Source: Methylophilales bacterium HTCC2181 (lineage in GTDB: Bacteria; Pseudomonadota; Gammaproteobacteria; Burkholderiales; Methylophilaceae). Taken from it: 64,000 bases of DNA. The DNA lies in the NCBI GenBank assembly GCA_000168995.1, contig AAUX01000001.1:186001-250000 (forward strand), written 5' to 3'. Position numbers and translations under genes: made by a program. Shown here one piece after another: positions 1 through 64,000 of the stretch (its first letter is position 1; every line of letters begins with the position of its first letter). The notes beneath the pieces are model-generated. The model searched no databases, had not been told where the DNA came from, and saw nothing but the letters and a program-made list of their open reading frames with translations.

Positions 1-479
1 TTAACGGCAGAATTTTCAAAGACTAATGGGACAACCAGCTCATTATCGTTCATCTGATAGCTGGCTCTCATTGCAGAATATATGTCTTTGTGGCTAGGCA
101 AGTCGCCTCCAAGCAAGCCAGTTTGGGCTACGTAAAGCAAAGGGTTCGCATTGTCGCTCATCATTAAATATGGCGCGCCTTCTCCGTCCTTATGCTTTAA
201 AAGCTCTAAAGATCGAATATCTCCTCCAACATTGCTGATAGAGATATTATATAAATCAGTTGTGACAGTAATATATGGGGTTTGAGCAAGCTGAAAGCCC
301 AAATTTGACGCAGGCATATTGTTAGTTAATTGAGCGCTTGAAGACGGAATACTGGAGTCGGATATTTTTTCAGTCACGCCGACTGTTTCAATGGGTGTTT
401 GCTCTTTTTGCCATGAATCCCACAACAATAGCAGTGAAAAAGAAAAAACAACAAAGAGAATTAAACGTTTAGTTTCCAT
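1..479 (-). CDS. yidC: YidC membrane protein insertase, N-terminal part (cut by window edge)
   Basis: This reading frame is open from a start at 479 down to the window edge, so only about the first 159 residues are present. It begins METKRLILFVVFSFSLLLLW, a short cytoplasmic start followed by one membrane segment, then a Gln/Ser-rich stretch leading into the periplasmic domain, as in gram-negative YidC. The family inserts and folds inner-membrane proteins, alone or with SecYEG. The start lies 9 bases after yidD, in the conserved order rpmH-rnpA-yidD-yidC. The catalytic membrane core is outside the window, so identification rests on the N-terminus and gene order. Confidence 0.9.
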   Translation of the reverse strand, partial: METKRLILFVVFSFSLLLLWDSWQKEQTPIETVGVTEKISDSSIPSSSAQLTNNMPASNLGFQLAQTPYITVTTDLYNISISNVGGDIRSLELLKHKDGEGAPYLMMSDNANPLLYVAQTGLLGGDLPSHKDIYSAMRASYQMNDNELVVPLVFENSAV

Positions 480-488
480 AATATCCTT

Positions 489-704
489 TTATTTTTTTGG
501 CAGAGGGTCTAGGCCTCCAGGAACCCCTGGGCGACACCTCAATAGTCTTTTTATTGCGATCCAGCTACCCTTAAAAAAACCAAAGCTCTCTAAAGCCTCA
601 ATTGTATAGGCGGAACAAGATGGAGTAAACCTGCATTGCGTTCCGAAAAAGGGGCTTAATGCATATTGATATATCTTGATAATGTAAATCACTATAGCCT
701 TCAC
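489..704 (-). CDS. yidD: YidD membrane protein insertion efficiency factor
   Basis: The 71-residue protein has the family signature CRFTPSCSAYTIEAL near residues 24-38 and the later RCRPGVPGGLDPLP block. YidD is a small inner-membrane-associated protein thought to help YidC-dependent insertion. Its start overlaps the end of rnpA by 4 bases, and it is followed by yidC, indicating translational coupling in the rpmH operon. Length and cysteine pattern are normal for the family. Confidence 0.95.
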   Translation of the reverse strand: MKAIVIYIIKIYQYALSPFFGTQCRFTPSCSAYTIEALESFGFFKGSWIAIKRLLRCRPGVPGGLDPLPKK

Positions 705-1033
705 ATTTTTATTCTTTCTAAAAGATCAATCAGCTCGCGTTTAATAAGCTTAAAGTCTGGTCTGTAATAAGTTTTTTTTACTCTAAACACAATATCGACA
801 GAAAGGCTCTTATCGATCTCTCGTTTTATTACTTCTCGGATCGACCGTCTTATATAATTTCTTCTAACTGCCTTTTTTTCCATTTTCTTTGCTACTACAA
901 AGCCTATACGAAAATGGCCTAGGGCGTTGGGGGCATAATGTAAAAAGATGTGTTCGGAGCTTAAACGCTTTCTAAAATTAAAAACGGATGAAAAATCATC
1001 CGCATTTAATAGTTTGTATTCTTTATTCTGCAA
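701..1033 (-). CDS. rnpA: Ribonuclease P protein component
   Basis: This 110-residue basic protein binds the RNase P RNA and helps mature the 5' ends of tRNAs. The family's RNR region is visible as KAVRRNYIRRSIREVIK around residues 53-69. An N-terminal LNADDFSSVFNFRKRLSS segment matches the usual start of RnpA. It lies 13 bases downstream of rpmH and overlaps yidD, as in most bacteria. Length is typical and nothing is missing. Confidence 0.95.
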   Translation of the reverse strand: MQNKEYKLLNADDFSSVFNFRKRLSSEHIFLHYAPNALGHFRIGFVVAKKMEKKAVRRNYIRRSIREVIKREIDKSLSVDIVFRVKKTYYRPDFKLIKRELIDLLERIKM

Positions 1034-1046
1034 TTGAGAACAGTTG

Positions 1047-1181
1047 CTAAATGCCTAGACGCGCTCTTCCTTTAGCCCTTCTTGATGCGATCACAGCTCT
1101 GCCACCTCTAGTTTTCATGCGAACAAGGAACCCATGCGTTCTAGCGCGCTTAATTTTTGATGGTTGATAAGTCCTTTTCAT
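1047..1181 (-). CDS. rpmH: 50S ribosomal protein L34
   Basis: The 44-residue product begins [20 protein letters not shown] and ends [10 protein letters not shown], the standard L34 sequence of the large ribosomal subunit. A longer frame reaches back to 1241, but its first 20 codons run through the promoter and are not L34-like, so the start at 1181 is used. It is the first gene of the leftward rpmH-rnpA-yidD-yidC operon, divergent from dnaA. Confidence 0.97.
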
Positions 1182-1212
1182 TGGGTACTCCAGTACAAAT
1201 TTTTGAAGACGA

Positions 1213-1241
1213 ACAATACTCCAGAGTCGCCTTGTTGTCAA
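1213..1241 (-). promoter_or_regulatory. Predicted sigma-70 promoter of rpmH operon
   Basis: Reading leftward, a perfect -35 hexamer TTGACA (1241-1236) is followed after exactly 17 bases by TATTGT (1218-1213), a 4/6 match to the -10 consensus. It lies about 32 bases upstream of the rpmH start. A strong promoter here is expected because rpmH heads a ribosomal/translocation operon. The assignment is from sequence only. Confidence 0.7.
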
Positions 1242-1272
1242 TCAGAGGAGTCATAAATTTATTAAAAACGCC

Positions 1273-1281
1273 TGTGGATAA
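1273..1281 (-). promoter_or_regulatory. DnaA box in the rpmH-dnaA intergenic region
   Basis: The sequence TGTGGATAA is the exact reverse complement of the DnaA box TTATCCACA. It lies 65 bases upstream of the dnaA start, in the AT-rich spacer between divergent rpmH and dnaA. A single strong box here fits autoregulation of dnaA. It may also contribute to origin architecture together with the boxes after dnaA. Confidence 0.75.
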
Positions 1282-1345
1282 CTTTTTAAATTTAGGCTAC
1301 TATAGAAAGCCAAAATAATTAAAAAATTGAAGAGATAATTAGTTA

Positions 1346-2683
1346 ATGACGTCTAAAGAAACATGGGACCTATGTTTAAGTTTTTGTGAAAAAGAGCTTT
1401 CTAAACAACAATATACAACCTGGATAAAGCCTCTTAATGGTGAAATAAATGAGAAGCTTAAACAGCTAGTAATCTCTGCGCCAAACCAGTTTGTTTTACA
1501 GTGGGTAAAAGAAAGGCTTAATGACAAGCTATGCAGCCTACTAAGCGATAACGCCAATATCTCAAGCATTGTTTACACCGTTATTAAAAAAACCAAAGGG
1601 CCTGCTTCGCTTGAAGCTCCAAAGGCTTCAGAAGAGGCTGTACCAAAAACCAAATCGAACAAAACAAACGGACTCAACAAAAGCTTTAACTTTGAAAATT
1701 TTGTGACGGGAAAGGCAAACCAACTAGCTTGTGCTGCAGCAAGACAAATAGCTGAAAAGCCCGGGACCACATACAACCCTTTGTTTATATATGGGGGAGT
1801 GGGTTTAGGTAAAACCCATCTAATGCATGCTATTGGAAACCATCTAAAAGCCATCCAGCCGAATGCCAAGGTGAAATATCTTCATGCAGAAAGATATGTT
1901 CATGATGTTGTTAAAGCATATGAAAATAAAGACTTCGATAGTTTTAAAAAGAATTATCACTCGTTAGATCTTTTATTAATTGACGACATTCAATTTATTG
2001 CAAAAAAAAACCGGACCCAAGAAGAGTTTTTTTACGCTTTCAACACCTTAATTGAAAATAAAAAACAAATAATTATTACCTGTGATAGCTACCCAAAAGA
2101 GATTGTTGGGGTTGATGAACGGCTTAGAACCAGGTTCAGTTGGGGGCTTACTGTTTCAATAGACCCGCCAGAGCTTGAAATGCGTGTTGCTATATTGCTT
2201 AAAAAAGCGTTGGAACATAAAATTAAACTATCGGAGGAGGTTGCTTTTTTTGTTGCCAAACAAATTCGTTCAAACGTAAGGGAGCTTGAAGGGGCGCTTA
2301 ACAGAATTGTTGCTATGTCTAACTTTACAGGAAAACCTATAGACCTTGGTTTAGCTAAAGAGTCGTTGAAAGACTTAATTGCAGTTAGAGGACGCCAAAT
2401 TAGTGTGGAAAATATCCAAAAAACAGTCGCTGACTATTACAAAATTAAAATTTCTGACATACACAGCAAAAAAAGATCACGAAACTTCTCTCGACCTAGA
2501 CAAATTGCAATGAGCCTTACTCGAGAGCTAACAAACCTCAGTTTTCCAGAAATAGCAGAGGCTTTTGGTGGAAGACACCATACAACCGTAATGCATGCTT
2601 GTGATGAAATAGAAAGCCTGAGACTTGGTGACCAAGGTATAGGACAAGATCTGGGATTTTTAACCCAAGTATTAAAAGGATAG
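1346..2683 (+). CDS. dnaA: Chromosomal replication initiator DnaA
   Basis: The 445-residue protein has the four-domain plan of DnaA: an N-terminal helicase-contact domain (about 1-85), a variable linker, and an AAA+ domain from about 110. The AAA+ part has Walker A GGVGLGKTHL and Walker B LLLIDDIQFI. The C-terminal DNA-binding domain carries the signature GGRHHTTVMHACDEI. It binds DnaA boxes and melts oriC to load DnaB. A DnaA box lies upstream, and several more follow the stop codon before dnaN, so the gene is flanked by its own binding sites. Confidence 0.98.
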   Translation: MTSKETWDLCLSFCEKELSKQQYTTWIKPLNGEINEKLKQLVISAPNQFVLQWVKERLNDKLCSLLSDNANISSIVYTVIKKTKGPASLEAPKASEEAVPKTKSNKTNGLNKSFNFENFVTGKANQLACAAARQIAEKPGTTYNPLFIYGGVGLGKTHLMHAIGNHLKAIQPNAKVKYLHAERYVHDVVKAYENKDFDSFKKNYHSLDLLLIDDIQFIAKKNRTQEEFFYAFNTLIENKKQIIITCDSYPKEIVGVDERLRTRFSWGLTVSIDPPELEMRVAILLKKALEHKIKLSEEVAFFVAKQIRSNVRELEGALNRIVAMSNFTGKPIDLGLAKESLKDLIAVRGRQISVENIQKTVADYYKIKISDIHSKKRSRNFSRPRQIAMSLTRELTNLSFPEIAEAFGGRHHTTVMHACDEIESLRLGDQGIGQDLGFLTQVLKG

Positions 2684-2890
2684 TTATGGATAAGTTGTGG
2701 ATACGCTATGAATAGATGCTGGATAAAATAGCTTTCAGGTATAAAAAAAAACTTATGCACAATTCATCCACAAAAAGAAAACAGGTGATCCATAAGATAA
2801 AAAATGCATTAAATGTATGTTTTTAATGGTGCTTTAGACGTAAACTTACAAAAAGACCCTTATTATTATTATTATTAAATATATAAAGAA
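2684..2890 (+). other. Probable chromosomal replication origin (oriC)
   Basis: This 213-base dnaA-dnaN spacer holds a cluster of DnaA-box-like sites. A consensus-fitting TTATGCACA lies at 2753-2761. One-mismatch boxes lie at 2764-2772 (TCATCCACA) and on the opposite strand at 2696-2704 (TGTGGATAC). TTATGGATA at 2684-2692 and a degenerate site near 2718 are weaker. To the right lies a very AT-rich stretch with a three-base periodic run, TATTATTATTATTATTA, at 2861-2877. That run is a candidate unwinding element and resembles the DnaA-trio pattern. Position and content together make this the likely oriC. Confidence 0.75.
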
Positions 2891-2896
2891 GAAACT

Positions 2897-4000
2897 ATGA
2901 ATATAAAGATTAATCGAGATGTCCTTTTAAAACCCCTTTCTAACGTTTCAGGTATTGTAGAAAAAAGGCATGCTTTACCAATACTTTCAAACCTTTTATT
3001 AGAAGGCCAAGACAATAACTCATTAAAATTTACGGCAACGGACCTAGAGGTACAAATTACACTTAATGCTAAAACAGAAGTACCAACAGACTTTTCTATA
3101 ACCATAGCTGCACGAAAATTATTTGATATAACAAGGTCTTTGCCTGAAGGAAGTACAATTGACCTTCAAGTAGAGGAATCAAAAGTGGTATTGAAAGCAG
3201 GAAAAAGTAAATTTAATTTACAAACATTACCAGCAAAAGACTATCCAGTAATGAAGTTAAGTGAAGAGGAAAAAAAGCTGATACGTGTCCCACAAAACCA
3301 GCTTAAAGCAATATTAAAGCAGGTTGATTTCTCAATGGCACAACAAGACATTAGGTATTATTTGAACGGATTGTTATTTGAAGTAGATGGAAAAAAACTC
3401 AACATAGTAGGAACGGATGGACATAGATTAAGCTTTACTTCTTTAGAGCTAAAAGAACCACAAGAAAAATTTCAAACCATTATTCCAAGAAAAACGATCC
3501 TAGAGCTAATAAAGCTTTTAGACGAAACAGCCGAAGAAGTTGAAATTCAACTAACCAAAAATCAAGCCTATTTTAGTTTTCAGGAAATAAATCTGATCAG
3601 CAAGGTTATCGATGGTAAGTTTCCCGATTATCATCGGGTAATCCCTGTGGGACATGAAAATAAGTTTGATATAGACCGAACACAACTGTTACTGTCTATG
3701 CAAAGGGCGTCGATTTTATCAAATGAGAAATATCGAGGAATACGAATGGTAATAGAAAAGTCACAACTAAAATTAATTAGTAATAACAGTGAACAAGAGC
3801 AGGCGGAGGAAGAGCTGGACATAACTTATGATGGCCCCTCTATCGATATAGGCTTTAATGTAACCTATCTAATCGATGTGTTAACAAACATACAAGCAGA
3901 GAAGCTAAGCTTTGCCTTTAATGACTCTTCAAGTAGTTGTTTAATAACCATACCAAAAAACGACGACTACAAGTACGTAGTTATGCCAATGCGAATTTAA
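2897..4000 (+). CDS. dnaN: DNA polymerase III beta sliding clamp
   Basis: The 367-residue protein matches the normal length of the beta clamp and shows the three-fold repeated clamp fold. Recognisable family stretches are the N-terminal RHALPILSNLLLE, the middle GTDGHRLSFTSLEL and the C-terminal end YVVMPMRI. It encircles DNA and tethers polymerase III and other clamp-binding proteins. It follows the probable origin and ends 23 bases before gyrB. No recF lies in the usual place after it. Confidence 0.98.
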   Translation: MNIKINRDVLLKPLSNVSGIVEKRHALPILSNLLLEGQDNNSLKFTATDLEVQITLNAKTEVPTDFSITIAARKLFDITRSLPEGSTIDLQVEESKVVLKAGKSKFNLQTLPAKDYPVMKLSEEEKKLIRVPQNQLKAILKQVDFSMAQQDIRYYLNGLLFEVDGKKLNIVGTDGHRLSFTSLELKEPQEKFQTIIPRKTILELIKLLDETAEEVEIQLTKNQAYFSFQEINLISKVIDGKFPDYHRVIPVGHENKFDIDRTQLLLSMQRASILSNEKYRGIRMVIEKSQLKLISNNSEQEQAEEELDITYDGPSIDIGFNVTYLIDVLTNIQAEKLSFAFNDSSSSCLITIPKNDDYKYVVMPMRI

Positions 4001-4011
4001 TTTAAAAATAA

Positions 4012-6435
<2,424 letters not shown>

Positions 6436-6437
6436 AA

Positions 6438-7331
6438 ATGACCTTAAGCGAACTAAGATTTATTGTTGCTGTAGGCCGAGAAAAAAACTTTAGGAAGGCT
6501 GCTGACAAATGTTTTGTAAGCCAGCCGGCGTTAAGCCTTGCTGTAAAGAAGCTTGAAGATGAATTAGGCATTATACTGTTTGAGAGAAGCAGAACTGATG
6601 TCAGCATTACCCAAGCAGGGCAAGCAATAATTAACCAAGCCATCATTGTTCTTGATGAGGCAGGAAAAATTAAGGAAATGGCCCAGCAAGGTGATGGCCA
6701 GTTAGAAAAGCCCTTTAAATTGGGCCTAATTTATTCAATTGCACCCTACCTCCTCCCGCTAATCATACCTCTACTAAGAAATAGTGCGCCAGATATGCCG
6801 CTTGAAATAGAAGAAAATATTACTAAAAACTTGGAAGAAAAGTTAAAAAAAGGATTCATCGACGCTGCCATTGTAGCTCTGCCTTTTGACATACCTGGAA
6901 TAGAGATTGAGAATCTTTATGAGGAGCCTTTTGTAACGGTTGTTCCGGTTAAACACCCATGGGCACAAAAAAAAACCATTAAAGCAGATCTGTTGGCAAG
7001 TGAAAAAGTTTTACTGTTGGACAACACACATTGTTATAGCAACCAAGTACAAGAAGCCTGCCCAGGACTATTAAAAACCGGAGAAATACAGGGAGGAAAC
7101 TCACTTGAAACTATAAGAAGCATGGTTGCATCAAATCTTGGAATTTCCGTTCTTCCTAAAAGCGCTACTACGCTTCGCCATGTTAACCCTTTGGTCAAGG
7201 TTATTCAGTTTGATAAGCCCATACCTTTTAGAAAGGTAGTTTTAGCCTATAGAAAAAGCAGCGTAAAAAAACAGGCATTGGAAGAGGTGGTAAAATCAAT
7301 AAAAAAAATAAATACTTCAACGTTTAATTAA
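6438..7331 (+). CDS. oxyR: LysR-family peroxide sensor OxyR
   Basis: The 297-residue LysR regulator has an N-terminal helix-turn-helix (FRKAADKCFVSQPALSLAVK, about residues 18-37) and a substrate-binding-like C-terminal domain. Cysteines fall at 199 and 208 in HCYSNQVQEAC, the same numbering and spacing as the peroxide-sensing disulfide pair of Escherichia coli OxyR. That supports OxyR rather than a generic LysR protein. It starts 2 bases after gyrB, an uncommon partner. The transhydrogenase genes follow and could be co-regulated, though no binding site was identified. Confidence 0.85.
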   Translation: MTLSELRFIVAVGREKNFRKAADKCFVSQPALSLAVKKLEDELGIILFERSRTDVSITQAGQAIINQAIIVLDEAGKIKEMAQQGDGQLEKPFKLGLIYSIAPYLLPLIIPLLRNSAPDMPLEIEENITKNLEEKLKKGFIDAAIVALPFDIPGIEIENLYEEPFVTVVPVKHPWAQKKTIKADLLASEKVLLLDNTHCYSNQVQEACPGLLKTGEIQGGNSLETIRSMVASNLGISVLPKSATTLRHVNPLVKVIQFDKPIPFRKVVLAYRKSSVKKQALEEVVKSIKKINTSTFN

Positions 7332-7375
7332 GGTAGGATTATTTAAAATAAATTGTCACATGAGGAAACTCAAAA

Positions 7376-8491
7376 ATGATTATCGGGGTGCTAAAAGAAC
7401 AAAAGCAGTATGAATCTCGGGTGGCAGCAACTCCTGAAACAGTAAAAAAATTAGTATCCTTAGGCCACAAGGTATGGGTCGAAAAAAATGCTGGAGATGC
7501 ATCATCGATTAGCGATAAAGACTATATAGACAGTGGAGCATCAATTACCAAAAGAGAGAAGGCCTTAACAGCAAACCTTGTTCTTTTGGTTAGGCCAATA
7601 GAGGCCCAAGAAATTAAACTCTTAGCGTCATCTCAATACATCCTAGGCCTATTAGAGCCTTTTAATAAAGAACACGCCAAACAAGTGTTGTCAAAAAAAA
7701 TAACTGCTTTTGCATTAGAGGCCTTACCTAGAAACTCAAGAGCGCAATCAATGGATGTACTTTCTTCCCAAGCAAATATTGCTGGATACAAAGCTGTTAT
7801 GTTGGCTGCCGATGTATATAAAAGGTTTATGCCTATGCTTATGACGGCAGCAGGAACAGTAAAAGCAGCTAGAGTAATGGTTTTAGGTGCAGGGGTTGCC
7901 GGACTGCAAGCTATCGCAACTGCAAAAAGGCTTGGCGCGATGGTGGAAGCTTCAGACGTTAGGCCTGCAGTAAAAGAACAAATAGAGTCATTGGGCGCAA
8001 AATACATAGAAGTGCCTTTTGAGACAGAGGAAGAAAAAGAGGCAGCTGGTGGGCAAGGGGGTTATGCAAAAGCGATGCCTAGCAAATGGCTTCAGCGGCA
8101 AACAAAACTAATTGCACAAAAAGCTATCGAGGCAGACATAATTATTACTTCCGCATTAATACCTGGAAGGGAACCACCAATATTATTATTAGAAGAGACA
8201 GTAAAAAAAATGAAGTCAGGAGCAGTTATTGTAGATATGGCGGCCGGAATGGGAAAAGATGGTTCAGGAAATTGCCCTCTTACCCGAGCAAATAAAAATA
8301 TCATGGTTAACAACGTCACAATTATTGGAAAAACCAACCTACCATCCTTATTGAGTGCGGACGCCTCTTCCTTGTATGCTCGCAATATATTTGAATTCAT
8401 CAAGCTTTTAATCAATGATAAGGGCGAGCTCCATGTCAACATGGAGGATGAATTAGTATCTAGCTGTTTAATCAAAGAGGACAAGCAATGA
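7376..8491 (+). CDS. pntAA: NAD(P) transhydrogenase subunit alpha, part 1 (domain I)
   Basis: The 371-residue protein is the NAD(H)-binding domain I of proton-translocating transhydrogenase. It begins [20 protein letters not shown] and contains the Rossmann segment [22 protein letters not shown], with [13 protein letters not shown] after it. It transfers hydride between NADH and NADP+ together with PntB. In Escherichia coli this domain is fused to the membrane part of PntA. Here it is a separate gene overlapping the next by 4 bases, an arrangement common in other proteobacteria. Confidence 0.95.
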
Positions 8492-8817
8492 TTGACCTAA
8501 TAACAATACAAAATATTACGATTTTCGTTTTAGCAATTTTTATTGGGTATCACGTCGTGTGGAATGTAACCTCTGCCTTACATACACCATTGATGTCAGT
8601 AACAAACGCAATTTCTGGCATTGTTATTGTTGGAGCAATATTGCAAGTAGTAGAAATTAACGACACTTTAATAACATTTAGTAGCATTTTAGGTGCATTT
8701 GCAATATTTTTTGCATCGATTAACATTTTTGGAGGATTTTTTGTTACTCAAAGAATGTTAGAGATGTTTAAGAGAAAAACAAATAGCAAAATCAAGGAAT
8801 CTTCTATAGATGATTAG
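8488..8817 (+). CDS. pntAB: NAD(P) transhydrogenase subunit alpha, part 2 (membrane segment)
   Basis: This 109-residue protein has about three membrane helices and the family stretch [26 protein letters not shown]. It forms part of the proton channel (domain II) of transhydrogenase. It overlaps pntAA by 4 bases and pntB by 8 bases, so the three are translationally coupled. Length and sequence are typical of split-alpha systems. Confidence 0.95.
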
Positions 8818-10177
8818 TGAATCAATGGCAATGTTATTTTATTTAATGTCGGCTATCTTTTTTATTATGGCATTAAGAGGCCTTTCCTCGCCAAACTCTG
8901 CCAGAAGTGGAAACATGTATGGAATGTTTGGAATGGCCATAGCAATTTTTACTACCTTGTGGGTTGGGGACGGTTTAATCCCCAGGTTAATTTTCCTGCC
9001 TCTTATTTTGGGTGCATTCATTGGAATAGTTGCAGCAAAAAAGGTTCAGATGACCAAAATGCCGGAATTAGTAGCACTAATGCATTCTTTTGTTGGGCTG
9101 GCCGCTGTATTAATCGCGTTAGCTGCAGTCTTAAACCCAACAGAAAGCTATACGACAGTGCAGCGCTTTGAGTTATTTATTGGGGCTTTTATTGGGGCTA
9201 TAACTTTTTCAGCTTCTGTTATAGCATTCGGCAAATTATCTGGAAAATTTGGGGCGCATACAATTGTTTTTAAAGGTCAGCATTGGTTGAACTTGGTTCT
9301 GTTTATTGCAATGCTTGCAAGCGGAACATTGTTCTTTCAGACCGAGTCAATTATTGCGTTTATGGCTATGACTGCAATCGCTTTAATTTTGGGAGTTACG
9401 TTAATTATTCCCATTGGAGGAGCTGACATGCCAGTGGTAGTCTCTATGCTTAACAGTTACTCGGGATGGGCTGCGGCAGGCATAGGGTTTACTCTAAACA
9501 ATTCGGTGTTAATAATTGCTGGAGCTTGCGTTGGTTCTTCAGGAGCAATTTTGTCTTATATTATGTGTAAGGCGATGAATCGATCAATAATTTCCGTCAT
9601 GTTGGGGGGTTTTGGAGCTGAAACATCTGTAGATATATCTAATGGTGCAGAAAAATCATATAAGTCAGGATCGACGGATGATGTATCGTACCTAATGTCT
9701 AATGCAGAAAGCATAATTATTGTGCCTGGTTACGGCCTTGCTGTGGCCAGGGCCCAGCATGCTCTCCAGGAACTTACGTCAAAATTAATAGATACAGGCG
9801 TAAAAGTCAGATATGCAATTCACCCTGTAGCTGGAAGGATGCCTGGGCACATGAACGTTTTACTTGCGGAGGCGGATGTCCCCTACGATCAAGTAGTAGA
9901 GATGGATGATATAAATAGTGAATTTAGTCAAACTGATGTTGTATTGGTGGTCGGAGCAAACGACGTTGTTAATCCAGCAGCTAAAACACCAGGTAGTGCT
10001 ATTTATGGTATGCCAATATTAGAGGCTCAAAAGGCTAAGATGATTATTGTAAACAAAAGATCTATGGCCCCAGGATACGCCGGCCTAGACAACGAACTAT
10101 TTTATTTAGACAAAACAATGATGCTTTTTGGCGATGCAAAAAAAGTTATAGAAGATCTTGTAAAGTCGTTAGAATAA
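8810..10177 (+). CDS. pntB: NAD(P) transhydrogenase subunit beta
   Basis: The 455-residue protein has roughly nine membrane helices followed by the NADP(H)-binding domain III. Signature stretches are [20 protein letters not shown] in the membrane part, and [16 protein letters not shown] and [20 protein letters not shown] in the soluble domain. The complex uses the proton gradient to make NADPH from NADH. It is the third gene of the pnt operon, with oxyR just upstream. NADPH supply would serve the Old Yellow Enzyme and glutamate synthase encoded nearby. Confidence 0.97.
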
Positions 10178-10231
10178 ATCCACGCAGCCAGTATTTTTAA
10201 AGTAAGATAAATAAATTATGGCTTATACAAA

Positions 10232-10465
10232 ATGTACGAAAAATTTCTAGTTTATTTTCTTACCCATACAACTGAGTTTGTTATTGGCGCTCTCTCTATA
10301 TCTATAATGATTGTATTTGTCTCAATCGTTTTTGTATTGTTTGATAGACCAGCTTTACGGCAAACTGATGGACATCAAACAATCAAAAAAAAGAAAGAAC
10401 TAAAAATTAAATACAGCAAGGAATTTTTAAGGCGAGTAAAAGGAATAGATCTTGATTTAAAGTGA
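10232..10465 (+). CDS. Small single-span membrane protein, unknown
   Basis: The 77-residue product has one membrane segment (about residues 15-37, rich in Ile/Val/Phe) and a lysine-rich cytoplasmic tail ending RRVKGIDLDLK. It lies 54 bases after pntB on the same strand and could be the last gene of that operon. I do not recognise a family. Reality of the gene is supported by the membrane-protein composition and the absence of a competing frame. Confidence 0.55.
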   Translation: MYEKFLVYFLTHTTEFVIGALSISIMIVFVSIVFVLFDRPALRQTDGHQTIKKKKELKIKYSKEFLRRVKGIDLDLK

Positions 10466-10616
10466 ATGTAGGCCGATCCAAAATCTAAACATTTATAGCT
10501 ATAAAGTTTGAATAAGGAAAAAACAGTAAGACATTAATAAAGCTAACGTCCAAACAATATGAAATAAATTTGTCATATCTAATCATAGCTTTATTAAAAA
10601 AATATGTGGTACTGCG

Positions 10617-10638
10617 AATCATTATCATTATCATTATC
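10617..10638 (+). promoter_or_regulatory. Fur box-like operator
   Basis: The sequence AATCATTATCATTATCATTATC contains repeated ATTATC hexamers. Read on the other strand as GATAATGATAATGATAATG, it matches 16 of 19 bases of the classical Fur consensus GATAATGATAATCATTATC. It lies 257 bases upstream of the ECF sigma gene and just before the structured leader. This suggests iron-dependent repression of that transcript. Fur itself is not in the window. Confidence 0.7.
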
Positions 10639-10654
10639 AACGGAATGAAATAGG

Positions 10655-10760
10655 TGGCTCGCATAACGCTCGAGCCAAGCGGTAATAGGTAATACAGGAG
10701 GAATTACTATTACAACACCAATGACGCAACCAACTCTTCCAAGGTCAGGGCTGAAGAGCC
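10655..10760 (+). ncRNA. Hairpin-rich leader or small RNA downstream of the Fur box
   Basis: Three foldable elements lie in a row. TGGCTCG/CGAGCCA (10655-10661 with 10671-10677) closes a 9-base loop. An 11-pair stem with one bulged G (10682-10693 with 10703-10713) presents ACAGGAGGA in its loop, so a perfect Shine-Dalgarno sequence is displayed there. CTCTTC/GAAGAG (10734-10739 with 10753-10758) follows. GAGCCAA occurs twice (10672 and 10756), so GGCTC at 10656 could pair with either copy, giving alternative folds. It could be a Fur-controlled regulatory leader or a small RNA. No terminator marks an end. Confidence 0.4.
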
Positions 10761-10825
10761 AAATAAATTTAAATAAAAAGCTTTCATTGGCTGAAAAAAT
10801 TCATAGAAATGAAGATGTTTCCTAA
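10721..10825 (+). CDS. Possible 34-residue peptide gene in the leader
   Basis: An ATG at 10721 opens a 34-codon frame ending at TAA 10823-10825. The peptide starts MTQPTLPRSGLKSQ and ends in a charged stretch AEKIHRNEDVS. The nearest Shine-Dalgarno sequence (AGGAGG, 10696-10701) is 19 bases upstream, too far unless the intervening hairpin arm shortens the distance. An in-frame ATT at 10709 would have good spacing but is a very rare start. No family is recognised, and the frame may be fortuitous. Confidence 0.25.
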   Translation: MTQPTLPRSGLKSQINLNKKLSLAEKIHRNEDVS

Positions 10826-10845
10826 CATTAAAAAATTAAAAAAGT

Positions 10846-10872
10846 CCTGACGCTTAGTTAATAGCTATCGTC
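10846..10872 (+). promoter_or_regulatory. Candidate ECF-type promoter upstream of the sigma gene
   Basis: CCTGAC (10846-10851) is followed after exactly 17 bases by CGTC (10869-10872), 22 bases before the sigma start codon. The same two blocks with the same 17-base spacing occur at 12188-12214 before the exported Sel1 gene. Many ECF sigma factors use a -10 element containing CGTC. I infer that this is an autoregulatory promoter. Confidence 0.5.
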
Positions 10873-10894
10873 AATTGTTTAAACAGGGGGACTA

Positions 10895-11461
10895 ATGGAT
10901 TTTAAAGAAATACATGGTTTGCTGATATCTTTGAATAATGCTGATTTAGAATCAGGGGCTAAGGCAATTTTTAAGGCATTAGACAAGCCCTTTATAAAGC
11001 ATTTTGAAGGACAGTGGCGTCTGGCGAATCAAGAAGCCGTAGATCTTAATCAAGAAAGCTTAATAACCATTATAAAGAAAGCGCCTATGGTTAATGAGCC
11101 AGAAAAATTCGAAGCATGGTGCTGGACAGTTGCAAAGAACAAAGCTAGAGACTATTTAAGAAAAACAAAAAGAGAAAAAGATTTTATAGAGTTTAATTCC
11201 GATAAATATGTCGACGAATCAACAATAGAGAATATTAATAGCGAACAAAGTGACAATGGTGATTGTGTGAGAGAGGGGTATGGACAGTTTGCGCTAAAAA
11301 ACTCTAATCATGCTTATGCGCTTGACCTGCAACAAGATGGATATTCCATTAAAGATATTGCTACCCGAATTGATAGAACACCTGCAGCAACAAAGGAATA
11401 TTTGTCGCAGTGTAGAAAGAAATTAAAAACTTATATTAAGCATTGTATGGAGCTAGATTAA
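10895..11461 (+). CDS. ECF-family RNA polymerase sigma factor
   Basis: The 188-residue protein has a sigma region 2 (about residues 20-95, including EKFEAWCWTVAKNKARDYLRKTKRE). A variable linker follows, then a region 4 helix-turn-helix (YALDLQQDGYSIKDIATRIDRTPAATKEYLSQ, about 145-176). There is no region 1 or 3, which defines the extracytoplasmic-function class. The likely start has an AGGGGG Shine-Dalgarno sequence. A membrane protein gene follows after 3 bases, where an anti-sigma factor would be expected. A Fur-box-like repeat lies upstream, but the partner is not FecR-like. The specific ECF group is not recognised. Confidence 0.85.
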   Translation: MDFKEIHGLLISLNNADLESGAKAIFKALDKPFIKHFEGQWRLANQEAVDLNQESLITIIKKAPMVNEPEKFEAWCWTVAKNKARDYLRKTKREKDFIEFNSDKYVDESTIENINSEQSDNGDCVREGYGQFALKNSNHAYALDLQQDGYSIKDIATRIDRTPAATKEYLSQCRKKLKTYIKHCMELD

Positions 11462-11464
11462 GCT

Positions 11465-12175
11465 ATGAACCCAGATAGAGAAAAGAAAATTGATGATGGC
11501 TGGTTGTCTGTCTTAAGAGGAGATGTTGTAACGCACCTTAATAAAACCTGGCAACTAAATGGCAAGCTAATTCGTTCGATTATTCAAGAGAGAAGGGAGG
11601 CAAGAGACCAAGAGCTAAACATTGGCGAGCCTAAAAGATTAGAAAGGTACATGGAAGCATTGGTTCGTGAGGGCATATTAAAGGAGAAAAAAAAATTAAC
11701 TAAAGAAAGATTCACAAAATGGCTAGCAGCCTTGTTATTTGGTGCATCAGTTGTATGGGCTGCTAATGAGCTTATTAGAGTCGATAGTTTCTTACAAATA
11801 GAGGAAAGTCCGACAACAATAGCGAATAAGGTAAATAGGCCTTTTGCATATATTACGGATAAATATGGAGCTATAACGTTATTTTGGTCAAAACTTCAAT
11901 TAAAAAATATTTCGCCCGAACGCTTCGATGAGTTGGTCCAAACAGAGGGCAATAAATGTGGGACAGAGAAGGCGTCTTTCGCAGCTTGTTTGGTAATAGC
12001 AGAAAAAGGCGATAAAAATGCACAATTTAATTTAGGCCTGATGTATGAAAAAGGACTCAATGTTTCTCAAGATATGCAAAAGGCAAAAGAATGGTATGAA
12101 AAAGCCGCGTATCAAGGAAGTGATGCGGCAAGGATAAATTTACTATTCATGCGTGATAAGGGACTGATTAATTAG
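11465..12175 (+). CDS. Membrane protein with Sel1 repeats; candidate anti-sigma factor
   Basis: The 236-residue product has a charged, probably cytoplasmic N-terminal region of about 85 residues. One short membrane segment follows (FTKWLAALLFGASVVWAANE, about 83-102), then a C-terminal region with Sel1-type repeats (NAQFNLGLMYEKGLNVSQDM, DMQKAKEWYEKAAYQGSDAA). It follows the ECF sigma gene by 3 bases, and the layout matches single-span anti-sigma factors, with the N-terminus able to hold sigma. No canonical zinc-binding anti-sigma motif or FecR domain is seen, so the role is inferred from topology and position. An intrinsic terminator follows. Confidence 0.6.
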   Translation: MNPDREKKIDDGWLSVLRGDVVTHLNKTWQLNGKLIRSIIQERREARDQELNIGEPKRLERYMEALVREGILKEKKKLTKERFTKWLAALLFGASVVWAANELIRVDSFLQIEESPTTIANKVNRPFAYITDKYGAITLFWSKLQLKNISPERFDELVQTEGNKCGTEKASFAACLVIAEKGDKNAQFNLGLMYEKGLNVSQDMQKAKEWYEKAAYQGSDAARINLLFMRDKGLIN

Positions 12176-12187
12176 CTAAAAATTTTT

Positions 12188-12214
12188 CCTGACTATTTAT
12201 TAAATGGGTACGTC
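12188..12214 (+). promoter_or_regulatory. Candidate ECF-type promoter upstream of the exported Sel1 gene
   Basis: CCTGAC (12188-12193), 17 bases, then CGTC (12211-12214) repeats the motif found before the sigma gene at 10846-10872, preceded in both cases by T. The predicted transcription start, near 12221, falls inside the terminator hairpin of the upstream operon. New transcripts would lack the 5' arm and would not terminate there. The match between the two sites is the main evidence. Confidence 0.5.
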
Positions 12215-12237
12215 TATAAGATGTACCCATTTTTTTT
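12204..12237 (+). terminator. Intrinsic terminator after the sigma/Sel1 membrane protein operon
   Basis: ATGGGTAC (12204-12211) pairs perfectly with GTACCCAT (12223-12230) around an 11-base loop. Eight T residues follow (12230-12237). It ends the sigma-membrane protein transcript 29 bases after the stop codon. It overlaps the candidate promoter of the next gene. Confidence 0.85.
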
Positions 12238-12247
12238 AGGAAAAATT

Positions 12248-13495
12248 ATGAAGCATAAAAAAATTACTGCCATATTAAGTCAGGTCTTATTGCTCTGTTC
12301 TTTAACGACTCTCTCGAAAGCTTGCGAAGAAAAAAGTTTTTGGGAATCATGGTATCCAAATGGGAGCTTTAAGGGATTTGGCACTCCGCCGGAAAAATTA
12401 GATGTTGCAAAAGCGCAGTACCATCTTGCAGATAATTATTTTAAAGGCAATCACTTAACAAAGGATTACACCAGAGCTGTAAGCTTATATCAGCTTGCTG
12501 CAGACAACGGTGTTGAGCGGGCTCATTTTAAATTAGGCTTAATGAATCACTATGGCAAAGGTAAGCTTAAAAATTTAACCGAAGCTTATAATCATTACAG
12601 CAAAGCAGCTAAAAACAATATACCTGAAGCACAATTTAATTTGGGGTTGATGAATCGTTATGGCTTGGGCATAAAAAAAGACCTAAATAAGGCTTTCTAC
12701 TGGTTTTCAAAGTCTTCTGATCGACAATTAGCCATAGATGTAAATGGATGCTTATACTCCTCTGACGGAATTGTAGAGGCACAATTTAATTTAGGACAAA
12801 TGAATCATTATGGCCTGGGAACTACCAAGGATATGCATGCGGCTGCAAGGTGGTATAAAAAAGCTGCTGATAACGAAATGAAAGAAGCACAATTTAATTT
12901 AGGAAAACTATATGAAAAAGGAGAAGGCGTTCCTTATGATCTTGAGCAAGCTATAAAGTACTATCATTTCGCTTCAAAACAGAATTTAGCTGAGGCACAG
13001 CAAAATCTCGCTCAGATATATCATTATGGGCCTAGTAATATACAGGATCATTATAAGGCCCATCAACTTTACATAAAGGCTGCCCAGAAGGATGTCAAAG
13101 AAGCTTTTTTTAACTTAGGCTTAATGGCACAATATGGAAGAGGAGCAACACAAAATTATGTATCAGCGCACAGTTATTATTTAAAAGCCATAGATCAAAA
13201 CATACCAGAAACATACTTAAATTTAGGGTTTTTGCATCACTATGGGCTAGGAACACCAGTCGACGATAAGAAGGCTTTTGAATATTTTAGTAAGGCTTCA
13301 GCTAAAGGCTTGTTGCAGGCAGATTATCATATAGGCATTCATTATCGGGACGGACGCTGGGTAATGAAAGATAATAACAAGGCAAAATATTGGTTTGATA
13401 AAGTAAAAAATTCAGGCTTAATTGATCCAGAGTTGTTGCCAGAAAATCTCTCAATACGTGAGCCAGATGACGCTCAGCTTTATGTTGCGAACTAA
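12248..13495 (+). CDS. Exported Sel1-repeat protein
   Basis: From the ATG at 12248 the product is 415 residues. This start is chosen because AGGA precedes it, a clean signal peptide follows (MKHKKITAILSQVLLLCSLT, cleavage likely near SKA-CEEK), and the upstream ATG at 12221 lies inside the terminator. The mature part is about nine Sel1-like helical repeats, each with a core such as AQFNLGLMNRYGLG and a YxxAA-type helix. Sel1 repeats mediate protein-protein contacts. Export plus linkage to a sigma factor and a Sel1 membrane protein suggests a periplasmic sensing or stress role. The exact function is unknown. Confidence 0.8.
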   Translation: MKHKKITAILSQVLLLCSLTTLSKACEEKSFWESWYPNGSFKGFGTPPEKLDVAKAQYHLADNYFKGNHLTKDYTRAVSLYQLAADNGVERAHFKLGLMNHYGKGKLKNLTEAYNHYSKAAKNNIPEAQFNLGLMNRYGLGIKKDLNKAFYWFSKSSDRQLAIDVNGCLYSSDGIVEAQFNLGQMNHYGLGTTKDMHAAARWYKKAADNEMKEAQFNLGKLYEKGEGVPYDLEQAIKYYHFASKQNLAEAQQNLAQIYHYGPSNIQDHYKAHQLYIKAAQKDVKEAFFNLGLMAQYGRGATQNYVSAHSYYLKAIDQNIPETYLNLGFLHHYGLGTPVDDKKAFEYFSKASAKGLLQADYHIGIHYRDGRWVMKDNNKAKYWFDKVKNSGLIDPELLPENLSIREPDDAQLYVAN

Positions 13496-13634
13496 TAATT
13501 TTGTTTAATCTCAGTCGTATAGTTAAGCTGTTGTTACTAAGTGTTGCTTTGGTAAGCCTTGTTAGCGTTATTGATTTGGGGACAAATCAGAGAATAAAAA
13601 ATATGGCGAGCTTAAATGATAAAAATGGTTAAAA

Positions 13635-14459
13635 TTATTTAAACCCACCCTTGCTTCGTTGCTTGCCTTTTTTGCTACCCTCAAAATAGTCAGGTTGATC
13701 AATAAGCTTTAAATAATTGCGAAAAATATTGACCTCCCTAGTATCATATTTGTCTTTAATATCTTCTGTTGGAATTTCGTTTGATACGATTACTGGATCA
13801 CCCATTTCCCAATTAGCGGGTGTTGATACCTTGTGTTTTTCAGACAATTGCAACGCATCAACAATACGCACAATTTCAGTAAAATTACGCCCGATATTTT
13901 TTGGGTAGACAAGAATGGTTTGAACAATTTTATTGGAATCTATTATAAAAACTGATCTAACGGTTTCTTTTACGCCGCTTCCAAGAGAGTTTGAGTTTGG
14001 CTTTGCTTTGGGGTGATACATACCATAGCGCATAGCAATAGATAAATCTTCATCTGCAATAATTGGATAGCGAACATCGGTATTTTCAGATAAGCTCTCT
14101 ATAATCCCTATCAAGGGATCATTGTTTATTAAACTATCCTTGTACTCATTAATGTGTGGAATCCACTCCAAGTGATCTGCAACTGAACCACTACTTAATG
14201 CTAAAACCTTAACATCTCTTTTCTCAAATTGCGGCTGTAATTTTGCAACTTCAGCCAGCTCTGTTGTGCAAACCGGAGTAAAGTCTGCTGGATGGGAAAA
14301 TAAAATAACCCAATTTTCCCCTGACCAATTATAAAAATTAAACTTACCTTGGCTAGTGCTGGCATCGAAGTTTGGAGCAATATCTCCAATTTGCAGAGCA
14401 AACAAGCTATGAGTAAAGAAAAAACTAATAACCGCAATTTTCTTTATTGTTACCAACAT
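13635..14459 (-). CDS. Exported 1-Cys peroxiredoxin (Prx6 type)
   Basis: The 274-residue protein carries the peroxidatic motif PADFTPVCTTE with the reactive cysteine at residue 64. It has no other cysteine, so it is a true 1-Cys enzyme. The long C-terminal half (TPANWEMGDPVIV) matches Prx6-type peroxiredoxins, which reduce peroxides with an external thiol. Unusually, a hydrophobic signal-like start (IKKIAVISFFFTHSLFA, about 5-21) precedes the domain, predicting export to the periplasm. The C-terminus is Lys/Gly/Arg rich. It lies 6 bases after the oxidase-OYE fusion gene and probably shares its transcript. Confidence 0.85.
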   Translation of the reverse strand: MLVTIKKIAVISFFFTHSLFALQIGDIAPNFDASTSQGKFNFYNWSGENWVILFSHPADFTPVCTTELAEVAKLQPQFEKRDVKVLALSSGSVADHLEWIPHINEYKDSLINNDPLIGIIESLSENTDVRYPIIADEDLSIAMRYGMYHPKAKPNSNSLGSGVKETVRSVFIIDSNKIVQTILVYPKNIGRNFTEIVRIVDALQLSEKHKVSTPANWEMGDPVIVSNEIPTEDIKDKYDTREVNIFRNYLKLIDQPDYFEGSKKGKQRSKGGFK

Positions 14460-14465
14460 GTGTAA

Positions 14466-16235
14466 TTATTTTTCATAAAATGGATAATCAGTATAACCTT
14501 TCTCATCCCCACCATAGAAGGTAGTTTGATCTGGCTCATTTAGCGGAAGCCCATGTTCAAGCCTATACACTAAGTCGGGATTAGCTATGAAAGGTACTCC
14601 AAACGCCACCAAATCGACAGTAGTAGCCTCGGCTAAATCTTTCGTGTATCCGTTATTTGCAATACTAGATAAGCCCCCATTTTGTTTAAATAAGGCATAA
14701 AGCTTGTCATAGTTGAAGGGTATATTTTGTCTGTCACCCCCTGTTTGACCTTCTATTACGTGCATATAAGCTAAGGACTTTTTACCTAACTGTGTGGCAA
14801 TGTACGCAAATAATTCTTCTGGGTTTGAGTCGTTGATATCGTTAAAGTTAGAAGTGGGCCCAACCCTAAAACCAATCCGATTGGTAGGGTATATAGAAGA
14901 AACAGCATCAATCACCTCTAACAAAAGTCGCGCTCTGTTTTCTATGGAGCCACCATATCTGTCTGATCGTTTATTGGAGCTGTCTCTAAGAAATTGATCA
15001 ATTAGATAACCGTTTGCAGCATGGATCTCTATCATATCAAAACCAGCTTTTTTAGCGTTAAATGCTGCTTGACGATAATCTTCAACAATGCTTCCTATCT
15101 CAAACAATTCTAATTCCCTTGGTTCAGAAACTTCTGCTGAGCCTGATTGTAACCAAATAGATGCCTTAGCCTTAATTGCAGAGGGGGCAACTGGTTTTTG
15201 ATTGCCTGGTTGTAGTTCGATATGCGATATCCTTCCTACATGCCAAAGCTGAAGACAGATTTTCCCACCCCGTCCATGGACCTTATCCACTACATTTTTC
15301 CACCCATTTGTTTGTTCTTCAGTATATATTCCTGGAGTCCAGGAATAGCCTTGGCCTTGCTGACTTATCTGTGTTGCTTCGGCAATAATTAGCCCTGCAC
15401 TTGCTCGCTGAGAATAGTAATCAGCCATTATAGCTGTTGGAACCCCAGATGCTGTTGCTCGGCTCCGGGTGAGTGGAGCCATGACTATTCTATTAAATAG
15501 GGAGATTTCACCCAAAGACGTGGAACTATATAAAGTAGTGCTTTGGTGTTCATTTACATTTTTTTTGTTGGCGGTAGAAAAAACAGGCTCTTCTTTTTTG
15601 TATTCTATTTGCTTGATATTTTTTGCGCTATGTTTATCTTCATCAATTGTATCCGCAAGCGTATGATTAACTTTTGCATGGCCAGCCTCGTCGTCTCTAA
15701 CTACTTTTATGACATCAATAAGCCTGGCATCAGGTTTAAGCTTCCAGTAATTTATAGCAATTTGTGGCGCTGCAACATTTAGAGACAGGTCGTTTTCTAC
15801 TTGCTCTAAGTAATTTGTATAACTAATGACAGCTTCCTCTTCAAAATAACCAACTAAACGATGAGCTGTCCGAGGAAAAAATACATAAAGAATAAAATAA
15901 AAATGCCAAAAAAGAGCCTGAGCAAAAAGAATTAAGCCTCTTTCAAACCAGTTAGGTTTAGCAATTTCAATAAAAGTCATAAGATGCATCCTTTCATTTT
16001 CTGCTTCGTCTAATAATGTTTTTATCCAACCTCTGTCACTAGTCATTTTTCTAAGGCATTTAAGGTGTATCCACATCCCTGCAACCATTCCCGGAACAGC
16101 CGCAACTGTTTCTAAAACAACGGCGCGGTGTCCATATCGTTTTGAAAAAAATGTATCCGCCAAAAGACGTAAAAATTTCGTAATAAATAAAGCGACAAAG
16201 TCACTAATGTTCTCTGGGGTTCTATGCTTGCTCAT
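14466..16235 (-). CDS. Alternative oxidase fused to an Old Yellow Enzyme
   Basis: One uninterrupted 589-residue frame joins two enzymes. Residues about 20-200 form a ubiquinol alternative oxidase with all di-iron motifs: LET (E42), NERMH (E81, H84), EEEA (E132-E134) and RDDEAGH (E183, H186), plus two membrane-associated helices. A charged linker (about 200-233) leads to an NemA-like flavoenzyme of about 355 residues (LFNRIVMAPLTRSRA at 246-260; H405, N408 and Y410 in HAANGY; SDRYGGSIENRARLL). The first would pass electrons from quinol to oxygen, the second uses NAD(P)H and FMN to reduce enones or other electrophiles. Both halves look complete. A peroxiredoxin gene follows. Confidence 0.85.
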   Translation of the reverse strand: MSKHRTPENISDFVALFITKFLRLLADTFFSKRYGHRAVVLETVAAVPGMVAGMWIHLKCLRKMTSDRGWIKTLLDEAENERMHLMTFIEIAKPNWFERGLILFAQALFWHFYFILYVFFPRTAHRLVGYFEEEAVISYTNYLEQVENDLSLNVAAPQIAINYWKLKPDARLIDVIKVVRDDEAGHAKVNHTLADTIDEDKHSAKNIKQIEYKKEEPVFSTANKKNVNEHQSTTLYSSTSLGEISLFNRIVMAPLTRSRATASGVPTAIMADYYSQRASAGLIIAEATQISQQGQGYSWTPGIYTEEQTNGWKNVVDKVHGRGGKICLQLWHVGRISHIELQPGNQKPVAPSAIKAKASIWLQSGSAEVSEPRELELFEIGSIVEDYRQAAFNAKKAGFDMIEIHAANGYLIDQFLRDSSNKRSDRYGGSIENRARLLLEVIDAVSSIYPTNRIGFRVGPTSNFNDINDSNPEELFAYIATQLGKKSLAYMHVIEGQTGGDRQNIPFNYDKLYALFKQNGGLSSIANNGYTKDLAEATTVDLVAFGVPFIANPDLVYRLEHGLPLNEPDQTTFYGGDEKGYTDYPFYEK

Positions 16236-16318
16236 TGCTACCTTTCGTTAATTATTATGAGTAACTTTATAGTATGTATTTTAAATGAATTACTAATCTT
16301 TATATAAGCATAACCTGC

Positions 16319-17089
16319 CTAGCTTTTATTGCTTACCCTTTTCTTTCTAGGCGCATTTCGTGCCAAGCAATCCCACAAAAAACATGGCAAAACTCTTATT
16401 ATTCGACCGATGATATTCATTGGAAAGGGAATAATGGTAAATCGAGCTTTCTTTTCAATAGACCGGATGATTTTTTTAGCAGCTTTGTCGCTATTAATTA
16501 AGAAGGGCATAGTAAAGTTGTTAACATTAGTCATAGGGGTTCGGATATATCCAGGAGCAATAGTGCTTACATGAATATTAAATTCAAGCATTTCGATCCT
16601 GAGGCTTTCAAGGTAATTAGTTAAAGCCGCTTTTGAAGCACTGTAGGCTCCACTTCCAGGAATTCCACGAATCCCTGCAACGCTTGAAATGCCTACCAAT
16701 TGTCCCCTTTTCCTTTTTTTAAAGGGTTGAATGAATGGATAAAAAGTATTTTGTACTCCAAATAAGTTAGTTTTAATAATTTCCTCAAAAATTTTTAAGT
16801 CAGTGAAATTTTCTGTTAGGGTGCCCTGGCTGATACCTGCGTTGGCTATAACTACGTCAGGAATACCATGCTGAGCCATAAACTCTTCTGCTGCCCATCG
16901 ACACTGAGCAATATCAGTTACATCAATTGAAAAGATTTGTGATGGGCAGGGAAGTATTTTTTGGAGGGAGACTAATTTATCCGAGTCTCTAGCAATCAGA
17001 CCTAGTACCGCTCCTTTTTTAGCATATTCAAGTGCTAGCGCTTTCCCTATCCCAGAATTAGCCCCCGTAATAATGACTTTGATCGTCAT
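16319..17089 (-). CDS. Short-chain dehydrogenase/reductase
   Basis: This 256-residue SDR has the nucleotide-binding motif TGANSGIGKALALEYAKKG at the start, NAG in the middle (VIANAGISQG), the catalytic serine in GISSVAGIRG and YSASK as the catalytic Tyr/Lys pair. It oxidises or reduces an alcohol/carbonyl with NAD(P)(H), substrate unknown. A hydrophobic stretch near the C-terminus (MNIIGRIIRVLPCFLWDCLA) suggests membrane contact. It starts 8 bases after dsbA, and the oxidase-OYE gene follows after 83 AT-rich bases that could hold a promoter. Confidence 0.85.
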   Translation of the reverse strand: MTIKVIITGANSGIGKALALEYAKKGAVLGLIARDSDKLVSLQKILPCPSQIFSIDVTDIAQCRWAAEEFMAQHGIPDVVIANAGISQGTLTENFTDLKIFEEIIKTNLFGVQNTFYPFIQPFKKRKRGQLVGISSVAGIRGIPGSGAYSASKAALTNYLESLRIEMLEFNIHVSTIAPGYIRTPMTNVNNFTMPFLINSDKAAKKIIRSIEKKARFTIIPFPMNIIGRIIRVLPCFLWDCLARNAPRKKRVSNKS

Positions 17090-17096
17090 GCCGAGG

Positions 17097-17729
17097 TTAA
17101 TTTTTTGCTTTGTCTTTGCGAATATTACCTACAATATAATTTATTAGTTCTATGGTATTTTTTTCACCCCCAGCCATTGTTGACGATGTTATGTATCTTC
17201 CGTCTATTATTATGGATGGAACACCAGTTGCCCCTGCTGCTCTAAAAAGTCTTTGAGACTTTGAAAGTTTTGCTTTCATAGAGAAAGTATTAAATGCAGA
17301 CTGTACTTCGTTAATATCTTTTTTTGCTGTTAAGGCAATCCATTGAATTGCACTTTGCTCGCTTCCAGGATCTACGGCCTTGGTTTTATGTATGGCATCA
17401 AACAGTTTTTCATGCAAAGTTTTGTCTAAGCCAAGAGTTTCAAGCGCATAAAAAGCTTTAGCCATGGGAACCCAATCTTTTCTTGGTACAGCGGGAATCT
17501 TTTTAAATACAACATCTTTAGGAGCATTGTCTGCCCATTTATCAATATAAGGGTCTATTTTGTAGCAGTGGATGCATCCATACCAAAACAGCTCTACAAC
17601 CTCTATCTTTCCTGGTGAGTCCGTTGGAATAATCTCTTTAGTTTGTTTAAAGTTAACTCCTGCCTTAGGCTCTAATCCAAATGCCGTGAAAGCAAGCATC
17701 ATTGAAATTACAAATAATAATGTTTTCAT
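17097..17729 (-). CDS. dsbA: Thiol:disulfide interchange protein DsbA
   Basis: The 210-residue protein begins with a signal peptide (MKTLLFVISMMLAFTAFG) and has a thioredoxin-fold active site C52-I-H-C55 in ELFWYGCIHCYKIDP. The cis-proline loop is ATGVPSIIIDG. It introduces disulfide bonds into exported proteins. CIHC with a YKIDP sequel is close to the CPHC of enteric DsbA. It lies between a SPOR protein and an SDR in a leftward gene run beginning at argS. Confidence 0.9.
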   Translation of the reverse strand: MKTLLFVISMMLAFTAFGLEPKAGVNFKQTKEIIPTDSPGKIEVVELFWYGCIHCYKIDPYIDKWADNAPKDVVFKKIPAVPRKDWVPMAKAFYALETLGLDKTLHEKLFDAIHKTKAVDPGSEQSAIQWIALTAKKDINEVQSAFNTFSMKAKLSKSQRLFRAAGATGVPSIIIDGRYITSSTMAGGEKNTIELINYIVGNIRKDKAKN

Positions 17730-17755
17730 TATGGTTGTCCTTGTTTAAATAGAAT

Positions 17756-18313
17756 TTATTGAACTTTAGGTCTCGTTAGCTTAATTAAGTTCGCTTTAAA
17801 ACCTTCTTTTAATAATTTTTCTCTCATACTCTTGCTTGTCTCATAATCCTCATAGGGCCCCACACTAACTCTATGGAAGGTGTTATCACCAATTTTTGCA
17901 GACATAATAACTGACTCAAATCCCATAAGAGCCAACTTGGCCTTCAGGTTATCTGCGGGAGCTTGCTCAGAAAACGCGCCCACTTGTATATAGTAATCAA
18001 TTTGTCGATTATTATCCCTTTTCTTTTGGATGTCTTCGCTGTTATAAGCTGATGATTCCTCTGGAAGTGTTTGATAAAAGTCATAATTACTATCTTCATC
18101 TATATTTATAACATCGTCTTCACCAATCGCAGAGTTTACTTCAATACATGATCCCTCTGTTTCTTTCGAAACAAATGGACTTTTGCCGTTAGTAATAAAT
18201 AACGTCACAGCAATTGATATCAAAATACCTAGCAGTAAACCAAAAAACAAACCGTTAGTAAAAGGTGTGCCTTCAGCTTTTTTTTCTTTAATTGTTCTGT
18301 AGTCGTCAGCCAT
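17756..18313 (-). CDS. SPOR-domain membrane protein (FtsN-like)
   Basis: The 185-residue protein has a short cytoplasmic start, one membrane segment (GLFFGLLLGILISIAVTLFI, about 21-40), an acidic linker and a C-terminal SPOR domain (YYIQVGAFSEQAPADNLKAK to the end). SPOR domains bind denuded peptidoglycan at the division septum. Its position directly after argS matches the FtsN-like SPOR protein found there in many gammaproteobacteria. It is shorter than Escherichia coli FtsN, so I call it FtsN-like rather than FtsN. Confidence 0.8.
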   Translation of the reverse strand: MADDYRTIKEKKAEGTPFTNGLFFGLLLGILISIAVTLFITNGKSPFVSKETEGSCIEVNSAIGEDDVINIDEDSNYDFYQTLPEESSAYNSEDIQKKRDNNRQIDYYIQVGAFSEQAPADNLKAKLALMGFESVIMSAKIGDNTFHRVSVGPYEDYETSKSMREKLLKEGFKANLIKLTRPKVQ

Positions 18314-18322
18314 TTTTTCCCT

Positions 18323-19981
18323 TTACATTGAATCCGGAGCAGAAATTCCCAGAAGATTTAGACCAGTTTTTATTATATGTTGAGTTGCAAAAATTAAAGA
18401 TAACCTACCATTTTTTTCGTTATTATTTTCAACAAGAAATTTAGTATCATTATAATAGCCATGAAGGTCGGCAGCACATTCTTTTAAATAGTTTGCAATT
18501 TGATGAGGAGCTAAATCATTTGTGGCAGCTTCTACCACCTCAGGAAATTCTTCTATTTTTTTAATTAATTTTTTCTCAAGCAATGTTTCGTATTTGTACT
18601 CTGCTGTACTCCTTAGTGAATGAAGTTCACCCCCCCATTGCATAAGCACTCTTTGAATTCTTGCATGAGCATACTGAATATAATAAACAGGATTTTCATT
18701 GTTTTGCGATTTTGCAAGATCTATATCAAAAACTAATTGAGAATCTGCTCGCCTTGCGATTAAAAAGTAACGAGTAGCATCACAGCCGACTTCATCAATT
18801 AAATCCCTAAGAGTGACATAACTTCCCGCCCGCTTTGAAATTTTAACTTCTTGACCATTTTTCATGACTGTAATCATTTGGTGCAAAACGTATTCTGGCC
18901 AACCAGGTGGAATACCAGTATCTAGGCCTTGAAGCCCTGCCCTTACTCTGTTAACAGTGCTGTGATGGTCGGCTCCTTGCTCATTAATAACTCTCTTAAA
19001 ACCTCTTTCCCATTTATTGAGATGGTAAGCAATATCAGGAACAAAGTAAGTAAACGCCCCATCACTTTTTTGCATCACTCTATCTTTATCATCTCCAAAT
19101 GCGGTTGTTTTAAGCCATAACGCCCCATCTTTTTCATATGTATGGCCATTGTTTTTAAGTGTTGTAACGACATCCTTAATCTTACCTTGTGAATAAAAAG
19201 AAGATTCAAGGCTAAATACGTCAAAGCGTATTTTAAAGGCTTCTAAATCTTGGTCTTGCTCTTTTCTTAGGTAATGAATGCCATAGTTTTTTATAGCATC
19301 ATCATCGGTTGTATCGCCGTTTGATGAAAAAGTTTCGGAGCCATTTTGGATGGTTTTTTTTGCAAGATAGGACTTTGCGATGTCGGATATATATTCACCA
19401 CGATAACCATCTTCAGGAAAGCTTGGATCTTCTGGTAGAACGTTCATACATCTTGCTTTGATTGACTTAGTTAAGTTGTCTATTTGTGACCCTGCATCAT
19501 TATAATAAAATTCTCGAGTGACATCCCATCCAGAAAACTCAAATAGTCTTGCCAAGCAATCTCCAATTGCAGCTCCTCTTCCATGTCCGACATGAAGAGG
19601 CCCTGTTGGATTTGCTGAAACAAACTCTATTTGAATTTTTTTTCGTGAACCTTGATTACTTCTTCCATAATTTTTATTATTTTCAAGAGCATCATTGATT
19701 ATTTTATTGTGTGTGTTTGAACTAAAGTAAAAATTTAGAAATCCAGCCCCGGCAATTTCTATCTTGCTAAATGATCTTGTAGATGGGATTTTCTCAACTA
19801 TTTCTTGCGCAACGGTGCGGGGCGATTTTTTAAGCGCCTTAGCAATAACCAATGCAATATTAGATGACAGGTCGCCATGGTCGATGGATTTTGGCCGCTC
19901 AATAACAATTTGCGACTGAGTCAATTCGGAAGTCATTTTATTGACAATTGAAAAAAGTAAATCAGTAAGGTGAGCTTTCAC
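18323..19981 (-). CDS. argS: Arginyl-tRNA synthetase
   Basis: The 552-residue class I synthetase charges tRNA-Arg. It shows the HIGH-type motif as NPTGPLHVGHGRG, an N-terminal Add-1 domain (about 1-105) and the C-terminal DALR anticodon-binding domain with IQYAHARIQ before it. The end, TGLNLLGISAPDSM, is typical. It heads the leftward run argS-SPOR-dsbA-SDR and is divergent from priA across 81 bases. Length is normal. Confidence 0.97.
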   Translation of the reverse strand: MKAHLTDLLFSIVNKMTSELTQSQIVIERPKSIDHGDLSSNIALVIAKALKKSPRTVAQEIVEKIPSTRSFSKIEIAGAGFLNFYFSSNTHNKIINDALENNKNYGRSNQGSRKKIQIEFVSANPTGPLHVGHGRGAAIGDCLARLFEFSGWDVTREFYYNDAGSQIDNLTKSIKARCMNVLPEDPSFPEDGYRGEYISDIAKSYLAKKTIQNGSETFSSNGDTTDDDAIKNYGIHYLRKEQDQDLEAFKIRFDVFSLESSFYSQGKIKDVVTTLKNNGHTYEKDGALWLKTTAFGDDKDRVMQKSDGAFTYFVPDIAYHLNKWERGFKRVINEQGADHHSTVNRVRAGLQGLDTGIPPGWPEYVLHQMITVMKNGQEVKISKRAGSYVTLRDLIDEVGCDATRYFLIARRADSQLVFDIDLAKSQNNENPVYYIQYAHARIQRVLMQWGGELHSLRSTAEYKYETLLEKKLIKKIEEFPEVVEAATNDLAPHQIANYLKECAADLHGYYNDTKFLVENNNEKNGRLSLIFATQHIIKTGLNLLGISAPDSM

Positions 19982-20062
19982 AAGGTTACAATTAAATATA
20001 TTTTAAAAGGATATTTTACCCTATCCTGTAGTTTACTTCTTAAGGAATGATAAGTAATTGGA

Positions 20063-22246
20063 ATGAAGGAAAGTCAAAAAATATTAAAAGTAGCATTAGA
20101 TGTCCCCTTAGACCGATTATTTGATTATTTGAATAATGGAGAGGCATTTAAAGTAGGCCAGTATGTAAAGGTTTCTTTTGGGAGCAGAGTCTTGATGGGA
20201 GTAGTTTGCGGGTTTGCTAATGATTCATTATTGGCCGAAGACAAGTTAAAGAAAATAATTCATGCTGAGCCTGAGGTAATTTTTGATAATGACTTACTGC
20301 GACTGTTGGAATTTTCTGCAGATTATTACCATCATCCTATTGGCCAAACAATATTGTCTATTGTGCCTTCTCGGATCAAGCAACATAAATATCAATTGCG
20401 TATAAAAGAAAAGGTGTATAAGGCGACCAGAGAACTAACACCCGACTGGATTGAGTTATTACCAAAAAGGCAAAAGAATTTAAGAAAATTGGCAGCTCAT
20501 TTGCTAGGCCAACCTATCAGACAGAGCTCATTAAAAAATATTGCCTCTAATGCTAAGAAAGCCATTCTTGATCTGGAGATAATGGGTGTTTGTTACTCAG
20601 AAGAGTGGGTAGAAGATGAAAGCCATAAGATAGATATGCGACCATCATTGAACGAAGAACAGCAATTGGCTATCAATAGCGTAATGAATGAGAAAGGTTT
20701 TTTAGCATCGCTTTTATACGGAGTGACGGGCAGTGGTAAAACAGAAGTATATTTACATTTAATCGCAAATTTCCTTGAGGAAGAAAAAGCCCAAATTTTA
20801 GTTTTAGTGCCAGAAATTAATTTAACTCCTCAGCTAGAGTCACGTTTTCGAGCCCGCTTTCCAGATAGAAATTTAGTTGTTCTTCATAGCAATCTTTCAA
20901 GTATCGAGAGGCTTGATAATTGGCGGCAAGCTAAGTCTGGAAAAGCTTCTATAATTATTGGCACACGTTTAGCAGTTTTTACACCCTTTAAAAATTTAAA
21001 GCTCATCATTGTTGATGAAGAGCACGACTCCTCATTTAAGCAACAAGAAGGGCTCAAGTATCATGCAAGAGACGTAGCTATGGTGAGAGCTCGAAATAAC
21101 AATATTCCTATTGTGCTCGGAACTGCCACACCCTCTTTAGAAAGCTGGCTTAATGCAAGCAAGGAAATATCTAAATATCAGTTGTTAAGATTAAAGGATC
21201 GAGCTGTTTTAAATGCGTCATTACCAGCAATAAAAACAACACCTCTTAATAGTGACAAAGACCAACTCATTTCCCCGCTAATATTAAAAGCTATTAAGCA
21301 ACGGGTAGCGCTTAAACAACAGGCTTTAATTTTTATTAATAGACGGGGATATTCTCCTGTTTTAGTTTGTTCAAGCTGTGGTTGGAGTGCATCATGCCAC
21401 CAATGCAGCGCACGCCTTGTTGTACACCTCAAAGACAAAAAAATGCGGTGTCACCACTGTAGTTATGAAAGCCCAATAGCAATGCAATGTCAGGATTGTG
21501 GTAATCCCGACCTATATCCGTTAGGATCTGGGACACAAAAAATTGAAGATCGCATTAGGGCCTTGATTCCATCCGCCAGCATTCTAAGGGTTGATCGGGA
21601 TAGTATGCGAAAAAAAAATGCTCTGAATGAGCTGTATGAAAAAACTTCGAGAGGAGACATTGATATATTAGTTGGAACCCAAATGTTAGCTAAGGGACAT
21701 GACTTTCCAAAACTAACATTAGTAGTAGTGTTGGATGCGGATAATGCTTTATATAGCACCGATTTTCGCGCATCGGAACGTTTATTCTCTCAGCTTATGC
21801 AAGTTTCAGGGCGATCAGGACGAAGCAGTATAGCTGGCGAAGTGTTAATTCAAACAAGCTTTCCTAATCATCCTATTTTTCAAGCTGTTAAAACGCATAA
21901 TTATGAATTATTTGCTAACAGCATTCTCGCTGAGCGGGCATCTATTGATTTACCGCCGTTCAGCTTTCAAGCAGTTCTTCAGGCTGAATCAAGAACATTG
22001 TCATTAGCAGAAAGATTTATGGACGATATCGCAGATTGGGCAATAAATTCAAAAGAAAAGGTTAATATTTTTGGTCCTGTTAGGCCGGTTATGGAGAGGG
22101 TGAGCGGGCATGAAAGAATTAATATATACATTCAGTCAAACGAAAGAAAACATTTACAAAATATGCTAAAAGTGTGGATAGATCAAATTAGACAACACCC
22201 ATTAGCTAATAGAGTAAAATGGAGTGTCGATATTGACCCAATGTAA
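20063..22246 (+). CDS. priA: Primosomal protein N', replication restart helicase PriA
   Basis: The 727-residue superfamily 2 helicase restarts replication at collapsed forks. It has an N-terminal DNA-binding domain, Walker A GVTGSGKTEV, a DEEH box (IIVDEEHDSSFKQQEG), and the zinc-binding cysteines in CSSCGWSASCHQC and MRCHHCSY. Motif V/VI blocks GTQMLAKGHDFP and QVSGRSGR are present. It starts the rightward series priA-thiD-thiE-hemL, with a 21-base gap to thiD. No feature is missing. Confidence 0.97.
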   Translation: MKESQKILKVALDVPLDRLFDYLNNGEAFKVGQYVKVSFGSRVLMGVVCGFANDSLLAEDKLKKIIHAEPEVIFDNDLLRLLEFSADYYHHPIGQTILSIVPSRIKQHKYQLRIKEKVYKATRELTPDWIELLPKRQKNLRKLAAHLLGQPIRQSSLKNIASNAKKAILDLEIMGVCYSEEWVEDESHKIDMRPSLNEEQQLAINSVMNEKGFLASLLYGVTGSGKTEVYLHLIANFLEEEKAQILVLVPEINLTPQLESRFRARFPDRNLVVLHSNLSSIERLDNWRQAKSGKASIIIGTRLAVFTPFKNLKLIIVDEEHDSSFKQQEGLKYHARDVAMVRARNNNIPIVLGTATPSLESWLNASKEISKYQLLRLKDRAVLNASLPAIKTTPLNSDKDQLISPLILKAIKQRVALKQQALIFINRRGYSPVLVCSSCGWSASCHQCSARLVVHLKDKKMRCHHCSYESPIAMQCQDCGNPDLYPLGSGTQKIEDRIRALIPSASILRVDRDSMRKKNALNELYEKTSRGDIDILVGTQMLAKGHDFPKLTLVVVLDADNALYSTDFRASERLFSQLMQVSGRSGRSSIAGEVLIQTSFPNHPIFQAVKTHNYELFANSILAERASIDLPPFSFQAVLQAESRTLSLAERFMDDIADWAINSKEKVNIFGPVRPVMERVSGHERINIYIQSNERKHLQNMLKVWIDQIRQHPLANRVKWSVDIDPM

Positions 22247-22267
22247 TACTGCAAAAAAACTTTTTTC

Positions 22268-23104
22268 ATGACAAAAAACTTTTCAAAAGTGATGACTTTT
22301 TCCGCTACAGACCCCACTGGTGGGGCTGGATTACAAGCTGACGTTTTAACTTTGGCAAGCATAGGATGCCACCCTTTTTCTATTGCTACCGCAGTATCAG
22401 TTCAGGATACTATTGGAGTTGAAAGCTTAGCTGCTATAAGCGCAGAGCTAGTTAATGATCAGGCGCGAAGTATTTTAGAAGATATGGAAATATCAGTTTT
22501 TAAATGCGGCCTTTTAGGAAGCTCGGAAAATATTACAGTTGTAGCTGAAATAGCTGCAGACTACCCTGATATACCCTTGATTATAGACCCTGTTCTAGCT
22601 TCGGGCCGAGGCGATGAACTGGTGAACATAGAAATGATGAGTGCAATGCTCGAATTGTTATTTCCTCAGTCCCATCTGATTACCCCAAACAGTCACGAGG
22701 CTAGAAGGCTCGTTATTGAAAGTGATGAGAATTTTGAAGATATAAGTATAGATCAGTGTGCAGAGAGGCTTCAGTTACTTGGATGTCAGAATGTCCTTAT
22801 AACTGGCACTCATGAAAACACAAAGTCTGTTATAAACACCCTATATTTAGAGGTTAAAGAAGCCATCCCTTATTACTGGGATAGACTCCCCGGCAATTAT
22901 CATGGGTCTGGATGTACTTTAACATCAGCCATTGCGGGCTATCTTGCGCAAGGACTTAGTTTAGAATTAGCAGTTGAGCACGCACAACACTATACATGGC
23001 AAGCCTTAAAAAATGCATTTAAACCAGGAATGGGCCAGTCTATTCCAGACCGACTTTTTTGGATGGACCAAGAGGATGGAGATGGACGTTTCAACCATAA
23101 TTAG
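22268..23104 (+). CDS. thiD: Hydroxymethylpyrimidine/phosphomethylpyrimidine kinase
   Basis: The 278-residue ribokinase-fold enzyme phosphorylates HMP and HMP-P for thiamine synthesis. Family blocks are ATDPTGGAGLQADVLTLAS near the start, DPVLASGRGDELV in the middle, and the anion-hole motif GNYHGSGCTLTSAIAGYLAQ near the end. It overlaps thiE by 23 bases. The gene pair supplies and joins the pyrimidine half of thiamine, while thiC and thiSG lie elsewhere in the window. Confidence 0.93.
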   Translation: MTKNFSKVMTFSATDPTGGAGLQADVLTLASIGCHPFSIATAVSVQDTIGVESLAAISAELVNDQARSILEDMEISVFKCGLLGSSENITVVAEIAADYPDIPLIIDPVLASGRGDELVNIEMMSAMLELLFPQSHLITPNSHEARRLVIESDENFEDISIDQCAERLQLLGCQNVLITGTHENTKSVINTLYLEVKEAIPYYWDRLPGNYHGSGCTLTSAIAGYLAQGLSLELAVEHAQHYTWQALKNAFKPGMGQSIPDRLFWMDQEDGDGRFNHN

Positions 23105-23720
23105 AGGGATATATGCTATCACCCCCGACCAAATAGACAATGATCTTTTATTAAACCACACTCGACAAGCAATTCAAGGTGGGGTGAGACTTGTGCAGTA
23201 TCGATCAAAAACATTAAAGCCCAAGCAAAAAAAAATTCAAGCCACTGCCCTAAAAGAACTTTGTGATAGAACGAATGTGCAGCTTATTATTAACGATGAT
23301 ATTGAATTATCAAAACATTTAGATGCATTTGGAGTACATTTAGGTAAATATGACGACAATGTTGATAAAGCTAGAAAATTGTTAGGGCCAGATAAATGCA
23401 TAGGTGTCTCTTGTTATAATTCCCTCAATAGAGTTAAAGAGGCATATGAAAAGCAGGTAGATTACATAGCTCTAGGAGCCTTTTTCCCTACAAAGACTAA
23501 ACCTAACGCGCCAAGAGCGACTCTTGATATACTCAGGCAGGCGAGAAGTATTGGTAATATCCCTATGGTAGCTATCGGAGGTATAACCTTAGAAAATATA
23601 GAGACATTAAAAAATGAGCAAATAAATTGTATTGCTCTAGTCTCATCTCTTTTTAACTCTGATAATATTGAATTAACCGCAAAACAATTTTGTACAATCC
23701 TTAAAAGCTGGAACCTATGA
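23082..23720 (+). CDS. thiE: Thiamine-phosphate synthase
   Basis: The 212-residue TIM-barrel enzyme couples HMP-PP with thiazole phosphate. Recognisable blocks are [41 protein letters not shown] and the phosphate loop [14 protein letters not shown]. The frame is open from 23013, but homology begins at [16 protein letters not shown]. The ATG at 23082 also has AGAGG six bases upstream, so it is preferred over 23013 or 23076. It overlaps thiD by 23 bases and hemL by 4, indicating coupled translation. Confidence 0.92.
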
Positions 23721-24994
23721 GTAAAAACCAAAGTTTATACGAGCAATCAAAATTATATATTCCTGGAGGCGTTAACTCCCCAGTAAGAGCATTTAGTTCG
23801 GTGGGCGGTACCCCTATCTTTTTTAAGAGGGGACTGGGAAGCCGACTGTGGGATGAGGACGATAAGGAATATATAGATTATATTAATTCATGGGGACCAA
23901 TGATATTAGGACATGCCAACCATGAAGTTTTAACGGCTGTTCATGATGCATCAAAAAATAGTTTATCTTTTGGTGCACCTACTTCTCGTGAATTAGATAT
24001 GGCAGAAGAGATTGTAAAGTTAGTCCCTAGTATTGAGCAGGTTCGCTTAGTTAGTAGCGGTACAGAAGCTACCATGAGTGCTATTAGGGTTGCAAGAGGG
24101 TTTACGGGCAGAGATACAATTGTAAAATTCGAAGGATGTTATCACGGTCATGCAGATGCGCTATTAGTTAAAGCTGGCTCAGGAGCCCTAACATTTGGCC
24201 AACCAAGCTCAGCTGGCGTTCCTACAGATGTTGCTAAACATACTTTAACTCTTCCCTATAATGACTCACAGGCCCTACAGGATCTCTTTTCTAAGCTTGA
24301 TGGAGAGATTGCCTGCGTGATTATTGAGCCGGTCGTAGGCAATATGAATTTAATAGTTCCTCATCAAGAGTTTCTTGAAAGCCTTAGGTCCCTTTGTACT
24401 AAATATGGCACGGTATTAATCTTCGATGAAGTGATGACTGGTTTTCGGGTTGCGTTGGGAGGAGCGCAAGCATTATTTAATGTGATTCCAGATATGACAA
24501 CATTAGGTAAAGTAATTGGAGGAGGTCTTCCAGTAGGGGCATTTGGAGGAAAAAAAGAAATCATGCAACAACTTGCGCCGTTAGGCCCGGTATATCAAGC
24601 AGGAACATTGTCAGGCAATCCGGTAGCAGTGGCAGCAGGTCTTAAAACTCTAGAACTAATCCAAGAGCCAGACTTTTTTAAGAAACTTAGTATCACCACA
24701 AAACAATTGACAGATGGCTTAACGTTATCTGCTAAAGAGAGAAATATTGATTTTTGTGCTCGCAATGTTGGAGGCATGTTTGGGCTGTATTTTAGTAAAA
24801 CACCCCCTAATAGTTTTGAAGAAATTATGGCGTCGAATAGAGATTTGTTTAAAAAATTCTTTCATTTAATGCTAAGCCAAGGCGTGTATTTTGGCCCTTC
24901 CGCCTTTGAGGCAGGTTTTGTTTCGGCAGCACACACTTCTGTTGATATAAAACAAACCATCAATGCTGCAAATAATGCCTTTGATCAGCTTTAA
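23717..24994 (+). CDS. hemL: Glutamate-1-semialdehyde 2,1-aminomutase
   Basis: The 425-residue PLP enzyme forms 5-aminolevulinate from glutamate-1-semialdehyde in the C5 heme pathway. It begins with the family block [19 protein letters not shown] and has the PLP-lysine motif [18 protein letters not shown] and the [18 protein letters not shown] loop. It overlaps thiE by 4 bases. With hemE some 6 kb downstream, two heme genes flank gltBD. Confidence 0.97.
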
Positions 24995-25023
24995 TAACTA
25001 TTAACCTTTTTACCATAAGATCA

Positions 25024-25052
25024 TTGAATAAGCTGGCAAAAAGCTTTAAAAT
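25024..25052 (+). promoter_or_regulatory. Predicted promoter of gltBD
   Basis: TTGAAT (25024-25029) and TAAAAT (25047-25052) are separated by 17 bases in the 91-base hemL-gltB gap. They match the sigma-70 consensus at 4/6 and 5/6 positions. The distance to the gltB start is about 33 bases. No nitrogen-control site was recognised beside it. Confidence 0.4.
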
Positions 25053-25085
25053 TTACCGTTCCGTTTAACACACTTAAGTAAAATA

Positions 25086-28000
25086 ATGATGCGACCAATC
25101 ACACCAAAAAAACAAGGGTTATACAATCCGTCAAACGAGCATGACTCATGCGGTGTTGGTTTTGTTGCAAATAGCCGGGGAATTAAAAGTCATAAAATTA
25201 TTTCACAAGGACTGGAGATTCTCACCAACCTAACCCACAGAGGCGCAACGGGCTATGACCCTAAATTAGGTGATGGTGCTGGGATTCTTATTCAAATACC
25301 TGACGCACTATTTCAAAAAGAAGCAAAAGTATTATCTATTGCATTACCGGTAGAGGGTGAGTATGGAATTGGAATGCTCTTTTTACCTCAAGCAGAAAAA
25401 ACGAGAGCACTGTGTGAAAGCATAATTAGTAAAGTTATTGCGGAAGAGGAACAAATAGAGCTAGGCTGGAGAAACGTTCCAGTTAACAATCAAGATATAG
25501 CTGGCGCAGCAAGAAACGTTGAGCCGGTCATTAAGCAAGTCATTATTGGTCGCGGCGATAACACTGACGGACAAGTGGCTTTTGAAAGAAAATTGTTCGT
25601 TATTAGAAAAAGAATTGAAAACCTTGTGCAGGCTTTAGATATAGATGACCCTGCTAGTTTTTATGTTTCTTCTATGTCCTCAAGAACCGTCGTATACAAA
25701 GGGATGCTTTTGGCAAACGAAGTGGGCGTATTTTTTCCAGATCTCTTGGACGAATCATCCAAGTCAGCTTTAGCTTTAGTGCATCAAAGGTTTTCAACTA
25801 ATACCTTTCCGTCTTGGGACCTTGCGCACCCGTATAGAATGATTGCTCATAATGGTGAGATTAATACCGTGCGCGGCAATGAGAATTGGATTAATGCAAG
25901 ACAAGAGAAAATGAAGTCCATGTTGCTGGGTGAAGATCTGGAAAAATTATGGCCACTTATTACAGAAGGACAATCCGATTCAGCAAGCTTTGATAATTGT
26001 TTAGAATTGTTGGTAGCAGGAGGTTATAGCTTGCCTCACGCTATGATGATGTTGATACCAGAAGCTTGGTCTGGTAACGGACTAATGAGCCAAGAAAGAA
26101 AATCTTTTTATGAGTATCACGCCGCTATGATGGAGCCATGGGATGGCCCAGCCGCCGTAGCTTTTACAGACGGACAAATGATAGGTGCAACCCTAGATCG
26201 AAACGGATTAAGACCTGCTCGCTATTTAATGACGGATGACGGCGTTGTGATGATGGCTTCTGAGATGGGTGTCCTTAAGTTTCCTGAAGAAAAAATAGTT
26301 AAAAAATGGCGTCTAGAGCCAGGAAAAATGTTACTTATTGACCTTCAAGCAGGAAGAATTATTGATGATGCTGAGGTAAAGAAATTATTAGCTAGTGCAA
26401 AGCCATATGAATCCTGGATTAATCAATCCCGATTTCTCTTAAGTGACTTAAGAAAACCAACAGTCAAGATCAAATTACAAAGCGCCTTATTAGACATTCA
26501 ACAGGCATTTGGTTTTACTCAAGAAGATATTAGTTTTATTCTTAAGCCTATGGTTAGTGATGGCCAGGAGCCATCAGGGTCTATGGGAAATGACGCAGCA
26601 CTCCCGGTATTATCTAACCGCCCTAAGGTTCTCTATAATTATTTTAAACAGCTGTTTGCCCAAGTAACAAACCCTCCTATTGATCCAATAAGAGAGGAGT
26701 TGGTTATGTCGTTAGTGACATTTATTGGACCCCGACCTAACTTGTTAGGTATTGAAGAGACTAGCCCACCACCACGTTTAGAGGCAAGTCAGCCCATCCT
26801 AAGTCTTGAAGATTTAGAGGCATTAAAAAACATTGAACAAACAACAAAAGGACTCTTTAAGTCAAATGTTATTGATATAACTTTTGAGGTTGGACGCGAT
26901 GAGTCATACAGCCAAGCTATGGAGAGAGCATTGGCTAATATTTGTAACGAGGCTAAACAATCTGTTATCGATGGACTCAATATCATTATTTTATCTGACC
27001 GACTAACTGATAATAATAGGCAGGCAGTACCTGCGTTACTGGCATGTTCTGCTACACACCATTTATTGGTAAATGCCGGAATCAGGACAAACACTGGGTT
27101 AGTAATTGATACTGGATCTGCGCGTGAAGTCCACCATTTTGCTTTATTGGCAGGATATGGAGCCGAAGCCGTTTGCCCCTGGTTAACTTATGAAACTATA
27201 AGAACGCTTAGCGATGACTTTAGTGGCGCACAAGAGAAATACATTAAAGCTATTGGTAAAGGCTTTAATAAAGTTATGTCTAAGATGGGCATTTCTACTT
27301 ATCAGTCTTATTGTGGGGCACAAGTTTTTGAAGCAGTAGGCCTGAACCAAGCTTTTATCGACAAATATTTTAAAGGCACATCCACTAATATTGAAGGTAT
27401 TGGAATTAAGGAAATAGCAGAAGAAGTTAATCAAATTCATAAAGCTGCTTTTGGTCTTGACCCTACTCTAATAAACGCACTTGATGCTGGGGGTGAATAT
27501 GCTTTTAGGATCCGTGGTGAAGAGCATATGTGGAATCCTGAATCTATTGCAAAATTACAGCATGCAACTAGAAAAAATCAATACGATACTTATAAAGAAT
27601 ATGCTGAGCTAATTAATAACCAAACAAAAAAACACAAAACCTTACGCGGTCTTTTTGGTTTTAAAAAAACAAAAACAATTTCTATTGATGAGGTTGAGTC
27701 AGCAAAGGAAATTGTAAAGCGCTTTGCTACAGGCGCTATGTCGCTTGGTTCAATATCCACGGAGGCGCACGCTACTCTTGCAGTGGCTATGAACCGCATA
27801 GGTGGAAAGTCAAATACAGGCGAAGGCGGTGAAGATAAGAAACGGTTTATACCTATCACTCAAGATTCTTCTATAGCAGAGCATCTAGGCGAAGATATTA
27901 TTGAATCAAATTATGCTTTATTAGCAGGTGATTCGATGCGATCACGAATTAAGCAAGTAGCTTCTGGACGATTTGGAGTAACTGCAGAGTATTTATCTGC

Positions 28001-29708
28001 CGCGGATCAAATTCAAATTAAAATGGCCCAAGGAGCAAAGCCAGGTGAAGGGGGGCAGCTACCAGGACACAAGGTTAGCCCTTACATAGCTAAATTAAGA
28101 TTTTCAGTACCAGGTGTGGGGCTGATTTCTCCTCCACCCCATCATGATATTTATTCTATTGAAGATTTGGCCCAATTAATACATGATCTTAAAAATGCAA
28201 ACCCAAGCGCAAGCATCTCAGTAAAATTAGTTTCTGAAACGGGGGTTGGAACTGTAGCTGCCGGTGTAGCTAAAGCCAAATCTGACCATATTGTAATTGC
28301 TGGGCATGATGGTGGAACAGGAGCATCACCACTTTCTTCTATTAAACATGCCGGCACCCCTTGGGAGATTGGGCTGGCTGAAACGCAACAAACATTAGTG
28401 CTTAACCAATTAAGAGGGCGTGTCGTCCTTCAGGTCGACGGACAAATGAAAACGGGTCGGGATGTAGTCGTTGGCGCATTATTGGGTGCAGATGAATTTG
28501 GTTTTGCTACAGCGCCTCTTGTAGTTGAAGGTTGTATTATGATGCGCAAATGTCATCTTAATACTTGCCCAGTGGGCATTGCAACTCAGGATCCAGAACT
28601 GCGAAAAAGATTTAATGGTCAACCTGAACATGTCGTTAACTTCTTTTTCTTTATTGCCGAAGAAATTCGTGAAATTATGGCATCACTAGGTATGAAAAAA
28701 TTCAACGACCTGATAGGGCGAAGTGATTTATTAGACATGCAACAAGGTATAGATCATTGGAAAATTCAAGGATTAGATTTTAGTAGAATCTTTTATCAGC
28801 CAGATATGGGTGCAGATGTTTCACGATACAACGTTGAAAAGCAATATCATGGGTTAGATAAAGCACTAGATAACGAAATTATAAAAAAAGCTATGCCGTC
28901 AATTGAAAAGAAAGAGTCCACGACGTTTGACATTCCAATAACAAACACTAATCGCACGGTTGGTACAATGCTGTCTCATGAAATAGCAAAGCGTTACGGA
29001 AACGATGGCCTTCCAGATAATACAATTAGTGTGAAATTAGAGGGTACGGCTGGACAAAGTTTTGGCGCTTTTCTTGCAAAAGGTATTACGTTTAACCTTC
29101 ATGGTGAGGGTAATGATTATGTCGGCAAGGGCTTATGCGGAGGACATATTATTATTCGTCCACCGCAACATTTTAAAGGCATAGAAGAAAAAAACATTAT
29201 TGTAGGAAATACAGTGATGTATGGGGCAACATCAGGAGAATCTTACTTTAGAGGGATTGCCGGTGAACGTTTCTGTGTAAGAAACTCTGGTGCATCTGCT
29301 GTCGTTGAAGGAGTAGGAAATCATGGTTGCGAATATATGACCGGAGGGACAGTAGCAGTTCTAGGAGAAACGGGTCAAAATTTTGCTGCTGGAATGTCCG
29401 GAGGTGTGGCATACATATATGACCCCGAAGGAACGTTTTCACAGTCTTGCAATCCATCAATGGTGACTTTAGAGAAAGTCGCAAAAGAAAATGTTCAGCC
29501 TAAAGGGGCAAAACATCTCAATTTATCTGATGAAACGATTTTGAAACAGTTAATAGTCAACCATCATAAATATACGGATAGCTCAATAGCTATTGATATA
29601 TTGAATAACTGGGATACAGCAATTGGGAATTTTGTAAAAGTTATGCCGATTGAATATAAACGAGCATTGAATGAGCTTCATGCGGCAACAATTAAGGAGG
29701 TAGCATAA
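25086..29708 (+). CDS. gltB: Glutamate synthase large subunit
   Basis: The 1540-residue enzyme makes glutamate from glutamine and 2-oxoglutarate. The N-terminal amidotransferase nucleophile is C22 in [13 protein letters not shown] after a short propeptide. The synthase domain includes [10 protein letters not shown] and [10 protein letters not shown]. The 3Fe-4S ligands are in [19 protein letters not shown], and the C-terminal GXGXG beta-helix domain ends the protein. It is immediately followed by gltD with no spacer. Together with glnK-amtB it supports ammonium assimilation by GS-GOGAT. Confidence 0.98.
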
Positions 29709-31136
29709 ATGGGTAAGGTTACTGGGTTTATGGATTTTCCTAGAGTCGCTGCAGAGAACGTTCCTCCTGCAGAGAGAGTAAAAAATTATAAAGAGTTTGT
29801 TTTGCACTTGTCTGACGAGGAAGCAAAAACTCAAGGGGCAAGATGTATGGATTGCGGCATCCCTTTCTGTAACAACGGATGCCCTGTGAACAACATTATC
29901 CCCGATTGGAACGACCTAGTTTTTCAACAAAATTGGAAGCAAGCAATTGAAGTGCTTCACTCTACAAACAATTTTCCAGAATTTACGGGAAGAATTTGTC
30001 CCGCACCTTGTGAGGCTGCATGCACTTTGAACATAAATGATGACCCAGTTGGTATTAAATCAATTGAACATGCCATTATTGATAAAGCCTGGGAAAATAA
30101 TTGGGTCATACCTCAACCTCCAAAAAACAAAACTGGTAAGAAAATAGCTATTGTAGGATCAGGCCCAGCAGGGATGGCTGCAGCGCAGCAACTTGCAAGA
30201 GTTGGTCACGACGTGGTTGTGCTAGAAAAAAATGATCGTATTGGTGGACTTCTTAGATATGGTATTCCTGACTTCAAAATGGAAAAATCTCATATCGATC
30301 GACGCGTTACCCAAATGGAAGCCGAGGGTGTTGTATTTAAAACCAATCAAAATGTAGGTGAAAACGTAGACCCAGAGCAATTGATTCATGATTATGATTC
30401 AGTTATTTTAGCGGGTGGTGCTGAGTGGCCAAGAGACCTTCCTGTTCCTGGAAGAGAACTAGATGGTGTACATTTTGCTATGGATTTTCTCCCCAATCAA
30501 AATAAAATTGTTGCAGGAGATGTGATAAAAGACCAAATTACTGCAACAGGAAAGAACGTTGTAGTTATTGGAGGCGGAGACACTGGCTCTGATTGTGTAG
30601 GCACTTCTAATCGACATGGAGCTGCATCGGTTTATCAGTTTGAACTTATGCCCCAACCTCCGGAAAAAGAAATCAAATCATTAGTGTGGCCTTATTGGCC
30701 ACTTAAGATGAGAACATCTAGTTCGCACGAAGAGGGATGCGAGAGAGATTGGTCTGTGGCTACCAAATCATTTATAGGTGAAAATGGAAAAGTAAAAGAA
30801 TTGGTTGCAGCCAGGGTGGAATGGAAAGATGGCAAGATGCAAGAAGTCCCTAATTCTGAATTTACTATGAAAGCAGATCTGGTCTTACTGGCTATGGGCT
30901 TTATTAGCCCACAACAAACTATTTTAGATAAGTTTGGTATTGATAAAGATGCTAGGGGTAATGCCAAGGCGGAAACCGAGGGTGAAAATTCATATACGAC
31001 ATCAAGAAGTAAGGTTTTTGCGGCAGGGGATATGCGTAGAGGCCAGTCATTAGTTGTATGGGCTATAAGAGAAGGACGGCAATGTGCCCGTTCTGTAGAT
31101 GAATTTTTGATGGGTTCAAGCAGCCTTCCCCGCTAA
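29709..31136 (+). CDS. gltD: Glutamate synthase small subunit
   Basis: The 475-residue flavoprotein passes electrons from NADPH to GltB. N-terminal cysteines that bind two 4Fe-4S clusters are visible in [15 protein letters not shown] and [14 protein letters not shown] binding is [20 protein letters not shown], and NADPH binding is [12 protein letters not shown]. It starts directly at the base after the gltB stop, preceded by an AAGGAGG Shine-Dalgarno sequence inside gltB. Length is typical. Confidence 0.98.
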
Positions 31137-31147
31137 TCTCAATATTA

Positions 31148-31303
31148 GTGAAACACTTTATTCTTCTTATGTTTTTATTCTTGTTTGGGTGTATGACGAC
31201 TGCTGCAGTAGTAGATACTGCTGGAGGTGCAGCAGTGTCAACTGGTGAGTTAGTTGTTGATACTATAGATTTAATAACTCCAGATATTTTTAGCGATGAC
31301 TAA
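31148..31303 (+). CDS. Tiny lipoprotein
   Basis: A GTG at 31148 opens a 51-residue frame. It begins with a hydrophobic signal ending in a lipobox (MFLFLFGC, acylated Cys 15), followed by a short Ala/Val/Asp-rich tail with repeated VVDT motifs and an acidic end. This resembles the short gammaproteobacterial lipoproteins of the NF038104 type. It sits between gltD and hemE on the same strand. The Shine-Dalgarno sequence is weak, so the start is inferred from the signal peptide. Confidence 0.6.
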
Positions 31304-31317
31304 GCCATACTAATCTA

Positions 31318-32385
31318 ATGACACCTATTACAAATGATGTATTTCTAAAGACCCTAAAAAAAGAATCTACCCCCTACACTCCCGTATGGATGATGCGACA
31401 GGCTGGAAGATACCTCCCAGAATATCGAAAAACACGAAAGCATGCAGGGAGTTTTTTAGATTTATGTAAAAATGCAGATTTCGCTACTGAAGTAACTCTT
31501 CAGCCACTGGATAGGTACCCCTTATTAGACGCCGCTATATTATTTTCAGACATACTGACTGTACCTGATGCGATGGGTTTGGGGCTGCATTTTGTTGATG
31601 GTGAAGGGCCAAAGTTTCACTATCCGCTAATCGATGAACAGGCTATACAAAAGTTAGATGTGCCTAATGTAGAAGAGGATTTGGGATATGTTTTTAATGC
31701 AGTGAGATCAATAAAAACTGCACTTAATGGGCGTGTACCATTAATAGGTTTTGCAGGAAGCCCATGGACATTAGCTACCTACATGGTTGAAGGACAGGGA
31801 GGTACTGGATTTCTAAATATTAAGAAAATGTTATATTCTCGCCCAGATCTAATACAGCACATTCTTAAGGTGACTACAGAATCTGTTTCAATATATTTAG
31901 CAAAGCAAATAGAAGCTGGAGCTGATGCCGTAATGATTTTTGATTCCTGGGGCGGAGCCCTATCTCACCATGAATATGAAAGTCATTCGTTAAATTATAT
32001 GAAGGTGATTATCTCGAATTTAAATTTAATGGGTTTTGAAGACACTCCTAAAATAATCTTTACTAAAGGCGGAGGCCAATGGCTTGATCTTCAATCCCAA
32101 AGTGGTGCTGATGCACTCGGCATAGATTGGCAAACAGACTTAGGTAATGCTCGTAAAGTAGTGAACGACAAAATAGCCTTACAAGGCAATCTTGACCCGG
32201 CAATTTTATTGTCGGAGCCAAAAGCAATAAGGTCAGCTGTGCGAAATGTTTTAGATAGTTACGGCCATGGGGAAAGTCATATTTTTAATCTTGGGCATGG
32301 AATTACCCAATTTACCCCACCTGAAAATGTAGAATGTATGTTGGATGAAGTAAGAAGTTATAGTAAAAAATACCATAAGGCTTAA
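31318..32385 (+). CDS. hemE: Uroporphyrinogen decarboxylase
   Basis: The 355-residue enzyme removes four carboxyl groups from uroporphyrinogen III in heme synthesis. The N-terminal signature [16 protein letters not shown] and the internal [16 protein letters not shown] are both intact, as is the C-terminal [16 protein letters not shown]. It follows the tiny lipoprotein gene after 14 bases and is convergent with the symporter gene across 77 bases. No terminator was seen in that gap. Confidence 0.97.
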
Positions 32386-32462
32386 TAGCCGGATTTCTTC
32401 CAACAGACTTGTCATTCTTTTCTCGGTGTGACTTAGACTTTAAAGAAATGTTAGCCAATAAA

Positions 32463-34031
32463 TCAATGATTTAAAGATTTATCGATACCGATACCCGTTT
32501 GCGATCGAAAGAATTGGGCGTCAAATTTTGCTTGTTCTAAATGAGCATATTTACTTTTATCAGTCACAGAAAAAAACCATATACCCATGAAGGTTAACGT
32601 CATTGAAAATAGAGCAGGATATTTATAAGGAAAAATTGCCTCCTCGTAATTAAACACGTCGACCCAAACAACTGGTCCTAAAACAACCAAGAAGATCGCA
32701 GATATAAGCCCGGCACTTCCACCAATAACTGCACCTCTAGTGGTAAGTTTTTTCCAATAAATAGATAGAAGTAGAATGGGAAAGTTAGTACTAGCCGCAA
32801 TAGCGAATGCCAAGCCGACCATGAATGCAACATTCTGACCTTCAAATGTTATCCCAAGAAGTATGGCTAGGAGACCTAAAAATACGGTAGCAATTTTAGA
32901 TACTTGCATCTCCTTTTTTTCACTAAAAGTAGCTCCACTAAAAACATTGGCATATAGGTCATGTGAAATAGCAGATGCACCAGCAAGTGTAAGGCCGGAC
33001 ACAACGGCTAATATTGTTGCAAAAGCTACCGCTGAAATAAAACCTAACAATAAGTCACCTCCAACGGCATGGGCTAGATGTATAGCAGCCATATTGTTAT
33101 TACCTATAAGCTGACCTAACTCATTGAGATATTGCGTATTTTTAGATACAAGAATAATGGCACCAAACCCAATGATAAAAGTTAATATATAGAAGTAACC
33201 AATAAATCCTGTGGCATAAACTACCGATTTTCGTGCTTCGACTGCGTCTTTGACTGTGAAGAAGCGCATTAAAATATGAGGGAGGCCTGCCGTTCCAAAC
33301 ATTAATGCTAACCCAAGCGATATAGCAGAAATTGGATCTGATATTAGACCCCCTGGAGCTAAAATATTGACACCTTTTGGGTGAATATTAATAGCAGCTT
33401 TAAAGAAATCATTCACGTTGAAGCTAAACTGAATTAACACCAATACGGCTATGAGAGTTGCCCCTGAAAGCAATAATATTGCTTTAATTATCTGAACCCA
33501 GGTTGTAGCTAGCATTCCTCCAAAAGTTACGTACAGTATCATTAGCGCACCAACAATCATTACTGCGCAGTAGTAAGGTAAGCCAAACAATAGCTCAATC
33601 AACTTCCCTGCTCCAACCATTTGGGCAATTAAGTATAAGATCACGGTGCACAAGGATCCGCAAGCAGCAAGCAATCTAATCGGTTTTTGCTGTAAACGAA
33701 AGGAAGCTACGTCAGCAAAACTATATTTCCCTAAATTTCTTAAAGGCTCAGCAATTAATAATAAAATTATAGGCCAGCCGATCAGAAACCCAATGGAGTA
33801 AATCAGCCCATCAAAACCGGTTAGATAGACCAGTCCTGATATCCCAAGAAAAGAAGCGGCAGACATAAAGTCACCTGAGATAGCTAACCCATTTTGAAAG
33901 CCTGTAATATCGCCACCAGCGGTATAAAAACTTTTTGCTGTCTGGGTTTTTTTTGCCGCCCAGTAGGTTATATATATAGTTATGCTTACAAATAAGACAA
34001 ACATTAAAATAGCTGTAATATTCAACCCCAT
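32463..34031 (-). CDS. Sodium:solute symporter, ActP (acetate permease)-like
   Basis: The 522-residue protein has about 13 membrane helices. SSS-family blocks include [27 protein letters not shown] near the start and a sodium-site region [19 protein letters not shown]. It is close to cation/acetate symporters (ActP), which import short carboxylates. A DUF485 gene abuts it, the standard ActP partner. A PQQ-type dehydrogenase heads the cluster, hinting that substrate or product of that enzyme may be carried. The substrate cannot be read from sequence. Confidence 0.85.
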
Positions 34032-34333
34032 TACATACTTTGTGTTTTAATTAATTTTCTGATAATTGGCTCTAGTTTTTTATTGGCAAGATAAGAGTAT
34101 GTGAGGGTGACTAAGAAGATATGCAGGATTAAAATAAACCCAAGAATAATTCCAATAGAGAGCGATCCCGAACCAACTAGTTTGGAAAAGAGGTTAGGGT
34201 TAAATGCAATTACTCCAATAAAACCAAAATAAGGAGCGACGGTTAAAGTTATTAAGGGTAAAACGATTTCTCGCCGAGCTTTTTGTAGATCAGAAAATAA
34301 TTTTTTTATTTTTTTAATTGAGGCTATAGACAC
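34031..34333 (-). CDS. DUF485 membrane protein (YjcH-like)
   Basis: The 100-residue protein has two membrane helices ([20 protein letters not shown] and [20 protein letters not shown]), the DUF485 pattern. DUF485 proteins accompany ActP-type symporters, as yjcH does actP. The gene shares one base with the symporter start and overlaps the end of the dehydrogenase gene by 20 bases, so all three are coupled. Confidence 0.85.
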
Positions 34334-36059
34334 TGATAAAGTCTCCTTGCTTATACCCCATAATTTTATTTCCGCCAGACACTACAGCAATGTATTGCTT
34401 TCCATTGATCATATAGGATATAGCAGGTGCATTGACCCCAGCGTTTATTTTAGTTGACCAAAGCATCTCACCTGAGCCTCCATGAACCGCACTAAAGTTT
34501 CCATTGCCTTCGCCAACGAAAACTAGGTTACCCTTCGTTGCAAGTGTTCCGCCAAGTAAAGGTTGGTCAGTTCTATATTGCCATCGAATCTTTCCGTCAG
34601 TTAAGTTAACCGCAGATAAAAGCCCCCATTGATCGTCGTTAGTAGGCTCAGAACTGGTATATCTAACGGCTTTTCCATTCACTATCTTTTCGTGCCGAGT
34701 ATATTTAATTGGAGCATGAATCCCAGAAACATAAGCAAGATGCTGATCAATGTTGACACTCACTGGAGACCAGTTTGACCCCCCTAAAATTCCAGGATAA
34801 ATAGTTGTACCTTCTTCACTAGCTTCAGAGAACATATTATTTTGCGGGACAAAGGCTTCTGATTTTAAGAGCAATTCCCCTGTATTTCTGTTGTGAATAT
34901 AAAACCAGCCAGTTTTTCCGGCCTGCCCCACAGCGGGAATAATTTTACCTTTATGAATCGTATGAAAGATTACGGGGGGACTAGCTACATCGTAACCCCA
35001 AATATCATGAGGGACTTGTTGGTAATACCATTTTAGTTTTCCAGTATTGGCATCCAAGGCAACAAGTGAGACGGTATATAGATTATCCCCAGGCCTGCTT
35101 TGATCGCTCATCTGAGGAGATGGGTTTCCTGTCCCAAAAAATAATGTATGTGTGTCTTTATCAATAGCGGGGGTAGTCCATGCAGAGCCTCCACCATATT
35201 TTGCAGCATCGGGGTATTCAAGTAATGATTCTTTTTCGGTGAGCAAGTCTCTGTTTAATACCTCCCCATCTTTAGTATAGTTACTAAGATCTCCCTCCCA
35301 TCCTTCAGCAGGGATTGTATCAAATTGCCAGACTTGTTTCCCAGAATAGATATCATAAGCCGCTAAAAAACCAGGTCGACCAAACCTTCCTGCTACTCCT
35401 ACTACAGCCCCTAGGGGGGCATCTTTTTCACGACCCTCAACATGCAAGCCGTAACCGACTCCAGTAATGCCGACAATCACTTTATTTTCATAGACTACCG
35501 GCGCCATTGAGATGCCTACGCCTGTTCCACCGCTGATTTTCTTTTCTCGATTTGGATCGCTCGGATTTAATGCACTGATGGACTCTGTGCCTACAATATT
35601 TTCTACTACATTAATATCCCATAATTTATGACCCGTTTTAATATCGAGGGATATAAGCCTTGCATCTACGGTGCCCATAAATAATTGTTCACCATGCACT
35701 GCTACACCACGATTAGTTGGGCCACAACACATTTTCCAATCTCGGTTACGATCGTGCTCGTAGCGCCAAATGACTTTTCCGGTCTTGGCATTCATAGCAA
35801 GAACATGGTTGTAAGGCAGAGAAATGTACATAATTCCATCTTGAACGATTGGCGTAGCCTGAAAGGTTGCTTTAATACCTGTTTGATATTGCCAGGCTAA
35901 TTTTAGGCCTTGAACATTTTTATTGTTAATTTGATCTAGGCGAGAATAGCGTTGGTTTGTATGGTCTTGTCCATAAGATGACCAGTCTGAGTTTGGTTGT
36001 TGGCAGCCTACCAGACAAACTATAAGGGAAAAGAGGACAATTTTATTTAAGGTGATCAT
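34314..36059 (-). CDS. PQQ-type quinoprotein dehydrogenase, lipoprotein, altered active site
   Basis: The 581-residue eight-bladed propeller belongs to the methanol/alcohol dehydrogenase group. An N-terminal lipobox (CLVGC, C19) predicts membrane anchoring, and there is no cytochrome domain. The vicinal cysteine pair C111-C112 (WKMCCGPTNRG) that stacks on PQQ is kept, as are tryptophan-docking-type motifs and N312 in FFGTGNPSP. At the catalytic Asp position (HDxWDxD in relatives) it has G355 in HDIWGYD, while D357, equivalent to the lanthanide-associated Asp of XoxF, is present. The metal-ligand Glu of GAELG appears to be G202. It may therefore be inactive, or work differently. Substrate unknown. 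Confidence 0.75.
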   Translation of the reverse strand: MITLNKIVLFSLIVCLVGCQQPNSDWSSYGQDHTNQRYSRLDQINNKNVQGLKLAWQYQTGIKATFQATPIVQDGIMYISLPYNHVLAMNAKTGKVIWRYEHDRNRDWKMCCGPTNRGVAVHGEQLFMGTVDARLISLDIKTGHKLWDINVVENIVGTESISALNPSDPNREKKISGGTGVGISMAPVVYENKVIVGITGVGYGLHVEGREKDAPLGAVVGVAGRFGRPGFLAAYDIYSGKQVWQFDTIPAEGWEGDLSNYTKDGEVLNRDLLTEKESLLEYPDAAKYGGGSAWTTPAIDKDTHTLFFGTGNPSPQMSDQSRPGDNLYTVSLVALDANTGKLKWYYQQVPHDIWGYDVASPPVIFHTIHKGKIIPAVGQAGKTGWFYIHNRNTGELLLKSEAFVPQNNMFSEASEEGTTIYPGILGGSNWSPVSVNIDQHLAYVSGIHAPIKYTRHEKIVNGKAVRYTSSEPTNDDQWGLLSAVNLTDGKIRWQYRTDQPLLGGTLATKGNLVFVGEGNGNFSAVHGGSGEMLWSTKINAGVNAPAISYMINGKQYIAVVSGGNKIMGYKQGDFISVYSLN

Positions 36060-36896
36060 TTAGATAAAGGCGTGCACTGGCAAGTTAAGAACTCTTATTT
36101 TATCAGCAATTTGATTTAGCTCGATTTGAGTTAGACGTTCAATTTCTAAGGTAATATTTTGTTCCGATGGCCTTGCAAGACTATATAAATGAATACCACT
36201 TAATTGATCTTCGTAATTTTTCAGAAAATCAATGTAGGCATTGATACTTTTTTTAGAGGGTAGTTTCCCACCCACTTTAATAAGACAAGTTTGTATAATG
36301 GTAGGTGAGACAGATAAAGATGCCTCAAGATTTTTTGCTGTCATACCTAGGCTACCATTTATTTGATTGATTAATTTAACCTCATCATGAATTACGCTAT
36401 CAATTTTAAACCATACTTCTTTTTTCATCGATTGAATGAAATCCCAACCACTTTGTACTGATTTATCGCACATATTGCTACCATTGGTAATAATGCGCAT
36501 TGTTAGCTGGCTTTCTAACTTATAATCTTTTACTGCCTCTACTACTATACTTACAATATCCGAAAATTCTTTGGCTGCTGTTGGTTCACCATTTCCAGAA
36601 AAGGCGATGTCTTTGAAGGCAGTTCCAGGATTGGTATGTTTAGATAAAAAATTATTTTGAGTAATTTCTTCTAGCCAAAAATAGAGTTCTTTTTTAAGCA
36701 GAGGAATATCAATAGCTTCTGGCTTACCTCTTGTAAGGTTGGGAATCTCACAATAAATACACTGCCAGTTACATGCATTATTGGTGTTTAGATTAATGCC
36801 AAGTGATAAGCCTCCAGCTCGTCTTGATACGACCGGATAAATGTATTTCTTATCGAAAATTTTTCGATCATGATTAATGGTACTCAAGGTTGCCAT
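36060..36896 (-). CDS. Radical SAM protein
   Basis: The 278-residue protein carries the radical-SAM cluster motif CNWQCIYC (C42, C46, C49), preceded by LSLGINLNTNN. The GNGEPT motif in IAFSGNGEPTAAKEF and the barrel with ITNGSNM follow. This resembles the COG0731-like group, whose substrates vary and are mostly unknown. It starts 24 bases after the GH13 gene and ends directly before the dehydrogenase start. No C-terminal SPASM cluster is seen. A link to PQQ or tRNA chemistry would be a guess. Confidence 0.8.
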   Translation of the reverse strand: MATLSTINHDRKIFDKKYIYPVVSRRAGGLSLGINLNTNNACNWQCIYCEIPNLTRGKPEAIDIPLLKKELYFWLEEITQNNFLSKHTNPGTAFKDIAFSGNGEPTAAKEFSDIVSIVVEAVKDYKLESQLTMRIITNGSNMCDKSVQSGWDFIQSMKKEVWFKIDSVIHDEVKLINQINGSLGMTAKNLEASLSVSPTIIQTCLIKVGGKLPSKKSINAYIDFLKNYEDQLSGIHLYSLARPSEQNITLEIERLTQIELNQIADKIRVLNLPVHAFI

Positions 36897-36920
36897 CTAT
36901 TTTCTTCAGCTGTTATTTTC

Positions 36921-38669
36921 TTACATGATACTTGATTTGTTCGTTATCCACATCGACTGATAGGGAGTTAACATCAATTTACCATGTGATCTTTCTAACT
37001 TGGTACCTGAAATTAAATCTAACCAACTATCTGTCTCTACCAAGTTAAGATCTGATAATTGTATAGCTATCCTCTGGTTTGAAATATTATGAATAGAAAA
37101 TATGCTTTGAGTTCGATCAAGACTTTGTCGCCATAAAGCTAAAACACTATTCCCGAGACCAAGAGTAAATTGAGTGGCATTTGGATGAAATGCTCTCTGA
37201 CGCTTTCTTATGCCGATAAGCCTTAATAGCTCATAAAACATTCGTGAATGATGATTTTCGCTTAAAAGTATTTTTTCTAGTTCTTGCATTTGCCATTGAT
37301 GTCGATTGATACCTCGGTTTTTCCCACTATGCTTTACCTTTTCGTAGTCATTTTGTGTGGCAAGAAAGCTGTGAATATAAAAAGCAGGGATTCCTTCAAG
37401 AGACAACATAATAGTATGAGCAGATATAAACCTTGCTTCTTGATAACCGTCGTCTCCATCTTTAACATGAAGCTTTAGGGCATCAAAGAGAGCAATGTTG
37501 AGCTCATAGGGCCGCTGGCTATTTTCTTTTGTTCGGTAAGAGACTTTACCTCCGGCCCCTTCTATATTTTTTGCAAGCATGTCTATTTCTTCTTCTGTTA
37601 ATATCTCTTCTATGGGACGCAATCCAATTCCGTCATGACTCGCAATAAAGTTAAAATATGTTGTCCCAAATATTGCCGGCGGCATACCCATTAGCCATTG
37701 CTTAATTTTTCCAGATATACCATTCAACAGGGTATATAAGATTAACGGTGGCAAGGCGAAGTTATAAACTAGATGTGCTTCATTTCGATTACCAAAATAA
37801 GATAGATTTTCTCGGTTAGGAATGTTGGTTTCTGTGACAAGAAAAACTTCATGAGAATAAAAGTCTGTCAGCGTTCTAATGAGCCTAATAATTTCATGTG
37901 TCTGGGGGAGGTTGATACATTCCGTATTAATCTGTTTCCAGATAAAAGCTACTGCATCTAATCTAAATATCTTTGTGCCCCGCTCAAGGTAGGTCCTAAC
38001 TATATCAATTATTTCGACTAACACCGCAGGGTTAGAAAAGTTTAGATCTGGTTGATCGTGACTAAATGTTGACCATACGTATTTCTTCCCATTAATTGTA
38101 TTTACCTCTTGTAGCACGTTACTAGTTCTTGGCCTAACCACTTTTTGGGTGTCGATTAGAGGGTCAACGGATAGAAAGTAATGCTGCCCGGGATTCTTGC
38201 CATTTTTAAATTGATCAAACCATTGGCTTCTTGATGAGACATGGTTAATTACCAGGTCACTCATTAGTTTATAGGTTGTAGCAATTGCTTCAATATCTTC
38301 CCAAGATCCAAAAGCATCATTAATTTTTTTGAAGTCAATAACAGCAAAGCCATCGTCTGAACTATAGGGGAAGTAGGGCAAGATATGCACAGTATTAATG
38401 TAGGATTGAATATGCTTATCTAGAAATTTTAGCAGTGTTTGCAGTGGAGCTTTCTCGTTTTCAACAATGCTATGAGCGTAAGTTATAAGGATTATATCTG
38501 ATGAGTCCCATTTACTTAGATTAGGATTGGGAGAAATGAGATCTCGGCCTTGGAAAAATACAGCAATGATTTTTTCTGAGAGCGCGTAGTTATCGTTATT
38601 TACATATATTTGATTGAGGTGATGATAAATCTTTTCTCTTAATTCATCCTCAAGGGACAGACTTGCCAT
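36921..38669 (-). CDS. GH13_18 phosphorylase, probable glucosylglycerate phosphorylase
   Basis: The 582-residue (beta/alpha)8 enzyme resembles sucrose phosphorylase and its relatives. Likely catalytic residues are nucleophile D238 (IFRLDAVAF), acid/base E280 (VFLVTETN) and D346 (FIASHDGIG). Substrate loops include LPYFPYSSDDGFAVIDF. Its place directly after a glucosyl-3-phosphoglycerate synthase-like gene and a phosphatase suggests phosphorolysis of glucosylglycerate to glucose-1-phosphate and glycerate. Sucrose phosphorylase activity cannot be excluded from the sequence alone. Confidence 0.75.
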   Translation of the reverse strand: MASLSLEDELREKIYHHLNQIYVNNDNYALSEKIIAVFFQGRDLISPNPNLSKWDSSDIILITYAHSIVENEKAPLQTLLKFLDKHIQSYINTVHILPYFPYSSDDGFAVIDFKKINDAFGSWEDIEAIATTYKLMSDLVINHVSSRSQWFDQFKNGKNPGQHYFLSVDPLIDTQKVVRPRTSNVLQEVNTINGKKYVWSTFSHDQPDLNFSNPAVLVEIIDIVRTYLERGTKIFRLDAVAFIWKQINTECINLPQTHEIIRLIRTLTDFYSHEVFLVTETNIPNRENLSYFGNRNEAHLVYNFALPPLILYTLLNGISGKIKQWLMGMPPAIFGTTYFNFIASHDGIGLRPIEEILTEEEIDMLAKNIEGAGGKVSYRTKENSQRPYELNIALFDALKLHVKDGDDGYQEARFISAHTIMLSLEGIPAFYIHSFLATQNDYEKVKHSGKNRGINRHQWQMQELEKILLSENHHSRMFYELLRLIGIRKRQRAFHPNATQFTLGLGNSVLALWRQSLDRTQSIFSIHNISNQRIAIQLSDLNLVETDSWLDLISGTKLERSHGKLMLTPYQSMWITNKSSIM

Positions 38670-38673
38670 ACAG

Positions 38674-39894
38674 CTAGGAGAACTCTTCCATATCTTTTTT
38701 TACTGCCTCCAATATTTCCTCTCTTAATTCTGGTAAGGCGCTATTAACTCTTGTCCAGCTAGGGATAAATGGTGTTTCCATCGGGTGTTCTAGGAAATGA
38801 AGACCGGCATTCATGATATTTTCTGCAAATAGTTCTACAGCTTTTTCTTCTGCATGGATATCAAAATTGAGCCCGTTCATTTTTGCGTCATTATTATAAG
38901 TTTCTACAAAGTCTAACGCGGTGCGGAAGTATGTTGCTTTTATTGATCTAAAGGCCTCGTTGTTAAAAACTAAGCCTGTGGTAGCTAATTTTCTGAAGAT
39001 CGATTTACTTATATCTATAGACATTTTAGATAATCCTTTACTTGCATCCGCCTCACTAAGATCTTGGTGCTTGTGATCATATTTATCGGCTATATCGACC
39101 TGGCATATGCGGTTATTTGCATAGTTACGATTCATTTCAGATAACACACCAATCTCTAATCCCCAGTCACTAGGTATTCTAATATCGTTTAATACATCTG
39201 TTCTTAGAGAAAATTCACCTGACAATGCATATCGGTAGCTATTTAAGTATTCTAAATATTCATTAGCAGGAAACATCTTCATTAGTGATCGAATTAACGG
39301 TGTTACTAGCAAACGACAAACTCGACCATTAATTTTGTCTTTTGATACCCGTGAGTAATAACCCTTACAGAACTGATAGTTAAAATCAGGATTGGCAACA
39401 GGATAAATGAGGCGTGCTAACATATCTCGTGTGTAGGTCACAATATCGCAATCGTGAAGTGCAACGGACTCTACTTTTGAGGAGGCTAGAATATAACCAA
39501 AGCAATACCAAACATTTCTTCCTTTACCCATCTCTTGAGGAGCTATCTTCATTTTTTGTAATTTTTTGTCTAACGCCTTTAGTCTGGGGCCATCGTTCCA
39601 TAAGATCACATGATCCTGAGGAAGTTTAGCAAAGTAATTAATAGCATCTTTGTACTCATATTTAGTAGCTCGGTCCAGGCCAATAACGATTTGACTCAAA
39701 TATTTAACTTGAGTTAATTCATCTACAATTTTTGATAGTGCCGGAGATAAAAGTTCTGAATAAAGTGATGGTAGTACAAGGCCCATAGGGCGTACTTTTG
39801 AAAAAGCGAGTAGTTCTTTTTCAAGGCTTTCCGTATCTTGAACCCTCAGATTATGTAGGTTCGTAATAATGCCATTCTGATAAAAATCACTCAT
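38674..39894 (-). CDS. gpgS: Glucosyl-3-phosphoglycerate synthase-like glycosyltransferase (GT81)
   Basis: The 406-residue GT-A enzyme shows QIVIGLDRAT, WNDGPRL, a GKGRNVWYCFGY block and the metal-binding DCD in VALHDCDIVTYTRDML. This pattern fits GpgS, which joins a nucleotide-activated glucose with 3-phosphoglycerate. A mannosyl/glucosyl-phosphoglycerate phosphatase homologue lies 3 bases upstream, and a GH13 phosphorylase follows after 4. The product, glucosylglycerate, is a compatible solute of marine bacteria. Mannosyl transfer is possible but less likely. Confidence 0.8.
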   Translation of the reverse strand: MSDFYQNGIITNLHNLRVQDTESLEKELLAFSKVRPMGLVLPSLYSELLSPALSKIVDELTQVKYLSQIVIGLDRATKYEYKDAINYFAKLPQDHVILWNDGPRLKALDKKLQKMKIAPQEMGKGRNVWYCFGYILASSKVESVALHDCDIVTYTRDMLARLIYPVANPDFNYQFCKGYYSRVSKDKINGRVCRLLVTPLIRSLMKMFPANEYLEYLNSYRYALSGEFSLRTDVLNDIRIPSDWGLEIGVLSEMNRNYANNRICQVDIADKYDHKHQDLSEADASKGLSKMSIDISKSIFRKLATTGLVFNNEAFRSIKATYFRTALDFVETYNNDAKMNGLNFDIHAEEKAVELFAENIMNAGLHFLEHPMETPFIPSWTRVNSALPELREEILEAVKKDMEEFS

Positions 39895-39897
39895 ATG

Positions 39898-40647
39898 CTA
39901 TCCAATACAATTAATAATTGCTTCATTCCATCCCTTTGGCCCAATCAACCTCGTTACAATTTCCGCAGAATGACCTTTGATCTGCGGTGGTGGTTTATTT
40001 GGGTGCCTAACAATAATTGCTTTATCTACCTTACTTAACATATTAATATCATTTTCACTGTCTCCCAATCCTATGGTAAATATTTTATCTTCTGAGACCT
40101 CTTGATATCTTTTTTTGACCCATAATAGTGCATCTCCTTTCGTTTGTGCTGAAGAGACTGTAATAAATCGCCCGCCTTGCATACCTATCAGCCCATGCCT
40201 TTTAAGTAAGACCTTAAAAGACTCTAATTTATTTTCAGAGTCTTCCCATATAAGTGGCTCTGAAAACTCCCTTAACGATGCTCTTTGACTTAACTCTTTA
40301 TTTAGACCGGTTACTTTCTGAATTCCCTTAGGCCCAAGCTGGGAAAATGATGTAAAAGAAAAGTCACTTTTAAAATCTTGAAGAACATTAAGAATTTGAG
40401 AATAGCTTTTACCTAGAGCTATTTTTTTACCCTTAAAAAAAATACCGGAACCATTTTCATATATAAAAGGGTCTGTTATTCCTAATTTAGATCGAATATT
40501 AATCATCTCTTCATATGTTTTGCTGCTAGCAAGAATAAGTGGAATTTTTTTTTCTTTAATTAATTGTAACGCAGGTAAAGCGTCATCAAACGAGTAGTTG
40601 TGATGATCCAGGAGTGTCGCATCAAGGTCAGAGAAGATTAAAAACAT
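39898..40647 (-). CDS. Glucosyl/mannosyl-3-phosphoglycerate phosphatase (HAD family)
   Basis: The 249-residue HAD phosphatase begins IFSDLDATLLDHHNYSF (nucleophile and general acid Asp). It has SSKTYEEM, the cap segment, and the metal motif GLGDSENDINML. PFIYENGSGIFF and the region around LKRHGLIGMQGGRFITVSS match mannosyl-3-phosphoglycerate phosphatases. Next to gpgS it would dephosphorylate glucosyl-3-phosphoglycerate to glucosylglycerate. The spacing to gpgS is 3 bases. Confidence 0.85.
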   Translation of the reverse strand: MFLIFSDLDATLLDHHNYSFDDALPALQLIKEKKIPLILASSKTYEEMINIRSKLGITDPFIYENGSGIFFKGKKIALGKSYSQILNVLQDFKSDFSFTSFSQLGPKGIQKVTGLNKELSQRASLREFSEPLIWEDSENKLESFKVLLKRHGLIGMQGGRFITVSSAQTKGDALLWVKKRYQEVSEDKIFTIGLGDSENDINMLSKVDKAIIVRHPNKPPPQIKGHSAEIVTRLIGPKGWNEAIINCIG

Positions 40648-40655
40648 AAGGGTAT

Positions 40656-41477
40656 CTAATTAGATGAGAAATTATTTTCTTCGGTAAACTTCCATGTTCG
40701 TGTGATATTTATGATATCTATTTCTTTGCGCATTTTGTCAGAAAAGGCGGCGTAGGGTTCGCCTAATTCAACAATTTTTATGGCCGCCTTATCTAGAGCA
40801 TCAAACCCAGAGCTTTTGTTAATAATAATTTGTTTAATTTGCCCTTCTGAGGCTAGGCTTACAGTCAATCGAAGCGTTCCTAAGTTACCTGCTCTAGCCT
40901 CCTCTGGATAATTCAAGGAACCTAGCCTTTCTACTTTTTGCCTCCACGCCTCAAAGTAAAGCCGGTACTCATAGTCAGTTGTGCGTGCAGAAACTGTCTT
41001 TACGCGAGGCCCATTTTTATTCCTTGGAGTTAAATCGAGTTTGCTGAGATCAGATATTAATTGATCAGTATTAATAGCTTTACTCTGCCGTACTTTTTCA
41101 TCAATTAATTCAACTTTATTTTTTGGGTTGAGCTCTTCATTTAAAACAAGATTGTGTTCAATTTTGGGAGACAAAGCTTTTTTTTCTATGGCGACTTTTG
41201 GCGTTATGATTTTATTTGTTATTTTTATTGGCTCTTTAATAGGAGTTGCCTGAATGGGCTCCTGAGGAGACTTCTGAGGAGACTTCTTAGAGGAAGTATT
41301 CATTTTTGGCTGCTGTATTATAGTTAACTCAATATCGGAAGGAATTTCAAAATTAGCAATATCTGTATATTGAAACCCCCCATACATTACTAAAGATAAA
41401 TGGATGATAAGGGAGGTAAGAAGGGCAACTATGAAATAAATATGGCTGAGTGGATCTTTCATCATATTAGGCGTCAT
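40656..41477 (-). CDS. TonB-family energy transducer-like protein
   Basis: The 273-residue protein has one N-terminal membrane anchor (IYFIVALLTSLIIHLSLVMY), a long Lys/Pro/Glu-rich spacer typical of periplasm-spanning TonB proteins, and a C-terminal TonB fold (YPEEARAGNLGTLRLTVSLA, IKQIIINKSSGFDALDKAAI). TonB powers outer-membrane receptors using ExbBD. No exbB, exbD or receptor is adjacent. It overlaps mpl by 4 bases, a linkage seen in some gammaproteobacteria. Whether it is the main TonB or a specialised paralogue is unclear. Confidence 0.8.
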   Translation of the reverse strand: MTPNMMKDPLSHIYFIVALLTSLIIHLSLVMYGGFQYTDIANFEIPSDIELTIIQQPKMNTSSKKSPQKSPQEPIQATPIKEPIKITNKIITPKVAIEKKALSPKIEHNLVLNEELNPKNKVELIDEKVRQSKAINTDQLISDLSKLDLTPRNKNGPRVKTVSARTTDYEYRLYFEAWRQKVERLGSLNYPEEARAGNLGTLRLTVSLASEGQIKQIIINKSSGFDALDKAAIKIVELGEPYAAFSDKMRKEIDIINITRTWKFTEENNFSSN

Positions 41478-42835
41478 TGAAATAGTGCGATGACTTTACT
41501 TTGTATGCCAGAAAAATTTCCATTGCTCATAAATATGATATGGTCCTTGCTTTGGTGATTATCTACAATCGCTTGTGCAATATCATTTATATTATCAGAG
41601 ACGATAGCTTTGGGGTAACCCTTAAATAATTTGTGTGCATCCCAGGTTAAATTATTTGTATAGCAATACACTTGGTCGGCAACTTCCAGGCTCATAAGTA
41701 GGTCTGTTTTCATTGATCCAAGCTTCATTGTGTTTGATCTTGGTTCAATGACAACCACAATTCTTCCGGATTTTTTAGTTTGATTTAAGCCCTTAAGTGT
41801 AGTTTGAATGGCTGATGGATGATGGGCAAAATCATCATAAATTTGAACCCCATTTTTTAGCTGAGCAATTTTTTCCATGCGCTTTTTTACACCCTTAAAT
41901 GAGGAAAGTGCTTGAATAGATTGTGCTGGCGAGACCCCTACATGTCTAGCCGCCGCAATAGCAGCAAGAGCATTAGATGCATTATGGTGACCAATGAGAT
42001 TCCATGTGAGGCTGCCTTGTTTTTTTGCTTGGTAAAAAATATCTATAGATTGTTTATCCTCTTGCCATTGATAGGACCATTCTTTGTCGTGAGAAAAATA
42101 TTCAATTTCTGACCATAGACCCATCTTAATAGTTTCTTCCAAAGCCCTGCTTTCAGCGTTGCAAATTATTCGACCATGTTCGGGAATAGTTCTTACGAGA
42201 TGATGAACATGTTTTTTTATATGTTCAAGATCATCAAAAATATCTGCATGATCAAATTCTAAGTTATTTAATATTAAAGTTCGTGGATGATAATGAACAA
42301 ACTTAGACCGTTTATCAAAGAATGCCGTGTCATATTCATCGGCTTCTATGACAAAAAAACTTGGAGCATTTTTTGACGTATTGTCTGGAATTCTTGCTGA
42401 GCTGCTAAAATTACCTGGCACACCCCCTATGAGATAGCCCGGAGCTAAACCGTTAGATTCTAGAATCCAAGCAAGCATTGCGGTTGTTGTGGTTTTACCA
42501 TGGGTTCCTGCAACCGCTAACACCCATTTATCATGGAGTAGATTTTCGTAAAGCCATTGCGGACCAGATTGATAAGGCAAGTTTTTGTTTAGAATCGACT
42601 CCATCAGGTCGTTACCGCGAGTAATGACATTACCAATGATAAAAACATCTGGATTTAATGCGGTTTGTGATGGATCAAATCCTTCGATAATTTTAATGTC
42701 TTGTGCTTCTAATTGAGTAGACATTGGAGGATAAACATTTTGGTCACACCCAGTAACTGTAAGTCCCTGAGATTTAGCTAGAGAGGCTAAGCCCGCCATA
42801 AATGTTCCACATATACCTAATATATGAATATGCAT
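41474..42835 (-). CDS. mpl: Murein peptide ligase Mpl
   Basis: The 453-residue Mur-ligase-family enzyme reattaches recycled murein tripeptide to UDP-N-acetylmuramate. It begins MHIHILGICGTFMAGLASLA, has the ATP loop VAGTHGKTTTTAMLAWILES, EADEYDTAFFDKRSKFVHY and DDFAHHPSAIQTTL. The DEYDTAFFDKRSKF block distinguishes Mpl from MurC. It overlaps the TonB-like gene by 4 bases and follows metH by 2 bases. Confidence 0.95.
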   Translation of the reverse strand: MHIHILGICGTFMAGLASLAKSQGLTVTGCDQNVYPPMSTQLEAQDIKIIEGFDPSQTALNPDVFIIGNVITRGNDLMESILNKNLPYQSGPQWLYENLLHDKWVLAVAGTHGKTTTTAMLAWILESNGLAPGYLIGGVPGNFSSSARIPDNTSKNAPSFFVIEADEYDTAFFDKRSKFVHYHPRTLILNNLEFDHADIFDDLEHIKKHVHHLVRTIPEHGRIICNAESRALEETIKMGLWSEIEYFSHDKEWSYQWQEDKQSIDIFYQAKKQGSLTWNLIGHHNASNALAAIAAARHVGVSPAQSIQALSSFKGVKKRMEKIAQLKNGVQIYDDFAHHPSAIQTTLKGLNQTKKSGRIVVVIEPRSNTMKLGSMKTDLLMSLEVADQVYCYTNNLTWDAHKLFKGYPKAIVSDNINDIAQAIVDNHQSKDHIIFMSNGNFSGIQSKVIALFQ

Positions 42836-42837
42836 AT

Positions 42838-45800
42838 TTATCTAAGATTGGAAGCAAGCCATCTTTTTAATTGGTCGATAGAAACAGATCTTCTGGAAGC
42901 CATATCTTCTAATTGATCTTTATCAATTTTATCAACACTAAAGTATTTTGCTGCGGAATGAGCAAAGTAAAATCCACTTACGGAAGAAGCGGGTGTCATT
43001 GACATACCCTCTGTTAGCTCCATACCAATCTCATCCGCTTTTAACAATGCAAATAATTCTTTTTTTACCGTGTGCTCAGGGCAAGCTGGATATCCTGGGG
43101 CTGGCCTAATACCTTGGTATTTTTCATGGATCAAATCTTCTGTTGAGAGACTTTCAGGTTGATAGCCCCACAAATCTTGCCTTACTCTGTCATGCATATA
43201 TTCAGCAAAAGCCTCTGCTAGCCTATCTGTGATAGCTTTTATCATTATTCCACTGTAATCGTCTTCTGCTTTATTGTATATTTTTTCGTATACTTCGACA
43301 TTAATTCCTGAAGTCACGGCGAAGAGGCCAATATAATCTTTTATTCCGCTATCCTTTGGAGCAATATAGTCAGCTAAACAAAGGTTAGGATTTTGCTTGC
43401 CCTTGATGTTTGGTTTTTGTGTTTGTTGCCTTAGCCCGTAATAAGTGAAAGCAGGTTCTGTGGAATTCTCATCGGCATAAATCTCAATATCATCATCATT
43501 TACTGTATTTGCTGGGTAGAACCCAATCACACCATTGGCCTTCAATTTTTTTTCGTTAATGACTTTAGCAAGCATTTTTTGCGCCTCAGCAAATAATTGC
43601 GACGCACTTTCACCTACTACCTTGTCTTCTAGAATGTCTGGGTACTTTCCATGGAGATCCCATGTCTGAAAGAATGGCGACCAGTCGATATAATCTTTAA
43701 TTAATTGTAGGTCAATATTTTTAAATATCCGCCGTCCAATAAATTTTGGTTTCTTCGGTTCAAATTGTAAATTTAATTTATTTTGTCTAGCTGCCTTGAT
43801 GGGAATATAGATCGCACCTTTTTTCTTTGCATGCAATTGCCTTACATTTTCATAATCTTTTGATAAGTTAACGATGTAATCAATTTTTTGTTTAGGGTCC
43901 ATCAGCGATTGCATGATCGATACCGAACGTGATGCATCCGATACATGAATAACGGGACCGTCATAGTGCTCAGCAATCTTGACTGCGGTATGTGCACGCG
44001 ACGTGGTTGCACCACCGATTAACAAAGGAATATTATTTTCATTAAAATAAGGGTCACGCTGCATCTCGCTTGCAACATGTGTCATTTCTTCAAGAGAGGG
44101 AGTAATTAGTCCTGACAAACCAATAATGTCGACATTTTCTTCTTTGGCTTTAGCTAGTATTTCCGCACAGGGCACCATCACACCCATATTAACTACCTCA
44201 AAGTTATTGCATTGCAACACGACCGAGACAATATTCTTTCCAATATCATGAACATCTCCCTTGACTGTCGCGATTAACATTTTTCCCTTAGGCTTAGCTT
44301 TGATGCCGGTTCTTTTTTCTTCTCTTTCCTTTTCTTTTTCAATGAAGGGAACAAGGTGAGCAACTGCTTGTTTCATTACTCTTGCCGATTTTACAACTTG
44401 CGGCAAAAACATTTTACCTTGACCGAACAGATCTCCAACCACGTTCATGCCATCCATCAAGGGGCCTTCAATTACATTTATAGGACGACCACTTTCTTGA
44501 CTCATAATTTTCAAACGCGCTTCTTCTGTATCTTCGACGATGAAGTCTGTTACTCCATGAACCAAGGCATACTCTATTTTCTTTTCAACCGAAACAGGAT
44601 TATCCTCATCTCCGCGCCAATTTAATTTTAATTCTTCTTTTTTGCTGCCCTTGAGTGTGCCAGCGATATCGATCATTCTTTCTGTAGCATCAGGTCTTCT
44701 GTTAAGAATTACATCTTCAACAGCCTCTTTTAGATTTTCTGACAAGTCATCATACAGTCCAATCATTCCAGCATTTACGATACCCATAGTCAAACCTGCT
44801 TTGATAGCATGATGTAAGAAAACGGTATGAATAGCTTCTCTTGCTAAGTTATTGCCTCTAAAACTAAAACTAACGTTAGACACTCCACCAGATATTTTGG
44901 CATGTGGGAGGTGGTCTTTTATCCATTGAGTGGCATTGATGAAATCTACGGCATAATTGTTATGCTCTTCTATACCTGTTGCAACAGCAAAGATATTGGG
45001 GTCAAAAATAATATCTTCAGGTGGAAAGTTTAGATCGTTGACTAGTGTGTCATAGGCACGTTTACAAATTTCTATTTTTCTTTCATAGGTATCTGCCTGA
45101 CCTTTTTCATCAAATGCCATAACAATAATGGCGGCACCATAGTTGAGACAAAGCTGTGCCTGATGAATAAAACTTTCTTCTCCTTCTTTCAATGAGATGG
45201 AATTGACGATAGCTTTACCTTGAACACACTTTAGCCCCGCTTCAATTACCTCCCATTTTGATGAGTCAATCATTATCGGTATGCGAGCAATATCTGGTTC
45301 TGATGCGATCAAATTAAGGAAATGCTGCATGGCTTGAAGTGAGTCAAGCATACCTTCATCCATGTTGATATCTATAACCTGAGCGCCATTTTCCACCTGT
45401 TGTCTTGCGACAGATACCGCTTCTTCAAATTGTTCCTCGATGATGAGCTTGGCGAAAGCTTTAGAGCCCGTCACGTTAGTTCGCTCACCTACGTTGATAA
45501 AGAGCATGTCTTCTTTTATTGCTAAAGGTTCTAAGCCTGCTAGACGAGTATAGGTTTCTTGTATGGGTACGATCCTAGGCTTTATACTTTTTACCTCTTC
45601 AGCAATGGCCCGTATATGGTCAGGCGTTGTCCCACAACAGCCTCCTGCTATATTAATAAAGCCGCTATCAGCAAAATCTTTTAACAACAATGATGTATCT
45701 TGGGGCTTCTCATCAAAACCGGTATCTGACATAGGGTTTGGAAGACCTGCATTAGGGTAGATACAGATATAGGTATCGGCTATCTTGGACAGTTCTTCTG

Positions 45801-46602
45801 CATAGGGCCTCATAAGTGCAGCCCCTAAAGCACAATTTAACCCTATGGTTAACGGTTTCGCATGCCTTATCGAATTCCAGAACGCACTCACGGTCTGCCC
45901 AGATAAGATTCTTCCGGAAGCATCGGTTACCGTACCAGATATCATTAGAGGAAGGCGAATAGATTGCTCAATAAATACGGCATTCACAGCAAAGAGTGCA
46001 GCCTTACAATTAAGCGTATCAAACACAGTTTCTACGAGGATAATATCTACACCACCTTCAATAAGTGCTTTGGTTTGTTCCTTATAGCTTGCGACTAATT
46101 GGTCAAAATTAATATTTCTTGCCCCAGGATCGTTAACATCAGGAGAAATAGAAGCAGTCTTTGGTGTTGGTCCAATAGCCCCTGCAACAAATCGCGGCTT
46201 ATCGGGGGTGCTGTATTTATTCGCGGCATTCTTTGCTAGTTTTGCTGACTCGATATTCATTTCATATACCAAGTGGGCCATATAGTAATCATCTTGTGCG
46301 ATACTATTGGCGCCAAAGGTATTGGTCTCAATGATATCAGACCCTGCATCTAGGTAAGACTCATGAATCTGTTGAATGATAGTTGGTTGCGTGATGCTAA
46401 GAAGCTCGTTGTTCCCTTTGAGGAATAATTCGCGCTCACCGTCGGGTGAGGCGAAAGTGCTGAATTGCTTTCCTCGGTAATCCTCTTCTGTTAAATGGTG
46501 CTGCTGAATCATGGTGCCCATAGCACCATCCATCATCATGATCCGGTTGGATAGAATATCTTTTAATCGCTTCTCAGTATTGAATATGATGGATTTGTTC
46601 AT
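42838..46602 (-). CDS. metH: Cobalamin-dependent methionine synthase
   Basis: The 1254-residue protein has all four MetH modules. The homocysteine domain has zinc cysteines in NCALG and [10 protein letters not shown]. The folate domain has [20 protein letters not shown]. The B12 domain has DVHDIGKN with the cobalt-ligand His and [13 protein letters not shown]. The C-terminal activation domain includes [12 protein letters not shown]. It transfers a methyl group from methyltetrahydrofolate to homocysteine via cobalamin. No cobalamin riboswitch fits in the 41-base gap to ubiK. A second B12 enzyme, NrdJ, is in this window. Confidence 0.98.
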
Positions 46603-46643
46603 GTAGGTAAAATGGTAACTGAATTTATCAGTAATATCAGAGT

Positions 46644-46883
46644 TTATTTCTTGGTTTTAGTTTCTAGACTTTCGATTTTGGCCTCTAATGCTTCTAATTT
46701 TTCTCTCGTTCGTTTCAATACTAGGGTTTGCACATCAAACTCCTCTCGTGAAATAAGATCGAATTTGACAAACATGCCCTGAAGTAGTGCATTGATATTG
46801 TCATTTATGTCACTTATTGGTGAGTTTTCGACGACTTGACGAATTTTGTCGGAAATCTCTTGAATCCTCTCTTTCTCTATCAT
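46644..46883 (-). CDS. ubiK: Ubiquinone biosynthesis accessory factor UbiK
   Basis: The 79-residue protein has the DUF526/BMFP layout. An amphipathic N-terminal helix is followed by [20 protein letters not shown] and a C-terminal coiled coil ([20 protein letters not shown]). UbiK binds membranes and lipids and assists the ubiquinone synthesis complex. It lies 41 bases upstream of metH on the same strand and is divergent from the torF-glnK-amtB group. Quinone supply is relevant to the alternative oxidase in this window. Confidence 0.9.
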
Positions 46884-47017
46884 AAATTGGCCTCACTAAA
46901 GCACTGATTCTACATGAACTGTGCATTTGTTTAAAGACAGTATGGCATTTTTACTCTTAATGCTAAATGGCTTACTAGTAAAAAACAGGCTTTTGAATCT
47001 TTAAATTAAAAATAACG

Positions 47018-47034
47018 AATCACATTTTGTGATT
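47018..47034 (+). promoter_or_regulatory. Perfect inverted repeat upstream of the TorF-like gene
   Basis: AATCACA (47018-47024), TTT, TGTGATT (47028-47034) is a perfect 7-base dyad 22 bases before the start codon and just before the AAGGAG Shine-Dalgarno sequence. It could be a protein operator or an RNA hairpin controlling translation. The rest of the 173-base gap back to ubiK shows no clear sigma-70 or NtrC site. Confidence 0.4.
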
Positions 47035-47056
47035 TGATTAATAAGGAGAGAAATAT

Positions 47057-47836
47057 ATGAAATTATCAACTTTAAAGTTAGCTGTTTTAGGCGCACTACT
47101 TACTCCTATGACTTCAGTATTTGCAGAAGAGGCTCCAGCAGAGGCAGCATCGGAGTTTAGTTTCAGTGGTAATGTAGGCATGTATTCTGATTATATTTTC
47201 CGTGGATACACGCAAACCAAACATATGCCTGCCATACAAGGTGGTTTTGATATCGAACATTCCAGTGGTCTTTATTTGGGTACGTGGGCTTCAAACGTAA
47301 AATGGACCACAGAGGGTGGGTACATGGAGGATAATGATCTTGAAATCGATATCTATGGAGGTTGGGCCGGTGATGTGGGGCCTGTTTCACTCGATGCCGG
47401 TTTTTTACAATTCATTTATCCGGGTGAAAATGTTAATGGTGGGTCTGAAGCTAATGCCACAGAACTCTATGTTGGAGTTAGTAAGGACTTTGGTTTTGCG
47501 AACGCTGGTGTGTCTTATAACCATGTAGTTTCTACGGGTGCGTTTGGTTTTGATGATATGGATGGTAGTGGATATACATCGTTAGACGTGGATGTACCCC
47601 TTGGTGACACCCCAGCGGTGGCCTCTTTTCACGTCGGCCATCAGACGTTTGAGGGAGAAGGAAATGATTCATGGGACTATACGGATTGGAAGATTAATTT
47701 GGATTACGCTATCAACGGTACCTATAGCGTAGGGGCATTCTATACTGACACGGATCAAGATAAAGCGTACTGGACTTATAACAGTGAATACTTAGGTGAA
47801 GCAGTAGGTGGCGTTTATCTGTCTGCAGGATTCTAA
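47057..47836 (+). CDS. TorF-family putative porin
   Basis: The 259-residue protein has a signal peptide (MKLSTLKLAVLGALLTPMTS, cleavage near VFA-EE) and a beta-barrel-like mature part with alternating aromatic and polar strands. It matches the TorF/Gcw_chp group in FSGNVGMYSDYIFRGYTQT and NDLEIDIYGGWAG, and ends in a C-terminal aromatic residue (YLSAGF) as outer-membrane barrels do. It directly precedes glnK-amtB. This association suggests uptake of a nitrogen compound across the outer membrane, but the substrate is unknown. Confidence 0.85.
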   Translation: MKLSTLKLAVLGALLTPMTSVFAEEAPAEAASEFSFSGNVGMYSDYIFRGYTQTKHMPAIQGGFDIEHSSGLYLGTWASNVKWTTEGGYMEDNDLEIDIYGGWAGDVGPVSLDAGFLQFIYPGENVNGGSEANATELYVGVSKDFGFANAGVSYNHVVSTGAFGFDDMDGSGYTSLDVDVPLGDTPAVASFHVGHQTFEGEGNDSWDYTDWKINLDYAINGTYSVGAFYTDTDQDKAYWTYNSEYLGEAVGGVYLSAGF

Positions 47837-48232
<396 letters not shown>

Positions 48233-48241
48233 GAGACAGAC

Positions 48242-49573
48242 ATGACAAAATTATTTTCAAAGCTTAGTATGACTGGCCTTTTGGGTCTCTTGATGACTGG
48301 ATTCTCCAACATTGCCCTGTCCGAAGAAATGGCAGCAGTGATGGAGGAGGTTGCTACGATTAACTCAGGTGATACGGCCTGGATGATTATGGCAACAATT
48401 CTTGTATTAATAATGGCTATTCCTGGCCTTGCATTGTTTTATGGTGGCTTAGTGCGATCAAAAAATATGCTGTCAGTGCTGATGCAAGTATTTGTAACCT
48501 TCTCTCTGATGTCGGTAATTTGGGTCGTATTTGGCTACAGCCTGGCATTTACTGAAGGTCCTTACAATGACTACGTTGGTGGATTTAGCGCGGCATTCTT
48601 AAACGGTATTACTGGAGACTCTGTATCTGGTTCTATTCCTGAATATGTATTCGTGACTTTCCAACTAACCTTCTTTGCATTAACCCCAGCACTTATTGTG
48701 GGTGCCTTTGCTGAGCGCGTTAAGTTCTCATCACTGCTTGTATTTTTGACTGGATGGGCATTGCTAGTGTACGCACCAATCTGTCATATGGTTTGGGGTG
48801 GCGGTATTATTTCGCAAATGGGTGCGGTTGATTTTGCCGGTGGAACGGTTGTTCACATCAATGCCGGTATTGCTGCATTAGTAGGCGCTATCGTTCTTGG
48901 TAAACGTATCGGTTATGGCAAAGAGTCTATGGCTCCTCATAATCTTCCGTTCACTATGATTGGTGCATCATTGCTTTGGGCTGGATGGTTTGGCTTTAAC
49001 GTGGGTAGTGAGTTAGCTGCTGACGGAACAGCTGGTTTAGTTATGATCAACACACAAGTTGCAACAGCAGCTGCAGTAATTGGGTGGATTGCAATGGAAT
49101 GGCTCGCTAAAGGTAAGCCTTCTATGCTAGGTGGCGCTTCTGGTGCTATCGCAGGCTTAGTTGCCATCACTCCTGCTTGTGCAGTAGTTGGACCTATGGG
49201 CGCTATTGTCCTTGGTGTTATTGCTTCGATCATTGCTTACTGGGCAGTAACTAGCCTTAAGATTGCCCTGGGTTACGATGACGCATTAGACGTCTTTGGT
49301 ATTCACGGAGTTGCTGGTATTGTAGGCGCACTTGGCCTTGCAGTCTTAATGGCCCCACAATTTGGTGGTGCTGGTTTTGATGATGGCGTAACTATGATGA
49401 GTCAGTTTATAGTTCAAGCTAAATCAATTGGTATTACGATAGTGTGGTGTGGCGTAATCAGCTACATATTATTTAAAATAATTGATGCCACAATGGGTCT
49501 TCGTGTTTCTGAAGAAGACGAGAGAACGGGTCTTGACTCAACATCTCATGGCGAAACAGCTTATCGTTCGTAG
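48242..49573 (+). CDS. amtB: Ammonium transporter AmtB
   Basis: The 443-residue membrane protein begins with a cleavable signal (MTKLFSKLSMTGLLGLLMTG) and has about 11 helices. The twin pore histidines lie in GGTVVHINAGIAAL and DVFGIHGVAGIVG. The family block LALFYGGLVRSKNMLSVLMQ is intact. It conducts ammonium inward under nitrogen limitation and is regulated by GlnK, encoded 9 bases upstream. A strong terminator follows 32 bases downstream. Confidence 0.97.
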   Translation: MTKLFSKLSMTGLLGLLMTGFSNIALSEEMAAVMEEVATINSGDTAWMIMATILVLIMAIPGLALFYGGLVRSKNMLSVLMQVFVTFSLMSVIWVVFGYSLAFTEGPYNDYVGGFSAAFLNGITGDSVSGSIPEYVFVTFQLTFFALTPALIVGAFAERVKFSSLLVFLTGWALLVYAPICHMVWGGGIISQMGAVDFAGGTVVHINAGIAALVGAIVLGKRIGYGKESMAPHNLPFTMIGASLLWAGWFGFNVGSELAADGTAGLVMINTQVATAAAVIGWIAMEWLAKGKPSMLGGASGAIAGLVAITPACAVVGPMGAIVLGVIASIIAYWAVTSLKIALGYDDALDVFGIHGVAGIVGALGLAVLMAPQFGGAGFDDGVTMMSQFIVQAKSIGITIVWCGVISYILFKIIDATMGLRVSEEDERTGLDSTSHGETAYRS

Positions 49574-49605
49574 TAATTACTTCCTCCTGTTGTAATGAAC
49601 GATGG

Positions 49606-49635
49606 AAAGGGCACATGGAAATGTGCCCTTTTTTT
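49606..49635 (+). terminator. Intrinsic terminator after amtB
   Basis: AAAGGGCACAT (49606-49616) pairs with ATGTGCCCTTT around a GGAA tetraloop, followed by T residues to 49635. It closes the torF-glnK-amtB transcript and insulates the following pqqA gene. Confidence 0.92.
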
Positions 49636-49780
49636 ATGTGTGGTAGTTAGGGGTATTCATGATTTTACTTAGGCTGTTTTCATGACCATGTAAAGCCATC
49701 AAGCACGAATTTTGTATATCATAGTCAAACTGTAAAAGTTTACTTGTACAGAATCTAAAAAACTATAAGGAGATTACATT

Positions 49781-49852
49781 ATGTGGACAACACCTGCTGC
49801 TACTGAAATGCGTTTCGGTTTTGAAGTAACAATGTACGTAATGAACAAGTAA
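49781..49852 (+). CDS. pqqA: PQQ precursor peptide PqqA
   Basis: This 23-residue peptide begins MWTTPAATEMRFGFEVTMY and contains the conserved Glu15-x3-Tyr19 pair that PqqE cross-links to build pyrroloquinoline quinone. An AAGGAG Shine-Dalgarno sequence lies at 49767-49772. It stands alone: the amtB terminator is upstream, its own terminator follows 23 bases later, and no pqqB-F lies nearby. A separate, highly expressed precursor gene is known in some PQQ producers. It implies that this genome makes PQQ with the other genes elsewhere, matching the quinoprotein at 34-36 kb. Confidence 0.93.
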   Translation: MWTTPAATEMRFGFEVTMYVMNK

Positions 49853-49875
49853 TTTATTGTTTATACAAACATTAT

Positions 49876-49903
49876 AAAAAAGGGAGCTATGCTCCCTTTT
49901 TTT
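49876..49903 (+). terminator. Intrinsic terminator after pqqA, bidirectional
   Basis: GGGAGC and GCTCCC form a 6-pair stem around a TAT loop, flanked by an A-run at 49876-49881 and a T-run at 49897-49903. Because of the A-run it should also work leftward, ending the convergent mltA transcript just after its stop codon at 49902. Confidence 0.9.
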
Positions 49904-51125
49904 ATTTACTGTCAGGGAAAATAAAAGTTTTAGGAAGCAAAACCCAGACTTTACCTTGCTGCTTCATAGAGCCTGCTTTTTTACCTGCGTAATCGCCTTG
50001 ACCCCAATAGTAATCAACTCTTACGCCTCCTCCTATAGCCCCGCCCGTATCTTGCGCCACCATTAACTGTTCTAGAGGTTTGTCTGAATAGGGTTGCGTA
50101 GTCGATAACACTATAGGCGCTCCAAGCGGTATAAACCTCCGATCCACAGCCACTGATCTTTCAGCTGTTATAGGCACACCTAGAGCTCCAATAGGACCAG
50201 GTAGACCAGGAGGTAGCTCTCGAAAAAAAACAACGCTTGGATTAGCATTCATAAATTTTTGTAATTTAGCCTTATTTTTTTTTGCCCATGCCTTAATGCT
50301 TTGCATAGAAACCTTGTGACGTGACAATTCGCCTTTATGAATAAGCTCTCTACCCATGGAGCGATAAGGATGTCCATTTTGATCGGCATAACCTACCTGA
50401 GTGCGACTGCCGTCTTCAAATGCAATGACACCAGATCCTTGTATTTCTAAGAAGAATGCCTCTACTGGATCGTTAACCCACAATAGTTCTTGCCCCTTTA
50501 GTGGGTAGGCATTTTCACTAATTTCCTCGCGTGTCAGGTAAGGAATAAGCTTATTCCCCTCTAAGCGACCTCTTAGCCTCTTATATTTTAAATCTGGATA
50601 AATTTCACTCAGATCTACAATCACGAGATCGGATGGTGGCGCATAAAGTGGAACCTGATGCTTGCCTGTTTTTTTTCTGCTACCCTTAAGTAGCGGCTGA
50701 TAGTAGCCTGTTATTAAACCCTCTTCCTTCCCAGAATTTTGTAATGCCTGATATAAAAAAAAGTGGTGGTAAAAAAATTGCTTAATTTCTGAATCAGATG
50801 GATTCATTAGCAATCTTGAAGCTTTACAAACTTCAGTCCATACCTGCTTTTTAACCAAAGCATTACAGCTTTGAAGCCATGCTGGCCAGGCTAGGGATAA
50901 ATGATCACGATCAATTATGCTGTCAACAGCTTGCCACTCTGTTTTTTTTAATAACCCATATTGTGATATTTCTTCTTCTTCTTCTGGGAATGCCTCACAT
51001 TTAATAGACTCTTCCTTAGTTACTTGGATTTCTTCACATTGACAATCAGTCTCTTTAACATTTATGGCGTCACAACTGATTAGCAGTAATGATAGGAAGA
51101 TTAGGAAGCTATGATTTTTTATCAA
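49902..51125 (-). CDS. mltA: Membrane-bound lytic murein transglycosylase A
   Basis: The 407-residue lipoprotein has a lipobox ending in C19 (SLLLISC) and then an acidic, Cys/Glu-rich segment. The MltA barrel (GYYQPLLKGSRKKTGKHQVP) and the catalytic 3D domain with Asp in VAQDTGGAIGGGVRVDYYWG follow. It cleaves glycan strands to anhydromuropeptides, which feed the Mpl recycling step also encoded here. The start overlaps apaG by 4 bases. Confidence 0.93.
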   Translation of the reverse strand: MIKNHSFLIFLSLLLISCDAINVKETDCQCEEIQVTKEESIKCEAFPEEEEEISQYGLLKKTEWQAVDSIIDRDHLSLAWPAWLQSCNALVKKQVWTEVCKASRLLMNPSDSEIKQFFYHHFFLYQALQNSGKEEGLITGYYQPLLKGSRKKTGKHQVPLYAPPSDLVIVDLSEIYPDLKYKRLRGRLEGNKLIPYLTREEISENAYPLKGQELLWVNDPVEAFFLEIQGSGVIAFEDGSRTQVGYADQNGHPYRSMGRELIHKGELSRHKVSMQSIKAWAKKNKAKLQKFMNANPSVVFFRELPPGLPGPIGALGVPITAERSVAVDRRFIPLGAPIVLSTTQPYSDKPLEQLMVAQDTGGAIGGGVRVDYYWGQGDYAGKKAGSMKQQGKVWVLLPKTFIFPDSK

Positions 51126-51505
51126 TGCAAAGCCCTTGGCATATTTAACATAGATTTTTCTACTGTTGCATCAAATGAACTGTTATCTGACTTGATCATT
51201 CGATAGCTCCCATACATAAAGCCGTCAGGAGTATCGATTTCGGTTGCACTTGTATAAGAAAATATTTCTCCTGGACCAATATGTGGCTGCTCCCCAATAA
51301 CTCCGACTCCTTCTACTTCATATTTTTTACCATAAGCATTTTCAAAAAACCAATGCCGGCTTAGTAGCTGAACAGTTTCTGTACCCATATTTTTAATATG
51401 TACTGTATAGGAAAAAACATAGCTATGTTCATCGACAAAGGATCGATCAGAAGAAAAGGTTGTTTCTATATCTACCTTAATGAGGGGAGGCGTTATGGCA
51501 GTCAT
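51122..51505 (-). CDS. apaG: ApaG protein
   Basis: The 127-residue fibronectin-like protein shows the family core FSYTVHIKNMGTETVQLLSR and EVEGVGVIGEQPHIGPGE. ApaG is linked to resistance and magnesium phenotypes in enterics, and its molecular role is unsettled. It follows thiG directly and overlaps mltA by 4 bases. Confidence 0.95.
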   Translation of the reverse strand: MTAITPPLIKVDIETTFSSDRSFVDEHSYVFSYTVHIKNMGTETVQLLSRHWFFENAYGKKYEVEGVGVIGEQPHIGPGEIFSYTSATEIDTPDGFMYGSYRMIKSDNSSFDATVEKSMLNMPRALH

Positions 51506-52309
51506 TTATGTAATAATTCCGGTAGTGGGCGAGCTTGGTGAGGCGGCATATAATTTTTTGTTCATTCTGCCCGCAAGGAATGCTTCCCTTCCAGCCTCAA
51601 TCGATTTTCTCATGGCACTTGCCATCAAGATCGGATTTTTTGCGGTGGCTATCGCAGTATTCATTAACACTCCATCACAACCCAACTCCATCGCAATAGA
51701 AGCATCGGAGGCTGTTCCTACCCCAGCATCTACAATAACGGGAACTGATAAAGTATCAATAATAATCTCCAAGTTCCAAGGGTTTAATATGCCCATCCCA
51801 GAACCAATGAGTGACGCCAAAGGCATCACAGCACAACAACCAATATCTTCTAGTTGTTTAGCAATGATTGGGTCATCTGATGTGTAGACCATTACGTCGA
51901 AACCATCTTTTATCAGTACTTTTGCGGCTTCAATTGTTTCTATGACATTAGGATATAGCGTCTTTGGGTCTCCTAGAACTTCAAGTTTAACCAAGTTATG
52001 CCCATCAAGTAACTCTCTTGCTAAGCGCAAGGTCCTTATTGCATCATCCGCCGTGTAGCATCCAGCAGTATTGGGTAAGTAGGTGTATTGATCTGGAGGT
52101 AAGAAATCCAAAAGGGAAGGCTCAGAACTATCCTGACCTAAATTAACTCGCCGAATTGCTACCGTTACAATTTGCGCTCCGCTTTCATCAATAGCTAACT
52201 TTGTTTCTTCAAAGTCTTTATATTTTCCCGTACCAACCAATAGTCTTGATTGAAAAGTTCGGCCAGCGATCACTATGCTCTCTGGAACATATATATTTTT
52301 ACCCACCAC
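51506..52309 (-). CDS. thiG: Thiazole synthase
   Basis: The 267-residue TIM-barrel enzyme makes the thiazole phosphate of thiamine from deoxyxylulose phosphate, ThiS thiocarboxylate and an imine. It has [18 protein letters not shown] near the start, the Schiff-base lysine in [10 protein letters not shown] and the C-terminal [20 protein letters not shown]. Its start overlaps the end of thiS by 11 bases, and apaG follows with no gap. No thiO or thiH is adjacent. Confidence 0.96.
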
Positions 52310-52502
52310 CTACAGCTCCTATAATTTCTAGTTTATCTCCGTTGCTCAATTGATAGTCAGCAAAACAACTTTTTGGAATAATCTCTCCATTTCTTTCGAT
52401 CGCAAAACGTTTTCCAGCTAAATTCAGCTCTTTGATAAGAGACTCGAACGTTAATATATCCGTATCGAAATTTTTAATTTTTCCGTTAATGCTAATTTTC
52501 AT
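52299..52502 (-). CDS. thiS: Sulfur carrier protein ThiS
   Basis: The 67-residue ubiquitin-like protein ends in IIGAVGGG. The C-terminal Gly-Gly is adenylated and thiolated to carry sulfur to ThiG. It overlaps thiG by 11 bases. The 142-base upstream gap is AT-rich, with no TPP riboswitch recognised. Confidence 0.93.
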
Positions 52503-52644
52503 TTTATAATACCCATGATTTAAACAATAAATATCACTTATTTATTAATATAATCAAAAAATGTTGAATTTTTATATTCATTTTATATCTATTCATCATT
52601 AGGGACACAATCCCTATTTTATAATTCCCAAAAGGAAACTAAAA

Positions 52645-52797
52645 ATGAAAGAAGAAAAAAATCATCCTGAACTAAATTACGTGGAAACAGAATCAACCGT
52701 TTGTAAAACTAACGACAAACTTCAAGCCGACAAAGATATTATTCTCACAAAAAAAGATTGCTCTCGTTTCGTTGAAGCGTTTTCTGATTGCGTATAA
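52645..52797 (+). CDS. Small cysteine-containing protein, unknown
   Basis: A 50-codon frame starts at ATG 52645 with AAAGGA nine bases upstream and ends at TAA 52795-52797. The peptide begins MKEEKNHPELNYVETES, is highly charged, has cysteines at 20, 39 and 49, and ends in DCSRFVEAFSDCV. The end faintly resembles the C-terminus of DUF1778-type antitoxins (a Leu-x3-Asp-x3-Phe helix), but it is too short and no toxin gene adjoins it. It lies between divergent thiS and the convergent hydrolase gene, whose stop it nearly touches. Confidence 0.5.
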   Translation: MKEEKNHPELNYVETESTVCKTNDKLQADKDIILTKKDCSRFVEAFSDCV

Positions 52798-52798
52798 T

Positions 52799-53536
52799 TT
52801 AATATAAAGTTCTTGAAAACATCCTAAGACTCATTTGGTAGCATATAGAAGCAAGCTCTGCATCATATCTATCCCCTTCGTCTCTCATAAAAGCATGTTG
52901 CGCATTAAATTCATGCCAGCTAAAAAGAATGTTTGTTGCCTCTAATTTTTTATGAATTTCATTTCTTGCATCTATGGGAACATGATTGTCCTGCTTACCC
53001 CATATCATCAATAATTCTCCATGAATATCCCCTAACTTTTCCATACTATGCTGCCCAGGTTTGTTTGGGATAGTATTGGTATGAAGATCGGTTGCATAAA
53101 AGCATGCTGTTGACTTAACTTCTTTTTGTAATGCCGCCCTAAATGCTAGATGGCCACCTATACAAAAGCCCATAGCTCCTATATTTCCATTACACCAATC
53201 TTGTTTTTTTATCCATTGGATCATAGCTTCGTTGTCTGTATCGTAATCCTCTATATTTTTTTCTTCTTTGTCAGCATTACCTTTTTCTCTTCCCGCATCA
53301 TCGTATGCAAGTATTGTTCCTATAGGGTTAAGCTCATGAAAAACTTCTGGAACTAGAACAGCATAGCCATGGCTTGCCATAATTTTTGCTGCTCTTTCTA
53401 TGGGACCCGTTTGTTGAAAGATTTCGGAGTAAAATAAAACAACGGGAAATTTGGAATCACTTTTTGGCCTATGGATATAGGTTCGCATGATACCGGTAGG
53501 GGTATTAATGTCGACATGGTCTGATTGAATAAGCAT
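52799..53536 (-). CDS. Dienelactone hydrolase family protein
   Basis: The 245-residue alpha/beta hydrolase has the nucleophile elbow GAMGFCIGGHLA with cysteine as nucleophile, an Asp in IWGKQDNHVP and a His in NAQHAFMRDEGDRYD. These match dienelactone hydrolase. Many such homologues act on unknown esters or lactones rather than in chloroaromatic degradation, and no such pathway is nearby. No signal peptide is seen. Confidence 0.88.
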   Translation of the reverse strand: MLIQSDHVDINTPTGIMRTYIHRPKSDSKFPVVLFYSEIFQQTGPIERAAKIMASHGYAVLVPEVFHELNPIGTILAYDDAGREKGNADKEEKNIEDYDTDNEAMIQWIKKQDWCNGNIGAMGFCIGGHLAFRAALQKEVKSTACFYATDLHTNTIPNKPGQHSMEKLGDIHGELLMIWGKQDNHVPIDARNEIHKKLEATNILFSWHEFNAQHAFMRDEGDRYDAELASICYQMSLRMFSRTLY

Positions 53537-53599
53537 AGTTTTCCTAAGGCAAAAGCCTGTATTTTACTTGAAGATTAGTATGGACCGAGAGAAAATTAC

Positions 53600-53800
53600 T
53601 CAGTAGTCAGCGCTTCGACCGGTTGAATAGTTAAGCGGAATATCATTTTGCCATTCTCCACAGGACTCACATTGGTGATCTTCCATAGTAGGGCAAAAAT
53701 GCAAATTAGATGCTTTGCAACTTTTACATTCTAATCCTTGGTCTTTTTTTTGAATCTCTACTGCAACTTTTGAGCTACCTAAGCCATATTTATTATCCAT
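53600..53800 (-). CDS. Small zinc-ribbon-like protein
   Basis: The 66-residue protein has two Cys-x2-Cys pairs (CKSCKAS and CESCGEW) plus a Cys in HFCPTMED, an arrangement suited to binding zinc. The tail contains NYSTGRSADY. I do not recognise a named family. It is a single gene between two leftward neighbours, with short AT-rich gaps on both sides. Confidence 0.6.
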   Translation of the reverse strand: MDNKYGLGSSKVAVEIQKKDQGLECKSCKASNLHFCPTMEDHQCESCGEWQNDIPLNYSTGRSADY

Positions 53801-53855
53801 TAATCACCTCAATGATTAAGTTTAGCTTTTAAATTACATCATGTTTGTTAGTAAT

Positions 53856-54242
53856 TCAACCCTCTGTTGATTTTTTTTCTTTGCAAAGATCGTATAGGGG
53901 TTTTTTTTGAATTGTTAGGACGGTGTTATTTGGCTTAAGTTCGAGGACGGTATCACCATTAGTATATACGTTTGTTTGCTCTGAGTCCTTATTGAGCCTA
54001 AATTCACGGTTTTTTAATACAACCCAAACGGCATTATCATTTTCTAAGAAAAACATATGGAAATCTTTACTTTTTTCACATTCAAATGCCACTGCACTCT
54101 TTGGCAGACTATTGACTTTGTCCTCTCCCCAAGTCAATACATCAGTAATTTTTTCAGTATCGAGGGTTAAGCTGGAACATGAGTTAAGCAAGCTTAACAG
54201 GCAGGCTAGAAATAATTTATTACTCTTTAATAAGGTTTTCAT
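53856..54242 (-). CDS. Lipoprotein with MliC-like domain
   Basis: The 128-residue product has a lipobox (SLLNSC, C22) and a small domain opening at VAFECEKSKDFHMFFLENDN and closing at YDLCKEK. This Cys-to-Cys beta-barrel layout resembles the lysozyme inhibitor MliC (WVVLKNREFRL, YTNGDTVLELK). Inhibition of host lysozyme is the family role, but assignment here rests on pattern only. The gene overlaps the protease gene upstream by 23 bases. Confidence 0.6.
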   Translation of the reverse strand: MKTLLKSNKLFLACLLSLLNSCSSLTLDTEKITDVLTWGEDKVNSLPKSAVAFECEKSKDFHMFFLENDNAVWVVLKNREFRLNKDSEQTNVYTNGDTVLELKPNNTVLTIQKKPLYDLCKEKKSTEG

Positions 54243-55200
54243 CCAGAGAGAGTACTATAGTTTTATACTTGATTGCATCTTCTTCTTCTTCTTTTAGTTT
54301 TGCTATCTCATATAGATAGTAATACCCTTCAGCAAAATGCATATTTTTTTGGACCACTTCCTTAAATTCTTTCTCGCTTTGAACAATATTGCCCAGCTTA
54401 AATAATGCTAAGGCATAATTAGAATGGGCTTCTAATGATTTGGGTTGCGCATTGCGCCATTGAGATGAAATAGCTTCCAGTCTCTGCCAGTTTTCTTGTT
54501 TTAAGGGCCCAACAACCTGCATAAAGAAGGGCTGTTTGTCATCTGGGGCGTCCCAAAATGGAAGTTCCGGTTGTGTCGTAACCGACAACTCTTTACCGTT
54601 AGCCAACATGCTTTTTATAATTTCTACTGGCATGCTGTAATAAAATGCTGAACGACCCGCTGATTTAAAAGTAGTTATACCTATAAGCTCACCATCCTGG
54701 TTAAACAATCCCCCTCCACTAGCGCCCATGGCAAACCAAGCAGATGATTGTATGATTTTATTGTTATTAAAATGATGCATCCCTTTTACTTTGCCAAAAA
54801 CTGTATGAGGTTTGATTGTATTTCCACCATAGCTTTTACCAAATACTTCTTGTTCGTAGTTCAGATTATTATTACTTCCTAGCTTTACCGGATTGAGCTC
54901 AAGATATTTAAATTTTAAGATGCACAAATCGTTTGCCCAGTCGGCTATGAGAGCGTGAGGAGAAAAGCTATGACCATACTTTGTGACGTGTACCCCGGCT
55001 GCGTTTGCTACCACATGACAGTTGGTTACAATATGATCTTTTGCTACGACCACCCCTGACCCTACTCCATGCCCACCATTTTTTGTGGCAACGTTCACTT
55101 TGACTATCGAGGAGTTTAATTTAAATAAAAGCTCATTGGGTGGAAGTGCTAACACAGGAAGTGCTAACAAAAAGATTGGAAGTAGCAATAAATTTTTCAT
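54220..55200 (-). CDS. Trypsin-like serine protease with C-terminal helical repeats
   Basis: From the ATG at 55200 the protein has 326 residues with a signal peptide (MKNLLLLPIFLLALPVLALP). An ATG at 55218 would add six residues, and neither start has a clear Shine-Dalgarno sequence. The chymotrypsin fold shows the triad His in IVTNCHVV, Asp in WANDLCILK and Ser in FAMGASGGGLF (H68, D97, S167 counted from the longer start). A C-terminal stretch (LEAHSNYALALFKLGNIVQS) looks like one or two TPR-type repeats, which replaces the PDZ domain of DegP-like proteases. Periplasmic location is predicted. Substrate unknown. Confidence 0.8.
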   Translation of the reverse strand: MKNLLLLPIFLLALPVLALPPNELLFKLNSSIVKVNVATKNGGHGVGSGVVVAKDHIVTNCHVVANAAGVHVTKYGHSFSPHALIADWANDLCILKFKYLELNPVKLGSNNNLNYEQEVFGKSYGGNTIKPHTVFGKVKGMHHFNNNKIIQSSAWFAMGASGGGLFNQDGELIGITTFKSAGRSAFYYSMPVEIIKSMLANGKELSVTTQPELPFWDAPDDKQPFFMQVVGPLKQENWQRLEAISSQWRNAQPKSLEAHSNYALALFKLGNIVQSEKEFKEVVQKNMHFAEGYYYLYEIAKLKEEEEDAIKYKTIVLSLDENLIKE

Positions 55201-55267
55201 AGTGGGTAGTGTCAACATGATTTATTTAGGATATAGAGTCATGTTTATTACTATGGTTCAATTTATA

Positions 55268-55942
55268 CTAGCCGCATTTACTCTCACCGCAACTTAAGCA
55301 AGTTAGGCAACCGTCCATCATAATTGCTGCTTTGGTCTGACACTTATTGCATAGCTGAGAATCCTTAGGATAACCGCTTTCATCAAGGTTGCTGGAATTT
55401 TTTTCCAAGAATTCTTCTTTTTTTTCTTTCACTAGTTTTTTCTGGTGCTCATCTAGTTCCTTGAGCTTTAGCATGCCAATATTTTGCAGATGAGTTTCTA
55501 CCACATGCCCCAATTCAGCCACTAAACTTGGTACATATTTTCCACCTTTTTTATAATAACCACCATTTGGATCAAAAACACTACTTAGCTCTTCAACTAG
55601 AAAAGTGACGTCACCACCTTTGCGAAATACTGCAGACATTACTCTGGTCAGCCCAACTATCCACTGGAAGTGATCCATATTTTTAGAATTAACAAATATC
55701 TCAAAAGGTCGCCTATGTTCTTGGGGCGTACCTTCATTCATAATCACATCATTAATGGTGATATAAAAGGCATGCTCAGTGACTGGCGTCTTTACTTTGT
55801 AGGTTGATCCAGTAATTTTTTCAGGCCTATCCAGAGGCTCTCCAAGCTGAACTACATTAGTAGTTTCTTCAGAAACCTGCTCTTTATCTGAGGAATCTAT
55901 GACGTTATAACCCACAATTTTCTTTTCTATTTTTATTGCCAT
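55268..55942 (-). CDS. nrdJb: Class II ribonucleotide reductase, NrdJb subunit
   Basis: The 224-residue protein is the separate C-terminal part of a split B12-dependent reductase. It carries a TSCPD-type region (FEIFVNSKNMDHFQWIVGLT) and a terminal cysteine cluster (CNKCQTK, CLTCLSCGESKC) that can relay electrons to the active site. NrdJab splits of this kind are known in Pseudomonas. It starts 9 bases after nrdJa. Confidence 0.92.
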   Translation of the reverse strand: MAIKIEKKIVGYNVIDSSDKEQVSEETTNVVQLGEPLDRPEKITGSTYKVKTPVTEHAFYITINDVIMNEGTPQEHRRPFEIFVNSKNMDHFQWIVGLTRVMSAVFRKGGDVTFLVEELSSVFDPNGGYYKKGGKYVPSLVAELGHVVETHLQNIGMLKLKELDEHQKKLVKEKKEEFLEKNSSNLDESGYPKDSQLCNKCQTKAAIMMDGCLTCLSCGESKCG

Positions 55943-55951
55943 GATTTTCCC

Positions 55952-58114
55952 TTAAAATTTACCGTAATAACCTTCTTTTAATGCATCATACAGATTCGCT
56001 GCTGAATGAATTTCACCATCATACTCAATTTCTTCGTTACCTTTTGCCTCAACAAAAGCACCATCATCAAGCTCAAACTTATAGGTAGTGTTTTCCAAAT
56101 CTTTTTCTGTTACTAATACGCCTTGGAAAGCTTCAGGATTAAAGCGGAAAGTGGTACAGCCTTTCAATCCTTTATCATAGGCATATAAATAAATACTCTT
56201 GAAGTCTTCATAATCGTAGTCGGTCGGCACATTAATTGTTTTTGAAATAGAGCTATCTATCCATTTTTGGGCAGCCGCCTGAATGTCGACGTGCGCTTTG
56301 GCTTGAATCGTTGACGAGTCAATAAAATAATCTGGCAACTTTTCATTTTCCTTTTCAGAGAAAGGCATAGCCTTCTGATTAATCAAATGCCGATACGCAA
56401 GCAACTCAAAAGAAAAAACATCGACTTTTTCTTTTGATTTTTTTCCTTCCCGAATGACATTTCTGCTGTAATGATGAGCGAATGATGGTTCGATTCCGTT
56501 ACTTGCATTGTTAGCTAAAGAAAGTGAAATGGTCCCTGTGGGAGCAATCGAGCTATGATGACTAAATCTAACTCCTTGGTCTGCTATTTGATCTTGAAGG
56601 CTCTTAGGAAATTGTTGCATATATCGGCTGTAACGACCCATCAATACTTTTCCAGGAAGCTTATCGCCAATTTTAATTCCATCGGTTTCCATTTCAGGTC
56701 GCATGGCAAGCATGGCAGGGGTCACTTCAAATAATTCTTCCATGATTGGAGCTGCACCTTTTTCTTTTGCAAGGTCTACGCCTGTTTTCCATCCTTCTTC
56801 AGCTAATATACGGCTTACATCTTCTGTGAATTTAATCGATTTTTCGTCACCATAAACCATCTGCATCATCGCAAGAGATGATCCTAGGCCAAGATAACCC
56901 ATACCATGCCGTCTTTTTCTTGCAATCTCATCACGTTGTTTTTCTAAAGGAAGTCCATTAATTTCTACTACGTTATCTAGCATGCGAGTAAAGATACCAA
57001 CCACCTCTTTATATTCATCCCAATTAAAATAAGCCTTATCTGTAAATGGATTTTTAACGAATTTTGTTAGGTTAATCGAACCTAGTAAGCAAGCCCCATA
57101 TGGTGGAAGAGGTTGTTCGCCACAAGGATTTGTGGCGCGAATATTTTCGCAGAACCAGTTATTGTTCATTTCGTTGACACGATCGATTAAAATAAAGCCA
57201 GGTTCGGCATAATCATATGTCGATGACATAATGATATCCCACAGCCTTTTTGCCTTTAAGGTTTTATATACTTTACAAGCAACTTTCCCCGCATTTTTAC
57301 CTTTCAGTTCGGTTAAATATTTTCCATTGACGGGCCATTCTCGCCATACTACTTGTTCATTATTTTTAAGATCAATTTGGTCTTCTTTTGCTTCTTTTTC
57401 AGTGATAGGGAATGCAAGCTTCCATTCTCCGTCAGCCTTAACAGCCTCCATGAATTCTTTGGTAATGAGACAAGACAGATTAAACTGCCTTAGTCGGCCG
57501 TCTTCCCTCTTAGCTTTAATAAAGTCAGTAACATCAGGATGGGCAATATCAAAAGTAGCCATTTGTGCTCCTCTTCTCCCACCAGCACTTGAAACGGTAA
57601 AACACATACGGTCATAAATATCCATAAATGATAACGGACCGCTAGTATACGCGCCTGCACCTGCTACAAAAGCCCCCTTAGGCCGAAGGGTCGAGTATTC
57701 ATATCCAATTCCACAGCCAGCCTTTAGGGTTAAGCCAGCTTCTTTTACCTTATCAAGAATATCGGTCATACTATCTTCAATGATGCCTGAAACAGTACAG
57801 TTAATTGTGCTCGTAGCCGGCTTATGCTCCAGTGCCCCAGCATTTGATGTGATGCGCCCTGCAGGTATCGCCCCTCGTTGAAGTGCCCAAACAAAACGTT
57901 CGTGCCACAAATCCCTTTTCTCCGGTATTTCAACTTCTGCTAAAGCCTTAGCTACTCGGTTATAGGTATCTTGAATGTTATTATCAACAAATGTGCCTTG
58001 CTTGGATTTTAATCTGTATTTTTTGTCCCAAATATCCATGGAAACGGATTGAAAAGGTATTTGATTTTCTTCAGACTCTAGTTCATTCGAGTCAGATGGC
58101 ACAGCTTTAAGCAT
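55952..58114 (-). CDS. nrdJa: Class II (adenosylcobalamin-dependent) ribonucleotide reductase, NrdJa subunit
   Basis: The 720-residue catalytic subunit reduces ribonucleotides to deoxyribonucleotides using a cobalamin radical. Family blocks include AGCGIGYEYSTLRPKGAFVA, SSAGGRRGAQMATFDIAHPD, the active-site region ATNPCGEQPLPPYGACLLGS and HHSSIAPTGTISLSLANNAS. It lacks the C-terminal zinc part, supplied by nrdJb. A matching NrdR box lies in the 254-base gap upstream. No class I or III reductase is in the window. Confidence 0.96.
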   Translation of the reverse strand: MLKAVPSDSNELESEENQIPFQSVSMDIWDKKYRLKSKQGTFVDNNIQDTYNRVAKALAEVEIPEKRDLWHERFVWALQRGAIPAGRITSNAGALEHKPATSTINCTVSGIIEDSMTDILDKVKEAGLTLKAGCGIGYEYSTLRPKGAFVAGAGAYTSGPLSFMDIYDRMCFTVSSAGGRRGAQMATFDIAHPDVTDFIKAKREDGRLRQFNLSCLITKEFMEAVKADGEWKLAFPITEKEAKEDQIDLKNNEQVVWREWPVNGKYLTELKGKNAGKVACKVYKTLKAKRLWDIIMSSTYDYAEPGFILIDRVNEMNNNWFCENIRATNPCGEQPLPPYGACLLGSINLTKFVKNPFTDKAYFNWDEYKEVVGIFTRMLDNVVEINGLPLEKQRDEIARKRRHGMGYLGLGSSLAMMQMVYGDEKSIKFTEDVSRILAEEGWKTGVDLAKEKGAAPIMEELFEVTPAMLAMRPEMETDGIKIGDKLPGKVLMGRYSRYMQQFPKSLQDQIADQGVRFSHHSSIAPTGTISLSLANNASNGIEPSFAHHYSRNVIREGKKSKEKVDVFSFELLAYRHLINQKAMPFSEKENEKLPDYFIDSSTIQAKAHVDIQAAAQKWIDSSISKTINVPTDYDYEDFKSIYLYAYDKGLKGCTTFRFNPEAFQGVLVTEKDLENTTYKFELDDGAFVEAKGNEEIEYDGEIHSAANLYDALKEGYYGKF

Positions 58115-58180
58115 TAAAATTCCCCTAATTTATTGGCTTTTATCACATTGAGAAGACAAAAAAAGCATTTTGTATGAAAA

Positions 58181-58196
58181 CCACAATATGTTGTGA
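58181..58196 (-). promoter_or_regulatory. NrdR box upstream of nrdJa
   Basis: CCACAATATGTTGTGA fits the NrdR palindrome ACACWATATMTWGTGT closely. A degenerate second half-site, GGTTGTGG (58220-58227), lies where a partner box centred 31 bases away would place it, the usual NrdR spacing. The boxes lie 67-113 bases upstream of nrdJa in the 254-base gap before waaA, and fit NrdR repression of reductase synthesis. nrdR is not in the window. Confidence 0.75.
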
Positions 58197-58368
58197 TATT
58201 TTAGAGAATTCTATCATCTGGTTGTGGTTGGTCAAGTTATTTATTTGATAAAATCGAACAATTTAAGCACCAAAACTGATCAAAATGCTAAATTTTTCTT
58301 AGAAAACAATACCTTTAGAATGTTAAAAAAATTTTAATTAAATTCATAGTGTGACAAAATCATGATTA

Positions 58369-59631
58369 ATGAATATTTATACTTATCAGTTCCTTTATTT
58401 ACTTTTATTGCCATTCGTTTTATTGCGGTTAGTTCTTAAGGCTATTCGCCAAGGCGCATACGTTTATTCGCTGCCGCAGAGGTTAGGTTTTTTCCCTCAA
58501 CCTTTGACAGCATTGCTCACTTCAAAGAAAGTCATATGGATACATTGTGTGTCAGTGGGTGAAACAAATGCCGCACTGCCTCTTATTAAAATTCTATTGA
58601 CGAAGCATCAACAGCATCATATTCTCATAAGTCATACTACCCCGACGGGAATGCATACCCCACTAGTTAAATCAACTCGACTACATCGATGTTATTTGCC
58701 GTTCGATTTAGCTTGGAGTATGAATCGTTTTTTGGAGCGTTTTAAGCCTGAGCTAGGAGTAATACTCGAAACTGAAATTTGGCCTATGATGGCCCATCAA
58801 TGCAAGCATAAAAATGTACCATTGTTTTTGATAAACGCTAGGCTCTCTGATAAATCGCTGAAACAGTATTTACGCTTTCAGTCTTTGGCTAAGGAAACGT
58901 TAGAAAATTTCACAATGATTTGCACCCAGTCTAATAAAGATAGAAACAATTTTCAACGATTGACACGAAGGAAACTTGAAGTCGTCGCTAATTTAAAATT
59001 CGATTTCCCTATCCCTAAAAATTTACAATTACATGCTGGTAAGTTAAGAAAAGAGCTTGGAGTTACGAGCAATTTTGTAGTAGTTGCAGGAAGCACAAGA
59101 ACTGGGGAAGAAAAAATTATCTTAAATTACTTTAAAGCTTTGCCGATCGATAATGTAGTGTTGGTCATTGTGCCAAGGCATCCTCAGCGATTTAACGAGG
59201 TCGAAAATTTAATTAAGCTCTCTGACTTGCCTTATGTCCGAAGGAGTGCTGTTAGAAATGTTAATACAAAGGTAAAAGTTATTTTGGGTGACACCATGGG
59301 CGATCTATATATTTACTATGGATTAGCAGATTTAGTTTTATTGGGAGGAAGCCTAGAAAATTTTGGATCTCAAAATCCTATCGAACCTTTGAGGTTAGGC
59401 AAACCTGTTGCTATTGGCCCTTCCATTTATAATTTTATGGATGTTATTGAGAAAGCAGAAAAGCAGGAATTAATTTTTAGACTAAATAATATTAGGGGGC
59501 TGGAGAGCCTGATTAAAAATATGCTGAAAGATGCGAAGAATAAGGCCTTACAAAAAGAAAGGCATACGTTTGTAGAAACACAATCGGGCGGAAGTAAAAA
59601 GGTTGCAGCGCTACTTAATCAATATCTTTAA
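58369..59631 (+). CDS. waaA: 3-deoxy-D-manno-octulosonic acid transferase
   Basis: The 420-residue GT30 enzyme adds Kdo to lipid A precursor at the inner membrane. It has an N-terminal membrane anchor (YTYQFLYLLLLPFVLLRLVL), the catalytic Glu in CVSVGETNAALPLI, VILETEIWPMM and a C-terminal donor-binding half with VPRHPQRF and GGSLENFGSQNPIEPLRLGK. The end overlaps a convergent isochorismatase gene by 17 bases. Confidence 0.95.
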   Translation: MNIYTYQFLYLLLLPFVLLRLVLKAIRQGAYVYSLPQRLGFFPQPLTALLTSKKVIWIHCVSVGETNAALPLIKILLTKHQQHHILISHTTPTGMHTPLVKSTRLHRCYLPFDLAWSMNRFLERFKPELGVILETEIWPMMAHQCKHKNVPLFLINARLSDKSLKQYLRFQSLAKETLENFTMICTQSNKDRNNFQRLTRRKLEVVANLKFDFPIPKNLQLHAGKLRKELGVTSNFVVVAGSTRTGEEKIILNYFKALPIDNVVLVIVPRHPQRFNEVENLIKLSDLPYVRRSAVRNVNTKVKVILGDTMGDLYIYYGLADLVLLGGSLENFGSQNPIEPLRLGKPVAIGPSIYNFMDVIEKAEKQELIFRLNNIRGLESLIKNMLKDAKNKALQKERHTFVETQSGGSKKVAALLNQYL

Positions 59632-60169
59632 TGAGGGGGGCAAGAGTTTTAAACAAATCATGATCAGATGATTTAATCCACTCAAAAATAACTGATTCAG
59701 CGTTGGTGACAATGCAGCCGGCCTGTCTAAGCCGACTGAGAGCATTTTGTTTATTAAGAATATTTCTTGAAACGATGGCATCTTCAATAATAAACACCTC
59801 TTTTCCTTTGGCAATCAAGGAGAGGGCTGTTTGTAATATACAAATGTGGGTTTCCATTCCAAGAAGAAAAATTTGTGGCCTTGTTCGAACTAAGTAACGT
59901 GAAAAAATTGGATCGGCAGTGCAATCAAACGAGGTCTTCTCGACATACTTAGCTTGAGATAAAAAAGACTGCATCTGGGGTAAGGTCTTGCCCAGGCCAT
60001 TTGGGTATTGTTCGGTACATATGTATGGAATATCAAGCCCATGAGAAGCCGTAATTAATAGCTCAATTCGCTTAATCATTTTGTTTAGGACTTCTTGCGG
60101 CATAGACGCCGAGAGCTTTTCTTGAACGTCTATAACAATAAGCTGACTTTTTTCGGCATTCGCAATCAT
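59615..60169 (-). CDS. Isochorismatase-family hydrolase
   Basis: The 184-residue cysteine hydrolase has the family triad: Asp in LIVIDVQEKLS, a Lys in the middle (AKYVEKTSFD) and the nucleophile Cys in GMETHICILQTALSL, after a cis-peptide region. It resembles YcaC-type proteins, whose natural substrates are unclear. It lies 3 bases after tolC on the same strand and may be co-transcribed. Confidence 0.88.
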   Translation of the reverse strand: MIANAEKSQLIVIDVQEKLSASMPQEVLNKMIKRIELLITASHGLDIPYICTEQYPNGLGKTLPQMQSFLSQAKYVEKTSFDCTADPIFSRYLVRTRPQIFLLGMETHICILQTALSLIAKGKEVFIIEDAIVSRNILNKQNALSRLRQAGCIVTNAESVIFEWIKSSDHDLFKTLAPLIKDID

Positions 60170-60172
60170 GGT

Positions 60173-61552
60173 TTATTCCGAGGATAGATAGCGGTTAATC
60201 TCTTCAAGATCTTGCTGGGCAAGAATACCTACTGATAGCTTAAGGCTAATAATATTCATAAGATAATTATAGCGTGACTTTAATAGATCTCGTTGCGCAT
60301 TAAATAATACTTGTTGAGATATAAGTACTTCCACACTATTTCTTAGTCCTTCTTGAAAAGCCAGTTGCGTTGATTCAACTTGCACTGTTGCAGAGTCTAA
60401 TGCTTGTTGATAAGCCTCGATTTCAGCAAAGTTGGCCTGAAGGTTTAAATAATGCTCTCTTACCTTAAGTTCTACTTGCCTCTTAAGGTACTCCGCATCT
60501 TCAGCAGTTTTTAATTTAAGTTTTTGTGCCTCTCTGACTCTTGAGGAGGTATAGCCTCCGGAGAATATCGGAATATTAATTTGCACGCCGAGCACGTCGG
60601 AGAAGGAGCGAATTCCTTCATTTTGCAATGCACCATAGGGGAAGCCACCTTTGTCCCAATTTCTAGATCTGCTTGCAATGGCATCTACGGTTGGGTAATG
60701 GTCGGATCGTCGGACATCTATTTCTCTATCAGCTATTTTTATTTCATCTTCCATAATCTTTAGTTCTAGATTATTCTCAGTGGCAAGGCTTATCCAATCT
60801 TCCATCATATCGCTTATTGCTACGAAGCTTACTGCACTGTTGATGCCCTTTATCTTATTCGGCAGCTCGCCTGTTAAGGATTCGATTTGACGCTTTTTAA
60901 TCTTTAGCCTTTGAATAGCTGCAATGATTTGTGCATCAATCATAGCCGCTTTTGTTTGGGCCTCATTAACATCTGTGATCGATATAAGTCCAACGTCATA
61001 ACGTGCTTCTGATTCAATAAGCTGTTCATTAATCGATGCCTTTTGCACTCGAAGAAGGCGGATCTCATCTCTGGCCATAAGTGTCTCAAAATAAACTAAG
61101 GAGACTCGATAGATCAAATCTTGTTGCGCTTGGAGTAGTTTTTTTTCTGACAAGCTAGTTTGGGATAAAATTTGCTTATATTGCTGAAATGCTCCGTAGT
61201 TAAACAATGGCTGTGTAACCGTAATGCCGTAATCGTAATCATGATATTCTGCTTTGTTACCAGATAAAAGTTCGTTGCTTGAAATACCCGGAGTCAATAT
61301 TTTTCTTTCGTTGTCATTTTCACCATAGTTCGCAGTTGCAGTAATGCTCGGAAGAAATAAGGAACGTCCCTGTGATATTAATTCTTGTGTAGCTTCGTTT
61401 TCGAATCGCACGGATGCGAGGAGAGCATCATGGGCTAGAGCCTTTTGATATATAGCTACTAGGTCAGCTTCTTCAGCACAGACATGAAAGGAAGCATTAA
61501 CCATAAAAGCTATAAACAAAGCTACGATACCAAAGCGTTTTTTTTCAATCAT
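60173..61552 (-). CDS. tolC: TolC-family outer membrane efflux channel
   Basis: The 459-residue protein has a signal peptide (FGIVALFIAFMVNASFHVCA) and the two-fold repeated TolC organisation. The first repeat has PSITATANYGEND and a strand ending YDYGITVTQPLFN, and the second has LGVQINIPIFSGGYTSSRVREA. Long coiled-coil helices lie between. It forms the outer-membrane exit duct for efflux pumps and type I secretion. No pump genes adjoin. It is divergent from thiC. Confidence 0.9.
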   Translation of the reverse strand: MIEKKRFGIVALFIAFMVNASFHVCAEEADLVAIYQKALAHDALLASVRFENEATQELISQGRSLFLPSITATANYGENDNERKILTPGISSNELLSGNKAEYHDYDYGITVTQPLFNYGAFQQYKQILSQTSLSEKKLLQAQQDLIYRVSLVYFETLMARDEIRLLRVQKASINEQLIESEARYDVGLISITDVNEAQTKAAMIDAQIIAAIQRLKIKKRQIESLTGELPNKIKGINSAVSFVAISDMMEDWISLATENNLELKIMEDEIKIADREIDVRRSDHYPTVDAIASRSRNWDKGGFPYGALQNEGIRSFSDVLGVQINIPIFSGGYTSSRVREAQKLKLKTAEDAEYLKRQVELKVREHYLNLQANFAEIEAYQQALDSATVQVESTQLAFQEGLRNSVEVLISQQVLFNAQRDLLKSRYNYLMNIISLKLSVGILAQQDLEEINRYLSSE

Positions 61553-61705
61553 GAGTTGCTTGCAGATGCTTAATTAAAGGTTTAAGAAAAAGGCTTATTC
61601 ATTATATCTGAGCTAATACTTAATGAAGGACTATTTTTGGGGGAAAAAGATTCAATTTTTAATTTTCCAGGGTTGCGCATTTCATAAGATTCGCGTAATT
61701 TAAAA

Positions 61706-63731
<2,026 letters not shown>

Positions 63732-63752
63732 TGATTAACTGACTTTCTCATT

Positions 63753-64000
63753 ATGGACTTGTATTTATTATGGGCTGCATTCGTTCTAGGTGTTATTGAA
63801 GGCGTAACAGAGTTTTTACCTGTTAGCTCCACAGGACACCTTATTATTGCAGCCGATGTACTAAAGTTTTCTAATGGTTCCAGTGATGTGTTTGAGATTT
63901 TTATTCAGCTTGGAGCAATTATGGCGGTGATTACCGAGTACAGGAGAAAGTTAATCAATACTGTATCTAATATCCCACACGATCCTGCTGCGCAAAAATT
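63753..64000 (+). CDS. uppP: Undecaprenyl-diphosphatase, N-terminal part (cut by window edge)
   Basis: The open frame runs off the window end after 82 complete codons. The start has the family signature GVIEGVTEFLPVSSTGHLII within the first membrane region, and FEIFIQLGAIMAVITEYRRK. The enzyme recycles the lipid carrier for peptidoglycan. It follows thiC by 21 bases. The rest of the gene is outside the window. Confidence 0.93.
   Translation, partial: MDLYLLWAAFVLGVIEGVTEFLPVSSTGHLIIAADVLKFSNGSSDVFEIFIQLGAIMAVITEYRRKLINTVSNIPHDPAAQK

Follow-up and report, generated by a model that had tools for sequence, protein, structure and literature searches.

A fusion of alternative oxidase and Old Yellow Enzyme in a genus of Methylophilaceae

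Does one gene of Methylophilales bacterium HTCC2181 truly encode both an alternative oxidase (AOX) and an Old Yellow Enzyme (OYE) and, if so, what might the two do in a single polypeptide? The question arose from a preliminary description of a 64,000-nucleotide stretch of contig AAUX01000001.1 (positions 186,001 to 250,000; hereafter the window) in the 1.30 Mb genome of this organism (three contigs), whose lineage we take to be the marine OM43-type group. The gene was found exactly between the positions claimed for it, 14466 and 16235, and we add its strand, previously unstated: it lies on the minus strand, with its ATG at 16235 and its stop ending at 14466, and has 589 codons and no internal stop. 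The open frame and two Pfam domains confirmed that AOX and OYE run in a single frame through a linker, and the gene and its parts are as follows (window coordinates, with the supporting evidence in brackets).

14466..16235, minus strand: AOX-OYE fusion gene, 589 amino acids (single open frame, two Pfam domains, six other genomes of the genus)
15651..16229, minus strand: alternative oxidase domain, residues 3-195 (PF01786, alignment to solved AOX)
15540..15650, minus strand: variable, charged linker of about 37 residues, residues 196-232 (alignment, dN/dS, low pLDDT)
14469..15539, minus strand: Old Yellow Enzyme (FMN oxidoreductase) domain, residues 233-589 (PF00724; 5epd, 6uff, NerA)

The fusion gene and its two halves

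AOX-OYE genuinely fuses members of two established enzyme families and has, to date, been encountered in a single genus. In keeping with the earlier remark that no such fusion was known to be described, none appeared among the papers listed by literature searches, judged by titles and the starts of abstracts, with subscription papers and preprints outside their scope.

The reading of the N-terminal half as a complete di-iron AOX with all its Glu and His ligands was also borne out. PF01786 matched residues 3-195 (E 3.6e-79; 265.8 bits, cut-off 22.7), covering positions 12-216 of its 216, and residues 4 to 196 aligned with three solved mitochondrial AOX sequences. The six di-iron ligand positions, read off the alignments to two of these sequences, are occupied by E42, E81, H84, E132, E183 and H186 (four Glu, two His), which we take to be the iron ligands by the trypanosome AOX structure. 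The half is 59.7-71.6% identical to 29 of 30 Methylophilaceae loci from outside the genus (57.4% to the other, L239) and 64-67% identical to the named Limnobacter loci.

PF00724 (Oxidored_FMN) matched residues 240-566 of the C-terminal half (E 1.4e-76; 258.5 bits, cut-off 27), covering positions 7-342 of its 342, and residues 231 to 587 aligned end to end with the glycerol trinitrate reductase 5epd, with comparable alignments to NostocER1 (6uff), morphinone reductase and NemA. The His-x-x-Asn and Tyr set, presumably catalytic in OYEs, is kept (H405, N408 and Y410; HAANGYL versus HGANGYL of 5epd). The best Foldseek matches were NerA (E 2.1e-24) and NostocER1, at 52-55% identity among the best 50 of 1409 and, since these best 50 were all OYEs, the fold search bears out the OYE half alone. 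Described earlier as a complete NemA-like flavoenzyme, the half is indeed complete and NemA-like, and its score against the NCBIfam model of N-ethylmaleimide reductase NemA (NF007899) falls just below the cut-off (393.3 bits against 403); judged by its sequence, it is of the class-I OYE type (NemA, NerA and ene-reductases). Val547, at a position that in some OYEs is an Arg with a presumed role at the FMN phosphate, was considered as a sign of decay and rejected, Val being present in six of nine stand-alone OYEs, Ala in one and Arg in two.

Conservation, selection and the linker

The fusion protein found matches in 18 of the 31 genomes of the genus. Both domains occur in seven (G000, G005, G009, G024, G025, G027 and G029), the other AOX states being six fusions to a DUF3293 domain (AOX-DUF3293), four AOX alone and one decayed remnant (G002). 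The concern that relatives might consistently encode two separate proteins was not realized, as a single frame crosses the junction in all seven two-domain genomes; in G009 it then reaches a contig end within the OYE, and in G024 it begins at residue 21, at a contig end. Because seven of the 31 genomes carry the junction, the fusion is no assembly artefact. An assembly error, a frameshift or a pseudogene is extremely improbable given the same junction in seven genomes and the low dN/dS; such a reading could draw on the G029 copy, which has one TGA near its start, though this assembly is considered poor because the adjacent genes are also in pieces.

Eight genome pairs were compared by the NG86 method, in which saturated pairs gave no ratio: dN/dS was 0.011-0.072 for AOX (five pairs with a ratio), 0.059-0.102 for OYE (six pairs) and 0.054-0.294 for the linker (four pairs), and the linker of the pair G027-G005 gave a YN00 ratio of 1.21. 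The low ratios of both halves indicate that each is selected as a protein. The fast-evolving linker is what might be expected if the fusion were selectively near-neutral, that is, if a lost stop codon had merged two neighbouring redox genes and the join itself served nothing beyond co-expression, and the loss of OYE once or twice while AOX stayed, with DUF3293 in its place in six genomes, points the same way. However, the linker frame is kept between lineages whose synonymous sites are saturated, and purifying selection on the fused OYE is strong, so we regard near-neutrality as unlikely, though a serious alternative.

The linker is 42-52% identical between the window and G027, G005 and G025. 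An AlphaFold2 (AF2) model of the fusion was weak (mean pLDDT 68.7, pTM 0.52), with an all-helical N-terminal half and pLDDT below 50 at residues 206-243 and also in several stretches of the OYE. Its input alignment comprised the window and 60 rows from 59 of 159 related loci, with the distant OYE-only rows partly misaligned and, in view of this and of the pTM, no AOX/OYE interface was read from the model. A linker of such low confidence could be a protease target, and the linker of G009 holds an ATG, both of which would suit a fusion that is cleaved, or whose OYE is also started internally, to give two proteins. Against this, the window has no ATG between VNH189, at the AOX end, and M252, which lies within the OYE fold; the sole alternative start found is a TTG at L241, and neither G027 nor G025 has an alternative start ahead of the ATG equivalent to M252; two separate products are therefore very improbable.

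AOX was present in 47 of 150 genomes of a Methylophilaceae sample; of these 47, 33 belong to other genera, and their frames have at most 290 amino acids. It was present in 10 of 369 genomes of a class sample and in 19 of 398 of a phylum sample, both counts including the source, with the largest other frames at 260 and 343 amino acids (the latter in G566), respectively. A fusion-sized AOX frame was thus absent from the 33 Methylophilaceae genomes of other genera and from the class and phylum samples, all AOX frames seen outside the genus being of single-domain or near single-domain size. Among 159 related loci, the AOX-matching open reading frames of 290-700 amino acids were exactly five fusion records, in a scan that left out frames above 700 amino acids or with unknown residues. 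A distant AOX-OYE fusion could be missed, because the scans drew on samples or took their patterns from this protein.

In IMG/VR, 79 contigs encode an AOX relative with 59-76% identity. In four of them (L021, L030, L037 and L063), eight of ten AOX-neighbouring proteins match a phage family, for example NAD-dependent DNA ligase, most of these matches being weak or to families without assigned function. AOX may be a viral auxiliary gene, and it is possible that these contigs are host DNA misfiled as viral.

The locus beside dsbA and the history of the fusion

The surroundings of the fusion and the related loci contain the following features (window coordinates unless a locus is named).

13635..14459, minus strand: 1-Cys-type peroxiredoxin (AhpC-TSA and 1-cysPrx_C), 6-base gap downstream of the fusion
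16319..17089, minus strand: SDR-family oxidoreductase, upstream of the fusion (adh_short; NCBIfam PRK07024 over its cut-off)
17097..17729, minus strand: DsbA-like protein, conserved flank (PF01323; in 28 of 28 rows of the flank tree)
L189-L194, e.g. L190:6334-7386, minus strand: AOX-DUF3293 fusions (translations; DUF3293 model)
7376-10177: transhydrogenase set
10895-11461: sigma-70 region 2 protein, near the Sel1-repeat protein
12221-13495: Sel1-repeat protein with seven matched repeats
61706-61808, plus strand: TPP riboswitch

The downstream gene had been described as an exported 1-Cys peroxiredoxin that fits redox defence. Its domains and close spacing agree with a 1-Cys peroxiredoxin directly downstream; the export signal is a reading of the N-terminus and stays a prediction. 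The peroxiredoxin adjoins the fusion in G024, G027, G005, G025 and G009 too. It is weak evidence for a joint function, as it occupies the same locus in three sister genomes that have no AOX-OYE (G019, G026 and G030), and in G029, which has the fusion, the best peroxiredoxin match lies elsewhere in the genome.

The slot that follows dsbA and the SDR gene differs by lineage and holds AOX-OYE with the peroxiredoxin, AOX-DUF3293, AOX alone, cydAB or a rubrerythrin set, as assigned from gene families, with Pfam run on one genome each for the cydAB and rubrerythrin kinds. The cydAB genes occupy it in seven sister genomes (G001, G003, G006, G007, G008, G012 and G015; loci L209-L213, L215 and L216), and in G019, G026 and G030 (L206-L208) it contains rubrerythrin, an Fe-S oxidoreductase and DUF3501, followed by the peroxiredoxin. 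In G024, the rubrerythrin set lies at the end of contig C33 (L214) and AOX-OYE is cut by the start of contig C30 (L196), and this genome may carry the two side by side.

CydA was detected in 10 of the 31 genomes and an AOX not visibly decayed in 17, with no overlap (chance 2.3e-5 if the genomes were independent, which they are not). Many genomes of the genus are incomplete; among the 14 that are at least 90% complete, the other 17 falling outside this set, CydA occurred in seven and AOX in six, again with no overlap. COX1 was found in 28 of 31 genomes, 27 of them over the cut-off. That AOX and CydA never occur together, and that cydAB sits in the same slot, suggests that AOX stands in for cytochrome bd, and it is most likely, on gene content, the second quinol oxidase replacing bd in this genus. 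A small number of evolutionary events may account for the exclusion. G002, G011, G013 and G020, of which G011 is 99% complete, lack both an intact AOX and CydA, so having a second oxidase is no absolute requirement.

The AOX-DUF3293 fusion has a frame of about 350 amino acids and occurs in six of the 31 genomes (G014, G016, G018, G021, G022 and G023). The DUF3293 model matched all six, with full Pfam run on one of them, and the G016 frame runs off its contig inside DUF3293. The word DUF3293 was found nowhere in the literature searched. The domain is present in 10 of the 31 genomes and, in the six fusion-bearers, only as part of the fusion; as a separate gene it directly follows the AOX-OYE stop in G029, lies just past the peroxiredoxin in G027 and G025, and is found elsewhere in G013. 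The G029 copy is 44-50% identical to the fused copies versus 42-43% to those of G027 and G025. A linker motif of the KKEEP type is shared by AOX-OYE and its AOX-DUF3293 relatives (KKE(E)P/KQEP). As the simplest origin of AOX-DUF3293 we infer a deletion of OYE between the linker and DUF3293.

In a small sample, six fused OYEs fell on one side of a 100/100 branch, separate from nine stand-alone OYEs of relatives. The AOX halves of the OYE fusions did not form one clade (AU p 0.0013), a result that rests on the long branch of G029. In the AOX tree, built without L239 and most outgroup rows, G029 grouped with the AOX-DUF3293 rows at 100/97 and the other branching within the genus was unsettled. 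In a tree of four flanking proteins (28 rows), G029 instead joined the AOX-alone genomes and G002 with its decayed copy (95/97) and stood away from the remaining AOX-OYE genomes. This disagreement makes exchange between species at the locus possible. AOX-OYE probably arose once in the genus, and the trees fit one fusion with one or two later losses of OYE: given one fusion, either tree implies that OYE was later lost or replaced once while AOX stayed, and two such events are suggested by the trees in combination or by the shared linker motif. In the AOX-alone genomes (L199-L202), AOX is followed immediately by a convergent PD-(D/E)XK nuclease-like gene and then by a YqaJ-like one, an arrangement that looks as though the tail of AOX had been removed by an island; these neighbours were assigned by gene families in all four, with Pfam for L199 only.

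Control of the fusion by NsrR, under which the AOX of Vibrio fischeri reportedly stands, was considered and dropped. A 15/17 match to an NsrR-like core lies 38 bases upstream of the start codon of the fusion (region 16236-16300 of the window). The same core did not exceed 12/17 in any of 15 other upstream regions tested, the start of G024 being cut off, and the one Rrf2 match in the source genome reads like IscR.

A possible function and comparison with known enzymes

The preliminary description had proposed that one protein could couple NAD(P)H-dependent reduction to quinol or oxygen chemistry, or co-locate detoxification with oxygen consumption; its interpretation is, overall, partly supported. 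The explanation to which we lean, with modest confidence, is of an AOX in place of cytochrome bd that carries a membrane-tethered, electrophile-detoxifying OYE. The AOX half would sit at the inner membrane face and oxidize ubiquinol, reducing oxygen to water with no proton pumping, and would stand in for cytochrome bd as a second terminal oxidase beside the heme-copper oxidase. The flexible linker would tether an FMN-dependent NAD(P)H reductase, the class-I OYE, at the membrane, where it would most likely reduce electrophiles that arise from oxidative chemistry, such as quinones and unsaturated carbonyls. We infer the membrane placement, the substrates and the benefit of tethering; detoxification by the OYE half is suggested by an OYE of Staphylococcus aureus that quinone, aldehyde and oxidative stress induce and that gives protection from them (PMC9152700).

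The lineages that lost OYE kept AOX, from which the halves appear to be co-located and co-expressed rather than catalytically interdependent, and direct electron coupling between them is possible but unsupported. The transhydrogenase set of the window could supply NADPH to the OYE; since the set also flanks the slot in cydAB genomes, it is in no way specific to AOX-OYE.

Alternatively, the protein might be a water-forming NAD(P)H oxidase, in which OYE reduces ubiquinone and AOX re-oxidizes the quinol with oxygen, forming an overflow valve in one protein. Both chemistries are plausible from the families, quinones being among the compounds that OYEs can reduce. Seven of the 31 genomes retain the fused arrangement, and no genome of the genus had an OYE match without AOX at E 0.001. 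However, AOX occurs without OYE in ten of the 31 (four alone, six with DUF3293), which argues that AOX needs no OYE, the linker is variable and of low confidence, and ubiquinone is membrane-buried and, to our knowledge, not a known substrate of OYEs. This oxidase reading strikes us as rather improbable. Still more doubtful is the wider proposal that the C-terminus of AOX is a swappable mount, for OYE or DUF3293, and that AOX-OYE is a single-polypeptide enzyme passing electrons from NAD(P)H to quinone to oxygen. If true, it would give a minimal-genome methylotroph a valve that forms water and lets electrons bypass complex I, bc1 and the proton-pumping oxidase.

The tethered, detoxifying OYE remaining our preferred reading, the locus is of interest in three respects. 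An AOX joined to an NAD(P)H flavoenzyme, with another partner or none in sister lineages, is a natural experiment on the cellular neighbours of AOX. AOX-OYE also offers a ready construct for asking if a single protein can link the oxidation of NAD(P)H to AOX. Lastly, the locus bears on the choice of a second oxidase by small-genome bacteria, which in these 31 genomes is AOX or cytochrome bd and never both.

Among known systems, stand-alone AOX (PF01786) of bacteria and mitochondria has the full domain and the six ligand positions in common with the AOX half but carries no second enzyme, which the AOX of the window bears on its C-terminus. Likewise, the class-I OYEs NerA/XdpB, NostocER1 and NemA align end to end with the OYE half but have no AOX, to which the OYE of the window is fused N-terminally. 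The AOX-DUF3293 fusion shares the AOX family, the locus beside dsbA and a similar linker motif with AOX-OYE and differs in its C-terminal partner, DUF3293 (PF11697) instead of OYE. In a multidomain OYE, the bifunctional salicylyl-CoA 5-hydroxylase/oxidoreductase (NF006101), which the fusion matched weakly and in part (142.7 bits against a cut-off of 1078), the OYE is, as in AOX-OYE, the C-terminal part of a fused oxygen-using enzyme, its partner there being, we assume, a flavin monooxygenase-type domain as opposed to the di-iron quinol oxidase of AOX-OYE.
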